Below, in pieces: positions 1-64,000 of a stretch of DNA of 64,000 bases. The stretch's first letter is position 1. Each line of letters begins with the position of its first letter. The notes under the pieces were generated by a model, which saw only the letters and a list, made by a program, of their open reading frames with translations, was not told where the DNA came from and searched no databases. The translations under genes were made by a program, and so were the position numbers. The DNA comes from Flavobacterium sp. N2038 (GTDB lineage: Bacteria; Bacteroidota; Bacteroidia; Flavobacteriales; Flavobacteriaceae). The stretch spans positions 3,720,001-3,784,000 of the forward strand of contig NZ_CP110001.1 of the NCBI RefSeq assembly GCF_025947185.1, given 5' to 3'.

Positions 1-2
1 TA

Positions 3-542
3 ACTGCTGTTGACGGTTTTTACAAAAATGAAGCTGTAAAAATTTTAATGCCTGCAGAATTACAAAAAGTAGATGCCACTTTAAGAAAAGTAGGTTTGAG
101 TTCGCTTGCAGATGAAGGCGTTAAAATGCTAAATCGTGCTGCCGAAGATGCCGTAAAAGAAGCAACTCCAATATTTGTATCAGCAGTAAAAAATATGTCG
201 TTTACTGATGCTAAAAATATATTATTAGGAAATGACAGTGCAGCAACAAGCTATTTGCAAACCAGCACTACAACAGCTTTGTACGGAAAATTTAATCCAG
301 TGATTAAAAATTCGTTTGCGAAAGTTGGTGCAGATGTGGTTTGGACAAAAATTATTAATAAATACAACACAATCCCGTTAGTAAAAAAGGTAAACCCTGA
401 TTTGACTGATTATACAACCAATCAGGCTTTAACAGGTGTTTTTAAAATGATTGCTGTTGAAGAAAAAGATATTCGTAACAACATCAGCGCAAGAACAACT
501 CCTTTATTGAAAAGTGTTTTTGCAATGCAGGACGGAAAATAA
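3..542 (+). CDS. DUF4197 family protein (5' end outside window)
   Basis: The reading frame is open to the left edge of the window, so the gene starts upstream and only its C-terminal part of about 179 residues is present. The residues DGFYKNEAVKI precede the first internal methionine at 48, and this stretch is normal for DUF4197 proteins, so the methionine at 48 is not the true start. Conserved family features are LNRAAEDAVKEA, the FTDAKNILLGND segment and the repeated NPDLTDY element. The family is widespread in Proteobacteria and Bacteroidetes, usually with an export signal, and has no established function. The signal peptide would lie outside the window. Family assignment is confident, function unknown. 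Confidence 0.85.
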   Translation, partial: TAVDGFYKNEAVKILMPAELQKVDATLRKVGLSSLADEGVKMLNRAAEDAVKEATPIFVSAVKNMSFTDAKNILLGNDSAATSYLQTSTTTALYGKFNPVIKNSFAKVGADVVWTKIINKYNTIPLVKKVNPDLTDYTTNQALTGVFKMIAVEEKDIRNNISARTTPLLKSVFAMQDGK

Positions 543-550
543 TTTTTTTT

Positions 551-615
551 CCAAGGCTCAAAGGTGCAGAGTTACAAAGGCACAAAGAAACCTTTGTAAC
601 CTTGAACCTTTGTAA
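551..615. repeat. Dispersed intergenic repeat (CCTTTGTAACTCTG family)
   Basis: AAAGGTGCAGAGTTACAAAGG followed by an inverted CCTTTGTAACCTTGAACC forms an imperfect palindrome between the DUF4197 gene and purU. The same words recur at 1671-1708 and 1778-1812. It codes for nothing convincing and covers the purU upstream region. Confidence 0.7.
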
Positions 616-643
616 TTTTGTCACTAACCAAAAAACAACCAAA

Positions 644-1498
644 ATGCAAAAAATTACCATCTTAATTCACTGTAAGGATCAAAAAGGAATTATTGCCGCA
701 GTGACTACTTTTATTGCAAAAGTAGAAGGAAATATTACTTACATTGATCAGCATGTTGATGTGGAGCAAAATGTATTTTTTATGCGATTGGAATGTGAAC
801 TAACCAATCCGAAAACTACAATTGATGGATTAAAAGCTGATTTTGATCAAACCATTGCAACTGATTTTGGTATGTCCTGGAATTTATACAATCAGGAACA
901 AAAACCAAAAATGGCTTTGTTTGTCTCAAAATATGATCATTGCTTATTTGATATTTTAGGTCGCTACAGTGCCGGTGAACTAAATATTGAAATTCCGGTT
1001 ATAATAAGTAATCATAATGATTTAAGAGGTGTTGCAGAACGTTTTAATATTCCGTATCACTGTGTTCCTTTCACAAAAGATAATAAAGAAGAAGGCGAAG
1101 CCAAACAAATTGAGTTGCTAAAAAGATATGACATCAATTTTATTGTTCTGGCGCGCTATATGCAAATCATTACACCCAATTTGATTAGTCTTTACCAGAA
1201 TAAAATTATTAATATCCATCATTCGTTTTTACCGGCTTTTCCGGGCGCAAAACCTTATCATTCGGCTTTTAAACGCGGAGTAAAAATTATTGGTGCAACA
1301 AGCCATTATGTTACCGAAGAATTAGACGAAGGACCAATTATCGAACAGGATATTACGAGGGTTTCACACATTCATTCAATTGAAGATTTTATTATGAAAG
1401 GACGCGATTTAGAACGTATTGTTTTAGCCAGAGCTATTAAATTGCATGCTGAACGTAAAACAATGGTTTACAGCAATAAAACGGTTGTGTTTTCATAA
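644..1498 (+). CDS. purU: Formyltetrahydrofolate deformylase
   Basis: Hydrolyses 10-formyltetrahydrofolate to tetrahydrofolate and formate, balancing the one-carbon pool and supplying formate for purine synthesis. The protein has 284 residues. An N-terminal ACT domain (about 3-75, starting ITILIHCKDQKGI) is followed by a formyltransferase fold (about 90-280). The hydrolase residues are visible as Asn190 and His192 in NIHHSFLPAF and Asp228 in TEELDEGPI. An in-frame methionine exists at 602, but the extra 14 residues lie in an intergenic repeat and lack similarity to the family, so the start at 644 is preferred. It is followed by a bidirectional hairpin shared with convergent katG. Confidence 0.95.
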   Translation: MQKITILIHCKDQKGIIAAVTTFIAKVEGNITYIDQHVDVEQNVFFMRLECELTNPKTTIDGLKADFDQTIATDFGMSWNLYNQEQKPKMALFVSKYDHCLFDILGRYSAGELNIEIPVIISNHNDLRGVAERFNIPYHCVPFTKDNKEEGEAKQIELLKRYDINFIVLARYMQIITPNLISLYQNKIINIHHSFLPAFPGAKPYHSAFKRGVKIIGATSHYVTEELDEGPIIEQDITRVSHIHSIEDFIMKGRDLERIVLARAIKLHAERKTMVYSNKTVVFS

Positions 1499-1500
1499 TG

Positions 1501-1720
1501 TTTTTTTAACTGCGAGTTTTTTACCGCAAAGTGCGCGAAGATTTACGCAAAGACCGCTAAGTTTTTTTGCTTGTGAATTCTGTTGACTTTTCGAAGATCG
1601 CAAAGGCTGTTGTCTATATTTTTTTGCCCGCAGATTTAACGGATTGAACAGGTTTTCGCTGATTTTCTTTGAACCTTTGTAACTCTGTACCTTTGAACCT
1701 TTGAACCTAAAAAAATAAAC
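1501..1720. repeat. Intergenic repeat block between purU and katG
   Basis: This stretch contains no gene. It holds a copy of the CCGCAAAGtgCGCGAAG element (about 1516-1570), a GCAGATTTAACGGATTGAAC element near 1629 and the CCTTTGTAACTCTG element (1671-1708). All three families recur elsewhere in the window. Confidence 0.65.
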
Positions 1721-1758
1721 AAACCCGACAGGTATTTAAAATCTGTCGGGTTTTATTT
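1721..1758. terminator. Bidirectional rho-independent terminator of purU and katG
   Basis: AAACCCGACAG pairs with CTGTCGGGTTT around an 11-base AT-rich loop and is followed by T-rich sequence on the plus strand, with an A-run on the other side. It lies between convergent genes. The same stem is used again at 37436-37468. Confidence 0.8.
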
Positions 1759-1777
1759 TTATATAAAGTAAAAAAGC

Positions 1778-1812
1778 TTTGAACCTTTGTTACTCTGCAC
1801 CTTTGAACCTTT
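1778..1812. repeat. Dispersed intergenic repeat (CCTTTGTTACTCTG family)
   Basis: GAACCTTTGTTACTCTGCACC followed by TTTGAACC, another member of the family seen at 551-615 and 1671-1708. It abuts the katG stop codon. Confidence 0.65.
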
Positions 1813-1817
1813 TAAAA

Positions 1818-4088
<2,271 letters not shown>

Positions 4089-4243
4089 TCACATATTACT
4101 GATATTTAACACTTTATCAAATATACAAACTTATCTTTAGCATATTCATAAACAAAATTGATTGTTATTATATTTTAATAACTAAAAATTATTTAACGTT
4201 ACAGAAAGCTCAGAAAGACGATTTGATAAATCTTAACTTATGG

Positions 4244-4384
4244 TCAACAAAGTAATAACAAAACCTTAACAGCAATACTTCCATATATATCGGACATTTG
4301 TAATGTAATAAACTGGTTATTTATTATTTTGGTTTTGGTTAGTTAAATGATGCCGGCGTCTTCGAGATGCCGGCATTCTTTTTT
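4244..4384 (+). ncRNA. Small-RNA-like transcription unit, copy A
   Basis: Copy A of a roughly 141-bp direct duplication (copy B at 4777-4918), with only about four substitutions by eye. It has a promoter-like ACATTTG box at 4293-4301, a leader TAATGTAATAAACTGG and a strong terminator hairpin: ATGCCGGC (4350-4357) pairs with GCCGGCAT (4369-4376), the stem continues inward with TCT/AGA, and a T-run follows. No credible open reading frame lies inside. The predicted transcript would be about 75-80 nt. The RNA is inferred from architecture only. Confidence 0.5.
4350..4384 (+). terminator. Terminator hairpin of small unit A
   Basis: Perfect 8-bp GC-rich stem ATGCCGGC/GCCGGCAT, extended inward by a G-T pair and three further pairs, followed by ATTCTTTTTT. 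The equivalent hairpin in copy B lies at 4883-4918. Confidence 0.8.
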
Positions 4385-4479
4385 GGGTTAAATTCCAATA
4401 AAAAAATTCCAAATCCCAATTATTAGAATGTAATAAAAATTGGAATTTGAAATTCTTTTTTGGTATTAATTTGGTTTCA

Positions 4480-4745
4480 GGTTTCAAGTTTTCTTTGTTT
4501 CAGGTTGCTTTACTTTGAACATAATTTTACTGCAAAGAGCACTACGTTTTTTACTTAAAAAAATTATACAAAACACAATTCTCATAGTTATTGGGAGCAA
4601 AACTGAATGTTTAAAAATCAGCCACAGATTATACAGATTAGCACAGATTAAAAAAAAATCCATCTAATTCTAATAATCTGTGGCTAAAAAACTTTACGGG
4701 CTTTGCATATCCCGATAACTCTCTTTGTATTTAAAGCTTCAAACC
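4480..4745. repeat. Degenerate composite palindromic element, third copy
   Basis: Contains GTTTCAGGTTGCTTTACTTTG (reverse complement of the right end of the element at 5964-6177), ACTGCAAAGAGCACTACG and a decayed half of the CCCGATAGC palindrome near 4709. An independent inverted pair, AGCCACAGATTA (4619-4630) with TAATCTGTGGCT (about 4673-4684), lies inside it. No gene is visible. Confidence 0.5.
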
Positions 4746-4776
4746 TATTTCTAAAATTTAGACATTAACTTTTGTT

Positions 4777-4918
4777 CAACAAAGTAATAACAAGACCTTA
4801 ACAGCAATACTTCCATATATATCGGATCTTTGCAATGTAATAAACTGGTTATTTATTATTTTGGTTTTGGTTAGTTAAATGATGCCGGCGTCTTCGAGAT
4901 GCCGGCATTCTTTTTTTG
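4777..4918 (+). ncRNA. Small-RNA-like transcription unit, copy B
   Basis: Second copy of the unit at 4244-4384, offset by exactly 533 bp. Its -7-like box reads ATCTTTG and its leader starts CAATGTAATAAACTGG. The hairpin (4883-4909) and a run of seven T residues are preserved. Conservation includes the upstream word TCAACAAAGTAATAACA, so promoter, transcript and terminator were duplicated together. Confidence 0.5.
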
Positions 4919-4934
4919 TACTAGTTTTGTTTTT

Positions 4935-5158
4935 TTGTTTCAGGTTTCAGGTTTCAAGTTTCAAGTTATTGGATTGTGTGTTTTACCGCAAAGTTCGCAA
5001 GGTTTTTTTATATGCTAGGTTTTGTACAAAACGCAAAGTTCGCAAAGCTTTGTGGATAAAAACTTTGCGAACTTTGCGTATCCCGATAGCTATCGGGATT
5101 GCGCTCTTTGCGGTTAAACTAAACTCAAAGTAAAGAAACCTGAAACCTGAAACAAAAA
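4935..5158. repeat. Composite palindromic element, left copy next to the BtuF-like gene
   Basis: Starts with GTTTCAGGTTTCAAG and GGATTGTGTGTTTTACCG, contains CGCAAAGTTCGCAAAG paired with CTTTGCGAACTTTGCG, a perfect 20-bp palindrome at 5080-5099, and ends AAAGTAAAGAAACCTGAAACC. It is inverted-repeat-like along its whole length and ends directly at the stop codon of the BtuF-like gene. A related copy lies at 5964-6177. Confidence 0.7.
5080..5099. repeat. Perfect 20-bp palindrome ATCCCGATAGCTATCGGGAT
   Basis: Exact self-complementary sequence. Related copies lie at 6021-6040 (identical), 15424-15439, 36707-36724 and, as a variant with AAGCTT centre, 21819-21838. Confidence 0.9.
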
Positions 5159-5160
5159 AA

Positions 5161-5961
5161 CTAGTTTTTCAACCTTTCATGAAGCAATTTAAAATAAGGA
5201 AAAGCTTTTAATAAACGGCTGCCGTGCCAGGAGAACATTTCGCCGTCTACAAATACGGTTTTGGCGTGATGGGTAAATCTTCCTATTTCGAAGGCGTCTT
5301 CTTCTTTAAAAGGATACGGTTCAGAAGAAAGAAAAACAATATCCGGATCGCCTTCCAAACGCATTTTTTTAAGTTCGATTTCAGGATAACGGCCTTTATC
5401 TTCGTAAATATTTTTAAAATGATTGAGTTTTAATAACTCATTTATATAGGTATCATTTCCTGCAACCATATAGGGATTTTTCCAAATAAAGTAGGCTGCT
5501 TTTTTTACCTCAGAATCCTGAATATATTTTTTGAAATCACTTAAAGCAAAAGTCAATTTATCATTCCACTTTTGTGCTTCGGTTCTACAGTTGAATAATT
5601 GTCCGAAATCTGAAATCATCTGAAAATTATCTTCAATAGAAACAATATTCGTCACCCAAACCGGGCAGATTTCACTTAACTGTTCAACAATTTCTGCTGT
5701 GTTTTCTTCTTTATTGCAAATAATAATATCAGGCTCTAATAACTTGATTTTTTCGAAGTGGATTTTCTTTGTTCCGCCGACAATCTTTTTGGTAGATTTT
5801 AAATGATATGGATGAACACAGAATTTTGTGATTCCGATGATTTTTTCTTCTAAACCTAAATCATAAAGCAATTCTGTTTGAGAGGGAACTAACGAAATAA
5901 TACGCTTTGGAGCAGCTTCAAAAGAATGCAAAGTACCCAATTGGTCTCTAATTTGTTTCAT
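5161..5961 (-). CDS. BtuF/TroA-like substrate-binding protein (helical-backbone metal receptor)
   Basis: Belongs to the periplasmic-binding-protein fold used for cobalamin, haem or iron-siderophore capture. The 266-residue protein opens with KRIISLVPSQTELLYDLGL, typical of BtuF-like proteins, followed by VGGTKK and the LLEPDIIICNKEEN strand, with the usual long central helix. No signal peptide or lipobox is seen, so it may be cytoplasmic, as are many flavobacterial members lacking a dedicated transporter. No ABC permease or ATPase gene lies nearby. The gene is enclosed on both sides by copies of the same composite repeat, with its start codon immediately behind a GTTTCAGG repeat. Exact ligand unknown. 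Confidence 0.8.
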   Translation of the reverse strand: MKQIRDQLGTLHSFEAAPKRIISLVPSQTELLYDLGLEEKIIGITKFCVHPYHLKSTKKIVGGTKKIHFEKIKLLEPDIIICNKEENTAEIVEQLSEICPVWVTNIVSIEDNFQMISDFGQLFNCRTEAQKWNDKLTFALSDFKKYIQDSEVKKAAYFIWKNPYMVAGNDTYINELLKLNHFKNIYEDKGRYPEIELKKMRLEGDPDIVFLSSEPYPFKEEDAFEIGRFTHHAKTVFVDGEMFSWHGSRLLKAFPYFKLLHERLKN

Positions 5962-5963
5962 GT

Positions 5964-6177
5964 TTTCTTTGTTTCAGGTTTCAGGTTTGTTGGAGTGTGT
6001 GTTTAACCGTAAAGTTCGCAATCCCGATAGCTATCGGGATACGCAAAGTTGTATACACAAAGCTTTGCGAACTTTGTATTTTGTACAAAACCTTGTATGT
6101 AAAAAAACCTTTGCGAACTTTGCGGTAAAATTATGTTCAAAGTAAAGCAACCTGAAACTTTAAACTTGAAACTTAGA
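5964..6177. repeat. Composite palindromic element, right copy
   Basis: Starts GTTTCAGGTTTCAGG and GGAGTGTGTGTTTAACCG, contains AAAGTTCGC, the 20-bp palindrome at 6021-6040, CTTTGCGAACTTTG twice, and ends CAAAGTAAAGCAACCTGAAAC. Same organisation as 4935-5158. Its last bases encode the C-terminus of pyrF (6160-6177). Confidence 0.7.
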
Positions 6178-6987
6178 ATCAATAATTTCTGCCATTTCTT
6201 TCTGAACTGACAAAGCTTCTTCTCTTGCTTTTTCAGCAAAATCAGTTCCTTTTGAGGCATATATAATTGCTCTGGCAGAGTTTACCAACAAGCCAACTTT
6301 ATCATTCATTCCGTATTTACATACTTCAGACAAGCTTCCGCCCTGAGCACCAATTCCGGGAACAAGTAAGAAACTATCCGGAACAATTTTTCTGATATCA
6401 GCAAAATATTCTGCTTTTGTCGCGCCTACTACATACATTAAATTTTCACTGTTTTTCCACGTTTTAGAAGTTTCCAAAACTTGTTTATAAAGCTCTTTTC
6501 CGTTTGTAGTTAACGTCTGAAAATCGAATGCTCCTTCATTTGAAGTTAAAGCCAACATTATGGTATGTTTATTTTCGAAAGCAAGAAAAGGCTCAACCGA
6601 ATCTTTCCCCATATAAGGAGCAACCGTAACACTATCAAAATTCAAATCTTCAAAGAAAGCTTTTGCATACATACTTGAAGTATTTCCGATATCTCCACGT
6701 TTTGCATCGGCAATTGTAAACATTTCAGGATAATTTTCGTTGATGTAATTAATTGTCTTTTGCAAAGACATCCATCCTTTTATACCATAAGCTTCAAAAA
6801 ATGCCGTATTTGGTTTGTACCCAACCGTTAAATCATGCGTTGCATCAATTATGGCTTTATTGAACTCAAAAATAGGATCTTCGGTTTCTAATAAATGAGC
6901 CGGAATCTTAGTTAGATCAGGATCTAAGCCCACGCATAAAAATGATTTTTTTTGAAGAATTTGTTCGTGTAGTTGTTGTGTTGTCAT
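6160..6987 (-). CDS. pyrF: Orotidine-5'-phosphate decarboxylase
   Basis: Catalyses the last step of UMP synthesis (OMP to UMP) in the cytoplasm. The 275-residue length fits the longer type 2 OMP decarboxylases. The N-terminal [12 protein letters not shown] strand and the catalytic DAKRGD motif at 94-99 (Lys96) are intact, as is VPGIGAQGG near the phosphate-binding C-terminal region. The last codons (SKFQV and stop) are written in the GTTTCAAGTTTC repeat, meaning the element has supplied the C-terminus. It lies upstream of the BtuF-like gene on the same strand, but a 200-bp palindromic repeat separates them. Confidence 0.97.
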
Positions 6988-7033
6988 ATTGTATTTTAAT
7001 AGTGCGGCAAAATTACGAATAATATTAGTTTTT

Positions 7034-7175
7034 GTTTCAAGTTTTTAGGTTTCAAGTTTCAGGTTCTGCAAAATTAGGTTCAGGTTTCAGGCTTTTCATC
7101 ATCTAATTGCCACATTATCTCATTGTCAAATTCTCTAATTACCTCATCAACATTGAATTCCTATAACAACTTCTC
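7034..7175. repeat. GTTTCAGG repeats and CTAATTGCCACATTATC repeats
   Basis: Between divergent pyrF and dps lie several GTTTCAAG/GTTTCAGG words (7034-7090), then short alternating words of the type CTAATTGCCACATTATCTC (about 7100-7148). No gene is seen here. Confidence 0.5.
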
Positions 7176-7209
7176 AAAATTATGTAAGATCAAACGAGCC
7201 GCTCTTTTC

Positions 7210-7217
7210 TAATTTTG
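7210..7217 (+). promoter_or_regulatory. -7 box of dps promoter (TAATTTTG)
   Basis: Exact match to the flavobacterial TANNTTTG consensus, 26 bp before the dps start codon. No clear -33 TTG at the usual spacing was found. Confidence 0.4.
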
Positions 7218-7243
7218 AAAAGAACCCAAAAAATCATGCAGTT

Positions 7244-7717
7244 ATGAGCCCAAACATTGGAATTTCGACTTCAAATTTAAAAAAGAGTACAAGTATATTA
7301 GCCACGATTTTATCAAACGAAATGACACTTTATGTGAAAACCAGAAAATTTCACTGGAACATTTCAGGCAACAGTTTTATGGAATTGCATAAGTTGTTTG
7401 AAGAACAATATCGTATTCTGGAAGCACAAATTGATGAAGTTGCAGAAAGAATAAGTCAGCTTGGCGAAAAAACGATTGGAACAATGAAGGAATTTATCGA
7501 AAATTCTACTCTTAAGGAATCTCCAAAAGAATATGCTTCACAAAAACATATGCTCGAGGAATTACTGGAAAACCACGAACAACTGATCATGGAGTTTAGA
7601 AACTATATTCCGGTTTTTGAGAATGAAACAAACGATGCCGGTTCTGCCGATTTTGTAACAGGTTTGCTACAGGAACATGAAAAAATGGCCTGGGTATTAA
7701 GACGCTATCAAGTTTAA
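7244..7717 (+). CDS. dps: Dps-family DNA-protection/ferritin-like protein
   Basis: Mini-ferritin that oxidises and stores iron with hydrogen peroxide and protects DNA in stress. The 157 residues show the Dps ferroxidase pattern TRKFHWNISGNSFMELHKLFEEQY followed by EAQIDEVAERISQLG, so the intersubunit ligands (His, Asp, Glu) are present. The C-terminus ends MAWVLRRYQV without a basic tail. It stands alone with a TAATTTTG promoter box upstream and precedes a decayed csbD gene. The oxidative-stress role fits with katG 3 kb away, although the genes are not linked. Confidence 0.95.
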   Translation: MSPNIGISTSNLKKSTSILATILSNEMTLYVKTRKFHWNISGNSFMELHKLFEEQYRILEAQIDEVAERISQLGEKTIGTMKEFIENSTLKESPKEYASQKHMLEELLENHEQLIMEFRNYIPVFENETNDAGSADFVTGLLQEHEKMAWVLRRYQV

Positions 7718-7824
7718 AAAAAGAAAAAATGTGAATTATGAAAATTTAAACAGAATTAATGTAACGCCTTTTAGATATAGAATTCATAACTTTACTATAC
7801 AATAAATCTACAAACAGAACAATT

Positions 7825-8005
7825 ATGAATACCACCAAAATAAAAGGAAATGGAATGAGTTAAGAGGAAATAAAAATACGCAATACTGACAGATGATGAT
7901 TTAATGTTTGCTAAGGGAAAAGAATACAGAATGCAAAGAAAACTTTAGCAAAAACCGGGTAAAACCAAAGAAGAATTGCATTAAATCCTTTCAGATTTTG
8001 TGAAA
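7825..8005 (+). pseudogene. Decayed CsbD-family stress protein gene
   Basis: Translated in pieces, the region reads MNTTKIKGN, then after a lost base WNELRG, then in another frame KYAILTDDDLMFAKGKEYRMQRKL, a stop, QKPGKTKEELH, a stop, and ILSDFVK. This is the full order of a CsbD-like protein (usually about 60 residues) broken by at least two frame changes and two in-frame stops. A terminator hairpin still follows at 8023-8062. CsbD proteins are small general-stress proteins, fitting the surrounding stress genes. The pseudogene call rests on reading three frames by eye. Confidence 0.8.
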
Positions 8006-8022
8006 CCTTACAGCTCAGTCCG

Positions 8023-8062
8023 AAATACCGTCTAGTAACAAAATATTAGACGGTATTTTTTT
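8023..8062 (+). terminator. Terminator after the csbD pseudogene
   Basis: AAATACCGTCTA pairs perfectly with TAGACGGTATTT across a 12-base loop, followed by a T-run. Confidence 0.8.
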
Positions 8063-8161
8063 GAAAATTTTATATTCTTTTTTACTTTTTCAATATTTCT
8101 GATCCGGGTTCAGGACAAGAACCAAAAATAAATTAAGTATCTTTAACAAAATTTCTATAAA

Positions 8162-8713
8162 ATGAAACTATTTATAAAGTTTGATATCAATACCATATGT
8201 TCACTTTTCTTAAAACACAATCTTGATCAGCATAATGTAAATTTTACTAGTCTGGGATTTGGCGAAATTGAGATTAATGATAATCTTGATGCAGATGCAA
8301 TAGAAGTTTTAAAAAGTAAATTAAGCCCTTGTGGTTTTGAGATTGTTGAAAATCAAAAAAGTGTTTTAGTACAAAAAATAAAGGATGCAATTATAGAACT
8401 TGTTTTTATGGAAGACAATAATAACTATAAAAGCTCCGTTTTTCTGGCTGAAAAACTAAATCACAGTTACGGTTATTTATCCAATGTTTTTTCTGAAGTA
8501 ACCTATTCTTCTATTGAAAATTTCATCATTTTACAGAAAATTGAAAGAGCCAAACAATTGATTATCATTAATGAAATGAGTTTGACTGAGATTGCTTTTT
8601 TACTCAATTATTCGAGTGTAGCCCATTTGAGCACACAATTTAAAAATACGACCGGAATTACGCCCTCAGCTTTTCAGAGAATCATAAAGAAGAGACGAGA
8701 AAATTTAAAATAA
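8162..8713 (+). CDS. AraC-family regulator with a cysteine-less HMA-like N-terminus
   Basis: Probable DNA-binding regulator of 183 residues. The C-terminal half (about 95-178) is a double helix-turn-helix of AraC type, with LAEKLNHSYGYLSNVFSE, then MSLTEIAFLLNYSSVAHLSTQFKNTTG and a closing TPSAFQRI. The N-terminal 75 residues look like the small ferredoxin-like domain found in a Bacteroidetes regulator group related to heavy-metal-associated domains (MKLFIKFDI..., F-G-E-I-E-I strand), but the usual CxxC is absent (FDINTICSLF), so metal binding there is unlikely. It precedes a response regulator by 20 bp and a histidine kinase, and probably shares their transcript. Confidence 0.8.
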   Translation: MKLFIKFDINTICSLFLKHNLDQHNVNFTSLGFGEIEINDNLDADAIEVLKSKLSPCGFEIVENQKSVLVQKIKDAIIELVFMEDNNNYKSSVFLAEKLNHSYGYLSNVFSEVTYSSIENFIILQKIERAKQLIIINEMSLTEIAFLLNYSSVAHLSTQFKNTTGITPSAFQRIIKKRRENLK

Positions 8714-8733
8714 AAAACAAATACCATACTAAA

Positions 8734-9183
8734 ATGCAAAAAAACGCATTATATATTTTATTAGCAGATGATGACGAAGATGATCGTCTTTTTTTTAAAG
8801 ATGCATTTGAAGAAATCAAAATACAGACTAATGTAGATTTTGTTCATGACGGAATGCAATTAATGGATCACTTAAATGATCCGGAGAATGAACTTCCTGA
8901 TATTTTATTTCTGGATTTAAATATGCCCAAAAAAACAGGTAAAGAATGTCTGATCGAAATAAAAAAAACAGATCGCCTGAAAGATATTATTATCGCCATC
9001 TACTCTACTTCTTCATCTGAGGAAGATATTGAAGATACTTTTATTCAGGGTGCTAATATTTACATCAAAAAACCAAGTGATTTTAATACACTCAAAAAAT
9101 TAATTAATGAAGTTGCAACTGTCAACTGGCACTATCATACCTCCGGGTTAAATCGTGATAATTTTCTGCTGCGACTCAAATAA
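8734..9183 (+). CDS. Single-domain response regulator (CheY-like receiver)
   Basis: A 149-residue receiver domain without output domain. The acidic pocket ADDDEDD (11-17), phosphoacceptor Asp61 in ILFLDLNMP, the switch Ser/Thr after IAIY (91-92) and Lys112 in YIKKPSD are all present. Such stand-alone receivers often follow atypical kinases in Flavobacteria and act by protein contact. It sits 14 bp upstream of a CHASE3 histidine kinase, its likely partner, and 20 bp behind the AraC-type gene. Confidence 0.92.
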   Translation: MQKNALYILLADDDEDDRLFFKDAFEEIKIQTNVDFVHDGMQLMDHLNDPENELPDILFLDLNMPKKTGKECLIEIKKTDRLKDIIIAIYSTSSSEEDIEDTFIQGANIYIKKPSDFNTLKKLINEVATVNWHYHTSGLNRDNFLLRLK

Positions 9184-9197
9184 CAATTGCCTAAATA

Positions 9198-10982
9198 ATG
9201 AAGTGGATACCAAATTTTAATTCTTCAAACTCATTGAGAGTTATTTTTGTAATCGCAGTTTTCATTCTGTTGTTTCTTTCTTCTATCGCTTACAAACATA
9301 ACCAGAGCCTGAACGAATCAAGCAAACTGGTTATGCATACTTACGAAATTAATCTTCAGTTAGAAAGATTAATGTCGGCGATTAAAGATGCCGAGACTGG
9401 TCAGCGCGGGTATATTATCACGCGAAATGCCCGATTTCTCACTCCATATCTATATTCGCGTGACAAAGTTAATTCATCCTTTATTACCTTAAAAAAACTC
9501 ACCGCCGATAATCCGGTTCAGCAAAAAAACCTCGAAAGACTTTTTAAACTGATTATTCAGCGATTTGTTTCTTTTGAAAATTGCCTTAAATACAGCGATC
9601 CAAAAACGTATGACAAGAGAAAACTCGACAATTATATGTTTGGCGGACGAATTCTTATGGAGAACATTCGCTTTCAGGTCGATAAGATGAATGACATTGA
9701 AAAGAAATATCTTGACAAGAGACAAAAAATCTACGATCAGGAAATTTCATTAAGTCCGGTTTTTTCCATTTCGTTATTTCTTACAGCTTTGCTTTTTATT
9801 TTATTAGCGTACAGACAAATCAGCAAAGATTTTGAACGCCTTAAAATCTTCAATAAAAAACTTTTAATTTCCAGCGGTCTTATAGCAGAGTCCGAAGCTA
9901 TTGGTAAATTTAGTACCTGGCAATGGGATCTGGATTCAGGAAAAATAGATTATTCAGACAATCAATTTAGATTATTGGGTGTTGAACCCAATTCGTTTGT
10001 TCCGGTAAAGGAAAGTTTTCTGGACTTTGTACATCCGGACGATAAACAAGCCGTTGCCGATTCTATGCAGGGCATTCTGGAGAAAAAGAAGCTGCCTTTT
10101 ATTTATTATAAAATCTTACGTCCTGATCACGAAATAAGATATTTTAAATCAACCGGAAAATTATTGACGGACCAGCAAGGAAGCAAAATCTTATTGGGAA
10201 TCAATTTTGATATTACCGACGAACATTTACTAAATATCGAATTACAGGAACGCAATAGAGAATTAGAAAAAAGCAATAAAGAGCTGGCTTCCTTTAATCA
10301 TGTTGCGAGTCACGATTTGCAAGAACCTTTGCGAAAAATTCAAACTTTTATTTCGAGAGTTTCAGAAGCCGATAAAGCAGTTGTTTCTAACAGCACACGA
10401 GAATATCTGGCCAAGATTGAAGTTTCGGCAAAAAGAATGCGTGTATTAATTGATGATTTGCTTTTATTTTCGAGAACAAACACCACCAAAAAAGAGTTTA
10501 TAAAATCAAACCTGAATGAATTACTGCAAAATGCAGAATCGGATCTAACAGAAATTATAAATGAAAAGAAAGCTGTAATTACAGCTACAAAATTGCCTAA
10601 ACTTTCTGTTATTCCATATCAGATTGAGCAGCTTTTCATCAACCTGATTGGAAATTCTTTAAAATACAGCCGACCAGATAGCATTCCCGAAATTAAGATT
10701 GAAAGCGAGAAAATACTTTCGGCAGACTATCCGGATTTATTAGACCAATCTATAAAGAAGTTTCATAAAATTACTTTTACAGATAACGGAATGGGATTTG
10801 ACCCTCAGTTTAAAGAAACCATTTTTGTTCTCTTCCAGCGTCTGCATTCAAAAACAGATTATCCCGGAACCGGAATTGGACTTGCCATTTGCAAAAAAAT
10901 TGTCGAAAACCACAGAGGATATATCTTAGCTGACAGCGTTCTTAATGAAGGTTCAGAGTTTACCGTTTTTCTTCCGGAATAA
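9198..10982 (+). CDS. CHASE3/PAS sensor histidine kinase
   Basis: Membrane sensor kinase of 594 residues. The order is transmembrane helix 13-32, an extracytoplasmic CHASE3 domain (about 35-180, with IKDAETGQRGYIITRN), transmembrane helix 186-206, a PAS domain (about 235-345, WQWDLDSGKIDYSDNQ), a HisKA domain with phosphoacceptor His372 in FNHVASHDLQEPLRK, and an ATPase domain with N box LIGNSLKYS, DNGMGF and GTGIGLAI. It ends without a receiver, and the separate receiver upstream probably serves as partner. The signal is unknown. A terminator hairpin follows at 11006-11050. Confidence 0.93.
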   Translation: MKWIPNFNSSNSLRVIFVIAVFILLFLSSIAYKHNQSLNESSKLVMHTYEINLQLERLMSAIKDAETGQRGYIITRNARFLTPYLYSRDKVNSSFITLKKLTADNPVQQKNLERLFKLIIQRFVSFENCLKYSDPKTYDKRKLDNYMFGGRILMENIRFQVDKMNDIEKKYLDKRQKIYDQEISLSPVFSISLFLTALLFILLAYRQISKDFERLKIFNKKLLISSGLIAESEAIGKFSTWQWDLDSGKIDYSDNQFRLLGVEPNSFVPVKESFLDFVHPDDKQAVADSMQGILEKKKLPFIYYKILRPDHEIRYFKSTGKLLTDQQGSKILLGINFDITDEHLLNIELQERNRELEKSNKELASFNHVASHDLQEPLRKIQTFISRVSEADKAVVSNSTREYLAKIEVSAKRMRVLIDDLLLFSRTNTTKKEFIKSNLNELLQNAESDLTEIINEKKAVITATKLPKLSVIPYQIEQLFINLIGNSLKYSRPDSIPEIKIESEKILSADYPDLLDQSIKKFHKITFTDNGMGFDPQFKETIFVLFQRLHSKTDYPGTGIGLAICKKIVENHRGYILADSVLNEGSEFTVFLPE

Positions 10983-11005
10983 ATTATTCTAAAAACAACA
11001 TAAAC

Positions 11006-11050
11006 AGCATTTACTCAGAGAAAAATTAATCTCGGGTAAATGCTTTTTTT
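11006..11050 (+). terminator. Terminator after the histidine kinase gene
   Basis: AGCATTTAC pairs with GTAAATGCT around a long loop that can extend the stem (CAGAG/CTCG), followed by seven T residues. Confidence 0.7.
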
Positions 11051-11148
11051 ATCCCCAAAAGCCACTTAAAACACCGTATAATAATCGATTATGGGAATTA
11101 TATAAAGATTCATTTTTATGCTGTAAAGCAAAAAATGTAAATCGGTGG

Positions 11149-11168
11149 CATCTTTGTAATGTAATACT
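11149..11168 (+). promoter_or_regulatory. Promoter-like box and leader shared with the small duplicated units
   Basis: CATCTTTGTAATGTAATAC precedes the lipoprotein gene. The word TTTGTAATGTAATA is the same leader found after the promoter-like box of the duplicated units at 4299 and 4832, and ATCGG lies just upstream in all three. This suggests a shared promoter class, but the evidence is sequence similarity only. Confidence 0.35.
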
Positions 11169-11181
11169 TTATGAAGTAATA

Positions 11182-11763
11182 ATGAAAGCAATACCCATCG
11201 CAAAAGCAGCATTTTTTAAAATCATTTTCTTATTGATTATTTTATTTTTTACTGCATGCGGAAAGAAAGAACATCAAAAAGGAAGCCTGATCGAAAAAGA
11301 AGCTTTTAGTCAGAATAGAAAGCAGCAAAACGACAAGGATCAACTTGAAGCCTCTTTTTTTATTGCAACAGCAAATGTGAGTAATGCTATTATTTCTAAA
11401 AGTCAAATTGCACAAAAACGTTCAGAAAGTAAGATACAGGATTTAAGCAAAAAGATTGAAAATCATCAAAGTCAATTATTGCAGACCATATCAGAAATGG
11501 CCAATAAAAAGCTCATTATTATAACTGATATAAATGCGATTCATAAAAAAGATTTATATGAATTGACCGATACAAATGACACCACTTTTGCCAAAACATA
11601 CCTTAGCTCAATTGCAGAGTCATTATCGGAACAAATAAAATTGTTCGAAAAAATTTCGGCAGAAACAAATGATGAAAAGATTCTGAAACTGGTGCTTCAG
11701 TATTTGCCCGAACAATATCAGCTTTTAAGGGAAACCGAACGAATACAAACAGAATTTTATTAA
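11182..11763 (+). CDS. Predicted lipoprotein of unknown function
   Basis: 193 residues with a lipoprotein signal: hydrophobic helix then FFTAC, with the lipidated Cys near residue 28. The mature part is charged and helical, with a likely coiled coil around SKIQDLSKKIENHQSQLLQTISEMANKK and a second helical part near the C-terminus. No catalytic motif was recognised. It is followed closely by an outer-membrane beta-barrel gene (36 bp), and both may act in the envelope. The upstream box resembles that of the duplicated small units. Confidence 0.6.
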   Translation: MKAIPIAKAAFFKIIFLLIILFFTACGKKEHQKGSLIEKEAFSQNRKQQNDKDQLEASFFIATANVSNAIISKSQIAQKRSESKIQDLSKKIENHQSQLLQTISEMANKKLIIITDINAIHKKDLYELTDTNDTTFAKTYLSSIAESLSEQIKLFEKISAETNDEKILKLVLQYLPEQYQLLRETERIQTEFY

Positions 11764-11799
11764 AAGCCTATATATCTATTATTAACTAAATTTTTTATT

Positions 11800-12444
11800 A
11801 TGAAAATGCAAACCAATTTTTTATGCGCCTTTACCCTATTTTTATCAGCTTCATTTGGAATGCTGCACGCACAAAATGACGAAAATGTAACCACCGAGTT
11901 TGGTGTAAAAGGAGGACTGAACATGTCTAATTTATACCAAAATAATGCTGACGACGAAAATGTTCTGTACGGTTTTAATGCCGGTGTTTATGCCACATTG
12001 CCCATCTCAGATTTTATTGCCTTTCAGCCCGAGATTTTGTTTACTACAAAAGGTGCCAAATTAGAATACGACAACGCCTTTGTAAGCGGTTCAGGGAAAT
12101 TTAAACTCAATTATATCGAAGTTCCTTTGTTAGTGAGAGTCAATATTACCAAAAACTTTAATGTTCAGGCCGGTGGATACGCATCGTATCTGGTAAGTTC
12201 TAAAGTTTCGGGCGACGGAGATTTTAACTTTGACGAAAACATTGACACAGACGATTTAAACAAATTTGATGCTGGTTTAGCAGCTGGTATTGGAGTAGAT
12301 TTTAACCCAATAAGTATTGGTTTACGTTACAATTACGGATTAACTACCGTTGGAAAAGAAAGAACTGTTGCCGGAACATCGTATACATTTCCGGATGCAA
12401 AAAACAGCAATTTGTCTTTATACTTATCGTATAAACTAAACTAG
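11800..12444 (+). CDS. PorT-like outer-membrane beta-barrel protein
   Basis: 214 residues with a signal peptide ending LHAQND. The mature protein matches the small beta-barrel family common in Bacteroidetes (OMP_b-brl_2): FGVKGGLNMSN at the first strand, FQPEILFTTKGAK, LNYIEVPLLVRV, and a terminal strand LSLYLSYKLN suitable for barrel assembly. Role unknown beyond outer-membrane localisation. It lies in the stress block before the lmo0937, YtxH and holin-like genes. Confidence 0.8.
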   Translation: MKMQTNFLCAFTLFLSASFGMLHAQNDENVTTEFGVKGGLNMSNLYQNNADDENVLYGFNAGVYATLPISDFIAFQPEILFTTKGAKLEYDNAFVSGSGKFKLNYIEVPLLVRVNITKNFNVQAGGYASYLVSSKVSGDGDFNFDENIDTDDLNKFDAGLAAGIGVDFNPISIGLRYNYGLTTVGKERTVAGTSYTFPDAKNSNLSLYLSYKLN

Positions 12445-12479
12445 AAAATCAATTAATTAACCCCTTAAAATAAAAAACC

Positions 12480-12632
12480 ATGTCAAATTTATTATATACA
12501 ATCGCAGTTATACTAGTTATTCTTTGGGCTCTTGGGTTCTTTGTAGGCAACTTCGGAAGCATTATTCACATTCTATTAGTGATTGCCATTATTGCTGTAT
12601 TGCTTAGACTTATTAAAGGCAGGGAAATCTAA
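12480..12632 (+). CDS. Small lmo0937-like membrane protein
   Basis: A 50-residue protein, MSNLLYTIAVILVILW... to RLIKGREI, with two hydrophobic helices (about 4-22 and 26-43) joined by a short glycine-containing turn. This is the lmo0937/DUF5670 pattern of small stress-associated membrane proteins. The start ATG at 12480 is preceded by an A-rich leader. It lies between the beta-barrel and YtxH genes, as often in Flavobacterium. Confidence 0.8.
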   Translation: MSNLLYTIAVILVILWALGFFVGNFGSIIHILLVIAIIAVLLRLIKGREI

Positions 12633-12683
12633 AAAACAAATCAACATTAAATAATTATATTAATCTATTAAAAATCAAATATT

Positions 12684-12968
12684 ATGAAAACGAGTAACAC
12701 CTTTTTAGGAATTGTTGGAGCTGCAGCTGCAGGAGCATTATTAGGAGTATTATTTGCACCGGACAAAGGTTCTGAAACCAGAAAAAAAATTAAAGATAAA
12801 TCGAAAGATTACGGAGACAACATGAAAACGAAGTTTGACGGAATTGTAAACACAATCAAATCAAACGGAAAAGAAATGATGGACGAAGGTAAATCTAAAT
12901 TTAATCAGGTTAAAGAAGATTTCAACTCAATTAAAGACGAAGCAAAAACCGTAAAATCAAACTACTAA
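12684..12968 (+). CDS. YtxH-domain stress protein
   Basis: 94 residues. An N-terminal glycine- and alanine-rich transmembrane stretch (GIVGAAAAGALLGVLFAPDKG, about 9-29) ends in the diagnostic LFAPDKGSETRKKI, followed by a long amphipathic, lysine-rich helix with LEA-like repeats. YtxH proteins are general-stress proteins of unclear biochemical role. It is placed between the lmo0937-like and holin-like genes, probably in one transcript. Confidence 0.85.
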   Translation: MKTSNTFLGIVGAAAAGALLGVLFAPDKGSETRKKIKDKSKDYGDNMKTKFDGIVNTIKSNGKEMMDEGKSKFNQVKEDFNSIKDEAKTVKSNY

Positions 12969-13006
12969 AATAGAGTGCGATTTTTAAACCCTAAATACCC
13001 AATATC

Positions 13007-13366
13007 ATGGAAACAAATGCAACAACAAACGAGAATCTAAATCTTTACGAAAAAGCAGAAAACTATACTAAAACAAGTTTAGAATTACTTAAACTCAAAA
13101 CAGTATCTTCTGTTGCCGATGTTGTATCAACATTAACCTCAAAGATAGCAGTTGGCGTTGTTGTTGCATTTTTTACTCTTTTCCTGAATATTGGCATAAG
13201 TTTATGGGTTGGTAAAGAACTTGGAGAATATTATTATGGCTTTTTTATCATGGCACTGTTTTATTTAATAGTGGCCATCGTGATTCACAAAACGCATCAC
13301 AAACTCATTAAAACTCCAATTGGCAGTACCATTATTTCAAGTATTCTAAAAGAAACTAAAAACTGA
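13007..13366 (+). CDS. Holin-superfamily-like membrane protein
   Basis: 119 residues with an N-terminal soluble helix (LYEKAENYTKTSLELLKLKTV) and two transmembrane helices, about 45-66 and 75-94. This matches the phage holin superfamily III-like proteins (PF07332) encoded beside YtxH genes in Bacteroidetes. No lysis genes are present, so a phage role is unlikely. It probably modulates the membrane in stress together with the neighbours. Confidence 0.75.
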   Translation: METNATTNENLNLYEKAENYTKTSLELLKLKTVSSVADVVSTLTSKIAVGVVVAFFTLFLNIGISLWVGKELGEYYYGFFIMALFYLIVAIVIHKTHHKLIKTPIGSTIISSILKETKN

Positions 13367-13400
13367 TTTAAACCATTAATAACTTAAAAAGACTATCACG

Positions 13401-13766
13401 ATGGAGCCTATTTATACGATTGATCAATTAAATCAGAGAATACAACTATTAGAAAATCGTCAGGATACCGAATGGTGTGCTATAAAAGACGAAATCGACG
13501 ATATCAAAGAGAATCTAAAACCTATTAACCTGATTAGAAATACGGTCGAAGAAATCAACGAAACAGTTGGTTTTAAAAGCCATATCGCACAATCGGCAAT
13601 CAGTATTGGAATTGGCTATCTGGCTAAACGATTTATAGTCGGAAAAGGCGATTCTGTTTTCAAAGGAATTTTAGGCTCTATTGTTCAGCTTGTGGTGACC
13701 AATCTGGTAGCAAAACCACAACACGAGTCTCAAGATGAAACTGCTACAAATACATCGTCATCATAA
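13401..13766 (+). CDS. Unknown protein of the YtxH/holin-like stress cluster
   Basis: 121 residues, start ATGGAGCC. The first half is acidic and helical (LNQRIQLLENRQDTEWCAIKDEIDDIKENLKPI), and the second half has a short hydrophobic, glycine-rich stretch (IGIGYLAKRF ... GILGSIVQLVVTNLVA) that may touch the membrane. No known domain was recognised. It directly follows the holin-like gene (34 bp) and likely belongs to the same transcript. Confidence 0.65.
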   Translation: MEPIYTIDQLNQRIQLLENRQDTEWCAIKDEIDDIKENLKPINLIRNTVEEINETVGFKSHIAQSAISIGIGYLAKRFIVGKGDSVFKGILGSIVQLVVTNLVAKPQHESQDETATNTSSS

Positions 13767-13808
13767 GAACCATCCTAAGAGTAATTTGTCTAACTTAAAT
13801 TTTATATC

Positions 13809-13907
13809 ATGGAAAAGTTAAGCCATATCGTAATAAAAAACAGTGTATACATGTACTCTAATCTCTATAAATGTTTTGAATACACAAGAGTATTTCTAGG
13901 TATCTAA
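13809..13907 (+). CDS. Possible 32-residue peptide at the end of the stress cluster
   Basis: MEKLSHIVIKNSVYMYSNL to FLGI. Its upstream context TTTATATCATGG resembles the starts of the two preceding genes, and it is in the same direction 42 bp downstream. No similarity was recognised, and it may be non-coding. Confidence 0.2.
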   Translation: MEKLSHIVIKNSVYMYSNLYKCFEYTRVFLGI

Positions 13908-13980
13908 TTTGTTTATACGTTTCTTTATTTTCAACTAAACGATTAAACGGTTAATACGTTACTATATTTTTTTTTAAAGG

Positions 13981-14020
13981 AGCTAAGGTTCTAAGCTACT
14001 AAGTTACTAAGGTTCTAAGC
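13981..14020. repeat. CTAAGGTTCTAAGC repeat
   Basis: AGCTAAGGTTCTAAGC occurs twice in succession. The complementary form (ACCTTAGAAACTTAG ... CTTAGAACCTCAGC) lies at 14138-14186, and another relative at 30368-30410. Together they flank the two terminators between the stress cluster and prfA. Confidence 0.6.
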
Positions 14021-14030
14021 TTATAATCGA

Positions 14031-14068
14031 AAAAGAGATTGTCTCACTGGTGTGAGACAATCTCTTTT
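14031..14068. terminator. Strong terminator hairpin between the stress cluster and prfA
   Basis: A 17-bp perfect stem (AAAAGAGATTGTCTCAC/GTGAGACAATCTCTTTT) with a TGGT loop and flanking A/T runs, usable in both directions. Confidence 0.85.
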
Positions 14069-14102
14069 TTATTTGGTATCTAGCCCTTTAGTTTTAGCAA
14101 TA

Positions 14103-14130
14103 AAAAAACCGAACAAATGTTCGGTTTTTT
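14103..14130. terminator. Terminator hairpin downstream of prfA
   Basis: AAAAAACCGAACA pairs with TGTTCGGTTTTTT across a two-base loop. Convergent arrangement suggests that it serves prfA on the minus strand. Confidence 0.8.
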
Positions 14131-14194
14131 CACATTTCTAAGAAAACCTTAGAAACTTAGTATCTTAGAACCTCAGCATCTAAGAAGTTTACGA

Positions 14195-15271
14195 TTAGTA
14201 AACTTCCGAAGCTTCTTTCAATTTCTCCATATTATTTACCAATTGTAACTCGGCAACAATTTTCTGGATATCACCATTCATGATGTTTCCTAGATCGTAA
14301 AGTGTTAAACCAACTCTGTGATCTGTTACACGACCCTGAGCGTAGTTGTATGTACGAATCTTAGCCGAACGGTCACCAGAACTTACCTGAGAAGTACGTT
14401 TTGTAGCATCTTCAGCTTCTTTCTTAGCCAATTCCATTTCGTACAAACGAGAACGTAAAACCGTTAACGCCTTATCTTTATTTTTATGCTGCGATTTCTG
14501 ATCCTGACATTGCGCTACCAATCCTGTTGGAATGTGCGTTAAACGTACAGCAGATTTCGTTGTATTTACCGATTGTCCTCCAGGTCCAGACGAACAGAAG
14601 AAATCTACACGAACATCGTTCATATCGATCTGTACATCAAACTCTTCTGCTTCTGGCAAAACCATAACTGTAGCAGCCGATGTATGCACACGACCTTGCG
14701 TTTCTGTTTGCGGTACACGTTGTACACGGTGTACACCTGCTTCAAATTTCAAAGTTCCATATACATCTTCTCCCGAAACCTCAAAGATAACCTCTTTGAA
14801 ACCTCCAGAAGTTCCTTCGTTCATATCTACAACAGAAGTTCTCCAACCCATGCTTTCGCAATATTTGGTATACATTCTAAATAAGTCACCTGCAAAAATA
14901 CTCGCTTCATCTCCACCCGTTCCCGCGCGAATCTCCACCATTACGTTTTTAGCATCTTCAGGATCTTTAGGAATCAACATAAATTTGATTTCCTCCTCTA
15001 GTTGAGGCAAGCGTTCTTTTGCTTCGTCAAGCTGCATTTTGGCCATTTCGGTCATATCTGCATCGCTTCCGTCAGCAATAATTTCGTTTGCTTCGTCAAT
15101 ATTTGCTAAAACAAGAATGTATTCTTCTCTCTTTTCAACCAGTGCTTTAATACTTTTGTATTCCTGGTTAAGCTGCACATAACGTTTTTGATCAGCAATA
15201 ACATCCGGCTGAATAATCAAATCCGAAATCTCATCAAAACGCTGCTTTACATATTGAAGTCTATCTAACAT
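14195..15271 (-). CDS. prfA: Peptide chain release factor 1
   Basis: Recognises UAA and UAG stop codons in the ribosome and releases the peptide. The 358 residues are full length. The catalytic GGQ lies at 231-233 ([20 protein letters not shown]). The stop-codon-reading tripeptide is PQT at 187-189 ([15 protein letters not shown]), a PxT variant, instead of the PAT of Escherichia coli. The N-terminal coiled part (about 1-100) is present. Stand-alone gene with repeats on both sides and no prmC next to it. Confidence 0.97.
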
Positions 15272-15380
15272 TTTCTAATTCCTTTTATTGGACTGCAAAA
15301 TTACAAAATTTTTGTGGAAAATTCTAGTGGTTATTTTTTGGGAATTTTGAGGATGAAATTTAGTGAAATTAGGATGGTTT

Positions 15381-15482
15381 TTAGGAGCTGTTTCCTGCTA
15401 TTCGCTACAATCTTTTGTGCCTCCCGATAGCTATCGGGGCGGACACAAAAGGATTTTCACTTCTATCAGGGCTAGGACAATC
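15381..15482. repeat. GGAGCTGTTTCCTGCTATTCG repeat element with palindromic centre
   Basis: The region runs from GGAGCTGTTTCCTGC through CAATCTTTTGTG, the palindrome CCCGATAGCTATCGGG (15424-15439), the complementary CACAAAAGGATT and ends TATCAGGGCTAGGAC. It is a hairpin-forming element widespread in flavobacterial intergenic DNA. The rest of 15272-15706 is AT-rich with no gene seen. Confidence 0.6.
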
Positions 15483-15706
15483 GTTTTTAGAATTTCGTTT
15501 ACGGTTTTCCGTAATGCATTTAAATTTTAAGACCTTATTTTTAACAAAACAAAAATCAGGTGTTTTTACTTATAAATTAGTTTGAATTAAAAACGATGTT
15601 TGTTTTTCTAATTTTTAATTTCTCTTTAAAACGATTATTCAAACAAAACTCATTTAAATAAAATTAAAATCATGACAATTTGTATAAATCCAAAAAAAAA
15701 TATTAA

Positions 15707-16366
15707 ATGAAACACATAGCGCCTGCATTAAATTCAAAGTCATTTCATTGTCCTCATTGTGGTGTACTAGCTGAACAAACTTGGTCAACTAGAGGTCTAA
15801 ATGCAAGTTACGTCCAAGCATTAGCAAATGGATCTAGTCAAAATAGTTTCTATGAATTAAAAAATACCTTAACTGCAAAATGTAAACATTGTAATCGATT
15901 TTCTTTGTGGCATGAAGAAAAAATGGTTTTTCCTTTAACTGGAAATGTTGAAATGGCTAATTCAGATTTACCCGATGACATTAAAAATGATTATAATGAA
16001 GCTAAAAACATTGTAAACATTTCTCCTCGGGGTGCTGCTGCTTTGCTAAGACTTGCTGTCCAAAAATTATGTATACATCTAGGTGAAAAAGGCACAAATA
16101 TAAATGATGATATAAAGAGTTTAGTAAAAAAAGGATTGCCACAAACGATGCAACAGGCTTTAGATAGCGTTAGGGTTATAGGTAATAATGCCGTTCATCC
16201 TGGAAAAATTGACTTGAATGATGATATTCAAATTGCATATGCTTTATTTGGATTTATAAATATTATTTGTGAAATACTAATTAGTCAACCAAAAAAAGTT
16301 AAAGATTTTTACGAAACTTACATTCCTGAAAATCTTAGAGTTGAAATTGAAAAACGTGATACATAA
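15707..16366 (+). CDS. Zinc-ribbon DUF4145 protein, first gene of a patatin cassette
   Basis: 219 residues. An N-terminal zinc ribbon uses Cys15, Cys18 (FHCPHCGV), Cys59 and Cys62 (AKCKHCNRF). The helical DUF4145 domain spans about 97-190, with RGAAALLRLAVQKLC and the conserved IGNNAVHPG (158-166). DUF4145 is found alone or fused to restriction and other defence proteins, and its biochemical role is not established. The next gene encodes a second DUF4145 protein and the third a patatin phospholipase, all on one strand. The gene starts at an ATG after an AT-rich leader. Function inferred only from context. Confidence 0.8.
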   Translation: MKHIAPALNSKSFHCPHCGVLAEQTWSTRGLNASYVQALANGSSQNSFYELKNTLTAKCKHCNRFSLWHEEKMVFPLTGNVEMANSDLPDDIKNDYNEAKNIVNISPRGAAALLRLAVQKLCIHLGEKGTNINDDIKSLVKKGLPQTMQQALDSVRVIGNNAVHPGKIDLNDDIQIAYALFGFINIICEILISQPKKVKDFYETYIPENLRVEIEKRDT

Positions 16367-16424
16367 TTTTAAAAAAAAGTAAGGTGTTATAAATCATTAT
16401 TATTGATCACAAATCAAATAAAAT

Positions 16425-16991
16425 ATGGCAAATATAGCTTGGACAAATTTATTAAACTTACAATCAAAATCATATACTTGTGGACATTGTGCAAATCCTA
16501 TAGCTGCTCAAACTGGGTTTACAGGTAAAGAATCAAACACTACATCTGCATATATTTACATATGTCATTTTTGCAAAATGCCAACTTTTTTTTATCAAGA
16601 CATTCAAATACCTGGAGCTCAATTTGGTCATCCAGTTAAACATATTCCGGATGCTAATGTTGAAAAATTATACGAAGAAGCGAGGTCGTGTTTTTCTTAC
16701 AATGCATTTACTTCATCTGTAATGTGCTGTCGCAAATTGCTCATGAATATCGCTGTAAGTGAAGGTGCCAAAGAAGGAGATTTTTTTGTAAATTATGTTG
16801 ATTACTTAGAGCAAAACAATTTTATTCCTCCAAAAGGGAAAGCTTGGGTAGAAGCAATTAGAAAAATTGGTAATGAGGCAAATCATAGTATAGAGTTTAA
16901 AAGTCAGGAGGAAGCAAGATTAATTCTCACTTTTGTTGAAATGCTTTTGAAATTTATATACGAAATGCCAGGAATGTTAGGAAATCCATAA
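16425..16991 (+). CDS. Second zinc-ribbon DUF4145 protein
   Basis: 188 residues, a diverged relative of the upstream gene. The zinc ribbon is Cys19, Cys22 (YTCGHCAN) and Cys47, Cys50 (YICHFCKM). The DUF4145-like helices follow from about 80, with SSVMCCRKLLMNIAVSEG in place of the upstream RGAAALLRLAV, and IGNEANHSI (148-156) in place of IGNNAVHPG. The pair thus shares architecture but little sequence, which suggests a heteromeric complex or an old duplication. The stop codon lies only 10 bp before the patatin start, so these two are surely co-transcribed. Confidence 0.75.
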   Translation: MANIAWTNLLNLQSKSYTCGHCANPIAAQTGFTGKESNTTSAYIYICHFCKMPTFFYQDIQIPGAQFGHPVKHIPDANVEKLYEEARSCFSYNAFTSSVMCCRKLLMNIAVSEGAKEGDFFVNYVDYLEQNNFIPPKGKAWVEAIRKIGNEANHSIEFKSQEEARLILTFVEMLLKFIYEMPGMLGNP

Positions 16992-17001
16992 TTCAAAAAA
17001 T

Positions 17002-18015
17002 ATGAAACAAAAAAAGACATTTAAAGTTTTGAGTATTGATGGAGGCGGAATTAAAGGACTTTATTCAGCTACAATTTTAAATAAAATCGAGAAAGATCTT
17101 ATAAAGAAAACGAACGATAAAACTGTGCGAATAGTTGACTATTTTGATCTAATTTGCGGAACCTCTACTGGAGGATTAATTGCTTTAGCATTGTCATTAG
17201 GCATTTCAACTGATGAAATTTGTAAATTTTACACTAATCATGGTCCGAAAATATTTAGATGGTCAAAAGGAGTTTTTCCAATGCTAAAACAAACCTTATT
17301 TTGGGGAAAATTTAATGATAAGAAACTAAAAAAAGCACTAGTCGAAATTCTTAAAGAAAAAAAAATAGGAGATAGCAGATGTTTACTCTGTATTCCAACT
17401 TTTGACGTAACACATGGTACGTATGAAATTTTCAAATATGATCATAAAGAAGGTCATTTAAGCAGAGATAATGATTTGCTCATGACTGATGTCGCTCTAG
17501 CAACTTCAGCTGCACCGACTTATTTCCCTGTTGCTCAATTGGAAAAACATGATAATAGGCAATATATTGATGGTGGCATTTGGGCAAATAATCCTTCCCT
17601 AATTGGTTATACTGAAGCAAAAAAGTATTTTATCGGTGATGGAAAATATAACAACATACAATTATTATCGTTATCAAGCTTAAACATAGGCAATAAATTA
17701 AAACCTTTCGCTCGTAAAAGAAGATCATTTATTGGTTGGCGCTCCCGTTTGTTTGATTTAACCTTAGTTGCTCAAAGTGAATTTGTAGACCTTTTTCTTA
17801 GTTCTTTACATTCAGAAAGAGCAGACTTAGACTATTATAGGATTAATAGTGCTAAAGTAGAATCTTCACATGTTAAACACATCGAATTAGATAGGGCAAA
17901 AAAAAATTCTATAGCTTTAATGAAACAATTTGGCAATGATATGTATCATAACATAAAGCATGATATTAAGCCATTTTTCCAAACAAGAAAAACATATATT
18001 ACCAAAAATAGATAA
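17002..18015 (+). CDS. Patatin-like phospholipase (CapV-type)
   Basis: Predicted lipid acyl hydrolase of 337 residues. The oxyanion glycine loop GGGIKG is at 14-19, the nucleophile is Ser55 in GTSTGG (53-58), and the catalytic Asp is Asp190 in YIDGGIWANNPS. It resembles the patatin effectors of CBASS (CapV), which degrade membranes when activated by a cyclic nucleotide. However, no nucleotide cyclase, HORMA or TRIP13-like gene lies nearby. The partners here are two DUF4145 zinc-ribbon proteins. A membrane-damaging effector controlled by the DUF4145 pair is the obvious hypothesis. No signal peptide, so cytoplasmic. Confidence 0.85.
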   Translation: MKQKKTFKVLSIDGGGIKGLYSATILNKIEKDLIKKTNDKTVRIVDYFDLICGTSTGGLIALALSLGISTDEICKFYTNHGPKIFRWSKGVFPMLKQTLFWGKFNDKKLKKALVEILKEKKIGDSRCLLCIPTFDVTHGTYEIFKYDHKEGHLSRDNDLLMTDVALATSAAPTYFPVAQLEKHDNRQYIDGGIWANNPSLIGYTEAKKYFIGDGKYNNIQLLSLSSLNIGNKLKPFARKRRSFIGWRSRLFDLTLVAQSEFVDLFLSSLHSERADLDYYRINSAKVESSHVKHIELDRAKKNSIALMKQFGNDMYHNIKHDIKPFFQTRKTYITKNR

Positions 18016-18072
18016 ATATCAATTTGTCGATTTATATATCTGAAAAATAAACAAAAATAATATGCTATAAAC

Positions 18073-18166
18073 CTATCGCTGTACGAAGTCTCCGCTCTTC
18101 AAAGTCTTCCCTTTATCGCGATCGCTGTGCGAAGTTTCCCGACTTCACTTACGGCTTCCCGTAAGG
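18073..18166. repeat. TATCGCGATCGCTGTGCGAAG repeat (copy 1)
   Basis: ATCGCTGTACGAAGTCTCCGC, TTTATCGCGATCGCTGTGCG and CCCGACTTCACTTACGG form a repeat much richer in GC than its surroundings. A copy lies at 19463-19537. It separates the patatin cassette from the next orphan gene. Confidence 0.6.
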
Positions 18167-18241
18167 AAATTGAACTTAAAAAGATTATGTTTGAAAAAAA
18201 AACATTTAACCCTAAACAAGCAAATAACTAAAACCTCTGAA

Positions 18242-18850
18242 ATGCATAAAATTTGGAAATTAAAAGACTCAAAATCCAATAATCAGATAGTAGTAATAAA
18301 GGACAACATCATCTATAAAGGAAATCTAAAAGAAAATGAACTGAATCGTGTCAATTCAGAAACTCAAGATTTTGCGTTTTTAAAAGATTTATTTAGTATT
18401 CCATATGCTTACATCAAGCAAATTGAAAATCAAAACGAAAAAAACTATATTAAAATATTCTTCGGAAGGGATTCTGAAGAAATAATTTATATAGATAGTG
18501 AAAATATTAAAAATGAAGTTTTTGATTTTATAAAAATCGATAACCCAAATTTTAAATATAGTTCTGAAACTCCAAATTCTATAAGCTATGCAAAAGCACA
18601 GCTTTTTGCATTATTATCTATTTCAGCTATTTTTATCTGGTCACTATATTTAGCCATCCAGATTGAAAGCGGTGTACGATATGAACTCGTTGGCGGTGGA
18701 AATCCGGGTATTACAGGAATTGTACTTGCAATCGCAAATTTTGGCACAATCAAAATAATAACAGGATATATAATCCTCTTGTCGATCACTATATTTGCCC
18801 TGATAAGACGGTTAAAATCAAGAAGTGAAATTAAACTTCTCAAAAGGTAA
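18242..18850 (+). CDS. Unknown membrane protein with soluble N-terminal domain
   Basis: 202 residues counted from the ATG at 18242. The frame is open further upstream to a TTG, but that part reads from repeat DNA. Residues 1-115 are soluble, beta-rich and lysine-rich, resembling a PH-like fold (HKIWKLKDSKSNNQIVVIKDN). Two to three transmembrane helices follow (about 122-144 and 155-190) and the end is basic. Orphan gene bracketed by GC-rich repeats. No family recognised. Confidence 0.55.
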   Translation: MHKIWKLKDSKSNNQIVVIKDNIIYKGNLKENELNRVNSETQDFAFLKDLFSIPYAYIKQIENQNEKNYIKIFFGRDSEEIIYIDSENIKNEVFDFIKIDNPNFKYSSETPNSISYAKAQLFALLSISAIFIWSLYLAIQIESGVRYELVGGGNPGITGIVLAIANFGTIKIITGYIILLSITIFALIRRLKSRSEIKLLKR

Positions 18851-18867
18851 ACAAGCCTTTAAAGTCA

Positions 18868-18910
18868 GCCCCACGCTGGCGCGAGCGTCCGCTCGTGAAC
18901 GCAATCTAAA
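18868..18910. repeat. GC-rich GCTGGCGCGAGCGT repeat (copy 1)
   Basis: CACGCTGGCGCGAGCGTCC then GCTCGTGAACGCAATC, containing the inverted pair GCGAGCG/CGCTCG. Copies lie at 21219-21261, 22901-22943 and 23361-23403. Confidence 0.75.
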
Positions 18911-18942
18911 TAAAACCAAAGTATTGTATATCTCTTTTTTCT

Positions 18943-19446
18943 ATGAAAAATATCTTTTACCTCATAATTTTTGCAACTTTTAGTAGCTGTAATTTATTTA
19001 ACAATTACACTCCACAGGATTTAACAAAAAAACCTGAACTAAAAGAACTAATTGGAGAATGGAAGCTTGATTTAGCAAGTTACAATGCAATGATGCACTA
19101 TGGTTATAAGTGTAATGAGGTTAAATTAACATTATATGAAAATGGAAGTTTTGAAGTCGTGAATTTTCCCAATGTAATGAATAAGGTAACTAAAGAACAA
19201 TACGCAGATTGCCAATCAATTGATGGAACATGGAGTTTAGAAAAAAGGTTTTCTAAAGAGAAATGGGGCGTACTTTTAAAATTTGACAAATATCAAATTT
19301 ACGGAGAAAACAACTTGATTATTTTCGAAGTATTAATGGAAAATAAAAAACTAATTTTAAGAAACTCTTTTTTAGATTACAAAGATTTAGATTCAGAGGA
19401 AAGATTACAATTTTTTAAGATAGAACATCATGATTCTTCGAAATAA
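18943..19446 (+). CDS. Predicted lipoprotein, lipocalin-like
   Basis: 167 residues with a lipoprotein signal: MKNIFYLIIFATFSSC, Cys16 lipidated. The mature part begins with ELIGEWKLD and is beta-rich, with the GTWSLEKRF and LKFDKYQIYGENNLIIFEV strands. This resembles small lipocalin-like domains of Bacteroidetes envelope proteins. Function unknown. Orphan gene in the repeat-separated zone. Confidence 0.6.
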   Translation: MKNIFYLIIFATFSSCNLFNNYTPQDLTKKPELKELIGEWKLDLASYNAMMHYGYKCNEVKLTLYENGSFEVVNFPNVMNKVTKEQYADCQSIDGTWSLEKRFSKEKWGVLLKFDKYQIYGENNLIIFEVLMENKKLILRNSFLDYKDLDSEERLQFFKIEHHDSSK

Positions 19447-19462
19447 TTTCTTCTTCTGGTGG

Positions 19463-19537
19463 TGCAAATACCCCCGCTCTCCGAAGTGTGCCCATTATCG
19501 CGATCGCTGTGCGAAGTCTCCCGACTTCGCACCCATT
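19463..19537. repeat. TATCGCGATCGCTGTGCGAAG repeat (copy 2)
   Basis: GCTCTCCGAAGTGTGCCC, TTATCGCGATCGCTGTGCGA and CTCCCGACTTCGCACCC, closely matching 18073-18166. Includes the inverted pair GTGCGAAGTC/GACTTCGCAC. Confidence 0.65.
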
Positions 19538-19646
19538 CCAATGATCTACAAAGAGACGTAAATAATATTTGGAATAAAATATAACAACGGGCGTGAATCT
19601 CAGGAAACTTTGCACAGTACAAAGAGATGACACAAACTAATTAAAA

Positions 19647-20117
19647 ATGGATTTAGAAAAATTAAAAAAAAATGTTGGAATAATTTCTGCAATTATATTG
19701 TTATCTTCTTTTATGTTTTTTATATTTTTAATTGTTGAAGGACAAATTATTAATAAAGATATTAGATTGAATGGTAAATCATCTATTGGGCGATTTGTTT
19801 CGCGCGAAAAAATAAAAAACGGTTATAAAAATTATTTTATCTACGACATAAATGGTGTGAAATTTAAAGGTATTGCAGGCTGGAATGGCTCTGAGGATTT
19901 AGATTCAAATATTGGAAAATTTTATAGAATTCGTTATTCTAAAAAATTTAAAGGTAGTTTTGATGCTGACTTTAATCAGGAAGTTACTGATACAACTGAT
20001 ATTATGAATGCTGGATTTACTTTAAATCGAATTCTAGGAAATGATACTATAAAACCAAAAGAACGCTCATTTAAAGAAGAAGTGTTTATAATTATTGGCA
20101 TTACATCTAATCACTAA
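19647..20117 (+). CDS. Unknown single-pass membrane protein
   Basis: 156 residues, with one N-terminal transmembrane helix (about 10-31, VGIISAIILLSSFMFFIFLIV) and a beta-rich soluble domain with SIGRFVSREKIKNGYKNYFIYDINGVKFKG, resembling DUF3592-like envelope domains. The last residues end only 7 bp before an inverted-repeat element at 20125, so the C-terminus may have been altered by it. Orphan gene, function unknown. Confidence 0.5.
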   Translation: MDLEKLKKNVGIISAIILLSSFMFFIFLIVEGQIINKDIRLNGKSSIGRFVSREKIKNGYKNYFIYDINGVKFKGIAGWNGSEDLDSNIGKFYRIRYSKKFKGSFDADFNQEVTDTTDIMNAGFTLNRILGNDTIKPKERSFKEEVFIIIGITSNH

Positions 20118-20124
20118 TTAACCC

Positions 20125-20271
20125 GTTAGCGCGGATTTGCAATCCCTGCCCGCAACGGTAAAACGCTTTACAAATCATCAAACAAAAGCTACAAAAATCA
20201 TGTAGCTTTTGTTATATTTACAGAGAGAACAAACCAATCTTTGCAGGCACAGATTGCAAATTTGCGCTAAC
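20125..20271. repeat. 147-bp palindromic element with 20-base ends
   Basis: The left end GTTAGCGCGGATTTGCAATC (20125-20144) and the right end GATTGCAAATTTGCGCTAAC (20252-20271) are inverted with one mismatch. A second hairpin is nested inside, AACAAAAGCTACA (20181-20193) with TGTAGCTTTTGTT (20201-20213). It encodes no credible protein. Confidence 0.75.
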
Positions 20272-20351
20272 GGATGGCAAGGCAGAGAACCTATTGAATT
20301 TGCAGAATTAGATTATTGGCAGGAAAAGTAAAAGAAACTAACAAATTAAAC

Positions 20352-21116
20352 ATGCACGCATTAAATAAAAACAAGAAATCACTAAAAACAAAAATATTTT
20401 CAATTTTACTCTTTCACATTGTCCTCAACTTTGCATATTCACAAAAGGATTATACCAATTTTGAAAATTTGAATAAAAAAATAAATGTCAAAGATTTTTT
20501 TCTTGTAAATTTTGTAGATAAAGATTCTACCAAATATTTATTACCAGGTGAGAACAATATTTACAAAACGATAAATGCGAAAGAAACATTTTCCAAATAT
20601 TATGAAACGAGATATGTTTCTATGAAAAACATATCTGTAAGCGAGTTAAATAATCAAATTAATTATACCGATGATGCAGAAAAAATAATTGGAAAAGTAT
20701 TTTCTCTCAACAGATACACGGAAGATGATACCTCTTATTTCTATAAAAATTTAAGATTTAGTCATTTTCAAATGATGTCAGATACTAATAACTTATTATT
20801 AGCTGTTATTTGCTATAATTCAGAAGAAAAAGAAACTAGTTATGAAAAATTATTATCAGAACTTAAACTAAAATTTCATTTTAGTGTAAAAGAAGATGAT
20901 AGAAAAATAAGTACCCTTTTTCAATTAAAAAACTATTTACTAATAATAAACAAAATAAAAACGTCTTATAATAGTGAAAGTTCACCAATGATGCAAACAT
21001 TAGATATGAAAACACCTCGCGTTATTGAAAAAACAATAGATCTTGAAGTAATAATGCAGTTCGACACGCTAAATAATGACCAACAAAAATGGATTAATGA
21101 TTTACAAGAATATTAA
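20352..21116 (+). CDS. Unknown exported protein
   Basis: 254 residues from the ATG at 20352, which gives a signal peptide (basic start, hydrophobic IFSILLFHIVLNFA, cleavage near YSQ). An in-frame upstream start at 20316 adds 12 residues without benefit. The mature part is charged, with DFFLVNFVDKDSTKYLL and a C-terminal EVIMQFDTLNNDQQKWINDL. No family was recognised. Orphan gene in the variable zone. Confidence 0.55.
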   Translation: MHALNKNKKSLKTKIFSILLFHIVLNFAYSQKDYTNFENLNKKINVKDFFLVNFVDKDSTKYLLPGENNIYKTINAKETFSKYYETRYVSMKNISVSELNNQINYTDDAEKIIGKVFSLNRYTEDDTSYFYKNLRFSHFQMMSDTNNLLLAVICYNSEEKETSYEKLLSELKLKFHFSVKEDDRKISTLFQLKNYLLIINKIKTSYNSESSPMMQTLDMKTPRVIEKTIDLEVIMQFDTLNNDQQKWINDLQEY

Positions 21117-21159
21117 AAAAACTGCGATCCGATAGCGCAACATAACTCAATAAAATTAA

Positions 21160-21246
21160 ATGAAACTACTTTCTATTTTCTTTTTTATTTTTCTTTTCAA
21201 CTTTTCGTATTCACAAACTCTGCTGGCGCGAGCGCCCCGCTCGTGA
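21160..21246 (+). pseudogene. Secreted-protein gene cut off after its signal peptide by a GC-rich repeat
   Basis: An ATG at 21160 opens a clean Bacteroidetes signal peptide, MKLLSIFFFIFLFNFSYSQ, and the next codons read directly into the GCTGGCGCGAGCG repeat, giving TLLARAPRS and a stop at 21244-21246. No continuation was recognised downstream. The gene was probably truncated by insertion of the repeat or joined to it by deletion. Confidence 0.6.
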
Positions 21247-21261
21247 ACGCAATTTAAATCA
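21219..21261. repeat. GC-rich GCTGGCGCGAGCG repeat (copy 2)
   Basis: CTGCTGGCGCGAGCGCCCC then GCTCGTGAACGCAATTTAAA. It interrupts the signal-peptide remnant, and a partial inverted copy (GGGCACGAGCTGGACGCTCG) follows at 21279-21306. Confidence 0.75.
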
Positions 21262-21343
21262 ATTTTAAAAAACTATACGGGCACGAGCTGGACGCTCGCG
21301 CTAACAGAAAAAAAATAGACTAAAAAACTAGCTACTTAAAAAA

Positions 21344-21781
21344 ATGAATAAAATTGTATTTAGATTTTGGATAATTAATTTTCTGATAAGCATTTCATTA
21401 TTTTTTATTTATAGAATTGTGATTTCAGAAACAACGGTAATTGCTGGAAATTTCTTTGTACAATTTTTACAGATTTTAGATTTCATAATAAATCTAGGTT
21501 TTTCTGCTGCATATTTTATTGCGATGATTATCTCTTCGTTTGCAATTTTTCTAAATTTAATAGCAAAAATCAGGAATAATTTCTATTGGTCACTTTTAGC
21601 CTTTTTAGGAATACCAACATTTTGTGTCCTTTTTATCGTTATTAATCTATTGATCGATACTTACTTACACAATTTAACTATTTTGACAAGGCTTGCCATT
21701 TTTTCAATAATTTATCTATTTCTTACTACAATAGAATTTTTATTATTCAGAAAAAGAATCAACAAACTAAAAACTGAATAA
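21344..21781 (+). CDS. Unknown polytopic membrane protein
   Basis: 145 residues, almost wholly hydrophobic, with about four transmembrane helices (9-27, 34-60, 75-95, 105-130) and a basic end FRKRINKLKTE. No family recognised. Orphan gene followed by a palindrome variant at 21819-21838. Confidence 0.55.
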   Translation: MNKIVFRFWIINFLISISLFFIYRIVISETTVIAGNFFVQFLQILDFIINLGFSAAYFIAMIISSFAIFLNLIAKIRNNFYWSLLAFLGIPTFCVLFIVINLLIDTYLHNLTILTRLAIFSIIYLFLTTIEFLLFRKRINKLKTE

Positions 21782-21818
21782 ACAAAATTATCCTGCTCTG
21801 CAAAGAGCCCATAATTTA

Positions 21819-21838
21819 ATCCTGAAAGCTTTCGGGAT
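21819..21838. repeat. Palindrome variant ATCCTGAAAGCTTTCGGGAT
   Basis: Relative of the ATCCCGATAGCTATCGGGAT palindrome with an AAAGCTTT centre and one mismatch, placed between convergent genes. Confidence 0.55.
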
Positions 21839-21852
21839 TGCGCTTCTTCTTT

Positions 21853-22188
21853 TTATAGCAATGCCTCCTGTTGAAATTTACACAAATCATCCAACAACTC
21901 CATTTCATCTTCTGGCAATAACTGCAAGGCAATTTCAAGCAAAGTCATAACATTGACCTTATTGTTTTTTGTAAAACCCGACAAACTTTGCGCGTCAGGA
22001 TTAAGCAAAATAATACTTGCTTTTAGCAAATCTGAAACCATTAGATTTAATTCGTTATAAGAAGATACTTTTAGCGGTATTGTAAACGAGTTGGTTTCTT
22101 TTGGCTCTGGCTTTAGTTTGGTAAAATATCTTCCTTTATTTATTAATTCTAACAATTCTTCGGCTCTTTCTTTATTTTGCGTTTCCAT
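21853..22188 (-). CDS. Unknown small soluble protein
   Basis: 111 residues, acidic, predicted helical, with no signal or membrane segment. Recognisable words are ELLELINKGRYFTKLKPEPKE and MTLLEIALQLLPEDEMELLDDL. It lies divergent to the XRE regulator gene, 112 bp apart, so the two promoters share that interval. No family recognised. Confidence 0.55.
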   Translation of the reverse strand: METQNKERAEELLELINKGRYFTKLKPEPKETNSFTIPLKVSSYNELNLMVSDLLKASIILLNPDAQSLSGFTKNNKVNVMTLLEIALQLLPEDEMELLDDLCKFQQEALL

Positions 22189-22300
22189 TTTTATATAAGA
22201 TTTAATTTACAATTTTAAGCAAATATATAAAAAATCAGTAACATACAACCCCTTATTTACATTCACTTAAAAACAATCGATTACTTGTAATTTCATTTCT

Positions 22301-22537
22301 ATGAAAAGAGAAAGAAAAAGTGAAATTCCAGAGGTTGTAAAAGACTTAGGAATCAAGATTAAAGATATAATTGAAGAAAAGAAATTCAAGCGACGAGAGG
22401 TTGCTCATGATGCAGAAATGGATGTTGAAAGTCTAAGAAAATATATAAAAGGCTCGCAAGAAATGAAAGTAAGCACTTTGTTTAAAATTGCACAAGCTTT
22501 AAAAATTCATCCAAGTGAATTAATTAAGGATTTGTAA
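22301..22537 (+). CDS. XRE-family helix-turn-helix regulator
   Basis: 78 residues, essentially one HTH_3 domain: LGIKIKDIIEEKKFKRREVAHDAEMDVESLRKYIKGSQEMKVSTLFKIAQALKIHPSELI. Probable transcription regulator without ligand domain. Its stop codon overlaps the start of the next gene by one base (TAATG), so it is translationally coupled to a lipoprotein gene. Confidence 0.85.
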   Translation: MKRERKSEIPEVVKDLGIKIKDIIEEKKFKRREVAHDAEMDVESLRKYIKGSQEMKVSTLFKIAQALKIHPSELIKDL

Positions 22538-22866
22538 TGAAAAAGAAATTCTTATTTACAACAATCATTATTCTTTTGGGAATATGTTTTTCCTTAAATT
22601 CTTGCAAAGAAAAAGATAAAAACGAAATTAAAATTACAGAAAGCCAGGCTTTAAAAATTGCCAAACGGTACGGCATTTCAGGAGATAATGTAGAGATATT
22701 TTTTAAAACCTATAACTACTCAAAAACCAGTTTAGGATATCAAAAAGGAAAAAGAAAATTGTATTACTGGGATGTTTCTAAAAAATGCAATCATTGTCCA
22801 TTTATACAAATTGATGCGGTCACAGGGAATGTATTTTCTGAGGGTAAATACAATTACGTATATTAA
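22537..22866 (+). CDS. Small lipoprotein, PepSY-like, coupled to an XRE regulator
   Basis: 109 residues with the lipoprotein signal MKKKFLFTTIIILLG then LNSC. The mature domain reads ITESQALKIAKRYGISGDNVEIFF and KKLYYWDVSKKCNHCPFIQIDAVTGNVFSEGKY, a PepSY-like plan (helix, strands, and a DAVTGNV hairpin), with a CNHC pair. The one-base overlap with the regulator suggests that the two products are made together. Function unknown. Confidence 0.6.
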   Translation: MKKKFLFTTIIILLGICFSLNSCKEKDKNEIKITESQALKIAKRYGISGDNVEIFFKTYNYSKTSLGYQKGKRKLYYWDVSKKCNHCPFIQIDAVTGNVFSEGKYNYVY

Positions 22867-22900
22867 AATATGAAAAATAACATTTAAAATAAAACCCGAT

Positions 22901-22943
22901 AGCCCCCGCTAGCACGAGCGTCTCGCTCGTGCACGCAATCTTC
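22901..22943. repeat. GC-rich GCTAGCACGAGCGT repeat (copy 3)
   Basis: CCCGCTAGCACGAGCGTCTC then GCTCGTGCACGCAATC. Diverged member of the family at 18868, 21219 and 23361. Confidence 0.7.
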
Positions 22944-22960
22944 ACAAATTGAATACACTC

Positions 22961-23356
22961 ATGAATAATGTACTAATGAAAATAGAAATTAATAAAAAGT
23001 ATCTGTCAAGTTTAATCGCAAATACTGATCTTCATGCAGGTGGTTTGTTTTTTTGTATAATCTACCAAAATCAACTGGAGTTCTTTAAGAATGGTAAAGT
23101 TGAGCTAACAAAAAAGGTCGTTGATGCCTTTCGTCCTATGGATGAGCACGATATTGAACATTTACAAAATTATAAGATTGTTGGAGACTACTCATTTAAT
23201 GATAGAGGATATTTGGTTTGTAAGTTTGAAGATTTGTTTTGGACATTTACCGGATTGTCTACCGAAAAAGATAGTTCAATTATTCCCTTTAACATTTATG
23301 ATAGCCGCTTACTAAATAGATGGGGAGAAGTTTATAAACTTGAAGAAATTATTTAG
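22961..23356 (+). CDS. Unknown small protein
   Basis: 131 residues from ATG at 22961. ATG at 22976 is also possible (MKIEINKKYLSSLI). Soluble, with FFCIIYQNQLEFFKNGKVELTKKVVDAF and YSFNDRGYLVCKFEDLFWTFTG. No family was recognised, though the pattern resembles small single-domain proteins encoded in toxin-immunity zones. It is flanked on both sides by the GC-rich repeat. Confidence 0.5.
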   Translation: MNNVLMKIEINKKYLSSLIANTDLHAGGLFFCIIYQNQLEFFKNGKVELTKKVVDAFRPMDEHDIEHLQNYKIVGDYSFNDRGYLVCKFEDLFWTFTGLSTEKDSSIIPFNIYDSRLLNRWGEVYKLEEII

Positions 23357-23360
23357 TGAC

Positions 23361-23403
23361 AACCCTGAGCTGGCGCGAGCGTCCCGCTCGTGAACGCAAT
23401 CTA
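23361..23403. repeat. GC-rich GCTGGCGCGAGCGT repeat (copy 4)
   Basis: GAGCTGGCGCGAGCGTCCC then GCTCGTGAACGCAATC, nearly the same as copy 1. Confidence 0.75.
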
Positions 23404-23438
23404 CTTAGGAAGTTTATTTTCTCATTCTATTTCCTTCT

Positions 23439-23577
23439 AGTTTTGTCATTTCGAGGAACGAGACCCGAGCGTTAGCGAATTGGCGAAGCAAATCGCACTA
23501 GAAACTCCGCAAAGAATACTTGCCAATCTTTGTAGACATACGAGTGTGATTTCTCCTTACGTCGAAATGACAAAACT
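23439..23577. repeat. 139-bp element with perfect 16-bp inverted ends
   Basis: AGTTTTGTCATTTCGA (23439-23454) and TCGAAATGACAAAACT (23562-23577) are exact inverted repeats. Between them lie AACGAGACCCGAGCGTTAGC and GTGTGATTTCTCCTTACG. It matches the GTCATTTCGA element common in Bacteroidetes intergenic DNA. No ORF; size and ends are MITE-like. Confidence 0.75.
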
Positions 23578-23680
23578 GTGCAGATAGGTAAAAACCAACC
23601 CTCATTAAATCAGTATTTTAGTAAGAAATTTATATATTTGGTCGTACCAAAAACAAATTTACTATCTAAAACCACTATTA

Positions 23681-24505
23681 ATGAAAGGACTTATTAAACT
23701 CGGCCGTTTATTTTACGGTATTGGCATAATTACTTTGGGAGTGCATCAGCTTATTATCAAAGATTTTCGATCTGAAATTTTATCTCCTTTTCCCGCTTGG
23801 GCGCATCAATATCCTGTTTTTTCTATCCTTACCAGCATAGTTTTAATATTGGCAGGAATTATTATTTCGGGAATCATTACAATTAAATTTATCGATACCA
23901 AAAAAGTCTGTCTTTATTTGGGTTTTGCTTTTCTTGCCGCTTTTATTGTTTCTCATTTGCCCTTTATTTTCATTTTTAATACCGATAAAACTGCCGCCAC
24001 GCAAATTTGGATCAATGCTATTGAGGAAATAACTTATAGCGGTGGAGCATTTGTATTGGCTGGTTCTTTTACAGAACAAGAGTCTAACAAAGATCAAAAC
24101 AAATTCGACGCATTTCTTGAAAAACTTATTCCGGTTGGGCGAATTTTTTATTCGCTTTTAATGCTTTTGTTTGGATTAAGTCATTTTCTTTTTGCCGAGT
24201 TTGTGTCTACAATGGTTCCAAAATGGCTGCCAGGAACTATGTTTTGGACTTATTTTGTAGGTGTTGCGCTTATTTGTTCAGGCATTTCGATTATTTTCAA
24301 GCTTTGGATAAAACCAATTTCGCTTCTTCTTGCTTTAATGCTTTTACTTTTTGTACTTTTCTTCCATATTCAAGATGCTATTGCAAATCCGACTGTGGGT
24401 GGCGGAAATGAAATTGTACGTGCCATTATTGCTTTACTCTTCTGTGGTATTGCATTGGTAATTGCATTAACGAACGATTCTAAAAAAGAGCTTGCAATTA
24501 GCTGA
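23681..24505 (+). CDS. DoxX-like integral membrane protein
   Basis: 274 residues with about eight hydrophobic segments in two similar halves, each with a GRxFYxxxxxxxGxxHxxxxxF pattern (residues 8-29, GRLFYGIGIITLGVHQLI, and about 153-172, GRIFYSLLMLLFGLSHFLFA). This is an internally duplicated DoxX-like architecture. A role in thiol or redox membrane chemistry is suggested for some DoxX proteins but is not shown here. A TATATTTG promoter box lies near 23634. Confidence 0.7.
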   Translation: MKGLIKLGRLFYGIGIITLGVHQLIIKDFRSEILSPFPAWAHQYPVFSILTSIVLILAGIIISGIITIKFIDTKKVCLYLGFAFLAAFIVSHLPFIFIFNTDKTAATQIWINAIEEITYSGGAFVLAGSFTEQESNKDQNKFDAFLEKLIPVGRIFYSLLMLLFGLSHFLFAEFVSTMVPKWLPGTMFWTYFVGVALICSGISIIFKLWIKPISLLLALMLLLFVLFFHIQDAIANPTVGGGNEIVRAIIALLFCGIALVIALTNDSKKELAIS

Positions 24506-24542
24506 ACTTATATCCAAATAAATTTATCCAACCAAAAACACG

Positions 24543-24887
24543 ATGCATAAATTCAACTTCAACAATAAAAGATTTGCACTTATTCAAAATTCGGAAAACG
24601 GACAAGTAAATACAGAAACCATTTTTAATTATAAACAGGACGACAATCTTGTTACTGCCGATTATTTTGGCGGAACCATAAAATATGGAAAAATTATTGC
24701 TGAATTAACCGATGATAAATTAAACATGCTTTATCAATGCTTAACAACGGATAACGAATTGAAAGCTGGAAAAGCATTGGCGCAAATTAAGTTAACAGAA
24801 AATGGAAAAATAAAATTGGCTTTGGATTGGGAATGGCTTAATAATGGAAACGAAAAAGGAAAATCGGAATATATAGAAATTGAATAA
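24543..24887 (+). CDS. Conserved unknown protein (often mislabelled N-acetylglutamate synthase)
   Basis: 114 residues, beta-rich. The pattern NNKRFALIQNSENGQVNTETIFNYKQDDNLVTADYFGGTIKYG is a conserved small family in Bacteroidetes and Firmicutes that databases sometimes call N-acetylglutamate synthase. It has no acetyltransferase fold and no arginine-pathway neighbours here, so that label is not used. It precedes an AHSA1-domain gene by 30 bp. Confidence 0.65.
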   Translation: MHKFNFNNKRFALIQNSENGQVNTETIFNYKQDDNLVTADYFGGTIKYGKIIAELTDDKLNMLYQCLTTDNELKAGKALAQIKLTENGKIKLALDWEWLNNGNEKGKSEYIEIE

Positions 24888-24917
24888 ACAAATTCGTTAA
24901 ACAATAAAAGTTAAACC

Positions 24918-25412
24918 ATGGAAAACTTTGACTGGACTTCTTTTACAAAAAAAATAGCTGTTAAGTCTAAACTCAGCGACATTTACAATGCATGGACAAT
25001 TGCGAATGAACTGGAGAAATGGTTTCTCGAAAAAGTGTCTTTTTTTGATGCGAATATGGAACCCATCAGCAAAGACCAAAGTGTTTCAGAAGGCAATACT
25101 TATGAATGGCTTTGGTATTTGTATAATGACGCCATGAAAGGGAAAATTATGGCTGCCAACGGAAAAGACCAACTACAATTTACTTTTGAAGGAAACTGTC
25201 TGGTAGATATAAAATTGAGTGAAGAAAATGACTATACGATAGTAGAGCTTCATCAGTTTAATATTCCAACAGATGATAATTCGAAACAATACATCAGACT
25301 GGGCTGCTCAAACGGCTGGCATTTTTATCTGACGAATCTTAAATCGGTTTACGAGGGCGGACTGGATTTGCGTAATAAAGATGAGAATTTGAATCCTATG
25401 ATTAATAATTAA
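24918..25412 (+). CDS. SRPBCC/AHSA1 (START-like) domain protein
   Basis: 164 residues forming one START-like domain: VKSKLSDIYNAWTIANELEKWFLEKVSF at the start, then GNTYEWLW, and the closing helix SNGWHFYLTNLKSVYEGGLDLR that is typical of activator-of-Hsp90-like proteins. Binds an unknown hydrophobic ligand in many relatives. Located between two small unknown genes, probably one transcript. Confidence 0.8.
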   Translation: MENFDWTSFTKKIAVKSKLSDIYNAWTIANELEKWFLEKVSFFDANMEPISKDQSVSEGNTYEWLWYLYNDAMKGKIMAANGKDQLQFTFEGNCLVDIKLSEENDYTIVELHQFNIPTDDNSKQYIRLGCSNGWHFYLTNLKSVYEGGLDLRNKDENLNPMINN

Positions 25413-25429
25413 GACAAATACATTTTAAA

Positions 25430-25669
25430 GTGGATTTTGAACAAATAATAGCGGGACGAATTATTTTGGAGTTTTTGGGAGCTTTGGTACGATTTCTTTA
25501 TTTCAATTCAGGAGCTCTTCTAAACGATAATGATTTTAGAACATTTTCGAGTTTCTGGTCACCAAGCGGAAGTAATCAAAAAAAAGATGATAACAGTAAT
25601 CGAAATCATATGATTGGAGTTCTTTTTTTAGGAGGTTTCATCATGTTGATGCTTATTTTTAATACTTAA
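25430..25669 (+). CDS. Small unknown membrane protein with GTG start
   Basis: 79 residues if the GTG at 25430 is used. A stop lies seven codons upstream in frame and no ATG is available in the first third. The C-terminal IGVLFLGGFIMLMLIF is a transmembrane helix, and the middle is hydrophilic (SPSGSNQKKDDNSNRN). Sits 18 bp after the AHSA1 gene. Confidence 0.5.
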   Translation: MDFEQIIAGRIILEFLGALVRFLYFNSGALLNDNDFRTFSSFWSPSGSNQKKDDNSNRNHMIGVLFLGGFIMLMLIFNT

Positions 25670-25803
25670 TTCAAAAGCATTCAATTAAATTTTTACAATT
25701 TCAAAACATAGATTTTATGTCTCAATAATTCCAGTCAATACGCACCACATTTGTGCCCGTAAATAAATTTTACTATTATGTATTACTTACTTTTTTGGCG
25801 AAA

Positions 25804-26595
25804 TTACACCGCAACACACTGCCTATTTTTTTCTTCGATTATCTTTAAATCAATTATTTTTTGAGCAACAGTTCCCTTTTCAAATAATCGAATGAATTTG
25901 AAAACGGCACTAACAAAATACCCCGGATTTGAAACCAGACGGGCAATTTCTGTTATTCTTTTGTCTCTTAGTTGCGTATAGGCTTCTCTTTGATTTTCGG
26001 GAACCAGTACAAATTCATTGGCAAATTTCCATGCTCCCTCCCTTGCGGTTTCCATACTAAAATCAATAAAGAAATTATCTATTTTGCCTGTCAATTTTAG
26101 AATCATCGTGAGCGTTGGCCAAATTTTGATTAAGCATTTTTCTACACTTCCTACCAGACTGCTCAATATGGCATTTATCTTGTCGAAATCTGCTTTTAAG
26201 TCTCCAATATTTTCTGCTGTACTGACCTGAGCGGCTGCTATCCCAAGATCCAGATTGATGTGTGCATTTATTCCAAGTAGCAAATGCTGCACTACTATTG
26301 GCCAGAATTTTTCTGCTTGCTGAAAAGAAAATGCCCAGCTTTCGGATGGTTTTTCCTTGGCTTTATATTGATAATAAGCTTTGATATATCGATTGGCAAA
26401 AATAACATCGAGTTTTTCCATTCGTTCCCCATTTTGAAAAGAACCATCCAGGATTCCTTCTTTTATTCTTACCGTAACTTCACGATACAACATAGCAAAC
26501 AAACCCAGGGCGCTTTGTTCCAGTTTTGATGTCTCGATAATTTCATCCAATATCTGAATTACCTCGTTTATTGTAGTAGCTTCTTTTATCTTCAT
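25804..26595 (-). CDS. DUF5995 family protein
   Basis: 263 residues, helical, no signal. The conserved features LGLFAMLYREVTVRIKEGI, FANRYIKAYY, HLLLGINAHINLDLGIAAA and DFSMETAREGAWKFA mark the DUF5995 family. HINLD suggests a possible His/Asp active or metal site, but no activity is known. Stand-alone gene, divergent from topB. Confidence 0.85.
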   Translation of the reverse strand: MKIKEATTINEVIQILDEIIETSKLEQSALGLFAMLYREVTVRIKEGILDGSFQNGERMEKLDVIFANRYIKAYYQYKAKEKPSESWAFSFQQAEKFWPIVVQHLLLGINAHINLDLGIAAAQVSTAENIGDLKADFDKINAILSSLVGSVEKCLIKIWPTLTMILKLTGKIDNFFIDFSMETAREGAWKFANEFVLVPENQREAYTQLRDKRITEIARLVSNPGYFVSAVFKFIRLFEKGTVAQKIIDLKIIEEKNRQCVAV

Positions 26596-26806
26596 TGTAA
26601 TTGGTTTTGGCTAAGCGAATATACTTATTTTGAAGTAATTATCTTATTTTTTCTTATACTTCGAATCTTAAAAAGAAACACTTTTATCACAATGCCAAAT
26701 ACTACAAAAAACTCCCAATCCTAATCTTTCTAAATAAAATAAAAAAACTTAGTGTCGTGCAACCTTAGCAACTTTCTCATAAAATCCTTAATTTCGCCTA
26801 CTAAAT

Positions 26807-26819
26807 AAGAAGGAGAAAA
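26807..26819 (+). promoter_or_regulatory. Strong Shine-Dalgarno sequence before topB
   Basis: AAGAAGGAG lies at 26807-26815, four bases before the ATG. Such a consensus ribosome-binding site is rare in this window, where most genes have only A-rich leaders. Confidence 0.6.
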
Positions 26820-29126
26820 ATGAAGGTCTGTATTGCCGAAAAACCAAGTGTAGCACGAGAAATCGCATCCGTTTTGGGTGCCAATACCAAGCACGATGGG
26901 TATTATGAAGGCAATGGTTATGCTGTGACCTATACTTTTGGGCATTTATGCACCTTAAAAGAACCCAACGATTACCGTCCGCACTGGAAAAGCTGGGATT
27001 TGAATAATCTGCCTATGCTTCCTGAAAAGTTCGAAACCAAAGTGGTTCAGAATTCGGGAATCCAGAAACAGTTTAAAATCATTAAAAGTCTTTTTGACAA
27101 AGCCGAAGTGGTCATCAACTGCGGGGATGCCGGACAAGAAGGAGAACTGATTCAGCGTTGGGTAATGAACGAAGCGCATTACAAAGGCGAAGTGCAGCGT
27201 TTATGGATTTCGTCCCTGACTACAGAAGCCATCAAAGAAGGTTTTGAAAACTTAAAACCCTCTGAAAACTACGATAATTTATTTTATGCCGGATTTTCCA
27301 GAGCTATTGGCGACTGGTTATTGGGTATGAATGCTACACGTTTATATACGGTAAAACATGGCGGTTACAAGCAGGTTTTGTCTATTGGCCGTGTGCAAAC
27401 ACCAACCCTGGCAATGGTTGTAGATCGTTTTAGAGAGATCGAAAACTTTAAACCTCAACCCTATTGGGAATTACAGACTTTGTACCGGGAAACGCTTTTT
27501 AGTTATGAAGAAGGCCGCTTCCTGAAAAAAGAAGACGGAGAAATTCTGGCCGAAAAAGTAAAAGAAAGTGATTTCGAAATTGTTTCGGTCGATAAAAAAA
27601 ACGGAAACGAATATGCTCCAAAGCTTTTTGACTTAACTGGTTTACAGGTTTATTGCAATCAAAAATTTGGATTTTCGGCAGAAGAAACGCTTAAAATCGC
27701 CCAGACTTTATACGAACAAAAAGTAATCACGTATCCCAGAGTTGATACGACTTTTTTACCTAACGATATTTATCCTAAAGTAACCGGAATTCTGCAAAAA
27801 TTAACCACTTATGCCGAATTAACTCAGCCCATTTTACAGAAAAAAATAAAAAAATCGCCAAAGGTTTTCAACGACAAAAAAGTTACAGATCACCACGCGA
27901 TTATTCCAACCGGAGTTCAAAACAATCTGGCCTACAATCAGCAGCAGGTTTACGACATTATTACAAAACGTTTTATTGCAGTATTTTATGACGATTGTCT
28001 GGTTGCCAATACAACCGTGATTGGAAAAGCAGCGGATGTAACGTTTAAAGCCACGGGAAAAGAAATCCTGAAGAAAGGTTTTCGCATTGTGTTTGAAGAT
28101 CCAAACGCCAAAGAAAAAGAAGCCGATTTATTGCCGAGTTTTGTTGTGGGCGAAAAAGGGCCGCATGAACCTTCGTTTCTTCAAAAAGAAACCAAACCAC
28201 CCAATCAGTTTACAGAAGCTACTTTGCTGCGTGCTATGGAGACCGCAGGAAAACAGGTTGACGATGAAGATTTACGCGAACTTATGAAAGAGAACGGAAT
28301 CGGGCGTCCGTCAACGCGTGCAAATATTATCGAAACGCTTTTTAAACGTCAGTATATTGTTCGAAACAAAAAGCAGGTTTTACCCACCACAACAGGAATT
28401 CAGCTTATTGATACGATTCAGAACGAATTGGTAAAATCAGCTGAACTTACAGGAAGCTGGGAAAAACAACTAAAAGATATCGAGAAAGGAACTTTTACTG
28501 CTGCAGCTTTCATCAGAAACATGAAACGCATGGTTGAAGCTTTGGTTTTTGAAGTTAGAAGCGAAACTAAACACGCCAATATTTCGCATGCCGCAACGAT
28601 ACAGAAACCTGTTGTAAAAGCAGAAAAAAAGAAAGCCGCAGGAATTTTGGCAGAGACTTGTCCGAAATGTCAAAAAGGAAATCTGATCAAAGGTAAAACA
28701 GCTTTTGGATGCAGTGAATACAAATCGGGCTGTGATTTTGTATTACCGAATGTTTTCCAGGAGAAAAAAATCACGGAAAGTCAATATTTAAGATTGGTTC
28801 AAAAAGGCTCAACGGTAAATATAAAAGGCTTTAAAACCGAAGCCGGAACGGTTGAAGGTTTAATTCGTTTTGAAGAAAATTACAAGCTTAAACTGGAGCC
28901 TAAGAAAACTGAAACGAAGAAAGCAAAGCAACAAGAAGCATCAGATTCTTTAATGTGTCCGAAATGCAAAAAAGGAACTATTCTAAAAGGAAAAACCGCT
29001 TATGGCTGCGCTGAATATAAATCGGGTTGTGATTTTAAAGTCACATTTGATGACGTCAGAACCAAACTAAAAGATCAAAAACCAACGAAGGAATTGGTTT
29101 ACTCTATTTTGAAGGAAAGCGTTTAA
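26820..29126 (+). CDS. topB: DNA topoisomerase III (type IA)
   Basis: Type IA topoisomerase that passes single strands and decatenates DNA. 768 residues. The Toprim domain has Glu7 (IAEKPS) and GDAGQEGE at 102-109. The catalytic tyrosine is Tyr305 in ITYPRVDT, and SIGRVQTPTLAMVV (188-201) is the conserved cleft motif. The C-terminus carries two near-identical zinc-ribbon repeats (CPKCQKGN...CSEYKSGCDF and CPKCKKGT...CAEYKSGCDF). This is the Bacteroidetes form that is also common on conjugative elements, but no mobility genes lie nearby. Confidence 0.95.
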   Translation: MKVCIAEKPSVAREIASVLGANTKHDGYYEGNGYAVTYTFGHLCTLKEPNDYRPHWKSWDLNNLPMLPEKFETKVVQNSGIQKQFKIIKSLFDKAEVVINCGDAGQEGELIQRWVMNEAHYKGEVQRLWISSLTTEAIKEGFENLKPSENYDNLFYAGFSRAIGDWLLGMNATRLYTVKHGGYKQVLSIGRVQTPTLAMVVDRFREIENFKPQPYWELQTLYRETLFSYEEGRFLKKEDGEILAEKVKESDFEIVSVDKKNGNEYAPKLFDLTGLQVYCNQKFGFSAEETLKIAQTLYEQKVITYPRVDTTFLPNDIYPKVTGILQKLTTYAELTQPILQKKIKKSPKVFNDKKVTDHHAIIPTGVQNNLAYNQQQVYDIITKRFIAVFYDDCLVANTTVIGKAADVTFKATGKEILKKGFRIVFEDPNAKEKEADLLPSFVVGEKGPHEPSFLQKETKPPNQFTEATLLRAMETAGKQVDDEDLRELMKENGIGRPSTRANIIETLFKRQYIVRNKKQVLPTTTGIQLIDTIQNELVKSAELTGSWEKQLKDIEKGTFTAAAFIRNMKRMVEALVFEVRSETKHANISHAATIQKPVVKAEKKKAAGILAETCPKCQKGNLIKGKTAFGCSEYKSGCDFVLPNVFQEKKITESQYLRLVQKGSTVNIKGFKTEAGTVEGLIRFEENYKLKLEPKKTETKKAKQQEASDSLMCPKCKKGTILKGKTAYGCAEYKSGCDFKVTFDDVRTKLKDQKPTKELVYSILKESV

Positions 29127-29132
29127 GTTTTT

Positions 29133-29354
29133 TTGCCACGAATTGCACTAATTTGCGCTAATTTTTTCTCGCAGATTTAGCAGATCTAACAGATTTTTAT
29201 AATGCAGATTACAAAATAAATCTGCCGAATCTGCTAAATCTGCGTGAGACAAAATCTTCTTAATGCTTTAATTTTACTTCGAAATAATTATTCATTGAAT
29301 TTGCGACAAACTAATCGTTTAGCATATCAATAAAAATTCGTGAATTCGTGGCAA
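29133..29354. repeat. Nested palindromic repeat downstream of topB
   Basis: The outer ends TTGCCACGAATT (29133-29144) and AATTCGTGGCAA (29343-29354) are inverted. Inside, CTCGCAGATTTAGCAGAT (29168-29185) pairs with ATCTGCTAAATCTGCG (29229-29244). No gene. The right end lies just before the DUF6265 lipoprotein gene. Confidence 0.7.
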
Positions 29355-29399
29355 CCATTTTTTTCATACTTTAGTAGCACAAAATCAAAACCTCATATT

Positions 29400-29876
29400 A
29401 TGTTTCAGAAAATTACTCTCATCGCCCTTACTATAGCTTTTGTTTCCTGTCAGAAAAAAGAAACTGTCGAAAAAGACAAAATCAAAAAAGCAGACTGGCT
29501 TATCGGAAACTGGGAAAACACTTCTCCAGATGGTGTTTTAACTGAAAACTGGCAAAAACTAAACGATAGTACTTTTAGCGCTGCATCTTATTTTATAAAA
29601 GGAAAGGACACTTTACATTTTGAAAGTATTGTTCTGGCACAATTAGGGGAAACACTAACATACAAAGCAACCGTAAAAGGGCAAAATGAAGACAAACCGG
29701 TTTCGTTTCCATCTACTTTAGAATCAGATAAACAATTGGTTTTTGAAAATCCGAAACACGATTATCCTCAAAAAATTACCTATACAAAAGGTCCAAATAA
29801 TACTTTAACGGCGGAGATTTCAGGGAATTTGAATGGAAAACCAAGTTCGGAGAAGTTTGTAATGACGAAGAAATAA
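29400..29876 (+). CDS. DUF6265 lipoprotein
   Basis: 158 residues from ATG at 29400. The signal MFQKITLIALTIAFVSC marks Cys17 as lipidated. The longer in-frame start at 29340 would begin within a repeat and spoil the signal. The mature part has the DUF6265 start ADWLIGNWENTSPDG and the FENPKHDYPQKITY motif near the end. Lipocalin-like fold expected; role unknown. Confidence 0.8.
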   Translation: MFQKITLIALTIAFVSCQKKETVEKDKIKKADWLIGNWENTSPDGVLTENWQKLNDSTFSAASYFIKGKDTLHFESIVLAQLGETLTYKATVKGQNEDKPVSFPSTLESDKQLVFENPKHDYPQKITYTKGPNNTLTAEISGNLNGKPSSEKFVMTKK

Positions 29877-29882
29877 ACTAAT

Positions 29883-30055
29883 AAATGGTTCGTTCCTACG
29901 GAACTTCGAAATCTGTCACAAATTGATTTCAACGGATTAAAATCCGTTGCTACAATATGATCCATTCCTTCGGAATTTAAAAAGGAACTATCGGTTTGAT
30001 CAATTTTATAAGGCTGGATTTTTATACGTTTTTTTACGAAATCTCCAGAATATCA
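29883..30055. repeat. Diverged relatives of the 73-bp unit
   Basis: GTTCGTTCCTACGGAACTTCG, AACGGATTAAAATCCGTTGC and AAAGGAACTATCGGTTTGATC with TTATAAGGCTGGATTTTT are decayed versions of the unit repeated from 30056. No gene. Confidence 0.5.
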
Positions 30056-30240
30056 AAAGAACCATTAGTTCGAATAATTTTATAGAGCCCGATTTTAATT
30101 GGGTTATTGTAAAATTATACGCAATAGTAAAGAACCGTAGGTTCGAATAATTCTATAGGGCCGGATTTTAATCCGGTTAATGTAAAATTACACACAACAA
30201 TAAAGAACCGTAGGTTCGATCGATTTTGTAATTAGAATTA
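30056..30240. repeat. Tandem 73-bp repeat, about 2.5 units
   Basis: AAAGAACC begins at 30056, 30129 and 30202, exactly 73 bp apart. Each unit carries AGAACCGTAGGTTCG and GGCCGGATTTTAATCCGGTT, both near-palindromic, then TGTAAAATTA. The third unit is truncated after about 38 bp. Remaining DNA to 30414 holds a CTTAGAACCTCAGC repeat (30368-30410) and no gene. Confidence 0.8.
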
Positions 30241-30414
30241 ATTTTGTAAATATTAAATTACTTGTCCATGAACATAATTAAAGAACATGTTCAAAATGTA
30301 TCATTCGTACGGAATTATTAACCTTTGCCTATTAGTGCCTTCAAGGCAAAAAACGAATCAAAAAAAACCTTAGAACCTCAGCACCTCAACATCTTAGCAA
30401 CTTAAAAAAAAAAC

Positions 30415-31575
30415 TCACTCATTCTCCCCGATCTTATTGACCATAAAAATCATCAGTACACCTAAAAGCGCCATAATCAAAAACGCCCATTTCATACTCA
30501 GATATTCAGAGATAAAACCCACCATTGGCGGAACCAATAAAAATCCCAAATAACCAATTGTAGATATAGAAGTTAGTGCAGATCCGCTGCTCATATTTGA
30601 TGATCTTCCGGCAATACTAAACACTAACGGAACCACACAGGAAACCCCAAATCCGATTAAAACGTAACCAAAAATAGTAGGATAAACATACGGTAACAAG
30701 AAACAAATACCAAAACCTACCGTAATCAAAATTCCGCTATAGAGCAGGATTTTTTTAGTTCCAAATTTCATTACGCCATAATCTCCAAATATACGTCCTA
30801 GAGTTACTGCTGTTGCAAAAAACACAAATGCAGCACTCGTCATCTTTGGGGAAGCTTTTAGTATGTTTTCAAAGTAAATACCACTCCAATCGTACATCGT
30901 GTTTTCGCAAGCCATAGAGACAAAGCAAATCAGGGCAAACTTAACCAGATTTTTTTCCGGCATCGAGAAAAACTTCTTTTTAACCGGCACAGGCTCATTA
31001 TGAATGCTCATTGGATAAAAACAAGCTGTTAGCGCCAGCATAAAAACACTTACACCCAGTAAATGTTGTGATGGCGCAATATGTTGTGTAACCATAACGT
31101 AACCCAAACCTGCTCCAGCAAAAACAGCAATACTCCAAACTGCATGAAAACGTGTTATAATAGATTTTGGGTATAATTTCTGAACCTCCAGAGATTGTGC
31201 ATTGATAGATAAATTAAAAATATTACGCGATGCACCAAAAAACAAAAGTATCACCACCAACTGCCATACAAAAGCTGCCAAACCCGGCAAAGACAAAGCA
31301 ATATTAAACATTACCGCCCCCAATAACATGATATAACGGCTGCTGTATTTGTTTAATAACTTTCCTGTAAAAGGCATAGTTAACATTAAACCAATTGGAA
31401 ATGCAAATAATACCGCTCCAAACTCGGCTTCAGATAAATGTAATTGCGCCTGTATGTGTGGAATTCGGGAAACCCAGGAAGAATACCCAAAACCGGAAAG
31501 AAAAAAGAAAACGGTATTGGCGATACGATATCCTTTGGGTGTATGCTGAAACTTTTTTAAGAAGGGTAAAATCAT
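30415..31575 (-). CDS. MFS transporter
   Basis: 386 residues with about twelve transmembrane helices. Motif-A-like sequence TGKLLNKYSSRYIM follows helix 2, and RIPHIQAQLHLSEAEFGAVL precedes it, as in the YbjJ/FucP-like MFS branch. The later half repeats the plan (LGRIFGDYGVMKFGTKKILL). Substrate unknown. Stand-alone gene convergent with the DUF6265 gene across repeat DNA. Confidence 0.88.
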   Translation of the reverse strand: MILPFLKKFQHTPKGYRIANTVFFFLSGFGYSSWVSRIPHIQAQLHLSEAEFGAVLFAFPIGLMLTMPFTGKLLNKYSSRYIMLLGAVMFNIALSLPGLAAFVWQLVVILLFFGASRNIFNLSINAQSLEVQKLYPKSIITRFHAVWSIAVFAGAGLGYVMVTQHIAPSQHLLGVSVFMLALTACFYPMSIHNEPVPVKKKFFSMPEKNLVKFALICFVSMACENTMYDWSGIYFENILKASPKMTSAAFVFFATAVTLGRIFGDYGVMKFGTKKILLYSGILITVGFGICFLLPYVYPTIFGYVLIGFGVSCVVPLVFSIAGRSSNMSSGSALTSISTIGYLGFLLVPPMVGFISEYLSMKWAFLIMALLGVLMIFMVNKIGENE

Positions 31576-31744
31576 GAAGTCATTTTTCTGAATTGCAAAA
31601 TTAGGGCTTTTTTTAGTGGAAGAATCCCGCTTTATCCTTTTTTCACAAAAACTTGGTTTTCTCTTTAATTTAAGACAAAATCAGTCTTTTTATTAGTGTT
31701 TAAAAAAAGTAAATCAATCCAAAATAGATCTGCCGAAATAATAT

Positions 31745-31778
31745 TTGTTAAAGAAAATACTATTTTGCACTTTCTTTG
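31745..31778 (+). promoter_or_regulatory. Possible promoter of the DUF4198 gene
   Basis: TTG at 31745-31747, 23 bases, then TTTCTTTG (one mismatch to TANNTTTG) at 31771-31778, 72 bp before the start codon. Confidence 0.3.
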
Positions 31779-31849
31779 TTTTTAATTATTCTAAATAAAA
31801 GTTATGTTTGTATAAAATATCATCTAATAATTTTAAATTCTAATATATT

Positions 31850-32575
31850 ATGAAATCAAAAACTTTTAAGTTAATAACATTTGCTTTTTTGATGCTTTTT
31901 ACTGCGCCACAAATCTTTGCCCACGCGCTTTGGATTGATACAAAAGCAACCGGAACAAAAGGAAAAGCACAGGAAATTTCAGTTTATTTTGGAGAGTTTT
32001 CTGAAAATGACATTACAAAAGCCGACAAATGGTTTTCTGATTTAAAAGATTTTTCATTGGTTGTAATTTCTCCTTCAAAGAAAGAGACCAAACTTACTGC
32101 AAAAGCTTTAGACAATAAATATCAGGCCTTTTTTACACCGGATGAAGACGGAGTTTATACTATTGTAATGCATCATACTGTACGTGATGTTTATGGCACA
32201 ATGAAATTAGATTACAATTCGAGTGCTACTGTAGTTGTCGGGAATAAAACGGCAGGGAATTATGCTACTGCAAATAAAAATCAAATTGGTTTGTTTTCTG
32301 AAAATGCTGATGTAGCAAAAAAGAATGAAAAAATATCCGGATTTGCACTCTATGAAGGAGCATCTGCTAAAAAGACCAAAATTAAAGTCATTGCCCCAAA
32401 TGGATGGGAAAAAGAATTATGGACAAACGATAAAGGAGAATTTTCTTTTACTCCAATCTGGTCAGGAAATTATATGGTTGAATATGCTCATACAGATAAA
32501 TCTGCAGGAGAACACAATGGCAAAAAATACGATGAAATCTGGAAAATGGCCACTTACCAAATTACAGTAAAATAA
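31850..32575 (+). CDS. DUF4198 periplasmic protein
   Basis: 241 residues with a signal peptide ending IFAHALW. DUF4198 hallmarks are the mature N-terminal HALWIDTKATG, the YFGEFSEND strand, and GVYTIVMHHTVRDVYG, then a carboxypeptidase-regulatory-like C-terminal domain (KVIAPNGWEKELWTNDKGEFSFTP). The family is encoded beside TonB receptors and metal-uptake systems, and a TonB siderophore receptor follows here after a terminator. Possibly a periplasmic metal or siderophore helper. Confidence 0.85.
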   Translation: MKSKTFKLITFAFLMLFTAPQIFAHALWIDTKATGTKGKAQEISVYFGEFSENDITKADKWFSDLKDFSLVVISPSKKETKLTAKALDNKYQAFFTPDEDGVYTIVMHHTVRDVYGTMKLDYNSSATVVVGNKTAGNYATANKNQIGLFSENADVAKKNEKISGFALYEGASAKKTKIKVIAPNGWEKELWTNDKGEFSFTPIWSGNYMVEYAHTDKSAGEHNGKKYDEIWKMATYQITVK

Positions 32576-32608
32576 AAATTCTTATTTAAAAAAAAGCGTA
32601 GTCTTTAT

Positions 32609-32637
32609 AAAACCTTGCCTTAAAACAAGGTTTTTTT
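32609..32637 (+). terminator. Terminator after the DUF4198 gene
   Basis: AAAACCTTG pairs with CAAGGTTTT across an 8-base loop, with a T-run of seven. Confidence 0.75.
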
Positions 32638-32772
32638 ATATCAAAAATAAAGCACTTTGAATATTATCTTTATTTAGAATGAATATAAAACTCAAAGAAC
32701 AAACACAAATTCTTAAGCAAATCTTAAGACAAAATTAATTAAATTTTAAGTGAGAAAATACCTTTATAAATT

Positions 32773-32803
32773 TTGTTAAACCCTTTGTGAGCACTTATAT
32801 TTG
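32773..32803 (+). promoter_or_regulatory. Promoter of the TonB receptor gene
   Basis: TTG at 32773-32775, 20 bases, then TATATTTG at 32796-32803, a full match to the Bacteroidetes TTG/TANNTTTG promoter with correct spacing. Upstream, CTTAAG words repeat (TTCTTAAGCAAATCTTAAGAC, about 32711-32731) and may be a regulator site. Confidence 0.6.
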
Positions 32804-32839
32804 CAAAAAACTTATTTTTATTAAATCTAAATAAATAAC

Positions 32840-35134
32840 ATGAGAAATAGTTTACTACTTGCTTTGTCTTTTATAAGCTTTGCAACTTATAGTCAAGACT
32901 ATACAAGTGCTGACAATACCACAACTCTTAATGACACGGTAAAAAATAAAAAAGGAGAAATCCTAAACGAAGTAATTGTTACTAAGACTAAAGAGCCTAA
33001 ACCAGTAACCGCAGTGCGCTCAGGTTTAAAACCAATGGATAACCCTCAATCTATTCAGGTTATTGGTTCAGAAGTTATCGAGCAACAACAGGCTATTAGA
33101 TTAAGTGAAGTATTAAAAAATGCTAATGGTGTCTATGTGGGTTCTGCGCGTGGTGGTGCTCAGGAATCATTTTTCTCAAGAGGATATGATATGTCTGCCA
33201 ACAATATGTTTAAAAATGGGTTCCGCTATAATTCAGGCTCTATTCCCGATGTTTCAGGTTTAGACAAAGTAGAGTTTCTTAAAGGAAGTTCCGCTTTATT
33301 GTTTGGAAACGTAGCTCCGGGAGGTATTTTAAATTTGGTAACAAAAACTCCATCTTTTACGAGCGGTGGTGAGATCTCAATGCAAATGGGAAGCTATGCT
33401 TATTACAAACCTGCATTTGATTTTTATGGCCCTCTTTCTAAATCTATTGCATTTAGAATTAATGGTTCTTATGAGAATTCAGAAAGCTTCAGAGATGTTG
33501 TAAAAAACGAACGTTTATATGTAAACCCATCTTTACTTTTCATCGTTAACCCAAGAACACAAATTACAGTTCAGGGAGATTACTTAACTGCAGACTGGAC
33601 ACCTGATTTTGGAACAGGGATCATCGGAAAAGAAATTTTAGATTTACCTCGTAATGCTTTTTTTGGATCGCTTTGGTCAAACGGTACTACTAAATCTTCA
33701 AGTGCATCGGTATTATTAAATCACGATTTTAATAAAAACTGGAAACTTAATTTCAATAGTTCTTATCAAACATACAATAGAACACAAAAATCTACTGCTC
33801 AACTATCAGGTTTAGATGACACCAAAATATATCCAACTCCAGGTTACTGGAACAGAGGATTAACCCAAGGGAAGAACTTAGAGCAAATTTTAGGAGATCA
33901 ATTAAGCTTACAAGGAAACTTTAATACCGGATCTGTAAAACATCAAATTTTCACAGGTGTAGATTGGGAAAACTCATTTGCAACTGCTTATACATATGCT
34001 TTTAGCGAAGAAAAAGTAAAAGTAAACGGTAAGTATGATCCTAGTCTTTATGACACGATTTATCTTTATGATTTTGATCCTTCAACACAAAGAAATGATA
34101 TTCCAAATGCAAGAGCAACACAAATAGGAAAAACTGAAACCAATCGTTTTGGAGTTTATTTTCAGGACTTAATTTCAGTTACAGATAAATTTAAAGTACT
34201 TGCCGGAATTCGTTGGTCATGGCAAGAAGCTGAAGTAACAACTTATAAAGAAACTTCTACTGGAGCAGGAAATCCTGAAAAGGCAGTACCAACTGTTACA
34301 CCAAAGCGTTTAGACAATGCGTTTTCTCCTAAAGTTGGATTAGTATATCAGCCTTTAAAAGACATGTCATTATTTGCTAGTTATTCTAGTTCATTTACAC
34401 CAAATACAGGAACAACAATTGACTTGCAACCATTGGAAGCTTCTATTATTGATCAATACGAGGCCGGAATCAAAAAAGATTTCTGGAATGGTGCTTTAAG
34501 TACAAATGTAACAGTTTACCAAATTACAAATAGCAATTTAGCGCAAACTGCAGAATTTCTGGCAGATGGGACCACTTTAAATACAGATACAACCAAAAAG
34601 ACTTTGGGTGGTGGAACAAAAAGTAAAGGAGTTGAAATTGATATTACTGCAAAACCTGTTGAAGGATTAAGCATCATTGGAGGTTACAGCTACAACGATA
34701 TGCGTTACACTAATACATCTGGGACTAACGGAAGTTTTGTTGAAGGAGACCGTGTAGCGAGAACACCAGTAAATACAGCTAATTTAAGTTTCTTCTATAC
34801 TTTACCTTCAGGAGTTTTAAAAGGACTTTCTTTTGGAGCAATCGGAAACTATATTGGAGATCGTTTAGGCGGATGGAATGATGATTACTTATGGACAGAA
34901 AACAAACCTACAACTAATCCAAAAACGTATACTGTAACTATCAGAGATCGTGATATTCCGTTAGAAGGTTATGTAACAATTGATGCCTCTGTTGGATATA
35001 CGTGGAGAAAATTCTCTATTCTTTGTAAATTATCAAACATTACAAACGAATTAAACTATACAGTTCACGAAAATTATAGTGTGAACCCAATCGCGCCACG
35101 TCAGGTTATGACAAGTTTGCGATATAAATTCTAA
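32840..35134 (+). CDS. TonB-dependent siderophore receptor
   Basis: Outer-membrane receptor of 764 residues for ferric siderophores or a similar ligand. The signal peptide ends ATYSQDY. The plug domain (about 55-190) has DNPQSIQVIGSEVIEQQQ, the SRGYDMSANNMFKNG loop and LKGSSALLFGNVAPGGILNLVTKTP, the siderophore-type signature. The rest forms the 22-strand barrel with repeated aromatic strand ends and a terminal QVMTSLRYKF. No CarboxypepD-like extension, so it is not SusC-like. Paired with the DUF4198 gene upstream, and its own promoter is visible. Confidence 0.93.
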   Translation: MRNSLLLALSFISFATYSQDYTSADNTTTLNDTVKNKKGEILNEVIVTKTKEPKPVTAVRSGLKPMDNPQSIQVIGSEVIEQQQAIRLSEVLKNANGVYVGSARGGAQESFFSRGYDMSANNMFKNGFRYNSGSIPDVSGLDKVEFLKGSSALLFGNVAPGGILNLVTKTPSFTSGGEISMQMGSYAYYKPAFDFYGPLSKSIAFRINGSYENSESFRDVVKNERLYVNPSLLFIVNPRTQITVQGDYLTADWTPDFGTGIIGKEILDLPRNAFFGSLWSNGTTKSSSASVLLNHDFNKNWKLNFNSSYQTYNRTQKSTAQLSGLDDTKIYPTPGYWNRGLTQGKNLEQILGDQLSLQGNFNTGSVKHQIFTGVDWENSFATAYTYAFSEEKVKVNGKYDPSLYDTIYLYDFDPSTQRNDIPNARATQIGKTETNRFGVYFQDLISVTDKFKVLAGIRWSWQEAEVTTYKETSTGAGNPEKAVPTVTPKRLDNAFSPKVGLVYQPLKDMSLFASYSSSFTPNTGTTIDLQPLEASIIDQYEAGIKKDFWNGALSTNVTVYQITNSNLAQTAEFLADGTTLNTDTTKKTLGGGTKSKGVEIDITAKPVEGLSIIGGYSYNDMRYTNTSGTNGSFVEGDRVARTPVNTANLSFFYTLPSGVLKGLSFGAIGNYIGDRLGGWNDDYLWTENKPTTNPKTYTVTIRDRDIPLEGYVTIDASVGYTWRKFSILCKLSNITNELNYTVHENYSVNPIAPRQVMTSLRYKF

Positions 35135-35222
35135 ACTTTTGAATTAGTTTATAATCCATCAAAGCTTTTCTTTATTTTCATTTCAAAAATTCAAAAAAGC
35201 TTTGATTGTTAAATTTCAATCC

Positions 35223-35258
35223 AAAACCTCATTTTATCTAAAATGAGGTTTTTTCTTT
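35223..35258 (+). terminator. Terminator after the TonB receptor gene
   Basis: AAAACCTCATTTTA pairs perfectly with TAAAATGAGGTTTT around a two-base gap, followed by T-rich DNA. Confidence 0.85.
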
Positions 35259-35329
35259 TACAAAAAAATCTATCTCATTTATAATTACTTTTGAGGGAGT
35301 AATTCATTTTCAAAAACTAAAAATAAACC

Positions 35330-36643
35330 ATGTCAAATTCTGCCAAAAACCAATTAACGAAAAGTCTGGGCTTCAGTTTTAATATTGCTGTCTTAATTGG
35401 AGGAACAATTGGAGTCGGAATATTAAGAACACCAGGAACTATTGCAGAAATGCTCCATAATTACTGGCTTATTATTGCGTCATGGCTTTTTGGTGGTTTG
35501 TATGTTTTGCTGGGTGCCAATTCCTACTCAGAATTAGCTACAATGTTACCTAAAGCGGGAGGATCTTACAATTATATCAAAAGAGCTTTAGGAGATTATG
35601 CAGGATTTTTATCTGGTTGGTATGATTATATTGTCAATGCCATTCCGCCTGCATTTTACTGCATCGTAATTAGTGAATATACTATTATTTTATTTCCTGA
35701 TCTTTCCCCTTATTCGACTGTAATATCAATTTCTTTATTAGCAGCATTTGTATTACTGCATTTAAGCGGCGTAAAAAACGGAAGTATTATTCAGCAAATT
35801 ACCAGCTTCTTAAAAGTGATTTGTTTCGTGGCATTGGTAGTGGCCTGCTTTATGTATTCTGGTGCCGATGTACCAAAAATTAAAACGGATAGTTCTGTCT
35901 TTCAAATCGGGATTATATTTGGATTCTTTAAATCTTTACAACTTATTATCGGAACTTATAATGGATGGAACGGCGTTTGCTTTTTTGCTGAAGAAAATGA
36001 AGATCCTGGTAAAAACATTCCGAAATCCTTGTACAGTGGTGTTTTATTGGTTATCGCTATTTATGTTTTGGTAAATGCAGCCTTTTTTCACGTGTTGCCA
36101 ATTGAGACAATAGCAAAATCAAATCTTGCTGCTGCAGATGTTGCAAAAATTCTCTTTGGAGAAAATGGAGCTAAAATCGTAACCGTGATTTCTATTTTCT
36201 CTTTAATTAGTATCCTGAATGCTTTTATGATGATTCCGCCAAGAATTCTTTACGGATTAAGTCGTGACGGATTTTTTATCGAAAAAGGAACTACTGTAAA
36301 TAAAGGCGGAACACCAATTGTTGCGCTTTTGATTTCATCGCTTTTTAGTCTGTTTTTGATTTGTATTGGTTCTTTTGAAGTCTTGTTTTCATTCGCTGCT
36401 TTTATCTCAATCATTGTTTGGGGACTTGCCTATTATTCTCTTTTAAAACTAAGAACCAAAGAACCGGATTTACCCAGACCTTATCGCTCTTTTTGGTATC
36501 CCTGGACCACAATATTTGCCATAATTGCTTCTATCGCATTGTTAATGGGGTTTATATACAGCGATCCTAAAAGTTTTATAATCATTGCAGGAATTACAAT
36601 GATTTCTTATCCCTTGTTTTTGACTTTAAGAAAAAGAAAGTAA
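35330..36643 (+). CDS. APC-family amino acid permease
   Basis: 437 residues with twelve predicted transmembrane helices. The unwound substrate helix reads GGTIGVGILRTPG near residue 23, and helix 6 has NGWNGVCFFAEE; both are typical of the APC superfamily (amino acid or polyamine carriers). Substrate not determinable. A TACTTTTG box at 35286-35293 is a possible -7 element. Confidence 0.9.
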   Translation: MSNSAKNQLTKSLGFSFNIAVLIGGTIGVGILRTPGTIAEMLHNYWLIIASWLFGGLYVLLGANSYSELATMLPKAGGSYNYIKRALGDYAGFLSGWYDYIVNAIPPAFYCIVISEYTIILFPDLSPYSTVISISLLAAFVLLHLSGVKNGSIIQQITSFLKVICFVALVVACFMYSGADVPKIKTDSSVFQIGIIFGFFKSLQLIIGTYNGWNGVCFFAEENEDPGKNIPKSLYSGVLLVIAIYVLVNAAFFHVLPIETIAKSNLAAADVAKILFGENGAKIVTVISIFSLISILNAFMMIPPRILYGLSRDGFFIEKGTTVNKGGTPIVALLISSLFSLFLICIGSFEVLFSFAAFISIIVWGLAYYSLLKLRTKEPDLPRPYRSFWYPWTTIFAIIASIALLMGFIYSDPKSFIIIAGITMISYPLFLTLRKRK

Positions 36644-36706
36644 ACTACTCATTTTAAATAGTCTCGAATTTTATTTTAAAACCTTTCGCAGTAAAATAAT
36701 TTGTGA

Positions 36707-36724
36707 TCCCGATAGCTATCGGGA
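36707..36724. repeat. Palindrome TCCCGATAGCTATCGGGA
   Basis: Perfect palindrome of the family at 5080-5099, between the permease and the GyrI-like gene. Confidence 0.85.
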
Positions 36725-36812
36725 GTGGCGGAAAAAAATCTTAACTCAGAATTTTCTCCTGACACACTGTTGTCACTTTATGTGATTTAATTTGTCTTAT
36801 AAAACAAAAAAA

Positions 36813-37435
36813 ATGAGCAAACTAGATTTAACAAAAACGGATAAAACATATTACAACGCAAAAGCTAACCCGGAAATACTTTATATCGAAAAAACGAATT
36901 ATATATCAATTACAGGTACGGGAAATCCTTCGGGAAAGATTTTTCAGAAAACATTCAGGCTTTGTATACCACGGCTTATGTGATTAAATTTATGCTTAAA
37001 GCACTAAATAATGATTTTGTGGTTCCAAAACTGGAAGCTTTATGGAGTTTTGATAATGAAAAATATGCATCTGTTTCGATGGATGAAGCTCCATTAAAGA
37101 TACCCCGAAACGAGTGGAATTACAGAATCATGATTAGAATGCCGGATTTTGTAACTAAAGAGCAAACTAAGGGAGCCATAGATATTGCTGTCAACAAAAA
37201 ACAAAATGAATTAGCCCAAAAAATTGAATTCTACGAAATGACAGAAGGCAAAGTCATTCAGATTCTTCATATTGGACCTTTTGATAATGAACCGCAAACA
37301 CTGAAAAAAATTCTGAAGTTTAGTACTGAAAATAATTTACAGCAAAACGGATTGCACCATGAAATTTATTTATCAGACTTTCGAAAAACAGCTCCCGATA
37401 AATTAAAAACTATACTGAGAGAGCCTGTAAAATAA
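36813..37435 (+). pseudogene. GyrI-like domain protein gene with a one-base frameshift
   Basis: The first frame gives MSKLDLTKTDKTYYN to GTGNPSGK, the second continues DFSENIQALYTTAYVIKF and runs to REPVK. Joining the two restores a complete GyrI-like small-molecule-binding protein of about 207 residues (IEKTNYISITGTGNPSG, PRNEWNYRIMIRMPDFV, GKVIQILHIGPFDNE). The break is at the A-run at 36935-36937, where one A appears missing. Cause may be a real mutation or a sequencing error. The rest is intact, with a terminator right behind. Confidence 0.8.
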
Positions 37436-37468
37436 AAACCCGACAGATTTTAAAAACCTGTCGGGTTT
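37436..37468. terminator. Bidirectional terminator between GyrI-like gene and valS
   Basis: AAACCCGACAG (37436-37446) pairs with CTGTCGGGTTT (37458-37468). Same stem as the purU-katG terminator, here also between convergent genes. Confidence 0.85.
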
Positions 37469-37497
37469 GATTTATAAATTAAACGAGAAACTGATTC

Positions 37498-40134
37498 TTA
37501 TTTCAAACCAGCTAAACTTTGCTCGATTGTAGCAATTTTTGCTAAAGCATCTGCTTGTTTTTGTTTTTCTATGTTCAAGACTTTTTCCGGAGCTCCGTTT
37601 ACGAATTTCTCGTTTGATAGTTTTGCTTCAACAGATTTCAGGAATCCTTTTGTGTAATTTAATTCTTCTGTCAGTTTTTTAATTTCAGCTTCTACATCAA
37701 TATTTCCTCCAGAAACAGGAATAAAATATTCATTAGATTTTACGCGGAAAGATAAAGCGCCATCAACCTTTTCAGCAACATATTCGAATGCAGAAATATT
37801 CCCTAATTTGGTTATAACCGAATCAAAATAAGTAGAGAATTTTTCGCTGTTTATTGCTTTTAATTCAATACTGTCTTTCATTGCGATATTCTTTTCTTTA
37901 CGAATTGTTCTAATTCCTGAAATTACTTCAAGGGAATTTTCAAAATCAGCAATTAATTTTGCATCAAAAGGTTTTAATTCCGGCCAGGTTGAAACAATTA
38001 GAGCCTCTTCTGGTGTTCTATCTCCAATTAAGTGCCAAATTTCCTCCGTTAAGAAAGGCATAAATGGATGAAGTAATTTTAGATTGCTTTCCAGCATTTC
38101 GATCGCTTTTGCGAAAGTTATACTGTCAATTGGCTGCTGATACGCCGGTTTGATCATTTCTAAAAACAAAGAACAGAAATCATCCCAAACCAATTTATAA
38201 ATTGCCATAAGTGAATCTGAAATTCTGTACTTCTCAAAATTATCTTCAATATCAACTAAAGTTTGCTGCAACTTAGCTTCGTACCATTCAATCGCTACTT
38301 TTGAAGATTCCGGCTGTGGAATAGTTTCAGAAACTTCCCAACCTTTGATTAACTTCAAAGCATTCCAGATTTTGTTTGAGAATGCTTTTCCCTGATTACA
38401 TAATTCCTCATCAAACATAATATCGTTTCCTGCAGAAGCGCTCAGAAGCAATCCTACACGAACACCATCTGCACCAAAAGCATCAATTAAGTCTAAAGGA
38501 TCAGGAGAATTTCCTAATGATTTAGACATTTTACGACGTTGTTTATCACGAACTAAACCTGTTAAATATACATTTGTAAATGGTTTTTCGCCTGCATATT
38601 CATAACCTGCAATGATCATTCTGGCAACCCAGAAAAATAAAATATCCGGACCAGTTACCAAGTCATTTGTTGGATAATAATACTTGTAATCTGCACTTTC
38701 AGGATCCATAATTCCACCAAAAACTGACATCGGCCATAACCAGGATGAAAACCAAGTATCTAATGCATCAACATCTTGCTTAAGGTTGTCGGTTGTTAAT
38801 TGTTGGTTGTTGGTTCTTTCTTTAGCTAAAGCTAATGCATCTTCAATATTTTCTGCAACTACAAAATCTTCTTTTCCGTCTCCATAATAGTAAGCCGGAA
38901 TTTGTTGTCCCCACCATAACTGACGGGAAATATTCCAGTCGCGAATATTGTTTAACCAATGCGCATAAGTGTTTTCAAAACGCTTTGGGTGCAATTTAAT
39001 ATCTCCTGTTTCTAAAACTGATTTAATTGCCGGTTTAACAAGATCTTCCATTTTCAGGAACCATTGATCTGATAATCTTGGCTCGATTACCGCTTTGGTT
39101 CTTTCAGAAGTTCCTACTTTATTTAAATGGATTTCAGTTTTAGCCAAAGCTCCAATTTCTTCTAATTCTTTTGCAATTTCAGTACGAACTACAAAACGAT
39201 CTTTTCCCTGATAATGCAATCCGAAGCTGTTTAATGTAGCATCTTCATTAAAAATATCAACGATTTCAAGATTGTGTTTTTCTCCTAACGTTTTATCGTT
39301 CATATCGTGCGCAGGCGTTACTTTCAAACATCCTGTTCCGAATTCTACATCTACATATTCATCTTCGATAATCGGAATTACACGACCACAAATAGGAACG
39401 ATAGCTTTTTTACCTTTTAAATGAGTAAAACGTTCGTCGTTTGGATTGATACAAATTGCCGTGTCTCCAAAAATAGTTTCCGGACGTGTTGTGGCAATGG
39501 TCAAAAATTCCTCGGTTCCTTCAATTTTATATTTTAAGAAAAATAATTTTCCTTGTTGTTCTTCGTAAATAACTTCTTCATCAGACAAAGTTGTTTTTGC
39601 TTCAGGATCCCAGTTTACCATTCGGTAACCTCTGTAAATCAATCCTTTATTGTATAAATCAACAAACGATTTAATTACAGATGCAGACATATCAGGATCC
39701 ATAGTAAATTTGGTACGTTCCCAATCGCATGAAGCACCTAATTTCTTCAGTTGCTCCAAGATTGTTCCACCATATTTATCTGTCCATTCCCAGGCATGTT
39801 TTAGGAATTCTTCGCGAGTTAAGTCATTTTTATTGATTCCCTCAGCTTTTAATTTTGCTACAACTTTTGCTTCTGTAGCAATAGAGGCATGATCCGTTCC
39901 CGGAACCCAGCAAGCGTTGAATCCTTTAAGACGCGCTCTACGAATTAAAACATCCTGAATGGTGTTATTCAGCATATGCCCCATATGAAGGACTCCAGTG
40001 ACGTTTGGCGGCGGAATTACAATAGTATACGGCGTTCTATGATCTGGTTCTGAATGAAAATAATTATTTTTCATCCAGTAATCATACCATTTATTCTCAA
40101 TCGTCTTAGCGTCAAATTGTGCTGGAATTGTCAT
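37498..40134 (-). CDS. valS: Valyl-tRNA synthetase
   Basis: Charges tRNA-Val. 878 residues. The HIGH-type motif is PPPNVTGVLHMGHMLN near residue 40, the KMSKS motif is RKMSKSLGNSPDP near residue 540, editing domain words such as TTRPETIFGD and LDTWFSSWLWP are present, and the C-terminal coiled coil starts around 810 (DVEAEIKKLTEELNY). An unusual stretch TNNQQLTTDNLKQ precedes VDALDTWFSSW and is written in TTGGTTGTT repeat DNA (38784-38816). Long upstream leader carries AAACGATTAAAC repeats. Confidence 0.97.
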   Translation of the reverse strand: MTIPAQFDAKTIENKWYDYWMKNNYFHSEPDHRTPYTIVIPPPNVTGVLHMGHMLNNTIQDVLIRRARLKGFNACWVPGTDHASIATEAKVVAKLKAEGINKNDLTREEFLKHAWEWTDKYGGTILEQLKKLGASCDWERTKFTMDPDMSASVIKSFVDLYNKGLIYRGYRMVNWDPEAKTTLSDEEVIYEEQQGKLFFLKYKIEGTEEFLTIATTRPETIFGDTAICINPNDERFTHLKGKKAIVPICGRVIPIIEDEYVDVEFGTGCLKVTPAHDMNDKTLGEKHNLEIVDIFNEDATLNSFGLHYQGKDRFVVRTEIAKELEEIGALAKTEIHLNKVGTSERTKAVIEPRLSDQWFLKMEDLVKPAIKSVLETGDIKLHPKRFENTYAHWLNNIRDWNISRQLWWGQQIPAYYYGDGKEDFVVAENIEDALALAKERTNNQQLTTDNLKQDVDALDTWFSSWLWPMSVFGGIMDPESADYKYYYPTNDLVTGPDILFFWVARMIIAGYEYAGEKPFTNVYLTGLVRDKQRRKMSKSLGNSPDPLDLIDAFGADGVRVGLLLSASAGNDIMFDEELCNQGKAFSNKIWNALKLIKGWEVSETIPQPESSKVAIEWYEAKLQQTLVDIEDNFEKYRISDSLMAIYKLVWDDFCSLFLEMIKPAYQQPIDSITFAKAIEMLESNLKLLHPFMPFLTEEIWHLIGDRTPEEALIVSTWPELKPFDAKLIADFENSLEVISGIRTIRKEKNIAMKDSIELKAINSEKFSTYFDSVITKLGNISAFEYVAEKVDGALSFRVKSNEYFIPVSGGNIDVEAEIKKLTEELNYTKGFLKSVEAKLSNEKFVNGAPEKVLNIEKQKQADALAKIATIEQSLAGLK
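38784..38816 (-). repeat. TTGGTTGTT repeat inside the valS coding region
   Basis: GGTTGTCGGTTGTTAATTG then TTGGTTGTTGG encodes NNQQLTTDN in frame. The low-complexity look differs from the rest of valS and resembles repeat sequences of the intergenic kind. Confidence 0.4.
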
Positions 40135-40139
40135 TTAAA

Positions 40140-40282
40140 TAGGTTGTTTAATCGTTGAATTTGTTTAACTGTTTAATCGTCATGTAATTTACCCTTTTAA
40201 TTGTTTTTCTGTCTAATAACATTCTTTATAAAATCAATCAAAACGATTAAACAAATAAACCATTAAACAGTTAAACAAAAAA
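40140..40282. repeat. AAACGATTAAAC repeats upstream of valS
   Basis: GTTTAATCGTTGAATTTG, TTTAACTGTTTAATCG and the complementary AAAACGATTAAACAAATAAACC, AAACAGTTAAAC. The family recurs at 13935, 53621-53706, 54088-54142 and 61805-61868. Confidence 0.6.
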
Positions 40283-40313
40283 TTGGTTCAATTTTTGTAA
40301 TTATAACTGACAG

Positions 40314-40321
40314 CAAAAGTA
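40314..40321 (-). promoter_or_regulatory. -7 box of valS promoter (TACTTTTG)
   Basis: Exact TANNTTTG match on the minus strand 180 bp upstream of valS; the -33 element is not clear. Confidence 0.35.
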
Positions 40322-40357
40322 AATAATTAAAGACAGTATAAAAAGCGAATTAATAAT

Positions 40358-40387
40358 TTGTGTGTTAATTAAAAGAATGTATATTTA
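40358..40387 (+). promoter_or_regulatory. Promoter of the DUF1573 gene
   Basis: TTG at 40358-40360, 19 bases, then TATATTTA at 40380-40387 (one mismatch to TANNTTTG), 24 bp before the start codon. Confidence 0.45.
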
Positions 40388-40410
40388 CTTACAATTTAAA
40401 ATAATTTCAA

Positions 40411-40791
40411 ATGAAAAATGTTGCCTCTTTTCTTGCAATCGTATTGTTTAGTGCAATAGGTTATGCTCAAAATGGTCCAAAAATTGAATTTGCAGCCCCA
40501 GACAATACTATTGATTATGGAAAAATTTCGAAAAGTGATAATGGGGTCCGCTCCTTTGAGTTTACAAATACCGGAGACGCTCCTCTATTAATTACAGGTG
40601 CAGAATCTACAGCAAGTTCTATTGTTGTCACTAAACCAGGTGCAGCAATTGAGCCGGGTAAAAAAGGAAAAATCGATGTGAAATATAATATGGTCGCAGG
40701 ACCTATTCGTAAAACAATTACTGTAGAAACAAACGCAGTAAATTATCCTGACGGAAGAGTCGCTCTTAAAATTAAGGGTGAAGTTCAATAA
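40411..40791 (+). CDS. DUF1573 exported protein
   Basis: 126 residues with signal peptide MKNVASFLAIVLFSAIGYAQ. The mature part is a single immunoglobulin-like domain of DUF1573/ASPM-SPD-2-Hydin type: IDYGKISKSDNGVRSFEFTNTGDAPLLI and IEPGKKGKIDVKYN. Secreted or periplasmic; role unknown. Its own promoter and terminator are visible. Confidence 0.9.
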   Translation: MKNVASFLAIVLFSAIGYAQNGPKIEFAAPDNTIDYGKISKSDNGVRSFEFTNTGDAPLLITGAESTASSIVVTKPGAAIEPGKKGKIDVKYNMVAGPIRKTITVETNAVNYPDGRVALKIKGEVQ

Positions 40792-40812
40792 GAATTAAAA
40801 ACCTAAAATAAC

Positions 40813-40848
40813 AAAAGCCGTTTCTACATTTAGAAACGGCTTTTTATT
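40813..40848. terminator. Bidirectional terminator between DUF1573 and a lipoprotein gene
   Basis: AAAAGCCGTTTCTA (40813-40826) pairs perfectly with TAGAAACGGCTTTT (40831-40844), loop CATT, followed by T-rich DNA. Confidence 0.9.
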
Positions 40849-40884
40849 TTTACTAAGAAACATCTTGCTTCTCAAATCTTTCTC

Positions 40885-41370
40885 CTATTTCTTCTCAGCA
40901 CATTCAACTGAATCAAATTTATATTTTACACGTTCAAAATCAATTGGCTTATCTTTTACTAAATAAGTGACTCCCATTGTCGTTTGCATGGTTCCGTTAC
41001 CCAAAATAAGCTGATTATTTCGTTTTAGAAATGCCATCGGATTTTTGAATTTTTTGCTTTTGCTGGTTTCATCAACAAAAGTGTAGTCTGCAAATAACGT
41101 ATCACCATGAAATTCACCAGCAATTTCACCAGTTCTCACTGTTGTTGGCGCCACTTTCATAATCATATTTCCGCTTAGCTTACCATTTTTTAAGGTATTC
41201 ACTGTCAAATCTATAGTATCCTTTTCATAAATTGCTTTAAAACACTGTACACTTACTATTTTTTCTCCTTCAGCTTTTGCAGCTTCAGCTTCTTTCTGCT
41301 TTTCATCATTTTTACAACTTTGGAATCCGATACAGGTCAAAAGCAAGCAAGATAAGGCTAGATTTTTCAT
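40885..41370 (-). CDS. Predicted lipoprotein of unknown function
   Basis: 161 residues. The signal MKNLALSCLLLTCIGFQSC marks Cys19 as lipidated, followed by an acidic/alanine-rich linker and a beta-rich domain (KDTIDLTVNTLKNGKLSGNMIM, GEIAGEFHGDTLFADYTFVDE). The domain resembles small flavobacterial lipoproteins of unknown role. It follows the OmpA/PD40 gene on the same strand but 86 bp apart. Confidence 0.65.
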   Translation of the reverse strand: MKNLALSCLLLTCIGFQSCKNDEKQKEAEAAKAEGEKIVSVQCFKAIYEKDTIDLTVNTLKNGKLSGNMIMKVAPTTVRTGEIAGEFHGDTLFADYTFVDETSKSKKFKNPMAFLKRNNQLILGNGTMQTTMGVTYLVKDKPIDFERVKYKFDSVECAEKK

Positions 41371-41456
41371 AATTATTTTTATTTCGTTGTTATATTATAA
41401 AATTAGATAAAAAAGTTTTCCTGCAAAAATGTAATTCAAAATTTCAGGTTAATCCT

Positions 41457-43595
41457 CTATAATTTTTTGATCACAAATTCAGATCTTCTGTTCAATTCAT
41501 GTTCTTCCTCAGTACAAGAAGTATCTGTTTTACATTTTACAATTGGCATTGATTCTCCGTAACCTTTTGCCGTTATACGTTTTGCATTAATTCCCGACTG
41601 AATTATAAATTCTCTTGTTGAGTCTGCCCTTTTTTGAGATAAATCAGCATTAAATTGCGCGTTTCCTCTAGTATCCGTATGCGACCCAACTTCGATAACC
41701 ATATCCGGATATTTATTCATCAAAGCTACTACCCTGCCCAAAACTACTTTCGATTCTTTACGAATGTACCACATATTATAATCAAAGTAAATTGGATCTG
41801 TCTTGATAATTAAACGTCCCTTATCTTTTACAACATCTTTTTCCTGAGCAATAATCTGATTTTCTTTGTCTTTTTTCTTCACCTCGGCAGCAGCAATTTC
41901 ATCGGCTTTGGCTTTTTTAGCTGCTTCATTTAAGGCAATAATTGCCAATGCCTCTTTTTTCTTCTTTTCTTCTTCTAAAATAAGTTCCTGCTTTCTTTTA
42001 TTCTCAGCAAGCTGTTTTTCTTCTAGTTTTATTGCTTCTAAAGATTTTAGTGCCAATGAACCATCGTTACTCACATTTCTGGTTGTCCCGCTAGTAACAC
42101 TTTTTGATTCGTTGGTATATTTTTCTTTAAAAGCAACCACTATATATGAGCTCTCACAGTCAACAGTAAAACTAAATTTTCCGTCTGCCGCAGTGGTTAT
42201 AGTATTTAATGTTTTTTTATCAGCATTCTGCAGCATTACTGTAGCATTCTCCAGAGCTAGATTTGTGTTGATATCTGTAATTGTACCGGCAATAAACTGT
42301 CTACAATCTTCTACGATTAACTCCTTAATTTCTTTAAATTGATAAATATCGTCTCCCCCTTTTCCGCCTTCTCTGTTTGAGGCAAAATATCCCTCTTTTG
42401 TATTTGAATCAACATTAAATGAAAAATCATCTGCATTTGAATTTAAAGGTAAACCAACATTTACAGGTTCTGAATATTCATTTCCTTTAATTTCTGAAAC
42501 AAAAACATCCAGAGATCCATACCCCAAATGTCCATCTGAAGAAAAATAAAGTTTATCGTCATTTGCAACGAAAGGAAACTGCTCTCTTTTATCCGTATTA
42601 ATTACCGAACCTAAATTTCGTGGGGTATCAAACGCACCTTTATTGATATTTACAGCGTAAATATCAAAAGAGCCTAGAGATCCCGGCATATCTGAAGCAA
42701 AATATAATACTTTTTCGTCGGGACTTAAAGCCGGATGTTCTGTTGAATAATCAGCACTATTAAATGGAAGCGAGGTAATATTAGTCCATTTCCCTTCGAT
42801 CAATTCTGCTTTAAAAATCTGAAGATTTGAAATTTTCTTGTCATTTATTTTTCTTCTTCCGTTTTTGGAATTGTTACGGGTAAAATAAACTGTTTTACCA
42901 TCTTTTGTAAAAACAGCATTGGCTTCGTGCATACTTGTTTTTAATTCCTCTGCAAAATAGTTAATGGTAGCATCTGCCTTGTTTATATCCTGAATTGGCA
43001 CTGAAACCAGGTTTAAATAGGTTTCATTATCCCATTTAAATTTTTTATCAAACATCCCTGGTTTTAGTTTAACTCCGGCAAAAACAAGATTACCTTTAAA
43101 CGGTATAGCTCCAAACTCTGAATTAGGGGTATTAATTGTCAGATTTTTAATTTCAAAACGATTGCCAATCGCCGAAACATTTTCGAGTTCTTTTAATTTA
43201 TTTTGAAAATAAACCGAGTCTTTACTACTGGTCGATGTGGCATAATATTGTTTTAAAACATTGTTTGCATCTAAATAACTATTTGTTGCTTTTAAGGTCT
43301 GAGCATATTTAAAATAATAATCACGATCTAAATCTTTATTATAATTTTGGAGCAGAAGCCTGTAATAACGTTGGGCCTTTACGGGATTATTGGTGTAATA
43401 ATACGAATCGGCAAGGTTTTTTATCACTTCCTGTGAAGGTTTTTCTTCTGCTAATTTTTCATATAAAACAATTGCTTCTGCATAATATGTTTTATCAAAG
43501 AAACGCTTGGCCCTGGCCACGTCTTTATCCTGTGCATTTACAAACTGTATTGAAAATACGAATACAATAACGAGTAGTTTTTTCATATTTTTCAT
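41457..43595 (-). CDS. OmpA-family protein with TPR, PD40 and carboxypeptidase-regulatory domains
   Basis: About 712 residues from ATG at 43595, 1 bp after the PorP/SprF stop. A frame extension upstream overlaps that gene and is not used. Signal peptide FVNAQDK, then TPR-like helices (YAEAIVLYEKLAEEKP), WD40-like PD40 repeats (ALSPDEKVLYFASDMPGSLGSFDIY), a carboxypeptidase-regulatory domain, a long charged coiled coil, and a C-terminal OmpA peptidoglycan-binding domain (VIEVGSHTDTRGNAQFNADLSQKRADSTREFI). Third gene of the T9SS-type operon. Anchors complexes to the cell wall. Confidence 0.92.
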   Translation of the reverse strand: MKNMKKLLVIVFVFSIQFVNAQDKDVARAKRFFDKTYYAEAIVLYEKLAEEKPSQEVIKNLADSYYYTNNPVKAQRYYRLLLQNYNKDLDRDYYFKYAQTLKATNSYLDANNVLKQYYATSTSSKDSVYFQNKLKELENVSAIGNRFEIKNLTINTPNSEFGAIPFKGNLVFAGVKLKPGMFDKKFKWDNETYLNLVSVPIQDINKADATINYFAEELKTSMHEANAVFTKDGKTVYFTRNNSKNGRRKINDKKISNLQIFKAELIEGKWTNITSLPFNSADYSTEHPALSPDEKVLYFASDMPGSLGSFDIYAVNINKGAFDTPRNLGSVINTDKREQFPFVANDDKLYFSSDGHLGYGSLDVFVSEIKGNEYSEPVNVGLPLNSNADDFSFNVDSNTKEGYFASNREGGKGGDDIYQFKEIKELIVEDCRQFIAGTITDINTNLALENATVMLQNADKKTLNTITTAADGKFSFTVDCESSYIVVAFKEKYTNESKSVTSGTTRNVSNDGSLALKSLEAIKLEEKQLAENKRKQELILEEEKKKKEALAIIALNEAAKKAKADEIAAAEVKKKDKENQIIAQEKDVVKDKGRLIIKTDPIYFDYNMWYIRKESKVVLGRVVALMNKYPDMVIEVGSHTDTRGNAQFNADLSQKRADSTREFIIQSGINAKRITAKGYGESMPIVKCKTDTSCTEEEHELNRRSEFVIKKL

Positions 43596-43596
43596 T

Positions 43597-44526
43597 TTAA
43601 AAGAATCTTGGTGATTTATCAAATCCTTTTCCTAATAAATCTAAATCAAAAAGAAGCAATATTTCATGCGTACCGGAATTAAACTGACCTAAATTGGAAA
43701 GTGTATAATCGTAAGCATAACCTACTCTTAAAGAGGGTGTCACATTAAAATTAAATAAAGCACTTACAGAATCATCTATTCTATAGGCAGCACCAAATTC
43801 AAACTTTTCATTGTATAAAACATTTGCTGTTAAGTCTATAGAAACCGGAGCAGCTTTTACGAATCTGGTCATAAATGCCGGTTTTAATTTTAACATGTCA
43901 TTAATTTGAAAAACATATCCTCCGGTAAAAAACATATGAATTTCTTCAGATCCAAATGCATTTACACCCGATTTTTCTTCGATGTATTTTGATTTCAATA
44001 AATTAGGCGCAGAAAAACCTACATATAAATTATCTCTAAAATAATACGCGCCTACTCCAATATTCGGTTTTGTTGCATTTATATTTTCTGAAAAAGCAAA
44101 ATCGGTAGCGGGATCACTAAAACGAAATCCGTTAAAATTCGTTTGCATAGATGAAAATCCGGCTTTAAGCCCCAGGGAAAGTTTATTTTTTCCGCCTAAG
44201 TCTAACACATAAGCAAAATCAGCATATACATTATTCTCTTTTTTAACACCATCTCCAATATCATCAGAAATAAAGGACAAACCAACTTCGACTTTTTCTG
44301 ATAAAGCAGTATGTCCGAAAAATGTAAAAGTTTTTGGTGCTCCTACCGAACCAACCCACTGTGTTCTGTACAATCCTCCAAAATTCATCATAGCAGGAGT
44401 TCCTGTTGCATATGCAGGATTTACAACGCTCATATTATACATATAATGGGTATACTCCGGATCTTGCTGTGCCGATACAGTTGTTATATAAGAGAGAAAA
44501 GTTATAAAATATATTATTTTTTTCAT
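43597..44526 (-). CDS. PorP/SprF-family type IX secretion membrane protein
   Basis: 309 residues from ATG at 44526, giving the signal MKKIIYFITFLSYITTVSAQQ. The N-terminal QQDPEYTHYMYNMSVVNPAYATG is the diagnostic PorP/SprF start, followed by a beta-barrel ending FDLDLLGKGF. SprF proteins partner with specific large type B cargo and help it to the surface. It is placed between a CHU_C cargo gene and an OmpA gene, the normal order. Confidence 0.93.
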   Translation of the reverse strand: MKKIIYFITFLSYITTVSAQQDPEYTHYMYNMSVVNPAYATGTPAMMNFGGLYRTQWVGSVGAPKTFTFFGHTALSEKVEVGLSFISDDIGDGVKKENNVYADFAYVLDLGGKNKLSLGLKAGFSSMQTNFNGFRFSDPATDFAFSENINATKPNIGVGAYYFRDNLYVGFSAPNLLKSKYIEEKSGVNAFGSEEIHMFFTGGYVFQINDMLKLKPAFMTRFVKAAPVSIDLTANVLYNEKFEFGAAYRIDDSVSALFNFNVTPSLRVGYAYDYTLSNLGQFNSGTHEILLLFDLDLLGKGFDKSPRFF

Positions 44527-44558
44527 TTGAATAGTTTTAAAATGGTGCAAAAAAGGAA

Positions 44559-47174
44559 TTATCGATTTAAATAAAGACGCCCTTGTTTAGGAGGCTTGTT
44601 GTCTTTATTAAAATTGAGAATATAAAAATATACTCCATTTGGCGCTATTCCGTGGGCAAATCCTTCTGTTTCCCAGTTTGTTCCATCCCAGCTCGCTTTA
44701 TCTTTATAACCTTTATACATTCGGTTTCCGTATCTGTTGAAAATTTCAATTCCATAATCCGGATATAAAAACTCAATGTCCGGAATTACGAAAGTGTCAT
44801 TTACACCATCTCCGTTAGGAGAAAAACCATCCGGCACAAAGAAATCATTTGGTACATTATCACAGGCCGTTAAGGAAACGATGACTTTTGTACCCTCATA
44901 CGAAAGACAGTCTTCTGAATCAAATGCATAATATTCTCCTTTATCTTTTAGAGCAGTTGTTGGAGGCAGTAAATTACCATTGACAGGGGCATCGTACCAA
45001 ACTACAGTAAGTGGCACATTTGTTTTATTGGATAAATCTGAAAGTGTAGGACTATTTAATCCACAAAAATCAGCTGCTTCGTTCAATATTGGCGCAGGTG
45101 TATCGTTTATAGTTACTGTGATAGCGGTGGCATTAGATGTACATCCGGATACAGTCTGTCTAACATAATAATTTTCACTTTTCAAAAGGTAATTATTATC
45201 CAGCGGAGTTGTTGATGCATCAGAAATATACCATTTATATTGAGCTCCGTTAGGTAATAAGTTTGCGATAGTAGCTTTATCTGATTTACAAAAAGGCTGA
45301 TTATCTGCTGCAGGCGCATCAGGAATCGGATTTAATAAAAAAGCATCTGAAGGGCCGCTAACATCAATAGAACAGCCGGTTATATTATTTTTTACATTTC
45401 TGACTGTAGCCGTTGTAGATCCGGTATTGATAAGCAACTCTGCCGGAATGATAAAATTAGCATTCCCATTTGTACTGGTTAAAACAACCGTTTGCACCGT
45501 TGCAGTATTTCTTCCGGAAAGTGTATATGATAATGTCACATCGGTTAAAGTTCCTAAGCCGGTAACCACAGCTGCAACGGGAGATCCAAAACAAACATCG
45601 GCAATTTGTATCCTTAAATTGGCAGTATTTGGCAAAGGATTTATTATTATTTTACCTTTTAAATCGGCACTATTTACGCATCGCGATATTACATGTGTAA
45701 TTGCCGTAATATCTATTACTGATGTTCCGCTTTTAGAATTTAAAATCTCCGGAATAGTAAAAACTCCTTTACCATTTTCAAAAATAATTCTGGCAACCTG
45801 AGAATCTGCTGTGTTAGCTCCGGACAAACTATAAATGATATCATAAGTTCCGTCTGCAAGTTTTAAAGCATTAGAAATTTCAACCAGTCCTTCTTCATTT
45901 TGACAAGTTTTTGCATCTGTAATTTTTGCGCCTTCTAAATTTGGAATCGGATAAATGATCAAATCATCCTGCAAATTATCTATTATATTGGTGCAGGCTT
46001 TCGTACTATTTTCACCAATAATACTTAATATGGTAACTGTAAAACTTCCTACCTGCTGAAAATAATCTGATTTTATTGGAAACAGCAGAACTCCATTTGT
46101 AAAATTTGCCGTTACTACCTCAGTTGCTGCTTTTGGTCCTGAAACACTAAACGTTACATTATAGGTTCCGCTAGGAATAGCTGCATTTCCTCTTGTAAGT
46201 CTGGCAGAATATTTAGCCGTTGGAATTTCTGTTTCACAAATATCTGAAGTTATCTGCAGTACCGCACCGGTAAAATCGAGCTTCCTTTCCAGTCTGATTC
46301 TTATTGTTGACTGTGCCGTTGAGCAAATTGGCCTATCCGGTAAAACAGTATAAACAAAGTAAAAATCGCCTTCTCCAAATTTATCATAGATCTTTTTCAG
46401 GTCTACAAAATGATCCGAACCGGAAGTTAACTCTCCCGTATTTTTAAGATCACGCCACGTTCCGCCACTATCTTCACCTGTTAAAGAGTTATTTAAATCA
46501 TAATTTGTATAACCAGCCAAACCATCAGTACCACATAAAAAAAGGTTAACAGGGGTTCCTGATTGTGGCGCTCTAAAAACAGTCAGGATTACTGTTGATG
46601 ATACTGCCGGGCAAGATCCCTCTGCTCCTATTGTATAAGTATACTGGTAAGTGCCCTGTAAATTTTTAACATTGACAACAGAAGCAACATTTTGGTTGGT
46701 AGTATCATTATGCCATTGTCCATTTGATTGAGGCCCCAAAAACTCACCGCTAAAGGCCTGAAAAAGATTGAATTCCTCTACTGAACTACATACTGATACA
46801 CTAGGAGAAGGAACTCCCGTATATCCGCCTACAGTAACTGCTATAGTAGCTGTATTATCTGTACAGCCTGGTATATTAGAAACTGTATATGTGTAATGGT
46901 AAGTGCCACTTGCTCTAATGAGATGCACATTTAAAATACCTGTATTTTCATTTAAACCGGCTGAATCATCATCATCTGTCCAGACTCCTCCGGCAACTGG
47001 AGATCCAGCTAACTTCGAGAACAAATTTATCGTCTGATTGGCTGGATTTGAAACATCACACACAGAAAAAGCATTATCATCTCCTGCACATTGTGAGTAA
47101 ATTGTATTTGGAATTAAGAATAAAACAATAAAAAACAGAATGCTATGCAAGAAATTAATGTAATTTTTGACCAT
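44559..47174 (-). CDS. T9SS type B sorted surface protein (gliding-associated C-terminal domain)
   Basis: 871 residues with signal ending IYSQCAGDD. The body consists of Ig/SprB-like modules with repeated GTYHYTYTVSN, GTYQYTYTIGA and DGTYDIIYSLSG words. The C-terminus is a CHU_C/type B sorting domain: VPDGFSPNGDGVNDTFVI, YPDYGIEIFNRYGNRMYKG, SWDGTNW and GVYFYILNF. Export by T9SS and cell-surface attachment are expected. It is the cargo of the SprF-like protein encoded 32 bp downstream. Function of the body probably adhesion, inferred. Confidence 0.92.
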   Translation of the reverse strand: MVKNYINFLHSILFFIVLFLIPNTIYSQCAGDDNAFSVCDVSNPANQTINLFSKLAGSPVAGGVWTDDDDSAGLNENTGILNVHLIRASGTYHYTYTVSNIPGCTDNTATIAVTVGGYTGVPSPSVSVCSSVEEFNLFQAFSGEFLGPQSNGQWHNDTTNQNVASVVNVKNLQGTYQYTYTIGAEGSCPAVSSTVILTVFRAPQSGTPVNLFLCGTDGLAGYTNYDLNNSLTGEDSGGTWRDLKNTGELTSGSDHFVDLKKIYDKFGEGDFYFVYTVLPDRPICSTAQSTIRIRLERKLDFTGAVLQITSDICETEIPTAKYSARLTRGNAAIPSGTYNVTFSVSGPKAATEVVTANFTNGVLLFPIKSDYFQQVGSFTVTILSIIGENSTKACTNIIDNLQDDLIIYPIPNLEGAKITDAKTCQNEEGLVEISNALKLADGTYDIIYSLSGANTADSQVARIIFENGKGVFTIPEILNSKSGTSVIDITAITHVISRCVNSADLKGKIIINPLPNTANLRIQIADVCFGSPVAAVVTGLGTLTDVTLSYTLSGRNTATVQTVVLTSTNGNANFIIPAELLINTGSTTATVRNVKNNITGCSIDVSGPSDAFLLNPIPDAPAADNQPFCKSDKATIANLLPNGAQYKWYISDASTTPLDNNYLLKSENYYVRQTVSGCTSNATAITVTINDTPAPILNEAADFCGLNSPTLSDLSNKTNVPLTVVWYDAPVNGNLLPPTTALKDKGEYYAFDSEDCLSYEGTKVIVSLTACDNVPNDFFVPDGFSPNGDGVNDTFVIPDIEFLYPDYGIEIFNRYGNRMYKGYKDKASWDGTNWETEGFAHGIAPNGVYFYILNFNKDNKPPKQGRLYLNR

Positions 47175-47317
47175 GAAATATTATTTTTAAACTTAAATAT
47201 AATGAATAGCACTGTTAAAAGAAAAATTAACATCTAGTTTTTTGGAATTTTCATTCAAAATTAAAAATAATACTGATAATAAAGATTTTAATTAAAAAAT
47301 CTTACACATTTTTAATT

Positions 47318-48637
47318 TTACAGTTCATCTTCAAGCTTAAATCTAAATTTTAAAATCAAACTATTTCGTTCAACTTCGAGTGTAATCCAGGTATCATTTT
47401 CGGACTTTAAAAGATTGTTTATTTGCTGAAGAGTGTACTTATACGGAATGGCATTATTTATACTCACAATAATATCACCTTGTTTGAGTCCACATTTTTC
47501 TGCTGCAGAATTTTTACGAATATTTACGATTTCATAAACGGGTTTCAAGGAAAACTTATATCTGAAATTGTCATCTTTCTTATTGTCAAGTTCCCTGGCT
47601 GTTGTGGCAACTTGCACTGTTTCTAAATGAACTGTTTCCTGAACCCACTGCAAACCATTATGTTGTATTGTAATACCACTTTTATTGTATGTAAAAGGCT
47701 CCGAGAATTTACTGTTCTTTTTTAAATAAAGTTTTTGCTCTGTATAATCTAAGACCAGAGTAAATCTTTTTAAGATCTCACCTCCTACAGAACCAATTCG
47801 GCCGGGAACCATTTTTACATTTCTAACAGATGTTGAGTCCGGAAACGAAACTATCGGATTTTTAAAATCAAATTCATCAATTGAAAATTTTGCAATTTTT
47901 GCCCGATGCCCTTCGATATCACCACTAAAACCTTTGCCTAAAAAGTCCGGAAAATTCTTTTTAGGCAATTTTATCTTTTTATTTTCAAAAATCCAAAACG
48001 CATCGCTGTTACCAATATCAATCAGCAATTTTGCATCAACAGCCGCACTGTCAACAATAGCTGTTGCATTTATATATGGCTTTGATCTTTCAATAGTAAT
48101 CGGTACAGCTCTAAATTTCCGATTAAGTGTCTCCTTAATTGATTTATTATCCTGATAAATAGAGATCTTTTTCTTGAGATAATTTATTTCTACCAAATTA
48201 TGTTTGAAAAACTTATATCCAATTATGCCATTTACTGGAATTCCGATATGTGAAGACAAATTGAATCCCTGATCTAAAATAATATACAATAAATGATTTT
48301 CAGATTTTAATCCATGGGTCTCTAATACATTGTTTGTAGACTTAAGTCCTTCAATTTCTTGCTCACTTCCAAGTCCGCGTAATTTTATCTTTTCAACATT
48401 TTTAAAACTTACTTCCTGCTTCTCTTCCATACTAAACAAAATCGTTTCTTCGACTCCTGAGTCCAGCAAGAAATTTAATTCAACCCCATTTACATTAATT
48501 GGAATAAAAATGAGGTTATTAATCAATTTAAACGGAATTGTAACCTTATTACTATGGCTTGCGATCATAAAATCATCTTGCGCATAATTAGAAAAAGATG
48601 TTAAAAGTCCAAAAAACAGTATGAAATATTTTTTCAT
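47318..48637 (-). CDS. Retropepsin-like aspartic protease with C-terminal PDZ domain
   Basis: 439 residues, signal MKKYFILFFGLLTSFSNYAQ. Two aspartic-protease halves: Asp59 in NFLLDSGVEET and a second weaker site in KLLIDIGNSDAFW (DIG in place of DTG). The C-terminal PDZ domain has IRKNSAAEKCGLKQGDIIVSINN. This exported single-chain retropepsin/PDZ architecture is frequent in Bacteroidetes. Substrate unknown. Stand-alone, upstream of the T9SS operon. Confidence 0.88.
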   Translation of the reverse strand: MKKYFILFFGLLTSFSNYAQDDFMIASHSNKVTIPFKLINNLIFIPINVNGVELNFLLDSGVEETILFSMEEKQEVSFKNVEKIKLRGLGSEQEIEGLKSTNNVLETHGLKSENHLLYIILDQGFNLSSHIGIPVNGIIGYKFFKHNLVEINYLKKKISIYQDNKSIKETLNRKFRAVPITIERSKPYINATAIVDSAAVDAKLLIDIGNSDAFWIFENKKIKLPKKNFPDFLGKGFSGDIEGHRAKIAKFSIDEFDFKNPIVSFPDSTSVRNVKMVPGRIGSVGGEILKRFTLVLDYTEQKLYLKKNSKFSEPFTYNKSGITIQHNGLQWVQETVHLETVQVATTARELDNKKDDNFRYKFSLKPVYEIVNIRKNSAAEKCGLKQGDIIVSINNAIPYKYTLQQINNLLKSENDTWITLEVERNSLILKFRFKLEDEL

Positions 48638-48760
48638 TGATAAATTTTTAATATAAAATTAGTAAAAATATTCATATTTGTTACATTTTCATAACACCTG
48701 ATAATGTATACGTTAAATTGGAAAAAAAAATGCAAATTTGCACTTCAATAATTTAATCTC

Positions 48761-49957
48761 ATGCCAACAATTTCAAGCAAAGGCAGAAACATGCCCGAAT
48801 CACCGATACGCAAGCTTGCTCCTTACGCAGATTTAGCAAAGCAAAAAGGACACAAAGTGTATCACTTAAACATTGGTCAACCGGATATCAAGACACCCGA
48901 AGTGGCCATCGAGGCGGTAAAAAATATTGATTTAACGATTATAGAATACAGTCCATCTGCAGGATATGAAAGTTATAGACAAAAATTAGCAAAATTTTAC
49001 CAGCGCCAAAATGTAAACGTTAACTCAGAAGACATCATTATTACAACTGGTGGTTCTGAAGCCTTATTGTTTGCACTGGCCACAATCACAGATCCGGGAG
49101 ACGAAATCATCATTCCGGAACCTTTTTATGCTAATTATCATGCATTTGCTTCTTCTACAAGCGCAACAGTAGTTCCGGTAATTTCGACTATCGAAACAGC
49201 TTTTGCTTTGCCTAGTATTGAGGAAGTTGAAAAACTAATCACACCAAAGACAAAAGCAATTTTAATCTGCAATCCTGGTAATCCGACTGGTTATTTATAC
49301 TCAGAGTCTGAGATTAAGCAATTAGCAGGTCTAATCAAAAAATACGATTTATATTTAATCGCTGATGAAGTTTATCGCGAGTTTTTATATGACGGAGATG
49401 ATGTACATTATTCTGTGATGAATCTTGAAGATGTACAACAAAATGTCATCATGGTCGATTCAGTTTCAAAACGTTACAGTATGTGTGGCGCAAGAATTGG
49501 CTGTTTGGTTACTAAAAATAAAGACGTACTGGCAACTGTAATGAAATTTGCTCAGGCACGTTTAAGTCCGCCAACAATCGAACAGATCGCTTGTGAAGCT
49601 GCAATAGATACACCACAGAGTTACTTTGATGAAGTAATTTCAGAATATAAAGAACGTCGCGACACTCTAATTTCAGAATTAAATAAAATTGAAGGCGTAA
49701 TCGTAACTAAACCAAAAGGTGCTTTTTATTGCATTGCTCAATTACCAATTGACAATTCAGAAGATTTTGCACAATGGCTATTAGAAAGCTACGATCTTAA
49801 CGGAGAAACAGTTATGGTTGCTCCTGCTGCAGGTTTTTATTCTACACCAGAAATGGGTTTAAATCAGGTAAGAATAGCTTATGTCTTAAATAAAAAAGAT
49901 TTAATTACTGCTGTAAATATATTAAAAGAAGCTCTTTTAGTTTATAATAAACGATAA
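48761..49957 (+). CDS. Class I/II pyridoxal-phosphate aminotransferase
   Basis: 398 residues, fold type I. The PLP lysine is Lys237 in VDSVSKRYSMCGARIG. NPGNPTG (171-177), Asp202 in YLIADEVYREF, and Tyr in YSPSAGYESYR are the other cofactor-contact motifs. Aspartate-aminotransferase-like, exact amino acid uncertain. No pathway neighbours. Terminator directly downstream. Confidence 0.92.
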   Translation: MPTISSKGRNMPESPIRKLAPYADLAKQKGHKVYHLNIGQPDIKTPEVAIEAVKNIDLTIIEYSPSAGYESYRQKLAKFYQRQNVNVNSEDIIITTGGSEALLFALATITDPGDEIIIPEPFYANYHAFASSTSATVVPVISTIETAFALPSIEEVEKLITPKTKAILICNPGNPTGYLYSESEIKQLAGLIKKYDLYLIADEVYREFLYDGDDVHYSVMNLEDVQQNVIMVDSVSKRYSMCGARIGCLVTKNKDVLATVMKFAQARLSPPTIEQIACEAAIDTPQSYFDEVISEYKERRDTLISELNKIEGVIVTKPKGAFYCIAQLPIDNSEDFAQWLLESYDLNGETVMVAPAAGFYSTPEMGLNQVRIAYVLNKKDLITAVNILKEALLVYNKR

Positions 49958-49980
49958 GAAAAGCACTTTAATTTATTCAT

Positions 49981-50020
49981 AAAAAAACTGCTTTAGCATG
50001 GTGCTAAAGCAGTTTTTTTT
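49981..50020 (+). terminator. Terminator after the aminotransferase gene
   Basis: AACTGCTTTAGCA pairs perfectly with TGCTAAAGCAGTT around a TGG loop, followed by eight or more T residues. Confidence 0.9.
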
Positions 50021-50109
50021 TATTATTCACATATATTTAAAAGTTAAATCCTATAAAAAAATTATTAAACATGACATTTTTGTAATATTTTAGCTATAAA
50101 TAAATTGAT

Positions 50110-50871
50110 ATGATGTTTAAATTGTTAATATTCTATTTCACTTCTCTATCCTTTTTACACATTTCAGGTAACAAGTATAAATACAATATGGACAAAAATA
50201 AATACCTAAACATTATTTCTGTTACGCAAACTAACAATGAAAACATAGAGTGCTACAGATTAGAGATTAATCGAGCTTTTTTATTACTAAAAAAACAAAA
50301 ACAAATTATTGATTTAGAATTGAATAAAAACAAAAGAGTAGAAATTCTTTCCATTGCTTTTCCTGAAATTATAAGATACAACTCTTTTTCTGATTATATA
50401 GAAACTTCATCTAATAGAATTTTATACATAAATAAAGGAAAAAAAATTTCTGATTTTTCTACAGGATACTTTCAAATGAAACCTTCTTTTGTAGAAGATT
50501 TAGAAAATTATATCTCTCATAATGAAAGTTTACAACAACATAATTCGATTCTCATTCAGAAGAAAACTGAAAAAGAAGTCCGAAAAGAAAGAATAAATCG
50601 GTTAGAAAATTTTCAATGGCAATTAAGATATCTTAAAGTGTTTTGGCACATACTTGAGCACAAATACAAGCATGTTAAATTTAAAAATGAAAACGAAAAA
50701 ATTAGATTTTATGCTACAGCATATAATTACGGATTCACTAAACCCGAAAAAGAAATAACAAAGTATGAGTCTATAAAAATTTTTCCTTATGGAGAAAGAA
50801 CTAACACAGAAAAATTTGCTTTCGCTGATTTTTCAATTGACTTTATAAATACTTACTCGTCATTTTTTTAA
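50110..50871 (+). CDS. Exported protein with lytic-transglycosylase-like motifs
   Basis: 253 residues. Hydrophobic start FKLLIFYFTSLSFLHISG is a likely signal peptide. Three motifs match the lytic transglycosylase (GH23) plan in order: Glu86 in FPEIIRY, GYFQMKP at 119-125 (compare GLMQxxP) and AYNYG at 204-208 (compare AYNxG). Spacing is compatible with a lysozyme-like helical fold. No such name is well established for this group, so peptidoglycan cleavage is inferred. First gene of a three-gene cassette with a JAMM-like lipoprotein 19 bp downstream. Confidence 0.6.
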   Translation: MMFKLLIFYFTSLSFLHISGNKYKYNMDKNKYLNIISVTQTNNENIECYRLEINRAFLLLKKQKQIIDLELNKNKRVEILSIAFPEIIRYNSFSDYIETSSNRILYINKGKKISDFSTGYFQMKPSFVEDLENYISHNESLQQHNSILIQKKTEKEVRKERINRLENFQWQLRYLKVFWHILEHKYKHVKFKNENEKIRFYATAYNYGFTKPEKEITKYESIKIFPYGERTNTEKFAFADFSIDFINTYSSFF

Positions 50872-50890
50872 CCAATGAACCAGAATAATT

Positions 50891-52303
50891 ATGAGAAATC
50901 CTAAATTAATTTTAATCAACTTGCTATTACTATTATTTGCAGCCAATTCCTGTCAAGTAGAAGAATTCAGCCCTAGTCCGACAGAAATAAATTCTGTCGA
51001 AAGTTCAAAGAAAATAAATCGTGCTTTTCTAACTCACAAACTGAGTAATCAAAAGATGAAACTAATTTGGAAATCAGCCATAACATTTGAAAATGTAGAT
51101 GCTGTAGAAGTTAATTTTACTTTAGACAAAAAATATTATAAACCGTTATCAAAAAACAATAAAATATCTGGACGACAAAGATTATTACTTACTTTTGATA
51201 AAAAAGGCTTGATAACAGAAACTATTATAGAATACAGACCATCCGATAATTTTACTGGTGATATTAAAGAGATCAATAGTAGTAATTTTAAAAATAATTT
51301 TGAGGGTGAAGTTTCTTTTAAAAACCCACTTGATGATCATGCCTTAATTTGGGTTATCACTAATGGCTCCATTATCCAAAAACTAATAGAGAAAAAACAA
51401 AAAATAAAAAACAATACTAAAAAATCAGCTGGTTATGAATCATGTCAATGGAATACAGTGAATTATTGGCTTTGTGTAGGCTCTGGTACAGAAGAATCTT
51501 GTTTTTATACCAGTCAAGACTTATATCAATGCTTCTGGATAGAAGACACTCCTAATCCAGATCCTTATGATTGTTCCACACAAAACTGGCCTTGGTGTAG
51601 TGAGGGTGGTGGTAGTGGTGGTGGTGGTGGTGGTGAAAATCCTCCCTCTCCAGGCCCACTCTCTTCTGATCCATGTACTGTTTCCGCCACAACTTCAAAC
51701 ACTTTTCAAAACAGCAACTTTCCATCAGCTAAATCCAGCATACTAAATGCAGGAGGAGGAATAGAGCATAGCATTACTTTTGGTAAAGATACGAATAACC
51801 AAATTACGCAAGCGCCAATGAGAAACGGAGGAGGCTATGCTGTAGCAACAAATACAACCTGGCCCGGTGCATTTGCTGCCATGCACAATCATATTGAAAA
51901 TTCTCCAATATCTAGTGGGGATATATATGCAAGTATTGAATTAAATGTAACAAATAGTAATTTCAGAACCTCTTTCATTGTTTTGCCCGACGGATCAGTA
52001 TATGCTATTGTTGTTAATAATTTAGAACTAGCTAAAATTTTCCTTGCTGCTTATCCAGCAGATGTAAAACCTGGCTATAACCCTGAATTTCCTGATTATC
52101 TCTTTAATCAAATGCAGGATTTAGTAACAAACATGGGGTCAAGCGTTGATGGACGTACTAGAGCAATGGCTTATATTCTAACTAAGTATGCTTCTGGTTT
52201 AACTATAATGAAACAAGATAATAATCAAAACTTTGTTCCTTATAAAACAGAGATGACTATCCCGAATGGCGAAAGAATTTATACTCCAAAATTTTGTAAC
52301 TAA
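50891..52303 (+). CDS. Lipoprotein with Cys-rich centre and C-terminal JAMM/JAB-like domain
   Basis: 470 residues. The lipobox FAANSC gives lipidated Cys21. Residues 40-180 are an unrecognised domain. Six cysteines lie at 185-236 in a Trp-rich stretch, then a GGGSGGGGGG linker (239-248). The C-terminal domain has the metal-site pattern His332-x-His334-x6-Ser341-x2-Asp344 (HNHIENSPISSGD) and an upstream Glu292, as in JAB/JAMM peptidases of RadC or RHS-associated type. Possible metallopeptidase or DNA/peptide hydrolase acting in the envelope; inference. Second gene of the cassette. Confidence 0.6.
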   Translation: MRNPKLILINLLLLLFAANSCQVEEFSPSPTEINSVESSKKINRAFLTHKLSNQKMKLIWKSAITFENVDAVEVNFTLDKKYYKPLSKNNKISGRQRLLLTFDKKGLITETIIEYRPSDNFTGDIKEINSSNFKNNFEGEVSFKNPLDDHALIWVITNGSIIQKLIEKKQKIKNNTKKSAGYESCQWNTVNYWLCVGSGTEESCFYTSQDLYQCFWIEDTPNPDPYDCSTQNWPWCSEGGGSGGGGGGENPPSPGPLSSDPCTVSATTSNTFQNSNFPSAKSSILNAGGGIEHSITFGKDTNNQITQAPMRNGGGYAVATNTTWPGAFAAMHNHIENSPISSGDIYASIELNVTNSNFRTSFIVLPDGSVYAIVVNNLELAKIFLAAYPADVKPGYNPEFPDYLFNQMQDLVTNMGSSVDGRTRAMAYILTKYASGLTIMKQDNNQNFVPYKTEMTIPNGERIYTPKFCN

Positions 52304-52321
52304 TTAAAAATAATATAAACT

Positions 52322-52744
52322 ATGAAAACCTCTATTAAAATTTTAGCAATATTATTATTTCTAATAAACTATAGCTGTCAAGCACAACAAATGGTTCAGA
52401 CCACAAAAGATGTTTATAAACTTAAAGAAAACGAACAACAGTTTATAAATAAACCTCTGAAAAATTTACTTAAAGAAATAAAACCAGAAATAAAAACAGC
52501 TAATGGAATTAATGACAATCCATTCTTTTTTTCTTTTAGGTTTAGAACTTTAGAACAACAAAAGAAAGATGAAGGGAGCTATGAAGATAGTGTTGCTTTG
52601 TATGTTTACGTAAAAGAAGCTTTCGATTGGAAATGGGAAGATCGTCCAAAAGGAAAGGAAATGATTTGGACAAAGAAAGATGCTCAAAAATATCAAAATC
52701 TTATTGTTGTTAGAATAAAAGTAATTAATCTGCCAAAAGAGTAA
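52322..52744 (+). CDS. Small exported protein following the JAMM-like lipoprotein
   Basis: 140 residues. The signal ILAILLFLINYSCQAQQ could be type II (YSC) or type I (QAQQ). The mature part is charged, with NDNPFFFSFRFRTLEQQKKDEG, SVALYVYVKEAF, and KYQNLIVVRIKVINLP. It starts 18 bp after the lipoprotein gene and ends before a strong terminator, so it is the third gene of the cassette. It could be a partner or immunity-type protein; no family was recognised. Confidence 0.5.
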   Translation: MKTSIKILAILLFLINYSCQAQQMVQTTKDVYKLKENEQQFINKPLKNLLKEIKPEIKTANGINDNPFFFSFRFRTLEQQKKDEGSYEDSVALYVYVKEAFDWKWEDRPKGKEMIWTKKDAQKYQNLIVVRIKVINLPKE

Positions 52745-52758
52745 AATCTTAGAATTTA

Positions 52759-52807
52759 AAAAACACTAAATACAATAACCGGATATGTTATTGTATTTAG
52801 TGTTTTT
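52759..52807 (+). terminator. 21-bp perfect hairpin terminating the cassette
   Basis: AAAAACACTAAATACAATAAC (52759-52779) is fully complementary to 52787-52807, loop of seven bases, T-run at the end. Longest perfect stem seen in the window. Confidence 0.85.
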
Positions 52808-52947
52808 AAAAAATAGCAATTCGGTTTTAATTTAAATTATATCCAAAAAGGAGTAATTAAATAATAAAAAGCATAGAAAAGGTTTCCTATTTATTAATTA
52901 TCTTTACCGCCTTAAAAAGATATACCACATTATAATAGTAGTTCTTA

Positions 52948-53619
52948 ATGATAAATAACGAAGATTTTTTAGACGAAATAGGTGACAGTCATTTCAGCAG
53001 TAATGCAAAAAACCCTTTAAGAGAGGATGCATTTGACTTAACTGATGAAGAAAAAATAGAAAAAATTAAAAAAGATGTCGAAAACATTCTGCAAACTCTT
53101 GGAATGGATTTGACAGATGACAGCATAAAAGGCACTCCAAACCGAGTGGCTAAAATGTTTGTAAAAGAAATTTTTGGCGGTTTAAACCCTTCAAAACAAC
53201 CAAAAGCTTCTACTTTTGACAATAATTACAAATACGGTGAAATGTTAGTAGAAAAAAACATTACCGTTTATTCTACCTGCGAACACCATTTACTGCCAAT
53301 TATTGGTCGTGCTCACGTAGCTTATATTTCAAGCGGAAGAGTTATCGGTTTATCTAAAATGAACCGTATCGTAGAATATTATGCAAAAAGACCTCAGGTT
53401 CAGGAGCGTTTAACTATGCAGATTGTTCAGGAATTACAAAAAGCTTTAGGTACAGAAGATGTTGCCTGCGTTATTGACGCTAAACACCTTTGTGTAAACT
53501 CAAGAGGAATTAAAGATATCGAAAGCAGTACGGTAACCTCTGAATTTGGCGGAAAATTCAAAGATGTTCAAACTAAAAGAGAATTTTTAGATTACATAAA
53601 ACTAGATACACAGTTTTAG
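52948..53619 (+). CDS. folE: GTP cyclohydrolase I
   Basis: Converts GTP to dihydroneopterin triphosphate, first step of folate/tetrahydropterin synthesis. 223 residues. Zinc ligands Cys111 and His114 (STCEHHLLP) and Cys182 (AKHLCVNSRGIKD) are intact, along with the substrate motif GLSKMNRIVEYYAKRPQVQER. Stand-alone, followed by repeats and a four-helix-bundle gene. Confidence 0.97.
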   Translation: MINNEDFLDEIGDSHFSSNAKNPLREDAFDLTDEEKIEKIKKDVENILQTLGMDLTDDSIKGTPNRVAKMFVKEIFGGLNPSKQPKASTFDNNYKYGEMLVEKNITVYSTCEHHLLPIIGRAHVAYISSGRVIGLSKMNRIVEYYAKRPQVQERLTMQIVQELQKALGTEDVACVIDAKHLCVNSRGIKDIESSTVTSEFGGKFKDVQTKREFLDYIKLDTQF

Positions 53620-53620
53620 T

Positions 53621-53706
53621 TTAATCGGTAAATCGTTAATTTGTTTAATCGCTTCATTGCAAGTCTTAATTTTCAATTAAACGATTAAACAAATTGACAA
53701 TTAAAC
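53621..53706. repeat. TTTAATCG repeat, left of the four-helix-bundle gene
   Basis: TTTAATCGGTAAATCGTTAAT, GTTTAATCGCTTCATTGC and the inverted AATTAAACGATTAAACAAATT, filling the space between folE and the next gene. Its relative at 54088-54142 lies on the other side of the gene. Confidence 0.65.
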
Positions 53707-53714
53707 CAAAAAAC

Positions 53715-54080
53715 ATGTATACTTTCTCATTTGAAAAACTAGAGGTTTGCCAAAATACAAGAATATTTATTTTGGATATTTACAAATTAACTAGTAAATT
53801 TCCATCAAATGAAGTGTTCGGAATAACTTCTCAAATTAAAAGGAGTTCCACCTCAATTGCTACAAATATTGCAGAAGGAACTTCGAGAAATACGAATAAA
53901 GATAAAGCTCATTTTTTGACAATCTCATATTCATCAGCAATGGAAACTTTGAATCATTTAATTATTTCAAAAGATTTAAATTACTTATCCGATGTTGATT
54001 ATACAGAGTGTCGTGAAAAAATTGAAAAAATTTGCAATCAGATAAATAGTTTAAAAAAATACTATCTTTCAAAAGAATAA
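53715..54080 (+). CDS. Four-helix-bundle protein (S23/rRNA intervening-sequence type)
   Basis: 121 residues from ATG at 53715. An in-frame start at 53694 would begin in the repeat. Sequence features of the family are FSFEKLEVCQNTRIF, the FGITSQIKRSSTSIATNIAEGTSR core and AMETLNHLIISKDLN. The protein family is named after ORFs in 23S rRNA intervening sequences, but most copies, like this one, lie elsewhere in the genome. Enclosed by AAACGATTAAAC repeats on both sides, which sets it off from folE and cysS. Function unknown. Confidence 0.88.
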   Translation: MYTFSFEKLEVCQNTRIFILDIYKLTSKFPSNEVFGITSQIKRSSTSIATNIAEGTSRNTNKDKAHFLTISYSSAMETLNHLIISKDLNYLSDVDYTECREKIEKICNQINSLKKYYLSKE

Positions 54081-54087
54081 AAACGCA

Positions 54088-54142
54088 AATAATTAAACAA
54101 ATTACCAATTAAACGGTTAAACAAATACAACGATTAAACAGC
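54088..54142. repeat. AAACGATTAAAC repeat, right of the four-helix-bundle gene
   Basis: AATTAAACAAATTACCAATT, AAACGGTTAAACAAATACAACG and ATTAAACAGC, related to 53621-53706. Confidence 0.65.
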
Positions 54143-54152
54143 AAAAATCAAT

Positions 54153-55631
54153 ATGCCTTTATATACATCTCAACATCTAAAAATATACAATTCACTTTCA
54201 GGTGAAAAAGAAAATTTCAACCCTATTCATGAAGGAAATGTTGGAATGTATGTTTGTGGACCTACAGTTTACAGCAATGTACACTTAGGAAATGTGAGAA
54301 CATTTATGTCTTTCGACGTTATATTCAGGTATTTTTTACATCTGGATTACAAAGTTCGTTACGTGCGTAATATTACCGATGTAGGACATATTGTAGATGA
54401 CGTTGATGAAGGTGAAGATAAAATTGCAAAAAAAGCACGCTTAGAACAACTTGAACCTATGGAAGTTGTGCAACGCTATACAGTAGATTTTCATGACATT
54501 TTAAAGTCATTTAACTTTTTACCGCCAAGCATTGAGCCAACTGCTACAGGACATATTATAGAACAAATCGAAATCATCAAAAAAATTATCGATACAGGAA
54601 TTGGCTATGTTGCCAACGGATCGGTTTATTTTGATGTTGTAAAATATAACGAAACCAACAATTACGGAGTTTTAAGTGGCCGAAACATAGAAGATATGTT
54701 AGCTAACACCCGTGATCTTGATGGTCAGTCAGACAAAAAAAACCCACAGGATTTTGCACTTTGGAAAAAAGCAGAGCCAGAACATATCATGAGATGGCCT
54801 TCACCATGGAGTGATGGTTTTCCGGGCTGGCATCTTGAATGTACTGCAATGAGCACAAAGTATTTGGGTAACCACTTTGATATTCATGGTGGCGGAATGG
54901 ATTTAAAATTCCCACATCACGAATGCGAAATTGCACAAAACGAAGCTTGCACAGGTCAGTCTCCAGTAAATTACTGGATGCACGCCAATATGCTTACCTT
55001 AAATGGTAAAAAAATGGCAAAATCTACCGGAAATAACATACTTCCGGGAGAGATTCTAAGCGGAAACAACAATATTTTGAGTAAAGCCTTTTCAGCATCT
55101 GTAACACGTTTTTTCATGTTACAGGCACATTACAAAAGCATTTTAGATTTTTCTGATGATGCAATCGTTGCTGCAGAAAAAGGATATAAAAGATTAATGG
55201 AAGCTGTTGAAGCTTTACCAGCTATTTCAGCAAGTACAACAAGCTCTATAGATATCGCATCCTGGAAACAATTGTCATACGACGCCATGAACGACGATTT
55301 TAATACCCCAATTTTAATCGCACAATTGTTCGAAGCCGTTCGTTATATCAATTTATTAAAAGAAGGAAAAGAAACCATTACAGCCGAAGATTTAAAAACC
55401 TTTACAGCTGCAATAAATGCTTTTGTTTTTGACGTTTTAGGTCTAAGCGACGAAAAGGCAGCTGACAGTAATAATGACAAACTAGAAGGAGTTGTTAATA
55501 TGCTTATTGGAATGAGAAATCAAGCCAGAGCTGATAAAAACTTTGCCCTTTCTGATCAGATTCGAGACCAGTTGATTGCTTTAGGCATTCAACTAAAAGA
55601 CGGAAAAGAAGGAACAAGTTTCTCTATCTAG
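54153..55631 (+). CDS. cysS: Cysteinyl-tRNA synthetase
   Basis: Charges tRNA-Cys. 492 residues. HIGH-type motif VHLGNVRT (44-47 HLGN) next to zinc ligand Cys35 (CGPTVY), further zinc ligands in WHLECTAMS and HHECEIAQ, and the KMSKS-type loop [10 protein letters not shown]-terminal DALR-like helical domain is present. First gene of a close cysS-yidD-lgt series. Confidence 0.97.
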
Positions 55632-55651
55632 AATAAAAAAACTAATAAACC

Positions 55652-55891
55652 ATGAAAGCCATAACTCCATTTGTTTTATTAGTACGCTTTTATCAAAATG
55701 CAATTTCACCCTTTACTCCTGCATCATGCAGATTTGAGCCAACATGCTCAACCTATATGATTCAGGCACTGCAAATTCATGGCTTATTTTATGGCGGCTA
55801 TTTAGGAATGAAACGCATTTTAAGCTGTCATCCCTGGGGAAGAACCGGCTATGATCCTGTGCCTGAAAAGAAATGTTCACACAAACATTAA
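55652..55891 (+). CDS. yidD: Membrane protein insertion efficiency factor
   Basis: 79 residues, the whole YidD/Haemolytic domain: [28 protein letters not shown] and [14 protein letters not shown] with three conserved cysteines. Assists YidC-dependent membrane insertion. It starts 20 bp after cysS. Confidence 0.95.
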
Positions 55892-55924
55892 CTTTTTATA
55901 AAGAGGATCTCTACTTTTAATATT

Positions 55925-55932
55925 TATTTTTG
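55925..55932 (+). promoter_or_regulatory. Possible -7 box before lgt (TATTTTTG)
   Basis: Exact TANNTTTG match 26 bp before the lgt start, suggesting that lgt may have its own promoter in addition to read-through. Confidence 0.35.
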
Positions 55933-55958
55933 CAACCAATAAAAAAATACAATACTAC

Positions 55959-56894
55959 ATGACACACGCCTTAAACTTGGTCTGGAACCCTTCAGAAGGA
56001 ATCAATTTAGGATTTTTTATGATTCGTTATTATAGCTTAATGTTCGTAATAGCTTTTGGTTTAGGATGGTTTCTAATGAAAAAGATATTCGAACGCGAAA
56101 ATGAATCAATTGATAAACTGGATTCTTTATTTGTATGGACCGTTTTGGCTACTTTAGCAGGAGCACGTTTAGGACATGTTTTCTTTTATGATTGGGAATA
56201 TTTCAGAAATCATTTACTTGAAATCATTTTACCTTTTAGATTTGAACCAAAATTTGAGTTTACAGGGTATCAGGGACTGGCAAGTCATGGAGCTGCAATC
56301 GCAATTATAGTAGCCATGTATTACTATAGCAAAATGATCTTAAAACGTCCATTATTATGGATTTTAGATCGTGTTGTTATTCCAGTTGCAAGTGGCGCAA
56401 TCTTTGTTCGTTTAGGAAATTTTTTCAATTCAGAAATAATCGGTCATGATACAACTTCTGCATTTGGAATTCGTTTTTTACACGATCAGTTCAGCAAGTC
56501 TGAAGCTGTAAACGCAACTCAAATTGCAGATCCAAAAGAAGCTTATAATGCCATTGCAACTGATCCGAAATTTGCTGATTTATTAGCTCAGGTTCCGGCA
56601 AAACATCCAACACAATTGTATGAAGCAATTTGTTATGTTTTTGTATTTGCTGTTTTATATTTCTTATACTGGAAAACCAATGCAAGACTTAAATCCGGTT
56701 ATTTATTTGGACTGTTTTTAGTACTGTTATTTGTTGTACGTTTTATAGTTGAATTTGTAAAAGAGAGCCAGGGTGGCTTTGAAAGCGAATTAGGAGGCTA
56801 TTTCTCAACCGGACAATGGTTAAGCATACCTTTTATTATAATTGGAGCTTTTTTCATCTTCAGAGCGCAAAGAAACCCTTTAGCTGCTTCTTAA
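55959..56894 (+). CDS. lgt: Prolipoprotein diacylglyceryl transferase
   Basis: Transfers diacylglyceryl from phosphatidylglycerol to the lipobox cysteine of prolipoproteins. 311 residues with about seven transmembrane helices. The Lgt signature region GAIFVRLGNFFNSEIIGH and HPTQLYEA are intact, as is GYQGLASHGAAIA. A 40-residue insert (about 167-205, SKSEAVNATQIADPKEAYN) is typical of Bacteroidetes. It is essential for the many lipoproteins in this window. Confidence 0.96.
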   Translation: MTHALNLVWNPSEGINLGFFMIRYYSLMFVIAFGLGWFLMKKIFERENESIDKLDSLFVWTVLATLAGARLGHVFFYDWEYFRNHLLEIILPFRFEPKFEFTGYQGLASHGAAIAIIVAMYYYSKMILKRPLLWILDRVVIPVASGAIFVRLGNFFNSEIIGHDTTSAFGIRFLHDQFSKSEAVNATQIADPKEAYNAIATDPKFADLLAQVPAKHPTQLYEAICYVFVFAVLYFLYWKTNARLKSGYLFGLFLVLLFVVRFIVEFVKESQGGFESELGGYFSTGQWLSIPFIIIGAFFIFRAQRNPLAAS

Positions 56895-56913
56895 AAGAAA
56901 GCAAACAAAATAT

Positions 56914-56947
56914 AAAGCCCAATATTCTAAATATTGGGCTTTTTTTA
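56914..56947. terminator. Bidirectional terminator of lgt and the PagL-like gene
   Basis: AAAGCCCAATAT pairs perfectly with ATATTGGGCTTT (loop TCTAA), T-run follows. It overlaps the stop codon of the convergent PagL-like gene. Confidence 0.88.
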
Positions 56948-57559
56948 TAATTGATATGAAATACCAAATTCTATATTTTTAGTATTATAACCTGAATTTA
57001 CACTCGTCAATCCGGCATTTGAAACATGTCTTATTAAAGGGCGCACATCAAATTGAATCTTTTTTACTTTTACAGAAAGCCCAAGAGCCAAAACATCAGC
57101 AAAAGCAAAACCATCAGACATTCGTTCTGTTTCTGTATCTGTAATCATTGGTCCTATACTTCCAAGAAAATAAAGAGAATACGTTTTATTAAGAGGCTTT
57201 CTAATCAGAAATCCGACATTTAAGACATACTCACGAATATCTTTCAATTTAGTATACTCCGCTCTTTTCTCTTCAAAATTTGGCTCATCTGGTTTAACAA
57301 AATAAAAATTTAATAATTGATGTTTAGCAAAATTAATCTCTGGCTGAAATAAAACTTCATACTGAAAATACTTTGTTTGCTTCAAAACATAATAGAGTTG
57401 CATTTTGTAAAAATGATTTTCAAAAGTATAGTCCTTATTATTAAATTCACTTCCAAAGCCATAACCTACCCCAAGTCTGAAACTTTCATTCTTTTGCTGC
57501 GCTTTTATTTGTAATGCAGCTAAAAACACAACAGTAAAGAAAAATACTTTTTTTGTCAT
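56945..57559 (-). CDS. PagL-like acyloxyacyl hydrolase (lipid A deacylase family)
   Basis: 204 residues with signal ALQIKAQQK and an outer-membrane barrel. The C-terminal signature DVRPLIRHVSNAGLTSVNSGYN carries His178, Ser180 and Asn181, the PagL catalytic H-x-S-N, with Glu197 further on as the probable third residue. Predicted to remove an acyl chain from lipid A. The first two-thirds is diverged, so the substrate is uncertain. Downstream of secDF and separated by a terminator. Confidence 0.75.
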   Translation of the reverse strand: MTKKVFFFTVVFLAALQIKAQQKNESFRLGVGYGFGSEFNNKDYTFENHFYKMQLYYVLKQTKYFQYEVLFQPEINFAKHQLLNFYFVKPDEPNFEEKRAEYTKLKDIREYVLNVGFLIRKPLNKTYSLYFLGSIGPMITDTETERMSDGFAFADVLALGLSVKVKKIQFDVRPLIRHVSNAGLTSVNSGYNTKNIEFGISYQL

Positions 57560-57583
57560 AATTAAATTTTGATTTTTAAATAT

Positions 57584-57619
57584 AAAAAAAAGATCCAGTT
57601 TTCACTGGATCTTTTTTTA
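57584..57619 (-). terminator. Terminator of secDF
   Basis: AGATCCAGT pairs with ACTGGATCT around TTTC, with A-run and T-run on either side, 18 bp past the secDF stop codon. Confidence 0.85.
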
Positions 57620-57636
57620 TTTAAGTAAGCTTAAAA

Positions 57637-60609
57637 TTAAGCTTTGTTGTGTTTGTCTTCGATTGTATGTTTTTCATCACTTGAAATCGTATCAACCAAT
57701 ACTGGTGTAGCGATAAATAATGAAGAATAAGTACCTACAACGATACCAATTAACATTGCAAAGATAAATCCTCTGATTGATTCTCCACCAAAGATAAACA
57801 TTGTTAATAATACAATGATCATCATTAATGACGTATTCAATGTTCTTGATAATGTAGTATTAATAGAAGCATTTACGATATCTTCAAAACTTCCTTTACG
57901 GTTTCCGATGATAAACTCTCTCACCCTGTCAAATACAATTACAGTATCATTCATAGAGTAACCGATAACCGTAAGAATTGCAGCGATAAAGTGCTGATCC
58001 ATTTCCATGTGGAATGGCATGAATTTATAACATAAAGAGTAGATTCCTAATACGAAGATTACGTCATGCGCAACAGCTGCAATCGCACCTAATGAATATT
58101 GCCATTTACGGAAAGAGATCATTAAGTATAAGAAAATAACTGCCATCGCACCAAGAACTGCCCAGTATGAGTTAGTTTTGATATCTTCAGAGATAGAAGC
58201 TCCAACTTTAGAAGATTGTAAAACTCCAATTTTCTTACCGTCAAATGTGTTAGTGAATTTATCATAAGTAACATTAGGGAAATACTTCTCTAAAGCTTTG
58301 TATAATTTTTGATTCACTTCTTCATCAATTGCAACACCGTCTTCTTTAATTTTGTATTTAGTTGTGATTTTCAACTGATCATCATCACCTAAAACTTTAG
58401 CTTCAACCGGAGTTCCAAAAGCAGCTGATAATTCATCAGAAACAACTGTTGCATCAACTGGTTTTTCAAATTTAACCTGGAATGTTCTTCCTCCAACAAA
58501 ATCAACACCTTCATCTAATCCGTTAACGAAGAAAATAGAAACTAAACTTACTACAACTACAATAGAAGAGAAGATATAAGTGAACTTTTTGATTTTAATG
58601 AAATCAAAGTGGAAGTTAGTAAACCAGTTTTTAGTAATATTAGTAGAGAAAGTTAAATCAGCTTTTCCAACAATATTTCTGTCAATAAAAATTCTTGCAA
58701 TAAAGATTGATGTAAACAATGAAGTTACGATACCAATAAGTAATGTTAATGCAAAACCTTTAATAGGACCTGTTCCAAAAATAAACAAGATAGCTCCAGT
58801 TAAAACGTGAGTAACGTTAGCGTCAATGATAGAACGCATTGCACCATGCCATCCGTAAGAAGCTTGTACTGCTTCTGAAAGAGATTTACCTTCACGCAAT
58901 TCCTCTTTTGCTCTTTCATAGATAATAATGTTAGCATCTACCGCTGTACCTAATGTTAAAACGATACCTGCAATACCTGGTAATGTTAATACAAAACCAA
59001 AACTTGCCATAATTCCGAATAAGAAAAGTAAGTTTAATAATAATGCAAGGTTAGCATACCAACCCGCTTTACCATAATAGAATACCATCCAAACACAAAC
59101 TAATAAGAAACCTAATACCGAAGAAATTGTACCTGCGTCAATAGCTGCCTGACCTAAAGATGGTCCAACAACAGTTGATTGAATAATATCTGCAGAAGCC
59201 GGTAATTTACCTGCATTTAATACGTTTGCTAAATCTTTTGTTTCAGCCACATCAAAAGAACCTGTAATTTCAGATCTTCCTCCAGCGATTGGTCCGCTAG
59301 TAACACCAGGAGCAGAATAAACGATATCATCCAAAACAATAGCAATATATCCTTTTTGAGAGAATGCTCTTCCTGTTAACTCTTCCCAAACTTTAGCTCC
59401 CTGGCTGTTCATTTGCATAGAAACAGCTGGTTTACCTAATTGGTCAAAAGTATCTTTTGCATCAGTAACAACACCTCCGCTCATAGCAGGAACATTGTCT
59501 CTGTTACCTTTTAAAGCATATAATTCTACTGCTTCAACTTCTTTTCCTTTAGCATCTTTTAAAGTAGTTGGTTTACTCCAAACAAATTTTGCATTGTGTT
59601 GGTCAGATCCCAATAAAATTCTAATATCAGCTCTTTTGAAATATGCATTTACAGTTGCTGTATCTTTAGGAGCAAAATAACCTAAAACGGGTCCACCACC
59701 CTGACCAATCATTTTGTCAAATAATGGATTGTTTCCTTTTTTAGTATCAACAGAATCTTTTGCATCAGTTAATAATGCATTCAATGAATCTTTAGCAACA
59801 GTTTTAGTTTCTGTTTTTTTGATTTCAGTTTTCTTTAAAGCCTCATTAGAAGCTACTAAGAAATTACCAATTTCTTCTATTTTGAAAGTTTCCCAAAACT
59901 CTAATTGAGCTTTACCTCCCAATAATTTTTTAATTCTGTCTACATCTTTAGCACCTGGAAGCTCTACTAAGATTCTTCCTGTTTCTCCTAATTTTTGAAT
60001 ATTAGGCTGTGTTACTCCAAATTTGTCAATACGCTCTCTTAATACTTTATAAGCACTTTCAACAGACTCATCAACTTTTTTCTTAATTACTTTTTGAACT
60101 TGTGCATCAGACATTTGAAAATCAATTCCACCTTCTCCTTGTAAACCTCTGTTTGCAAAGATATCTGGCGAAGCTAATTTTACTGTTCCGTTTGAGTTAG
60201 CCTCAAAAGCTTCAAAAAACTTATTTAAATAGGTTTTATTTCCTTCTAAGTTTGCAGTTGCATCAGCTAATGATTTATTAAATACCGGGTTCTTAGAATT
60301 GTTTGCTAATCCTTTTAAAACATCTTTAATAGAAATTTGAAGAATTACGTTAATTCCTCCTTCTAAGTCAAGACCTTTATTTAGTTGTTTGTTTTTTACT
60401 TCATTGTAAGTAAAATCTGTAAAACCAAGATTAAACACTTTTTCTTTACCAATAGAATCTAAATATTTTAGCTCTTTATCAGGATTGTCTCCTGCAAAAG
60501 CTTTAGCCTCACTTTTGACATTATTTGCCACAAAAGTGAAGGATAGTTGGTAAATACTTACCAATGCAAATAGAATTGCGAAAAATTTAATAAGTCCTTT
60601 ATTCTGCAT
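57637..60609 (-). CDS. secDF: Fused protein-export membrane protein SecDF
   Basis: 990 residues combining SecD and SecF. SecD half: a transmembrane helix, the first periplasmic domain (GLDLEGGINVILQI), long P1 region, and the membrane motif GTAVDANIIIYERAKEEL. SecF half: VGGRTFQVKFEKP, then DVIFVLGIYSL and GYSMNDTVIVFDRVREFI. Uses the proton gradient to complete Sec export. Fusion of SecD and SecF is the normal state in Bacteroidetes. Stand-alone gene with terminator. Confidence 0.97.
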   Translation of the reverse strand: MQNKGLIKFFAILFALVSIYQLSFTFVANNVKSEAKAFAGDNPDKELKYLDSIGKEKVFNLGFTDFTYNEVKNKQLNKGLDLEGGINVILQISIKDVLKGLANNSKNPVFNKSLADATANLEGNKTYLNKFFEAFEANSNGTVKLASPDIFANRGLQGEGGIDFQMSDAQVQKVIKKKVDESVESAYKVLRERIDKFGVTQPNIQKLGETGRILVELPGAKDVDRIKKLLGGKAQLEFWETFKIEEIGNFLVASNEALKKTEIKKTETKTVAKDSLNALLTDAKDSVDTKKGNNPLFDKMIGQGGGPVLGYFAPKDTATVNAYFKRADIRILLGSDQHNAKFVWSKPTTLKDAKGKEVEAVELYALKGNRDNVPAMSGGVVTDAKDTFDQLGKPAVSMQMNSQGAKVWEELTGRAFSQKGYIAIVLDDIVYSAPGVTSGPIAGGRSEITGSFDVAETKDLANVLNAGKLPASADIIQSTVVGPSLGQAAIDAGTISSVLGFLLVCVWMVFYYGKAGWYANLALLLNLLFLFGIMASFGFVLTLPGIAGIVLTLGTAVDANIIIYERAKEELREGKSLSEAVQASYGWHGAMRSIIDANVTHVLTGAILFIFGTGPIKGFALTLLIGIVTSLFTSIFIARIFIDRNIVGKADLTFSTNITKNWFTNFHFDFIKIKKFTYIFSSIVVVVSLVSIFFVNGLDEGVDFVGGRTFQVKFEKPVDATVVSDELSAAFGTPVEAKVLGDDDQLKITTKYKIKEDGVAIDEEVNQKLYKALEKYFPNVTYDKFTNTFDGKKIGVLQSSKVGASISEDIKTNSYWAVLGAMAVIFLYLMISFRKWQYSLGAIAAVAHDVIFVLGIYSLCYKFMPFHMEMDQHFIAAILTVIGYSMNDTVIVFDRVREFIIGNRKGSFEDIVNASINTTLSRTLNTSLMMIIVLLTMFIFGGESIRGFIFAMLIGIVVGTYSSLFIATPVLVDTISSDEKHTIEDKHNKA

Positions 60610-60787
60610 TATTACTAAAAATTAATTATTTTTTATTGTTTGTTTTTGCTTTAAATTCCCATAAAATAAGCCCTGACATGAGTTTTTAAAACTAAAAAAT
60701 CGAGATCACGAATTACAACATTTTTTTTAAACCGAGCAAATATATAATTCTCGAAAAGATTAACCAATTTATTTATTAATTAATCTC

Positions 60788-60822
60788 AAAAAAAAGACTG
60801 CAAAAGTGCAGCCTTTTTCTTT
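60788..60822 (-). terminator. Terminator of mdh
   Basis: AAAAAG-A-CTGCA pairs with TGCAG-C-CTTTTT, one A/C mismatch, loop AAAG; lies 15 bp beyond the mdh stop codon with a T/A run. Confidence 0.75.
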
Positions 60823-60836
60823 TTTTACGAAAATCG

Positions 60837-61772
60837 TTATACTAAAATCGATTTTAGAGCATCGTTCATTCCTCGAACTGCATCTGCACTTTTAGCAAAT
60901 AACGCCTTTTCCTGATCGTTTAACTGAATATCCAAAATTTCTTCTACTCCGTTTTTACCTATTATACAAGGTACACCTATACATATATCATTTTGACCAT
61001 ATTCTCCTTCTACAAATACAGAACATGCGATCATTTTCTTTTGATCATTCAAAATACTATCCACTAAATAAGCTACAGAAGCTCCTGGAGCATACCAGGC
61101 TGAAGTTCCAAGCAAACCTGTAAGAGTTGCTCCCCCTACCATTGTGTCTGCAGCTACTTTTTGCAATACTTCTTCTGAAAGGAACTCACTTACCGGAATT
61201 CCGTTATAAGATGCCAAACGAGTTAACGGGATCATAGTAGTATCTCCATGACCACCAATAACCATAGCCGAAACATCATTTGCCGGTTTATCTAAAGCTA
61301 AAGAAAGATAAGTTCTGAAACGAGAACTATCTAAAGCTCCACCCATACCTATAATTCTGTTTTTTGGCAATCCTGTTGCTTTTAAAGCTAAGTAAGTCAT
61401 AGTATCCATTGGATTAGAAACTACAACAATTATAGTATCCGGAGAATGTTTCAATACATTTTCAGCAACTGTTTTTACAATTCCTGCATTTATACCTATT
61501 AATTCTTCACGTGTCATTCCTGGTTTTCTTGGAATTCCTGATGTAATAACTACTACATCACTTCCGGCAGTTTTAGAATAATCATTGGTTACACCAGATA
61601 CTTTGGTATTAAAACCTGTATTTGTTGCACATTGCATAATATCCAACGCTTTACCTTCGGCAAAACCTTCTTTAATATCCAACAACACTACTTCGCTTGC
61701 AATTCCTCTATAAGAAATAACGTCTGCGCAGGTAGCTCCAACATTTCCTGCTCCTACAATGGTAACTTTCAT
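60837..61772 (-). CDS. mdh: Malate dehydrogenase
   Basis: Oxidises malate to oxaloacetate with NAD in the citric-acid cycle. 311 residues. Nucleotide-binding GAGNVG is at residues 7-12, the active loop is GIPRKPGMTREEL, the catalytic His is in MVIGGHGDTTMIPL, and the substrate-binding Arg in MGGALDSSRFRTYL. LDH-like type. The downstream terminator separates it from secDF, and upstream repeats separate it from gyrB. Confidence 0.97.
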   Translation of the reverse strand: MKVTIVGAGNVGATCADVISYRGIASEVVLLDIKEGFAEGKALDIMQCATNTGFNTKVSGVTNDYSKTAGSDVVVITSGIPRKPGMTREELIGINAGIVKTVAENVLKHSPDTIIVVVSNPMDTMTYLALKATGLPKNRIIGMGGALDSSRFRTYLSLALDKPANDVSAMVIGGHGDTTMIPLTRLASYNGIPVSEFLSEEVLQKVAADTMVGGATLTGLLGTSAWYAPGASVAYLVDSILNDQKKMIACSVFVEGEYGQNDICIGVPCIIGKNGVEEILDIQLNDQEKALFAKSADAVRGMNDALKSILV

Positions 61773-61804
61773 ATTTTATACTTTATCGGTTATTAATTAA
61801 TTTG

Positions 61805-61868
61805 TTTATGTTATAAATTAACAATTCGTTTAATCGTTTAAGTAAATTTAAACAATTAAACGAATTGA
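61805..61868. repeat. TTTAATCGTTTAA repeat between mdh and gyrB
   Basis: AACAATTCGTTTAATCGTTT pairs with AAACAATTAAACGAATTG, a hairpin-forming member of the AAACGATTAAAC family. Confidence 0.65.
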
Positions 61869-61881
61869 AAGTTACATTTTA

Positions 61882-63846
<1,965 letters not shown>

Positions 63847-63861
63847 TTATTGTCTAACACG

Positions 63862-63869
63862 CAAATATA
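63862..63869 (-). promoter_or_regulatory. -7 box of gyrB promoter (TATATTTG)
   Basis: Exact TANNTTTG match on the minus strand, 40 bp upstream of the start codon. Confidence 0.45.
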
Positions 63870-63965
63870 TAAAAACGCAGACTATATATGTCTTAAAATC
63901 CTGTTTAAAGCACTTAAGTTATTAACACAATTGTCTGAAAAACCAAAAAATAAACCTAAAAGAAG

Positions 63966-64000
63966 GGTTAAATTCCAATTTTCTTAAATTCCAAATTCTA
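63966..64000. repeat. AAATTCCAA repeat at the window edge
   Basis: TTAAATTCCAATTTTC then TTAAATTCCAAATTC, the same word type as at 4388-4456 (AATTCCAATAAAAAAATTCC). It continues past the window edge. Confidence 0.5.

Follow-up and report, generated by a model that had tools for sequence, protein, structure and literature searches.

Downstream of prfA, the Flavobacterium sp. N2038 genome carries three genes, lying at a variable site, that we read as an acquired anti-phage cassette in which defence genes are stacked and a RAZR homologue is the best-understood part; we put the probability of this reading at roughly 0.55. The parts are known and the combination is new, with RAZR-type proteins and a predicted CapV-class enzyme occurring together without a cyclase. 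The cassette shows RAZR homologues in Bacteroidota and opens two questions to direct experiment: can a protein sensor take over from a cyclase, and do CBASS effectors live outside CBASS? Should the genes be no more than stacked, the site remains of use as an instance of a hotspot linked to prfA.

The window, the 64,000-nucleotide stretch of contig NZ_CP110001.1 that was analysed, encodes the three genes on one strand (Table 1), with 58 bp between gene 1 and gene 2 and only 10 bp between gene 2 and the patatin gene. Pfam finds DUF4145 in gene 1 (3.5e-17) and gene 2 (7.1e-12) and Patatin in gene 3 (5.7e-27); all of these scores exceed the curated cut-offs, so the domain matches are not due to chance. 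The initial annotation, made from the sequence without database searches, had described two same-strand DUF4145 genes with CxxC ribbons followed 10 bp later by a patatin. The open reading frames, Pfam matches and motifs agree with that description, including the shared IGNxAxH motif (IGNNAVH in gene 1, IGNEANH in gene 2) and the patatin motifs GGGIKG, GTSTGG with Ser55, and DGG. Third-position GC content is 0.15–0.20 in the cassette genes, against 0.28–0.35 for five of the window's other genes and 0.24 in the next gene downstream. A search of positions 15201–18200 for a Bacteroidota-type promoter (TTG-N17-23-TAnnTTTG) gave no match, which leaves the operon structure unproved; a sigma-70 scan returned 19 sites compared with 15.4 in shuffled sequences.

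Table 1. Features of the cassette, with positions counted from the first letter of the window.
Feature	Position	Strand	Basis
Gene 1, Zn-ribbon + HEPN (DUF4145), predicted RAZR / PD-T7-4 homologue, 219 aa	15707..16366	+	PADLOC, PDB 9y9c, Pfam
Gene 1 first CxxC (Cys15, Cys18)	15749..15760	+	sequence; invariant in 23 aligned; corresponds to CPHC of 9y9c chain
Gene 1 second CxxC (Cys59, Cys62)	15881..15892	+	sequence; invariant in 31 aligned; corresponds to CSHC of 9y9c chain
Gene 1 HEPN-type R156..G159N160...H164	16172..16198	+	invariant in 31 aligned; same in 9y9c chain
Gene 2, second Zn-ribbon + HEPN (DUF4145), separate RAZR-like subfamily, 188 aa	16425..16991	+	
Gene 2 first CxxC (Cys19, Cys22)	16479..16490	+	invariant in 43 aligned
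Gene 2 second CxxC (Cys47, Cys50)	16563..16574	+	invariant in 43 aligned
Gene 2 HEPN-type R146..G149N150...H154	16860..16886	+	invariant in 43 aligned
Gene 3, predicted CapV-class patatin phospholipase, 337 aa	17002..18015	+	NCBIfam CBASS_lipase, PADLOC, PDB
Patatin oxyanion-hole motif DGGGIKG (GGGIKG, residues 14-19)	17038..17058	+	sequence
Patatin GTSTGG, nucleophile Ser55	17158..17175	+	sequence; 19 aligned relatives
Patatin DGG (residues 190-192), Asp190	17569..17577	+	sequence; invariant in 19 aligned relatives

RAZR is a self-contained RNase that is turned on by ring-shaped phage proteins and senses portal-like rings. Judged by its sequence, gene 1 is homologous both to PD-T7-4, an anti-phage protein, and to the DUF4145 protein in the PDB entry for RAZR. 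Its similarity to the PADLOC PD-T7-4 model is full-length (E=7.1e-86, residues 2–219 to model positions 3–208 of 211), and it matches the DUF4145 protein of PDB 9y9c at E=7.8e-59 over residues 8–218. That entry has 24 chains and is titled 'Cryo-EM map of the in vitro reconstituted RAZR:GP77 complex with AlphaFold-predicted models fitted into the density'; we infer that PD-T7-4 and RAZR are the same. Gene 1 has the length of the 9y9c chain, 219 aa, with an N-terminal Zn-ribbon of two CxxC pairs and a C-terminal DUF4145/HEPN domain bearing R..GN...H, and all of these residues align between the two, including the HEPN-type R-x7-H spacing. The cysteines and the R..GN...H residues are invariant among 23 aligned sequences; in a wider alignment (n=31), the first CxxC is absent from one row. 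The structure prediction for gene 1 is poor (pLDDT 58), so its fold rests on its sequence. Unlike RAZR and PD-T7-4, gene 1 is followed in the cassette by another RAZR-like gene and then a patatin gene; for gene 1 itself ring binding and RNase activity are predicted. A HEPN review places DUF4145 in the HEPN superfamily and describes the catalytic motif as conserved in most members (PMC3710099). BxaP is another anti-phage protein with a DUF4145 domain; it is BREX-linked and has an N-terminal DUF4145 domain and a HEAT-like C terminus (PMC10799925), unlike the cassette genes.

Gene 2 has the same Zn-ribbon and HEPN layout, with the HEPN fold and the conserved R and H expected of that superfamily, and belongs to another subfamily that is also carried in phage contigs. 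Its match to PD-T7-4 reaches just 1.2e-7, which makes it a RAZR relative and not a close member, and its CxxC cysteines and R..GN...H residues are invariant among 43 aligned sequences. Members of the gene 2 family lie close to terminase genes in phage or provirus contigs (L078, L079, L080, L083, L084, L088, L093, L094 and L098), a proximity that is noteworthy because RAZR senses portal-like rings.

CapV-type phospholipases are executioners switched by cyclic nucleotides. Gene 3 is predicted to be a CBASS phospholipase of this class, with intact catalytic motifs in a full-length frame. It scores 318.6 bits against the NCBIfam model for CBASS cGAMP-activated phospholipases (NF041079, CBASS_lipase; cut-off 200), which bears out the likeness to CapV drawn in the initial annotation, and it also matches the PADLOC phospholipase effector model (1.7e-105) and the CapV-type PDB entries 9kh7 (4.5e-45) and 8zr9 (1.7e-33). 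Across 19 aligned relatives, G53, T54, S55 and G57 are invariant and T56 and G58 nearly so. The protein also retains 80 of the 84 positions that are invariant among ten CD-NTase-linked relatives (nine genus rows plus Gloeocapsa, whose cyclase is known by annotation; the count omits CD_L073_G210, a long-branch row). We considered and rejected an identity with the related patatin DS2_1, an anti-phage phospholipase (NF053870), against which gene 3 scores 90.6 bits with a cut-off of 400.

What sets gene 3 apart from CapV is its surroundings: no CD-NTase gene adjoins it and a DUF4145 gene precedes it. At E<=1e-60, the patatin occurs in 11 of 398 genus genomes, ten besides that of the window, and in the nine readable loci of its closest genus relatives the next gene is a CD-NTase according to PADLOC (9/9, leaving aside G168, whose contig ends after the patatin, and G133, at L072, whose patatin lies in two frames); the same holds for the more distant G210. 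For nine of these ten patatin-linked cyclases, PDLC00774 is the best PADLOC match. In a tree of 38 rows, the window patatin falls in a 21-row branch apart from all cyclase-linked rows (support 95/99), although support for this split drops to 89/49 in a second tree with two long rows added and CD_L073_G210 removed. Because the window patatin sits in a branch other than the cyclase-linked ones, recent loss of a cyclase is not the obvious history. Patatins of this branch might share a conserved partner that is not a cyclase; none was seen. On a Gloeothece plasmid (L149:114-2175), a CapV-class phospholipase gene is followed by one for a 5-hmdU DNA kinase helical-domain protein and not by a CD-NTase.

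A cyclase defines CBASS, and the genome-wide SMODS scan and the Pfam scan of downstream genes show no CD-NTase linked to the cassette, which rules it out as standard CBASS, in line with the initial annotation. The sole match in this genome to SMODS (PF18144), the one cyclase model used in the scan and blind to cyclases outside SMODS, lies 1.1 Mb away. Pfam detected no cyclase in 7 of the 10 downstream open reading frames up to position 24505, and neither HORMA/TRIP13 nor Cap2/Cap3 was found among those seven or the three cassette genes. The earlier statement that cyclase, HORMA and TRIP13 are missing thus holds for the cassette, yet the genome has a type III-like CBASS elsewhere, with CD-NTase, HORMA, TRIP13 and a 2TM effector (C1:2607352-2610581; L074:4353-7582). 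The cyclase of that system has PDLC00808 as its best PADLOC match, is accompanied by its own 2TM effector, and falls in a different cluster from all ten patatin-linked cyclases tested. The cassette resembles type II CBASS (patatin, CD-NTase, Cap2, Cap3) in its class of effector and in the CD-NTases adjoining the closest genus relatives of its patatin, several of which are followed by genes that look like Cap2/Cap3 by eye, and such genes are annotated in Gloeocapsa; it differs in having no cyclase.

Three observations mark the cassette as accessory cargo and its site as variable: its absence from relatives, the differing contents of the site and the low third-position GC content. We opened eight of the 18 same-genus relatives with a prfA match, and all three genes are absent at prfA in 8/8, with both flanks seen in 6/8. 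The interval between prfA and a 768-aa gene (15271–26820) differs in cargo among these relatives (L136–L143). Ten proteins picked from five of these relatives revealed conflict-type domains in four—an AAA_15/NsnB-like ATPase, caspase with Panacea, HSDR_N and PIN—and an HTH protein in the fifth. A core locus fixed in all relatives, which the initial annotation had named as an outcome that would undercut mobility, can therefore be rejected. That annotation was right to place the block beside prfA, but the block is part of the variable zone, not its neighbour, and a search of positions 15000–18600 for the repeats it had described turned up only short ones.

The three genes rarely keep company. 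Among 249 genus genomes, gene 2 has a strong match in one and matches at E<=0.001 in four, three of them weak; gene 1 is found in eight at E<=1e-10; and the patatin is found in 32 at E<=1e-10, seven of these at E<=1e-60. The window genome is the only one listed for gene 1 and for the patatin alike, even at E<=1e-10, and the only one with more than one of a strong gene 2 match, gene 1 and a close patatin, so the triple is not a genus-wide unit. At E<=1e-10, the gene 2 profile matches three of the 397 genomes of the family and four of the 395 of the phylum, the window genome included in each. Gene 1 homologues in the 7/7 other genus genomes have neither gene 2 nor patatin within loci of 5.7–15 kb (a count without L014, a family-level genome in which a 39.5 % identical gene 1 homologue and a further DUF4145 gene stand some 3 kb apart). 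Gene 1 and patatin are likewise both missing from 31/31 loci of gene 2 homologues, several of which end near the match and some of which are near-duplicate phage loci.

The full trio is very probably present in one other organism, given the matching contig metadata of three homologues: P0001, P0122 (the patatin) and P0244 share a longest contig of 5834, three contigs and the same sources. Identity to the window proteins is 87 % for gene 1, 87 % for gene 2 and 71 % for the patatin. A close gene 1 homologue (88 %, contig 67685) has no partner on a contig of equal size among the 120 matches listed per gene, nor do the 69 % identical patatins P0123 and P0124 (contigs 286567 and 537633) among the 120 gene 1 and 120 gene 2 matches listed; diverged partners of these close homologues may exist beyond those 120. 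In the patatin tree, P0122 pairs with P0124 and not with the window patatin. By the criterion set in the initial annotation, rare co-occurrence weakens the idea of a unit; the trio recurs in this one probable case.

If the genes are stacked defences, as we favour, the Zn-ribbon part of gene 1 would most likely dock, as in RAZR, on a ring-shaped phage protein; docking would bring the HEPN domains together and set off RNA cleavage, ending phage production in the infected cell as an abortive infection. Gene 2 would be a second ring-sensing RNase, built alike but directed at a phage target of its own, and the patatin, co-transcribed and made from the gene 2 transcript, would supply a further, membrane-damaging arm that has no linked cyclase. 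This arm may be silent or serve another purpose. The mobile defence role proposed in the initial annotation survives, because genes 1 and 3 are separately known kinds of defence gene and the site is variable; the claim that the three form a unit is weakened. The probable recurrence of the same trio would be unexpected were the genes simply stacked.

That recurrence speaks for the strongest competing idea, one integrated three-part system in which the RAZR-like pair is a joint sensor that gates the phospholipase, by contact or through an RNA-cleavage product, and so replaces the CD-NTase and its cyclic nucleotide. The 10-bp gap between gene 2 and the patatin points the same way, as do the lack of a linked cyclase where 9/9 readable close genus relatives have one and the placement of RAZR-type genes beside other cyclase-less effectors, 10 bp from a NucC-like gene in G059 and 5 bp from a CAP12-TIR gene on a Spartinivicinus plasmid. 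Gene 1 and gene 2 nevertheless occur without the others in every comparison locus examined (7/7 and 31/31), P0123 and P0124 have no matching contigs among the matches listed, and P0122 pairs with P0124 and not with the window patatin. We regard integration as a tentative reading, with about one chance in four of being right. The two-part sensor for the phospholipase suggested in the initial annotation is possible in the same sense, but homologues of the pair are mostly apart and the relatives of the patatin pair with CD-NTases; stacking fits better than gating.

Two further readings concern the patatin itself. It could be a spare CBASS effector that answers in trans to the nucleotide of a separate system, the type III-like CBASS at about 2.61 Mb or some other nucleotide signal, and its retention of 80/84 positions would suit such a role. 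The cyclase there, however, is of the PDLC00808 type and is already served by a 2TM effector, whereas PDLC00774 predominates among patatin-linked cyclases, and the two loci are 1.1 Mb apart; we consider the proposal improbable. Slightly less probable still is that the patatin is left over from a broken CBASS operon beside which the DUF4145 genes happened to land, with no joint function and no present-day role for the patatin. Changing cargo at the site and the cyclases of the patatin's genus relatives are compatible with such a relic, but the full-length frame, the intact catalytic residues, the probable second occurrence of the trio (87, 87 and 71 % identity), and the separate branch of the window patatin (95/99; 89/49 in the second tree) speak against it.

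Stacking at the window site can be set beside the company that gene 1 keeps elsewhere. A defence-type gene lies beside the gene 1 homologue or one gene away in five of the seven other genus genomes: an AbiL-like pair, a type IIG R-M system, a NucC-like gene, a second DUF4145 gene and a Schlafen AlbA_2 gene. In each of the remaining two loci, the one neighbour tested gave no match. Same-strand neighbours are found 10–172 bp from the homologue in several genus loci. In G059 (L065:868-2251), a DUF6602/NucC-like nuclease gene, whose product resembles NucC over about its first half only, ends 10 bp before the gene 1 homologue. On the Spartinivicinus plasmid (L162:3120-4624), a 50 % identical homologue begins 5 bp after a CAP12-PCTIR_TIR gene, and on a Planococcus plasmid an annotated TIR gene lies two genes downstream; these plasmid loci are among seven opened of 25 matches, with neighbours judged by annotation. 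SMODS had no match in the G059 genome or on the Spartinivicinus plasmid, and it did match the positive control G046.

Altogether, 3 of 15 gene 1 loci, the window included, lie beside an effector of CBASS or Pycsar type without a cyclase, with gene 2 intervening in the window; we noticed this pattern only in hindsight, and adjacency in defence islands could produce it by chance. A speculative extension, to which we give rather less credence than to integration at this one site, is that RAZR-type Zn-ribbon/HEPN proteins have repeatedly replaced CD-NTases as the trigger of CBASS-type killers (CapV-class, NucC-superfamily and CAP12/Pycsar-type TIR), forming modular systems that would be activated by ring proteins, carry an exchangeable effector and use no cyclic nucleotide.

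Other pairings of DUF4145 genes were also seen. At L018:7562-10720, a distant DUF4145 gene lies near a gene that looks like a CD-NTase and an E2-like gene (both by eye), with transposon-like genes adjoining. A 58 % identical gene 2 homologue (L002:156-1395) is followed after 13 bp by the gene for a protein with probable membrane helices and the motif RNQLVH, HEPN-like by eye and without a Pfam match. In G217 (L061:6949-8542), the gene before the gene 1 homologue encodes a different DUF4145 protein, which itself bears two CxxC pairs; such a tandem arrangement thus occurs a second time.
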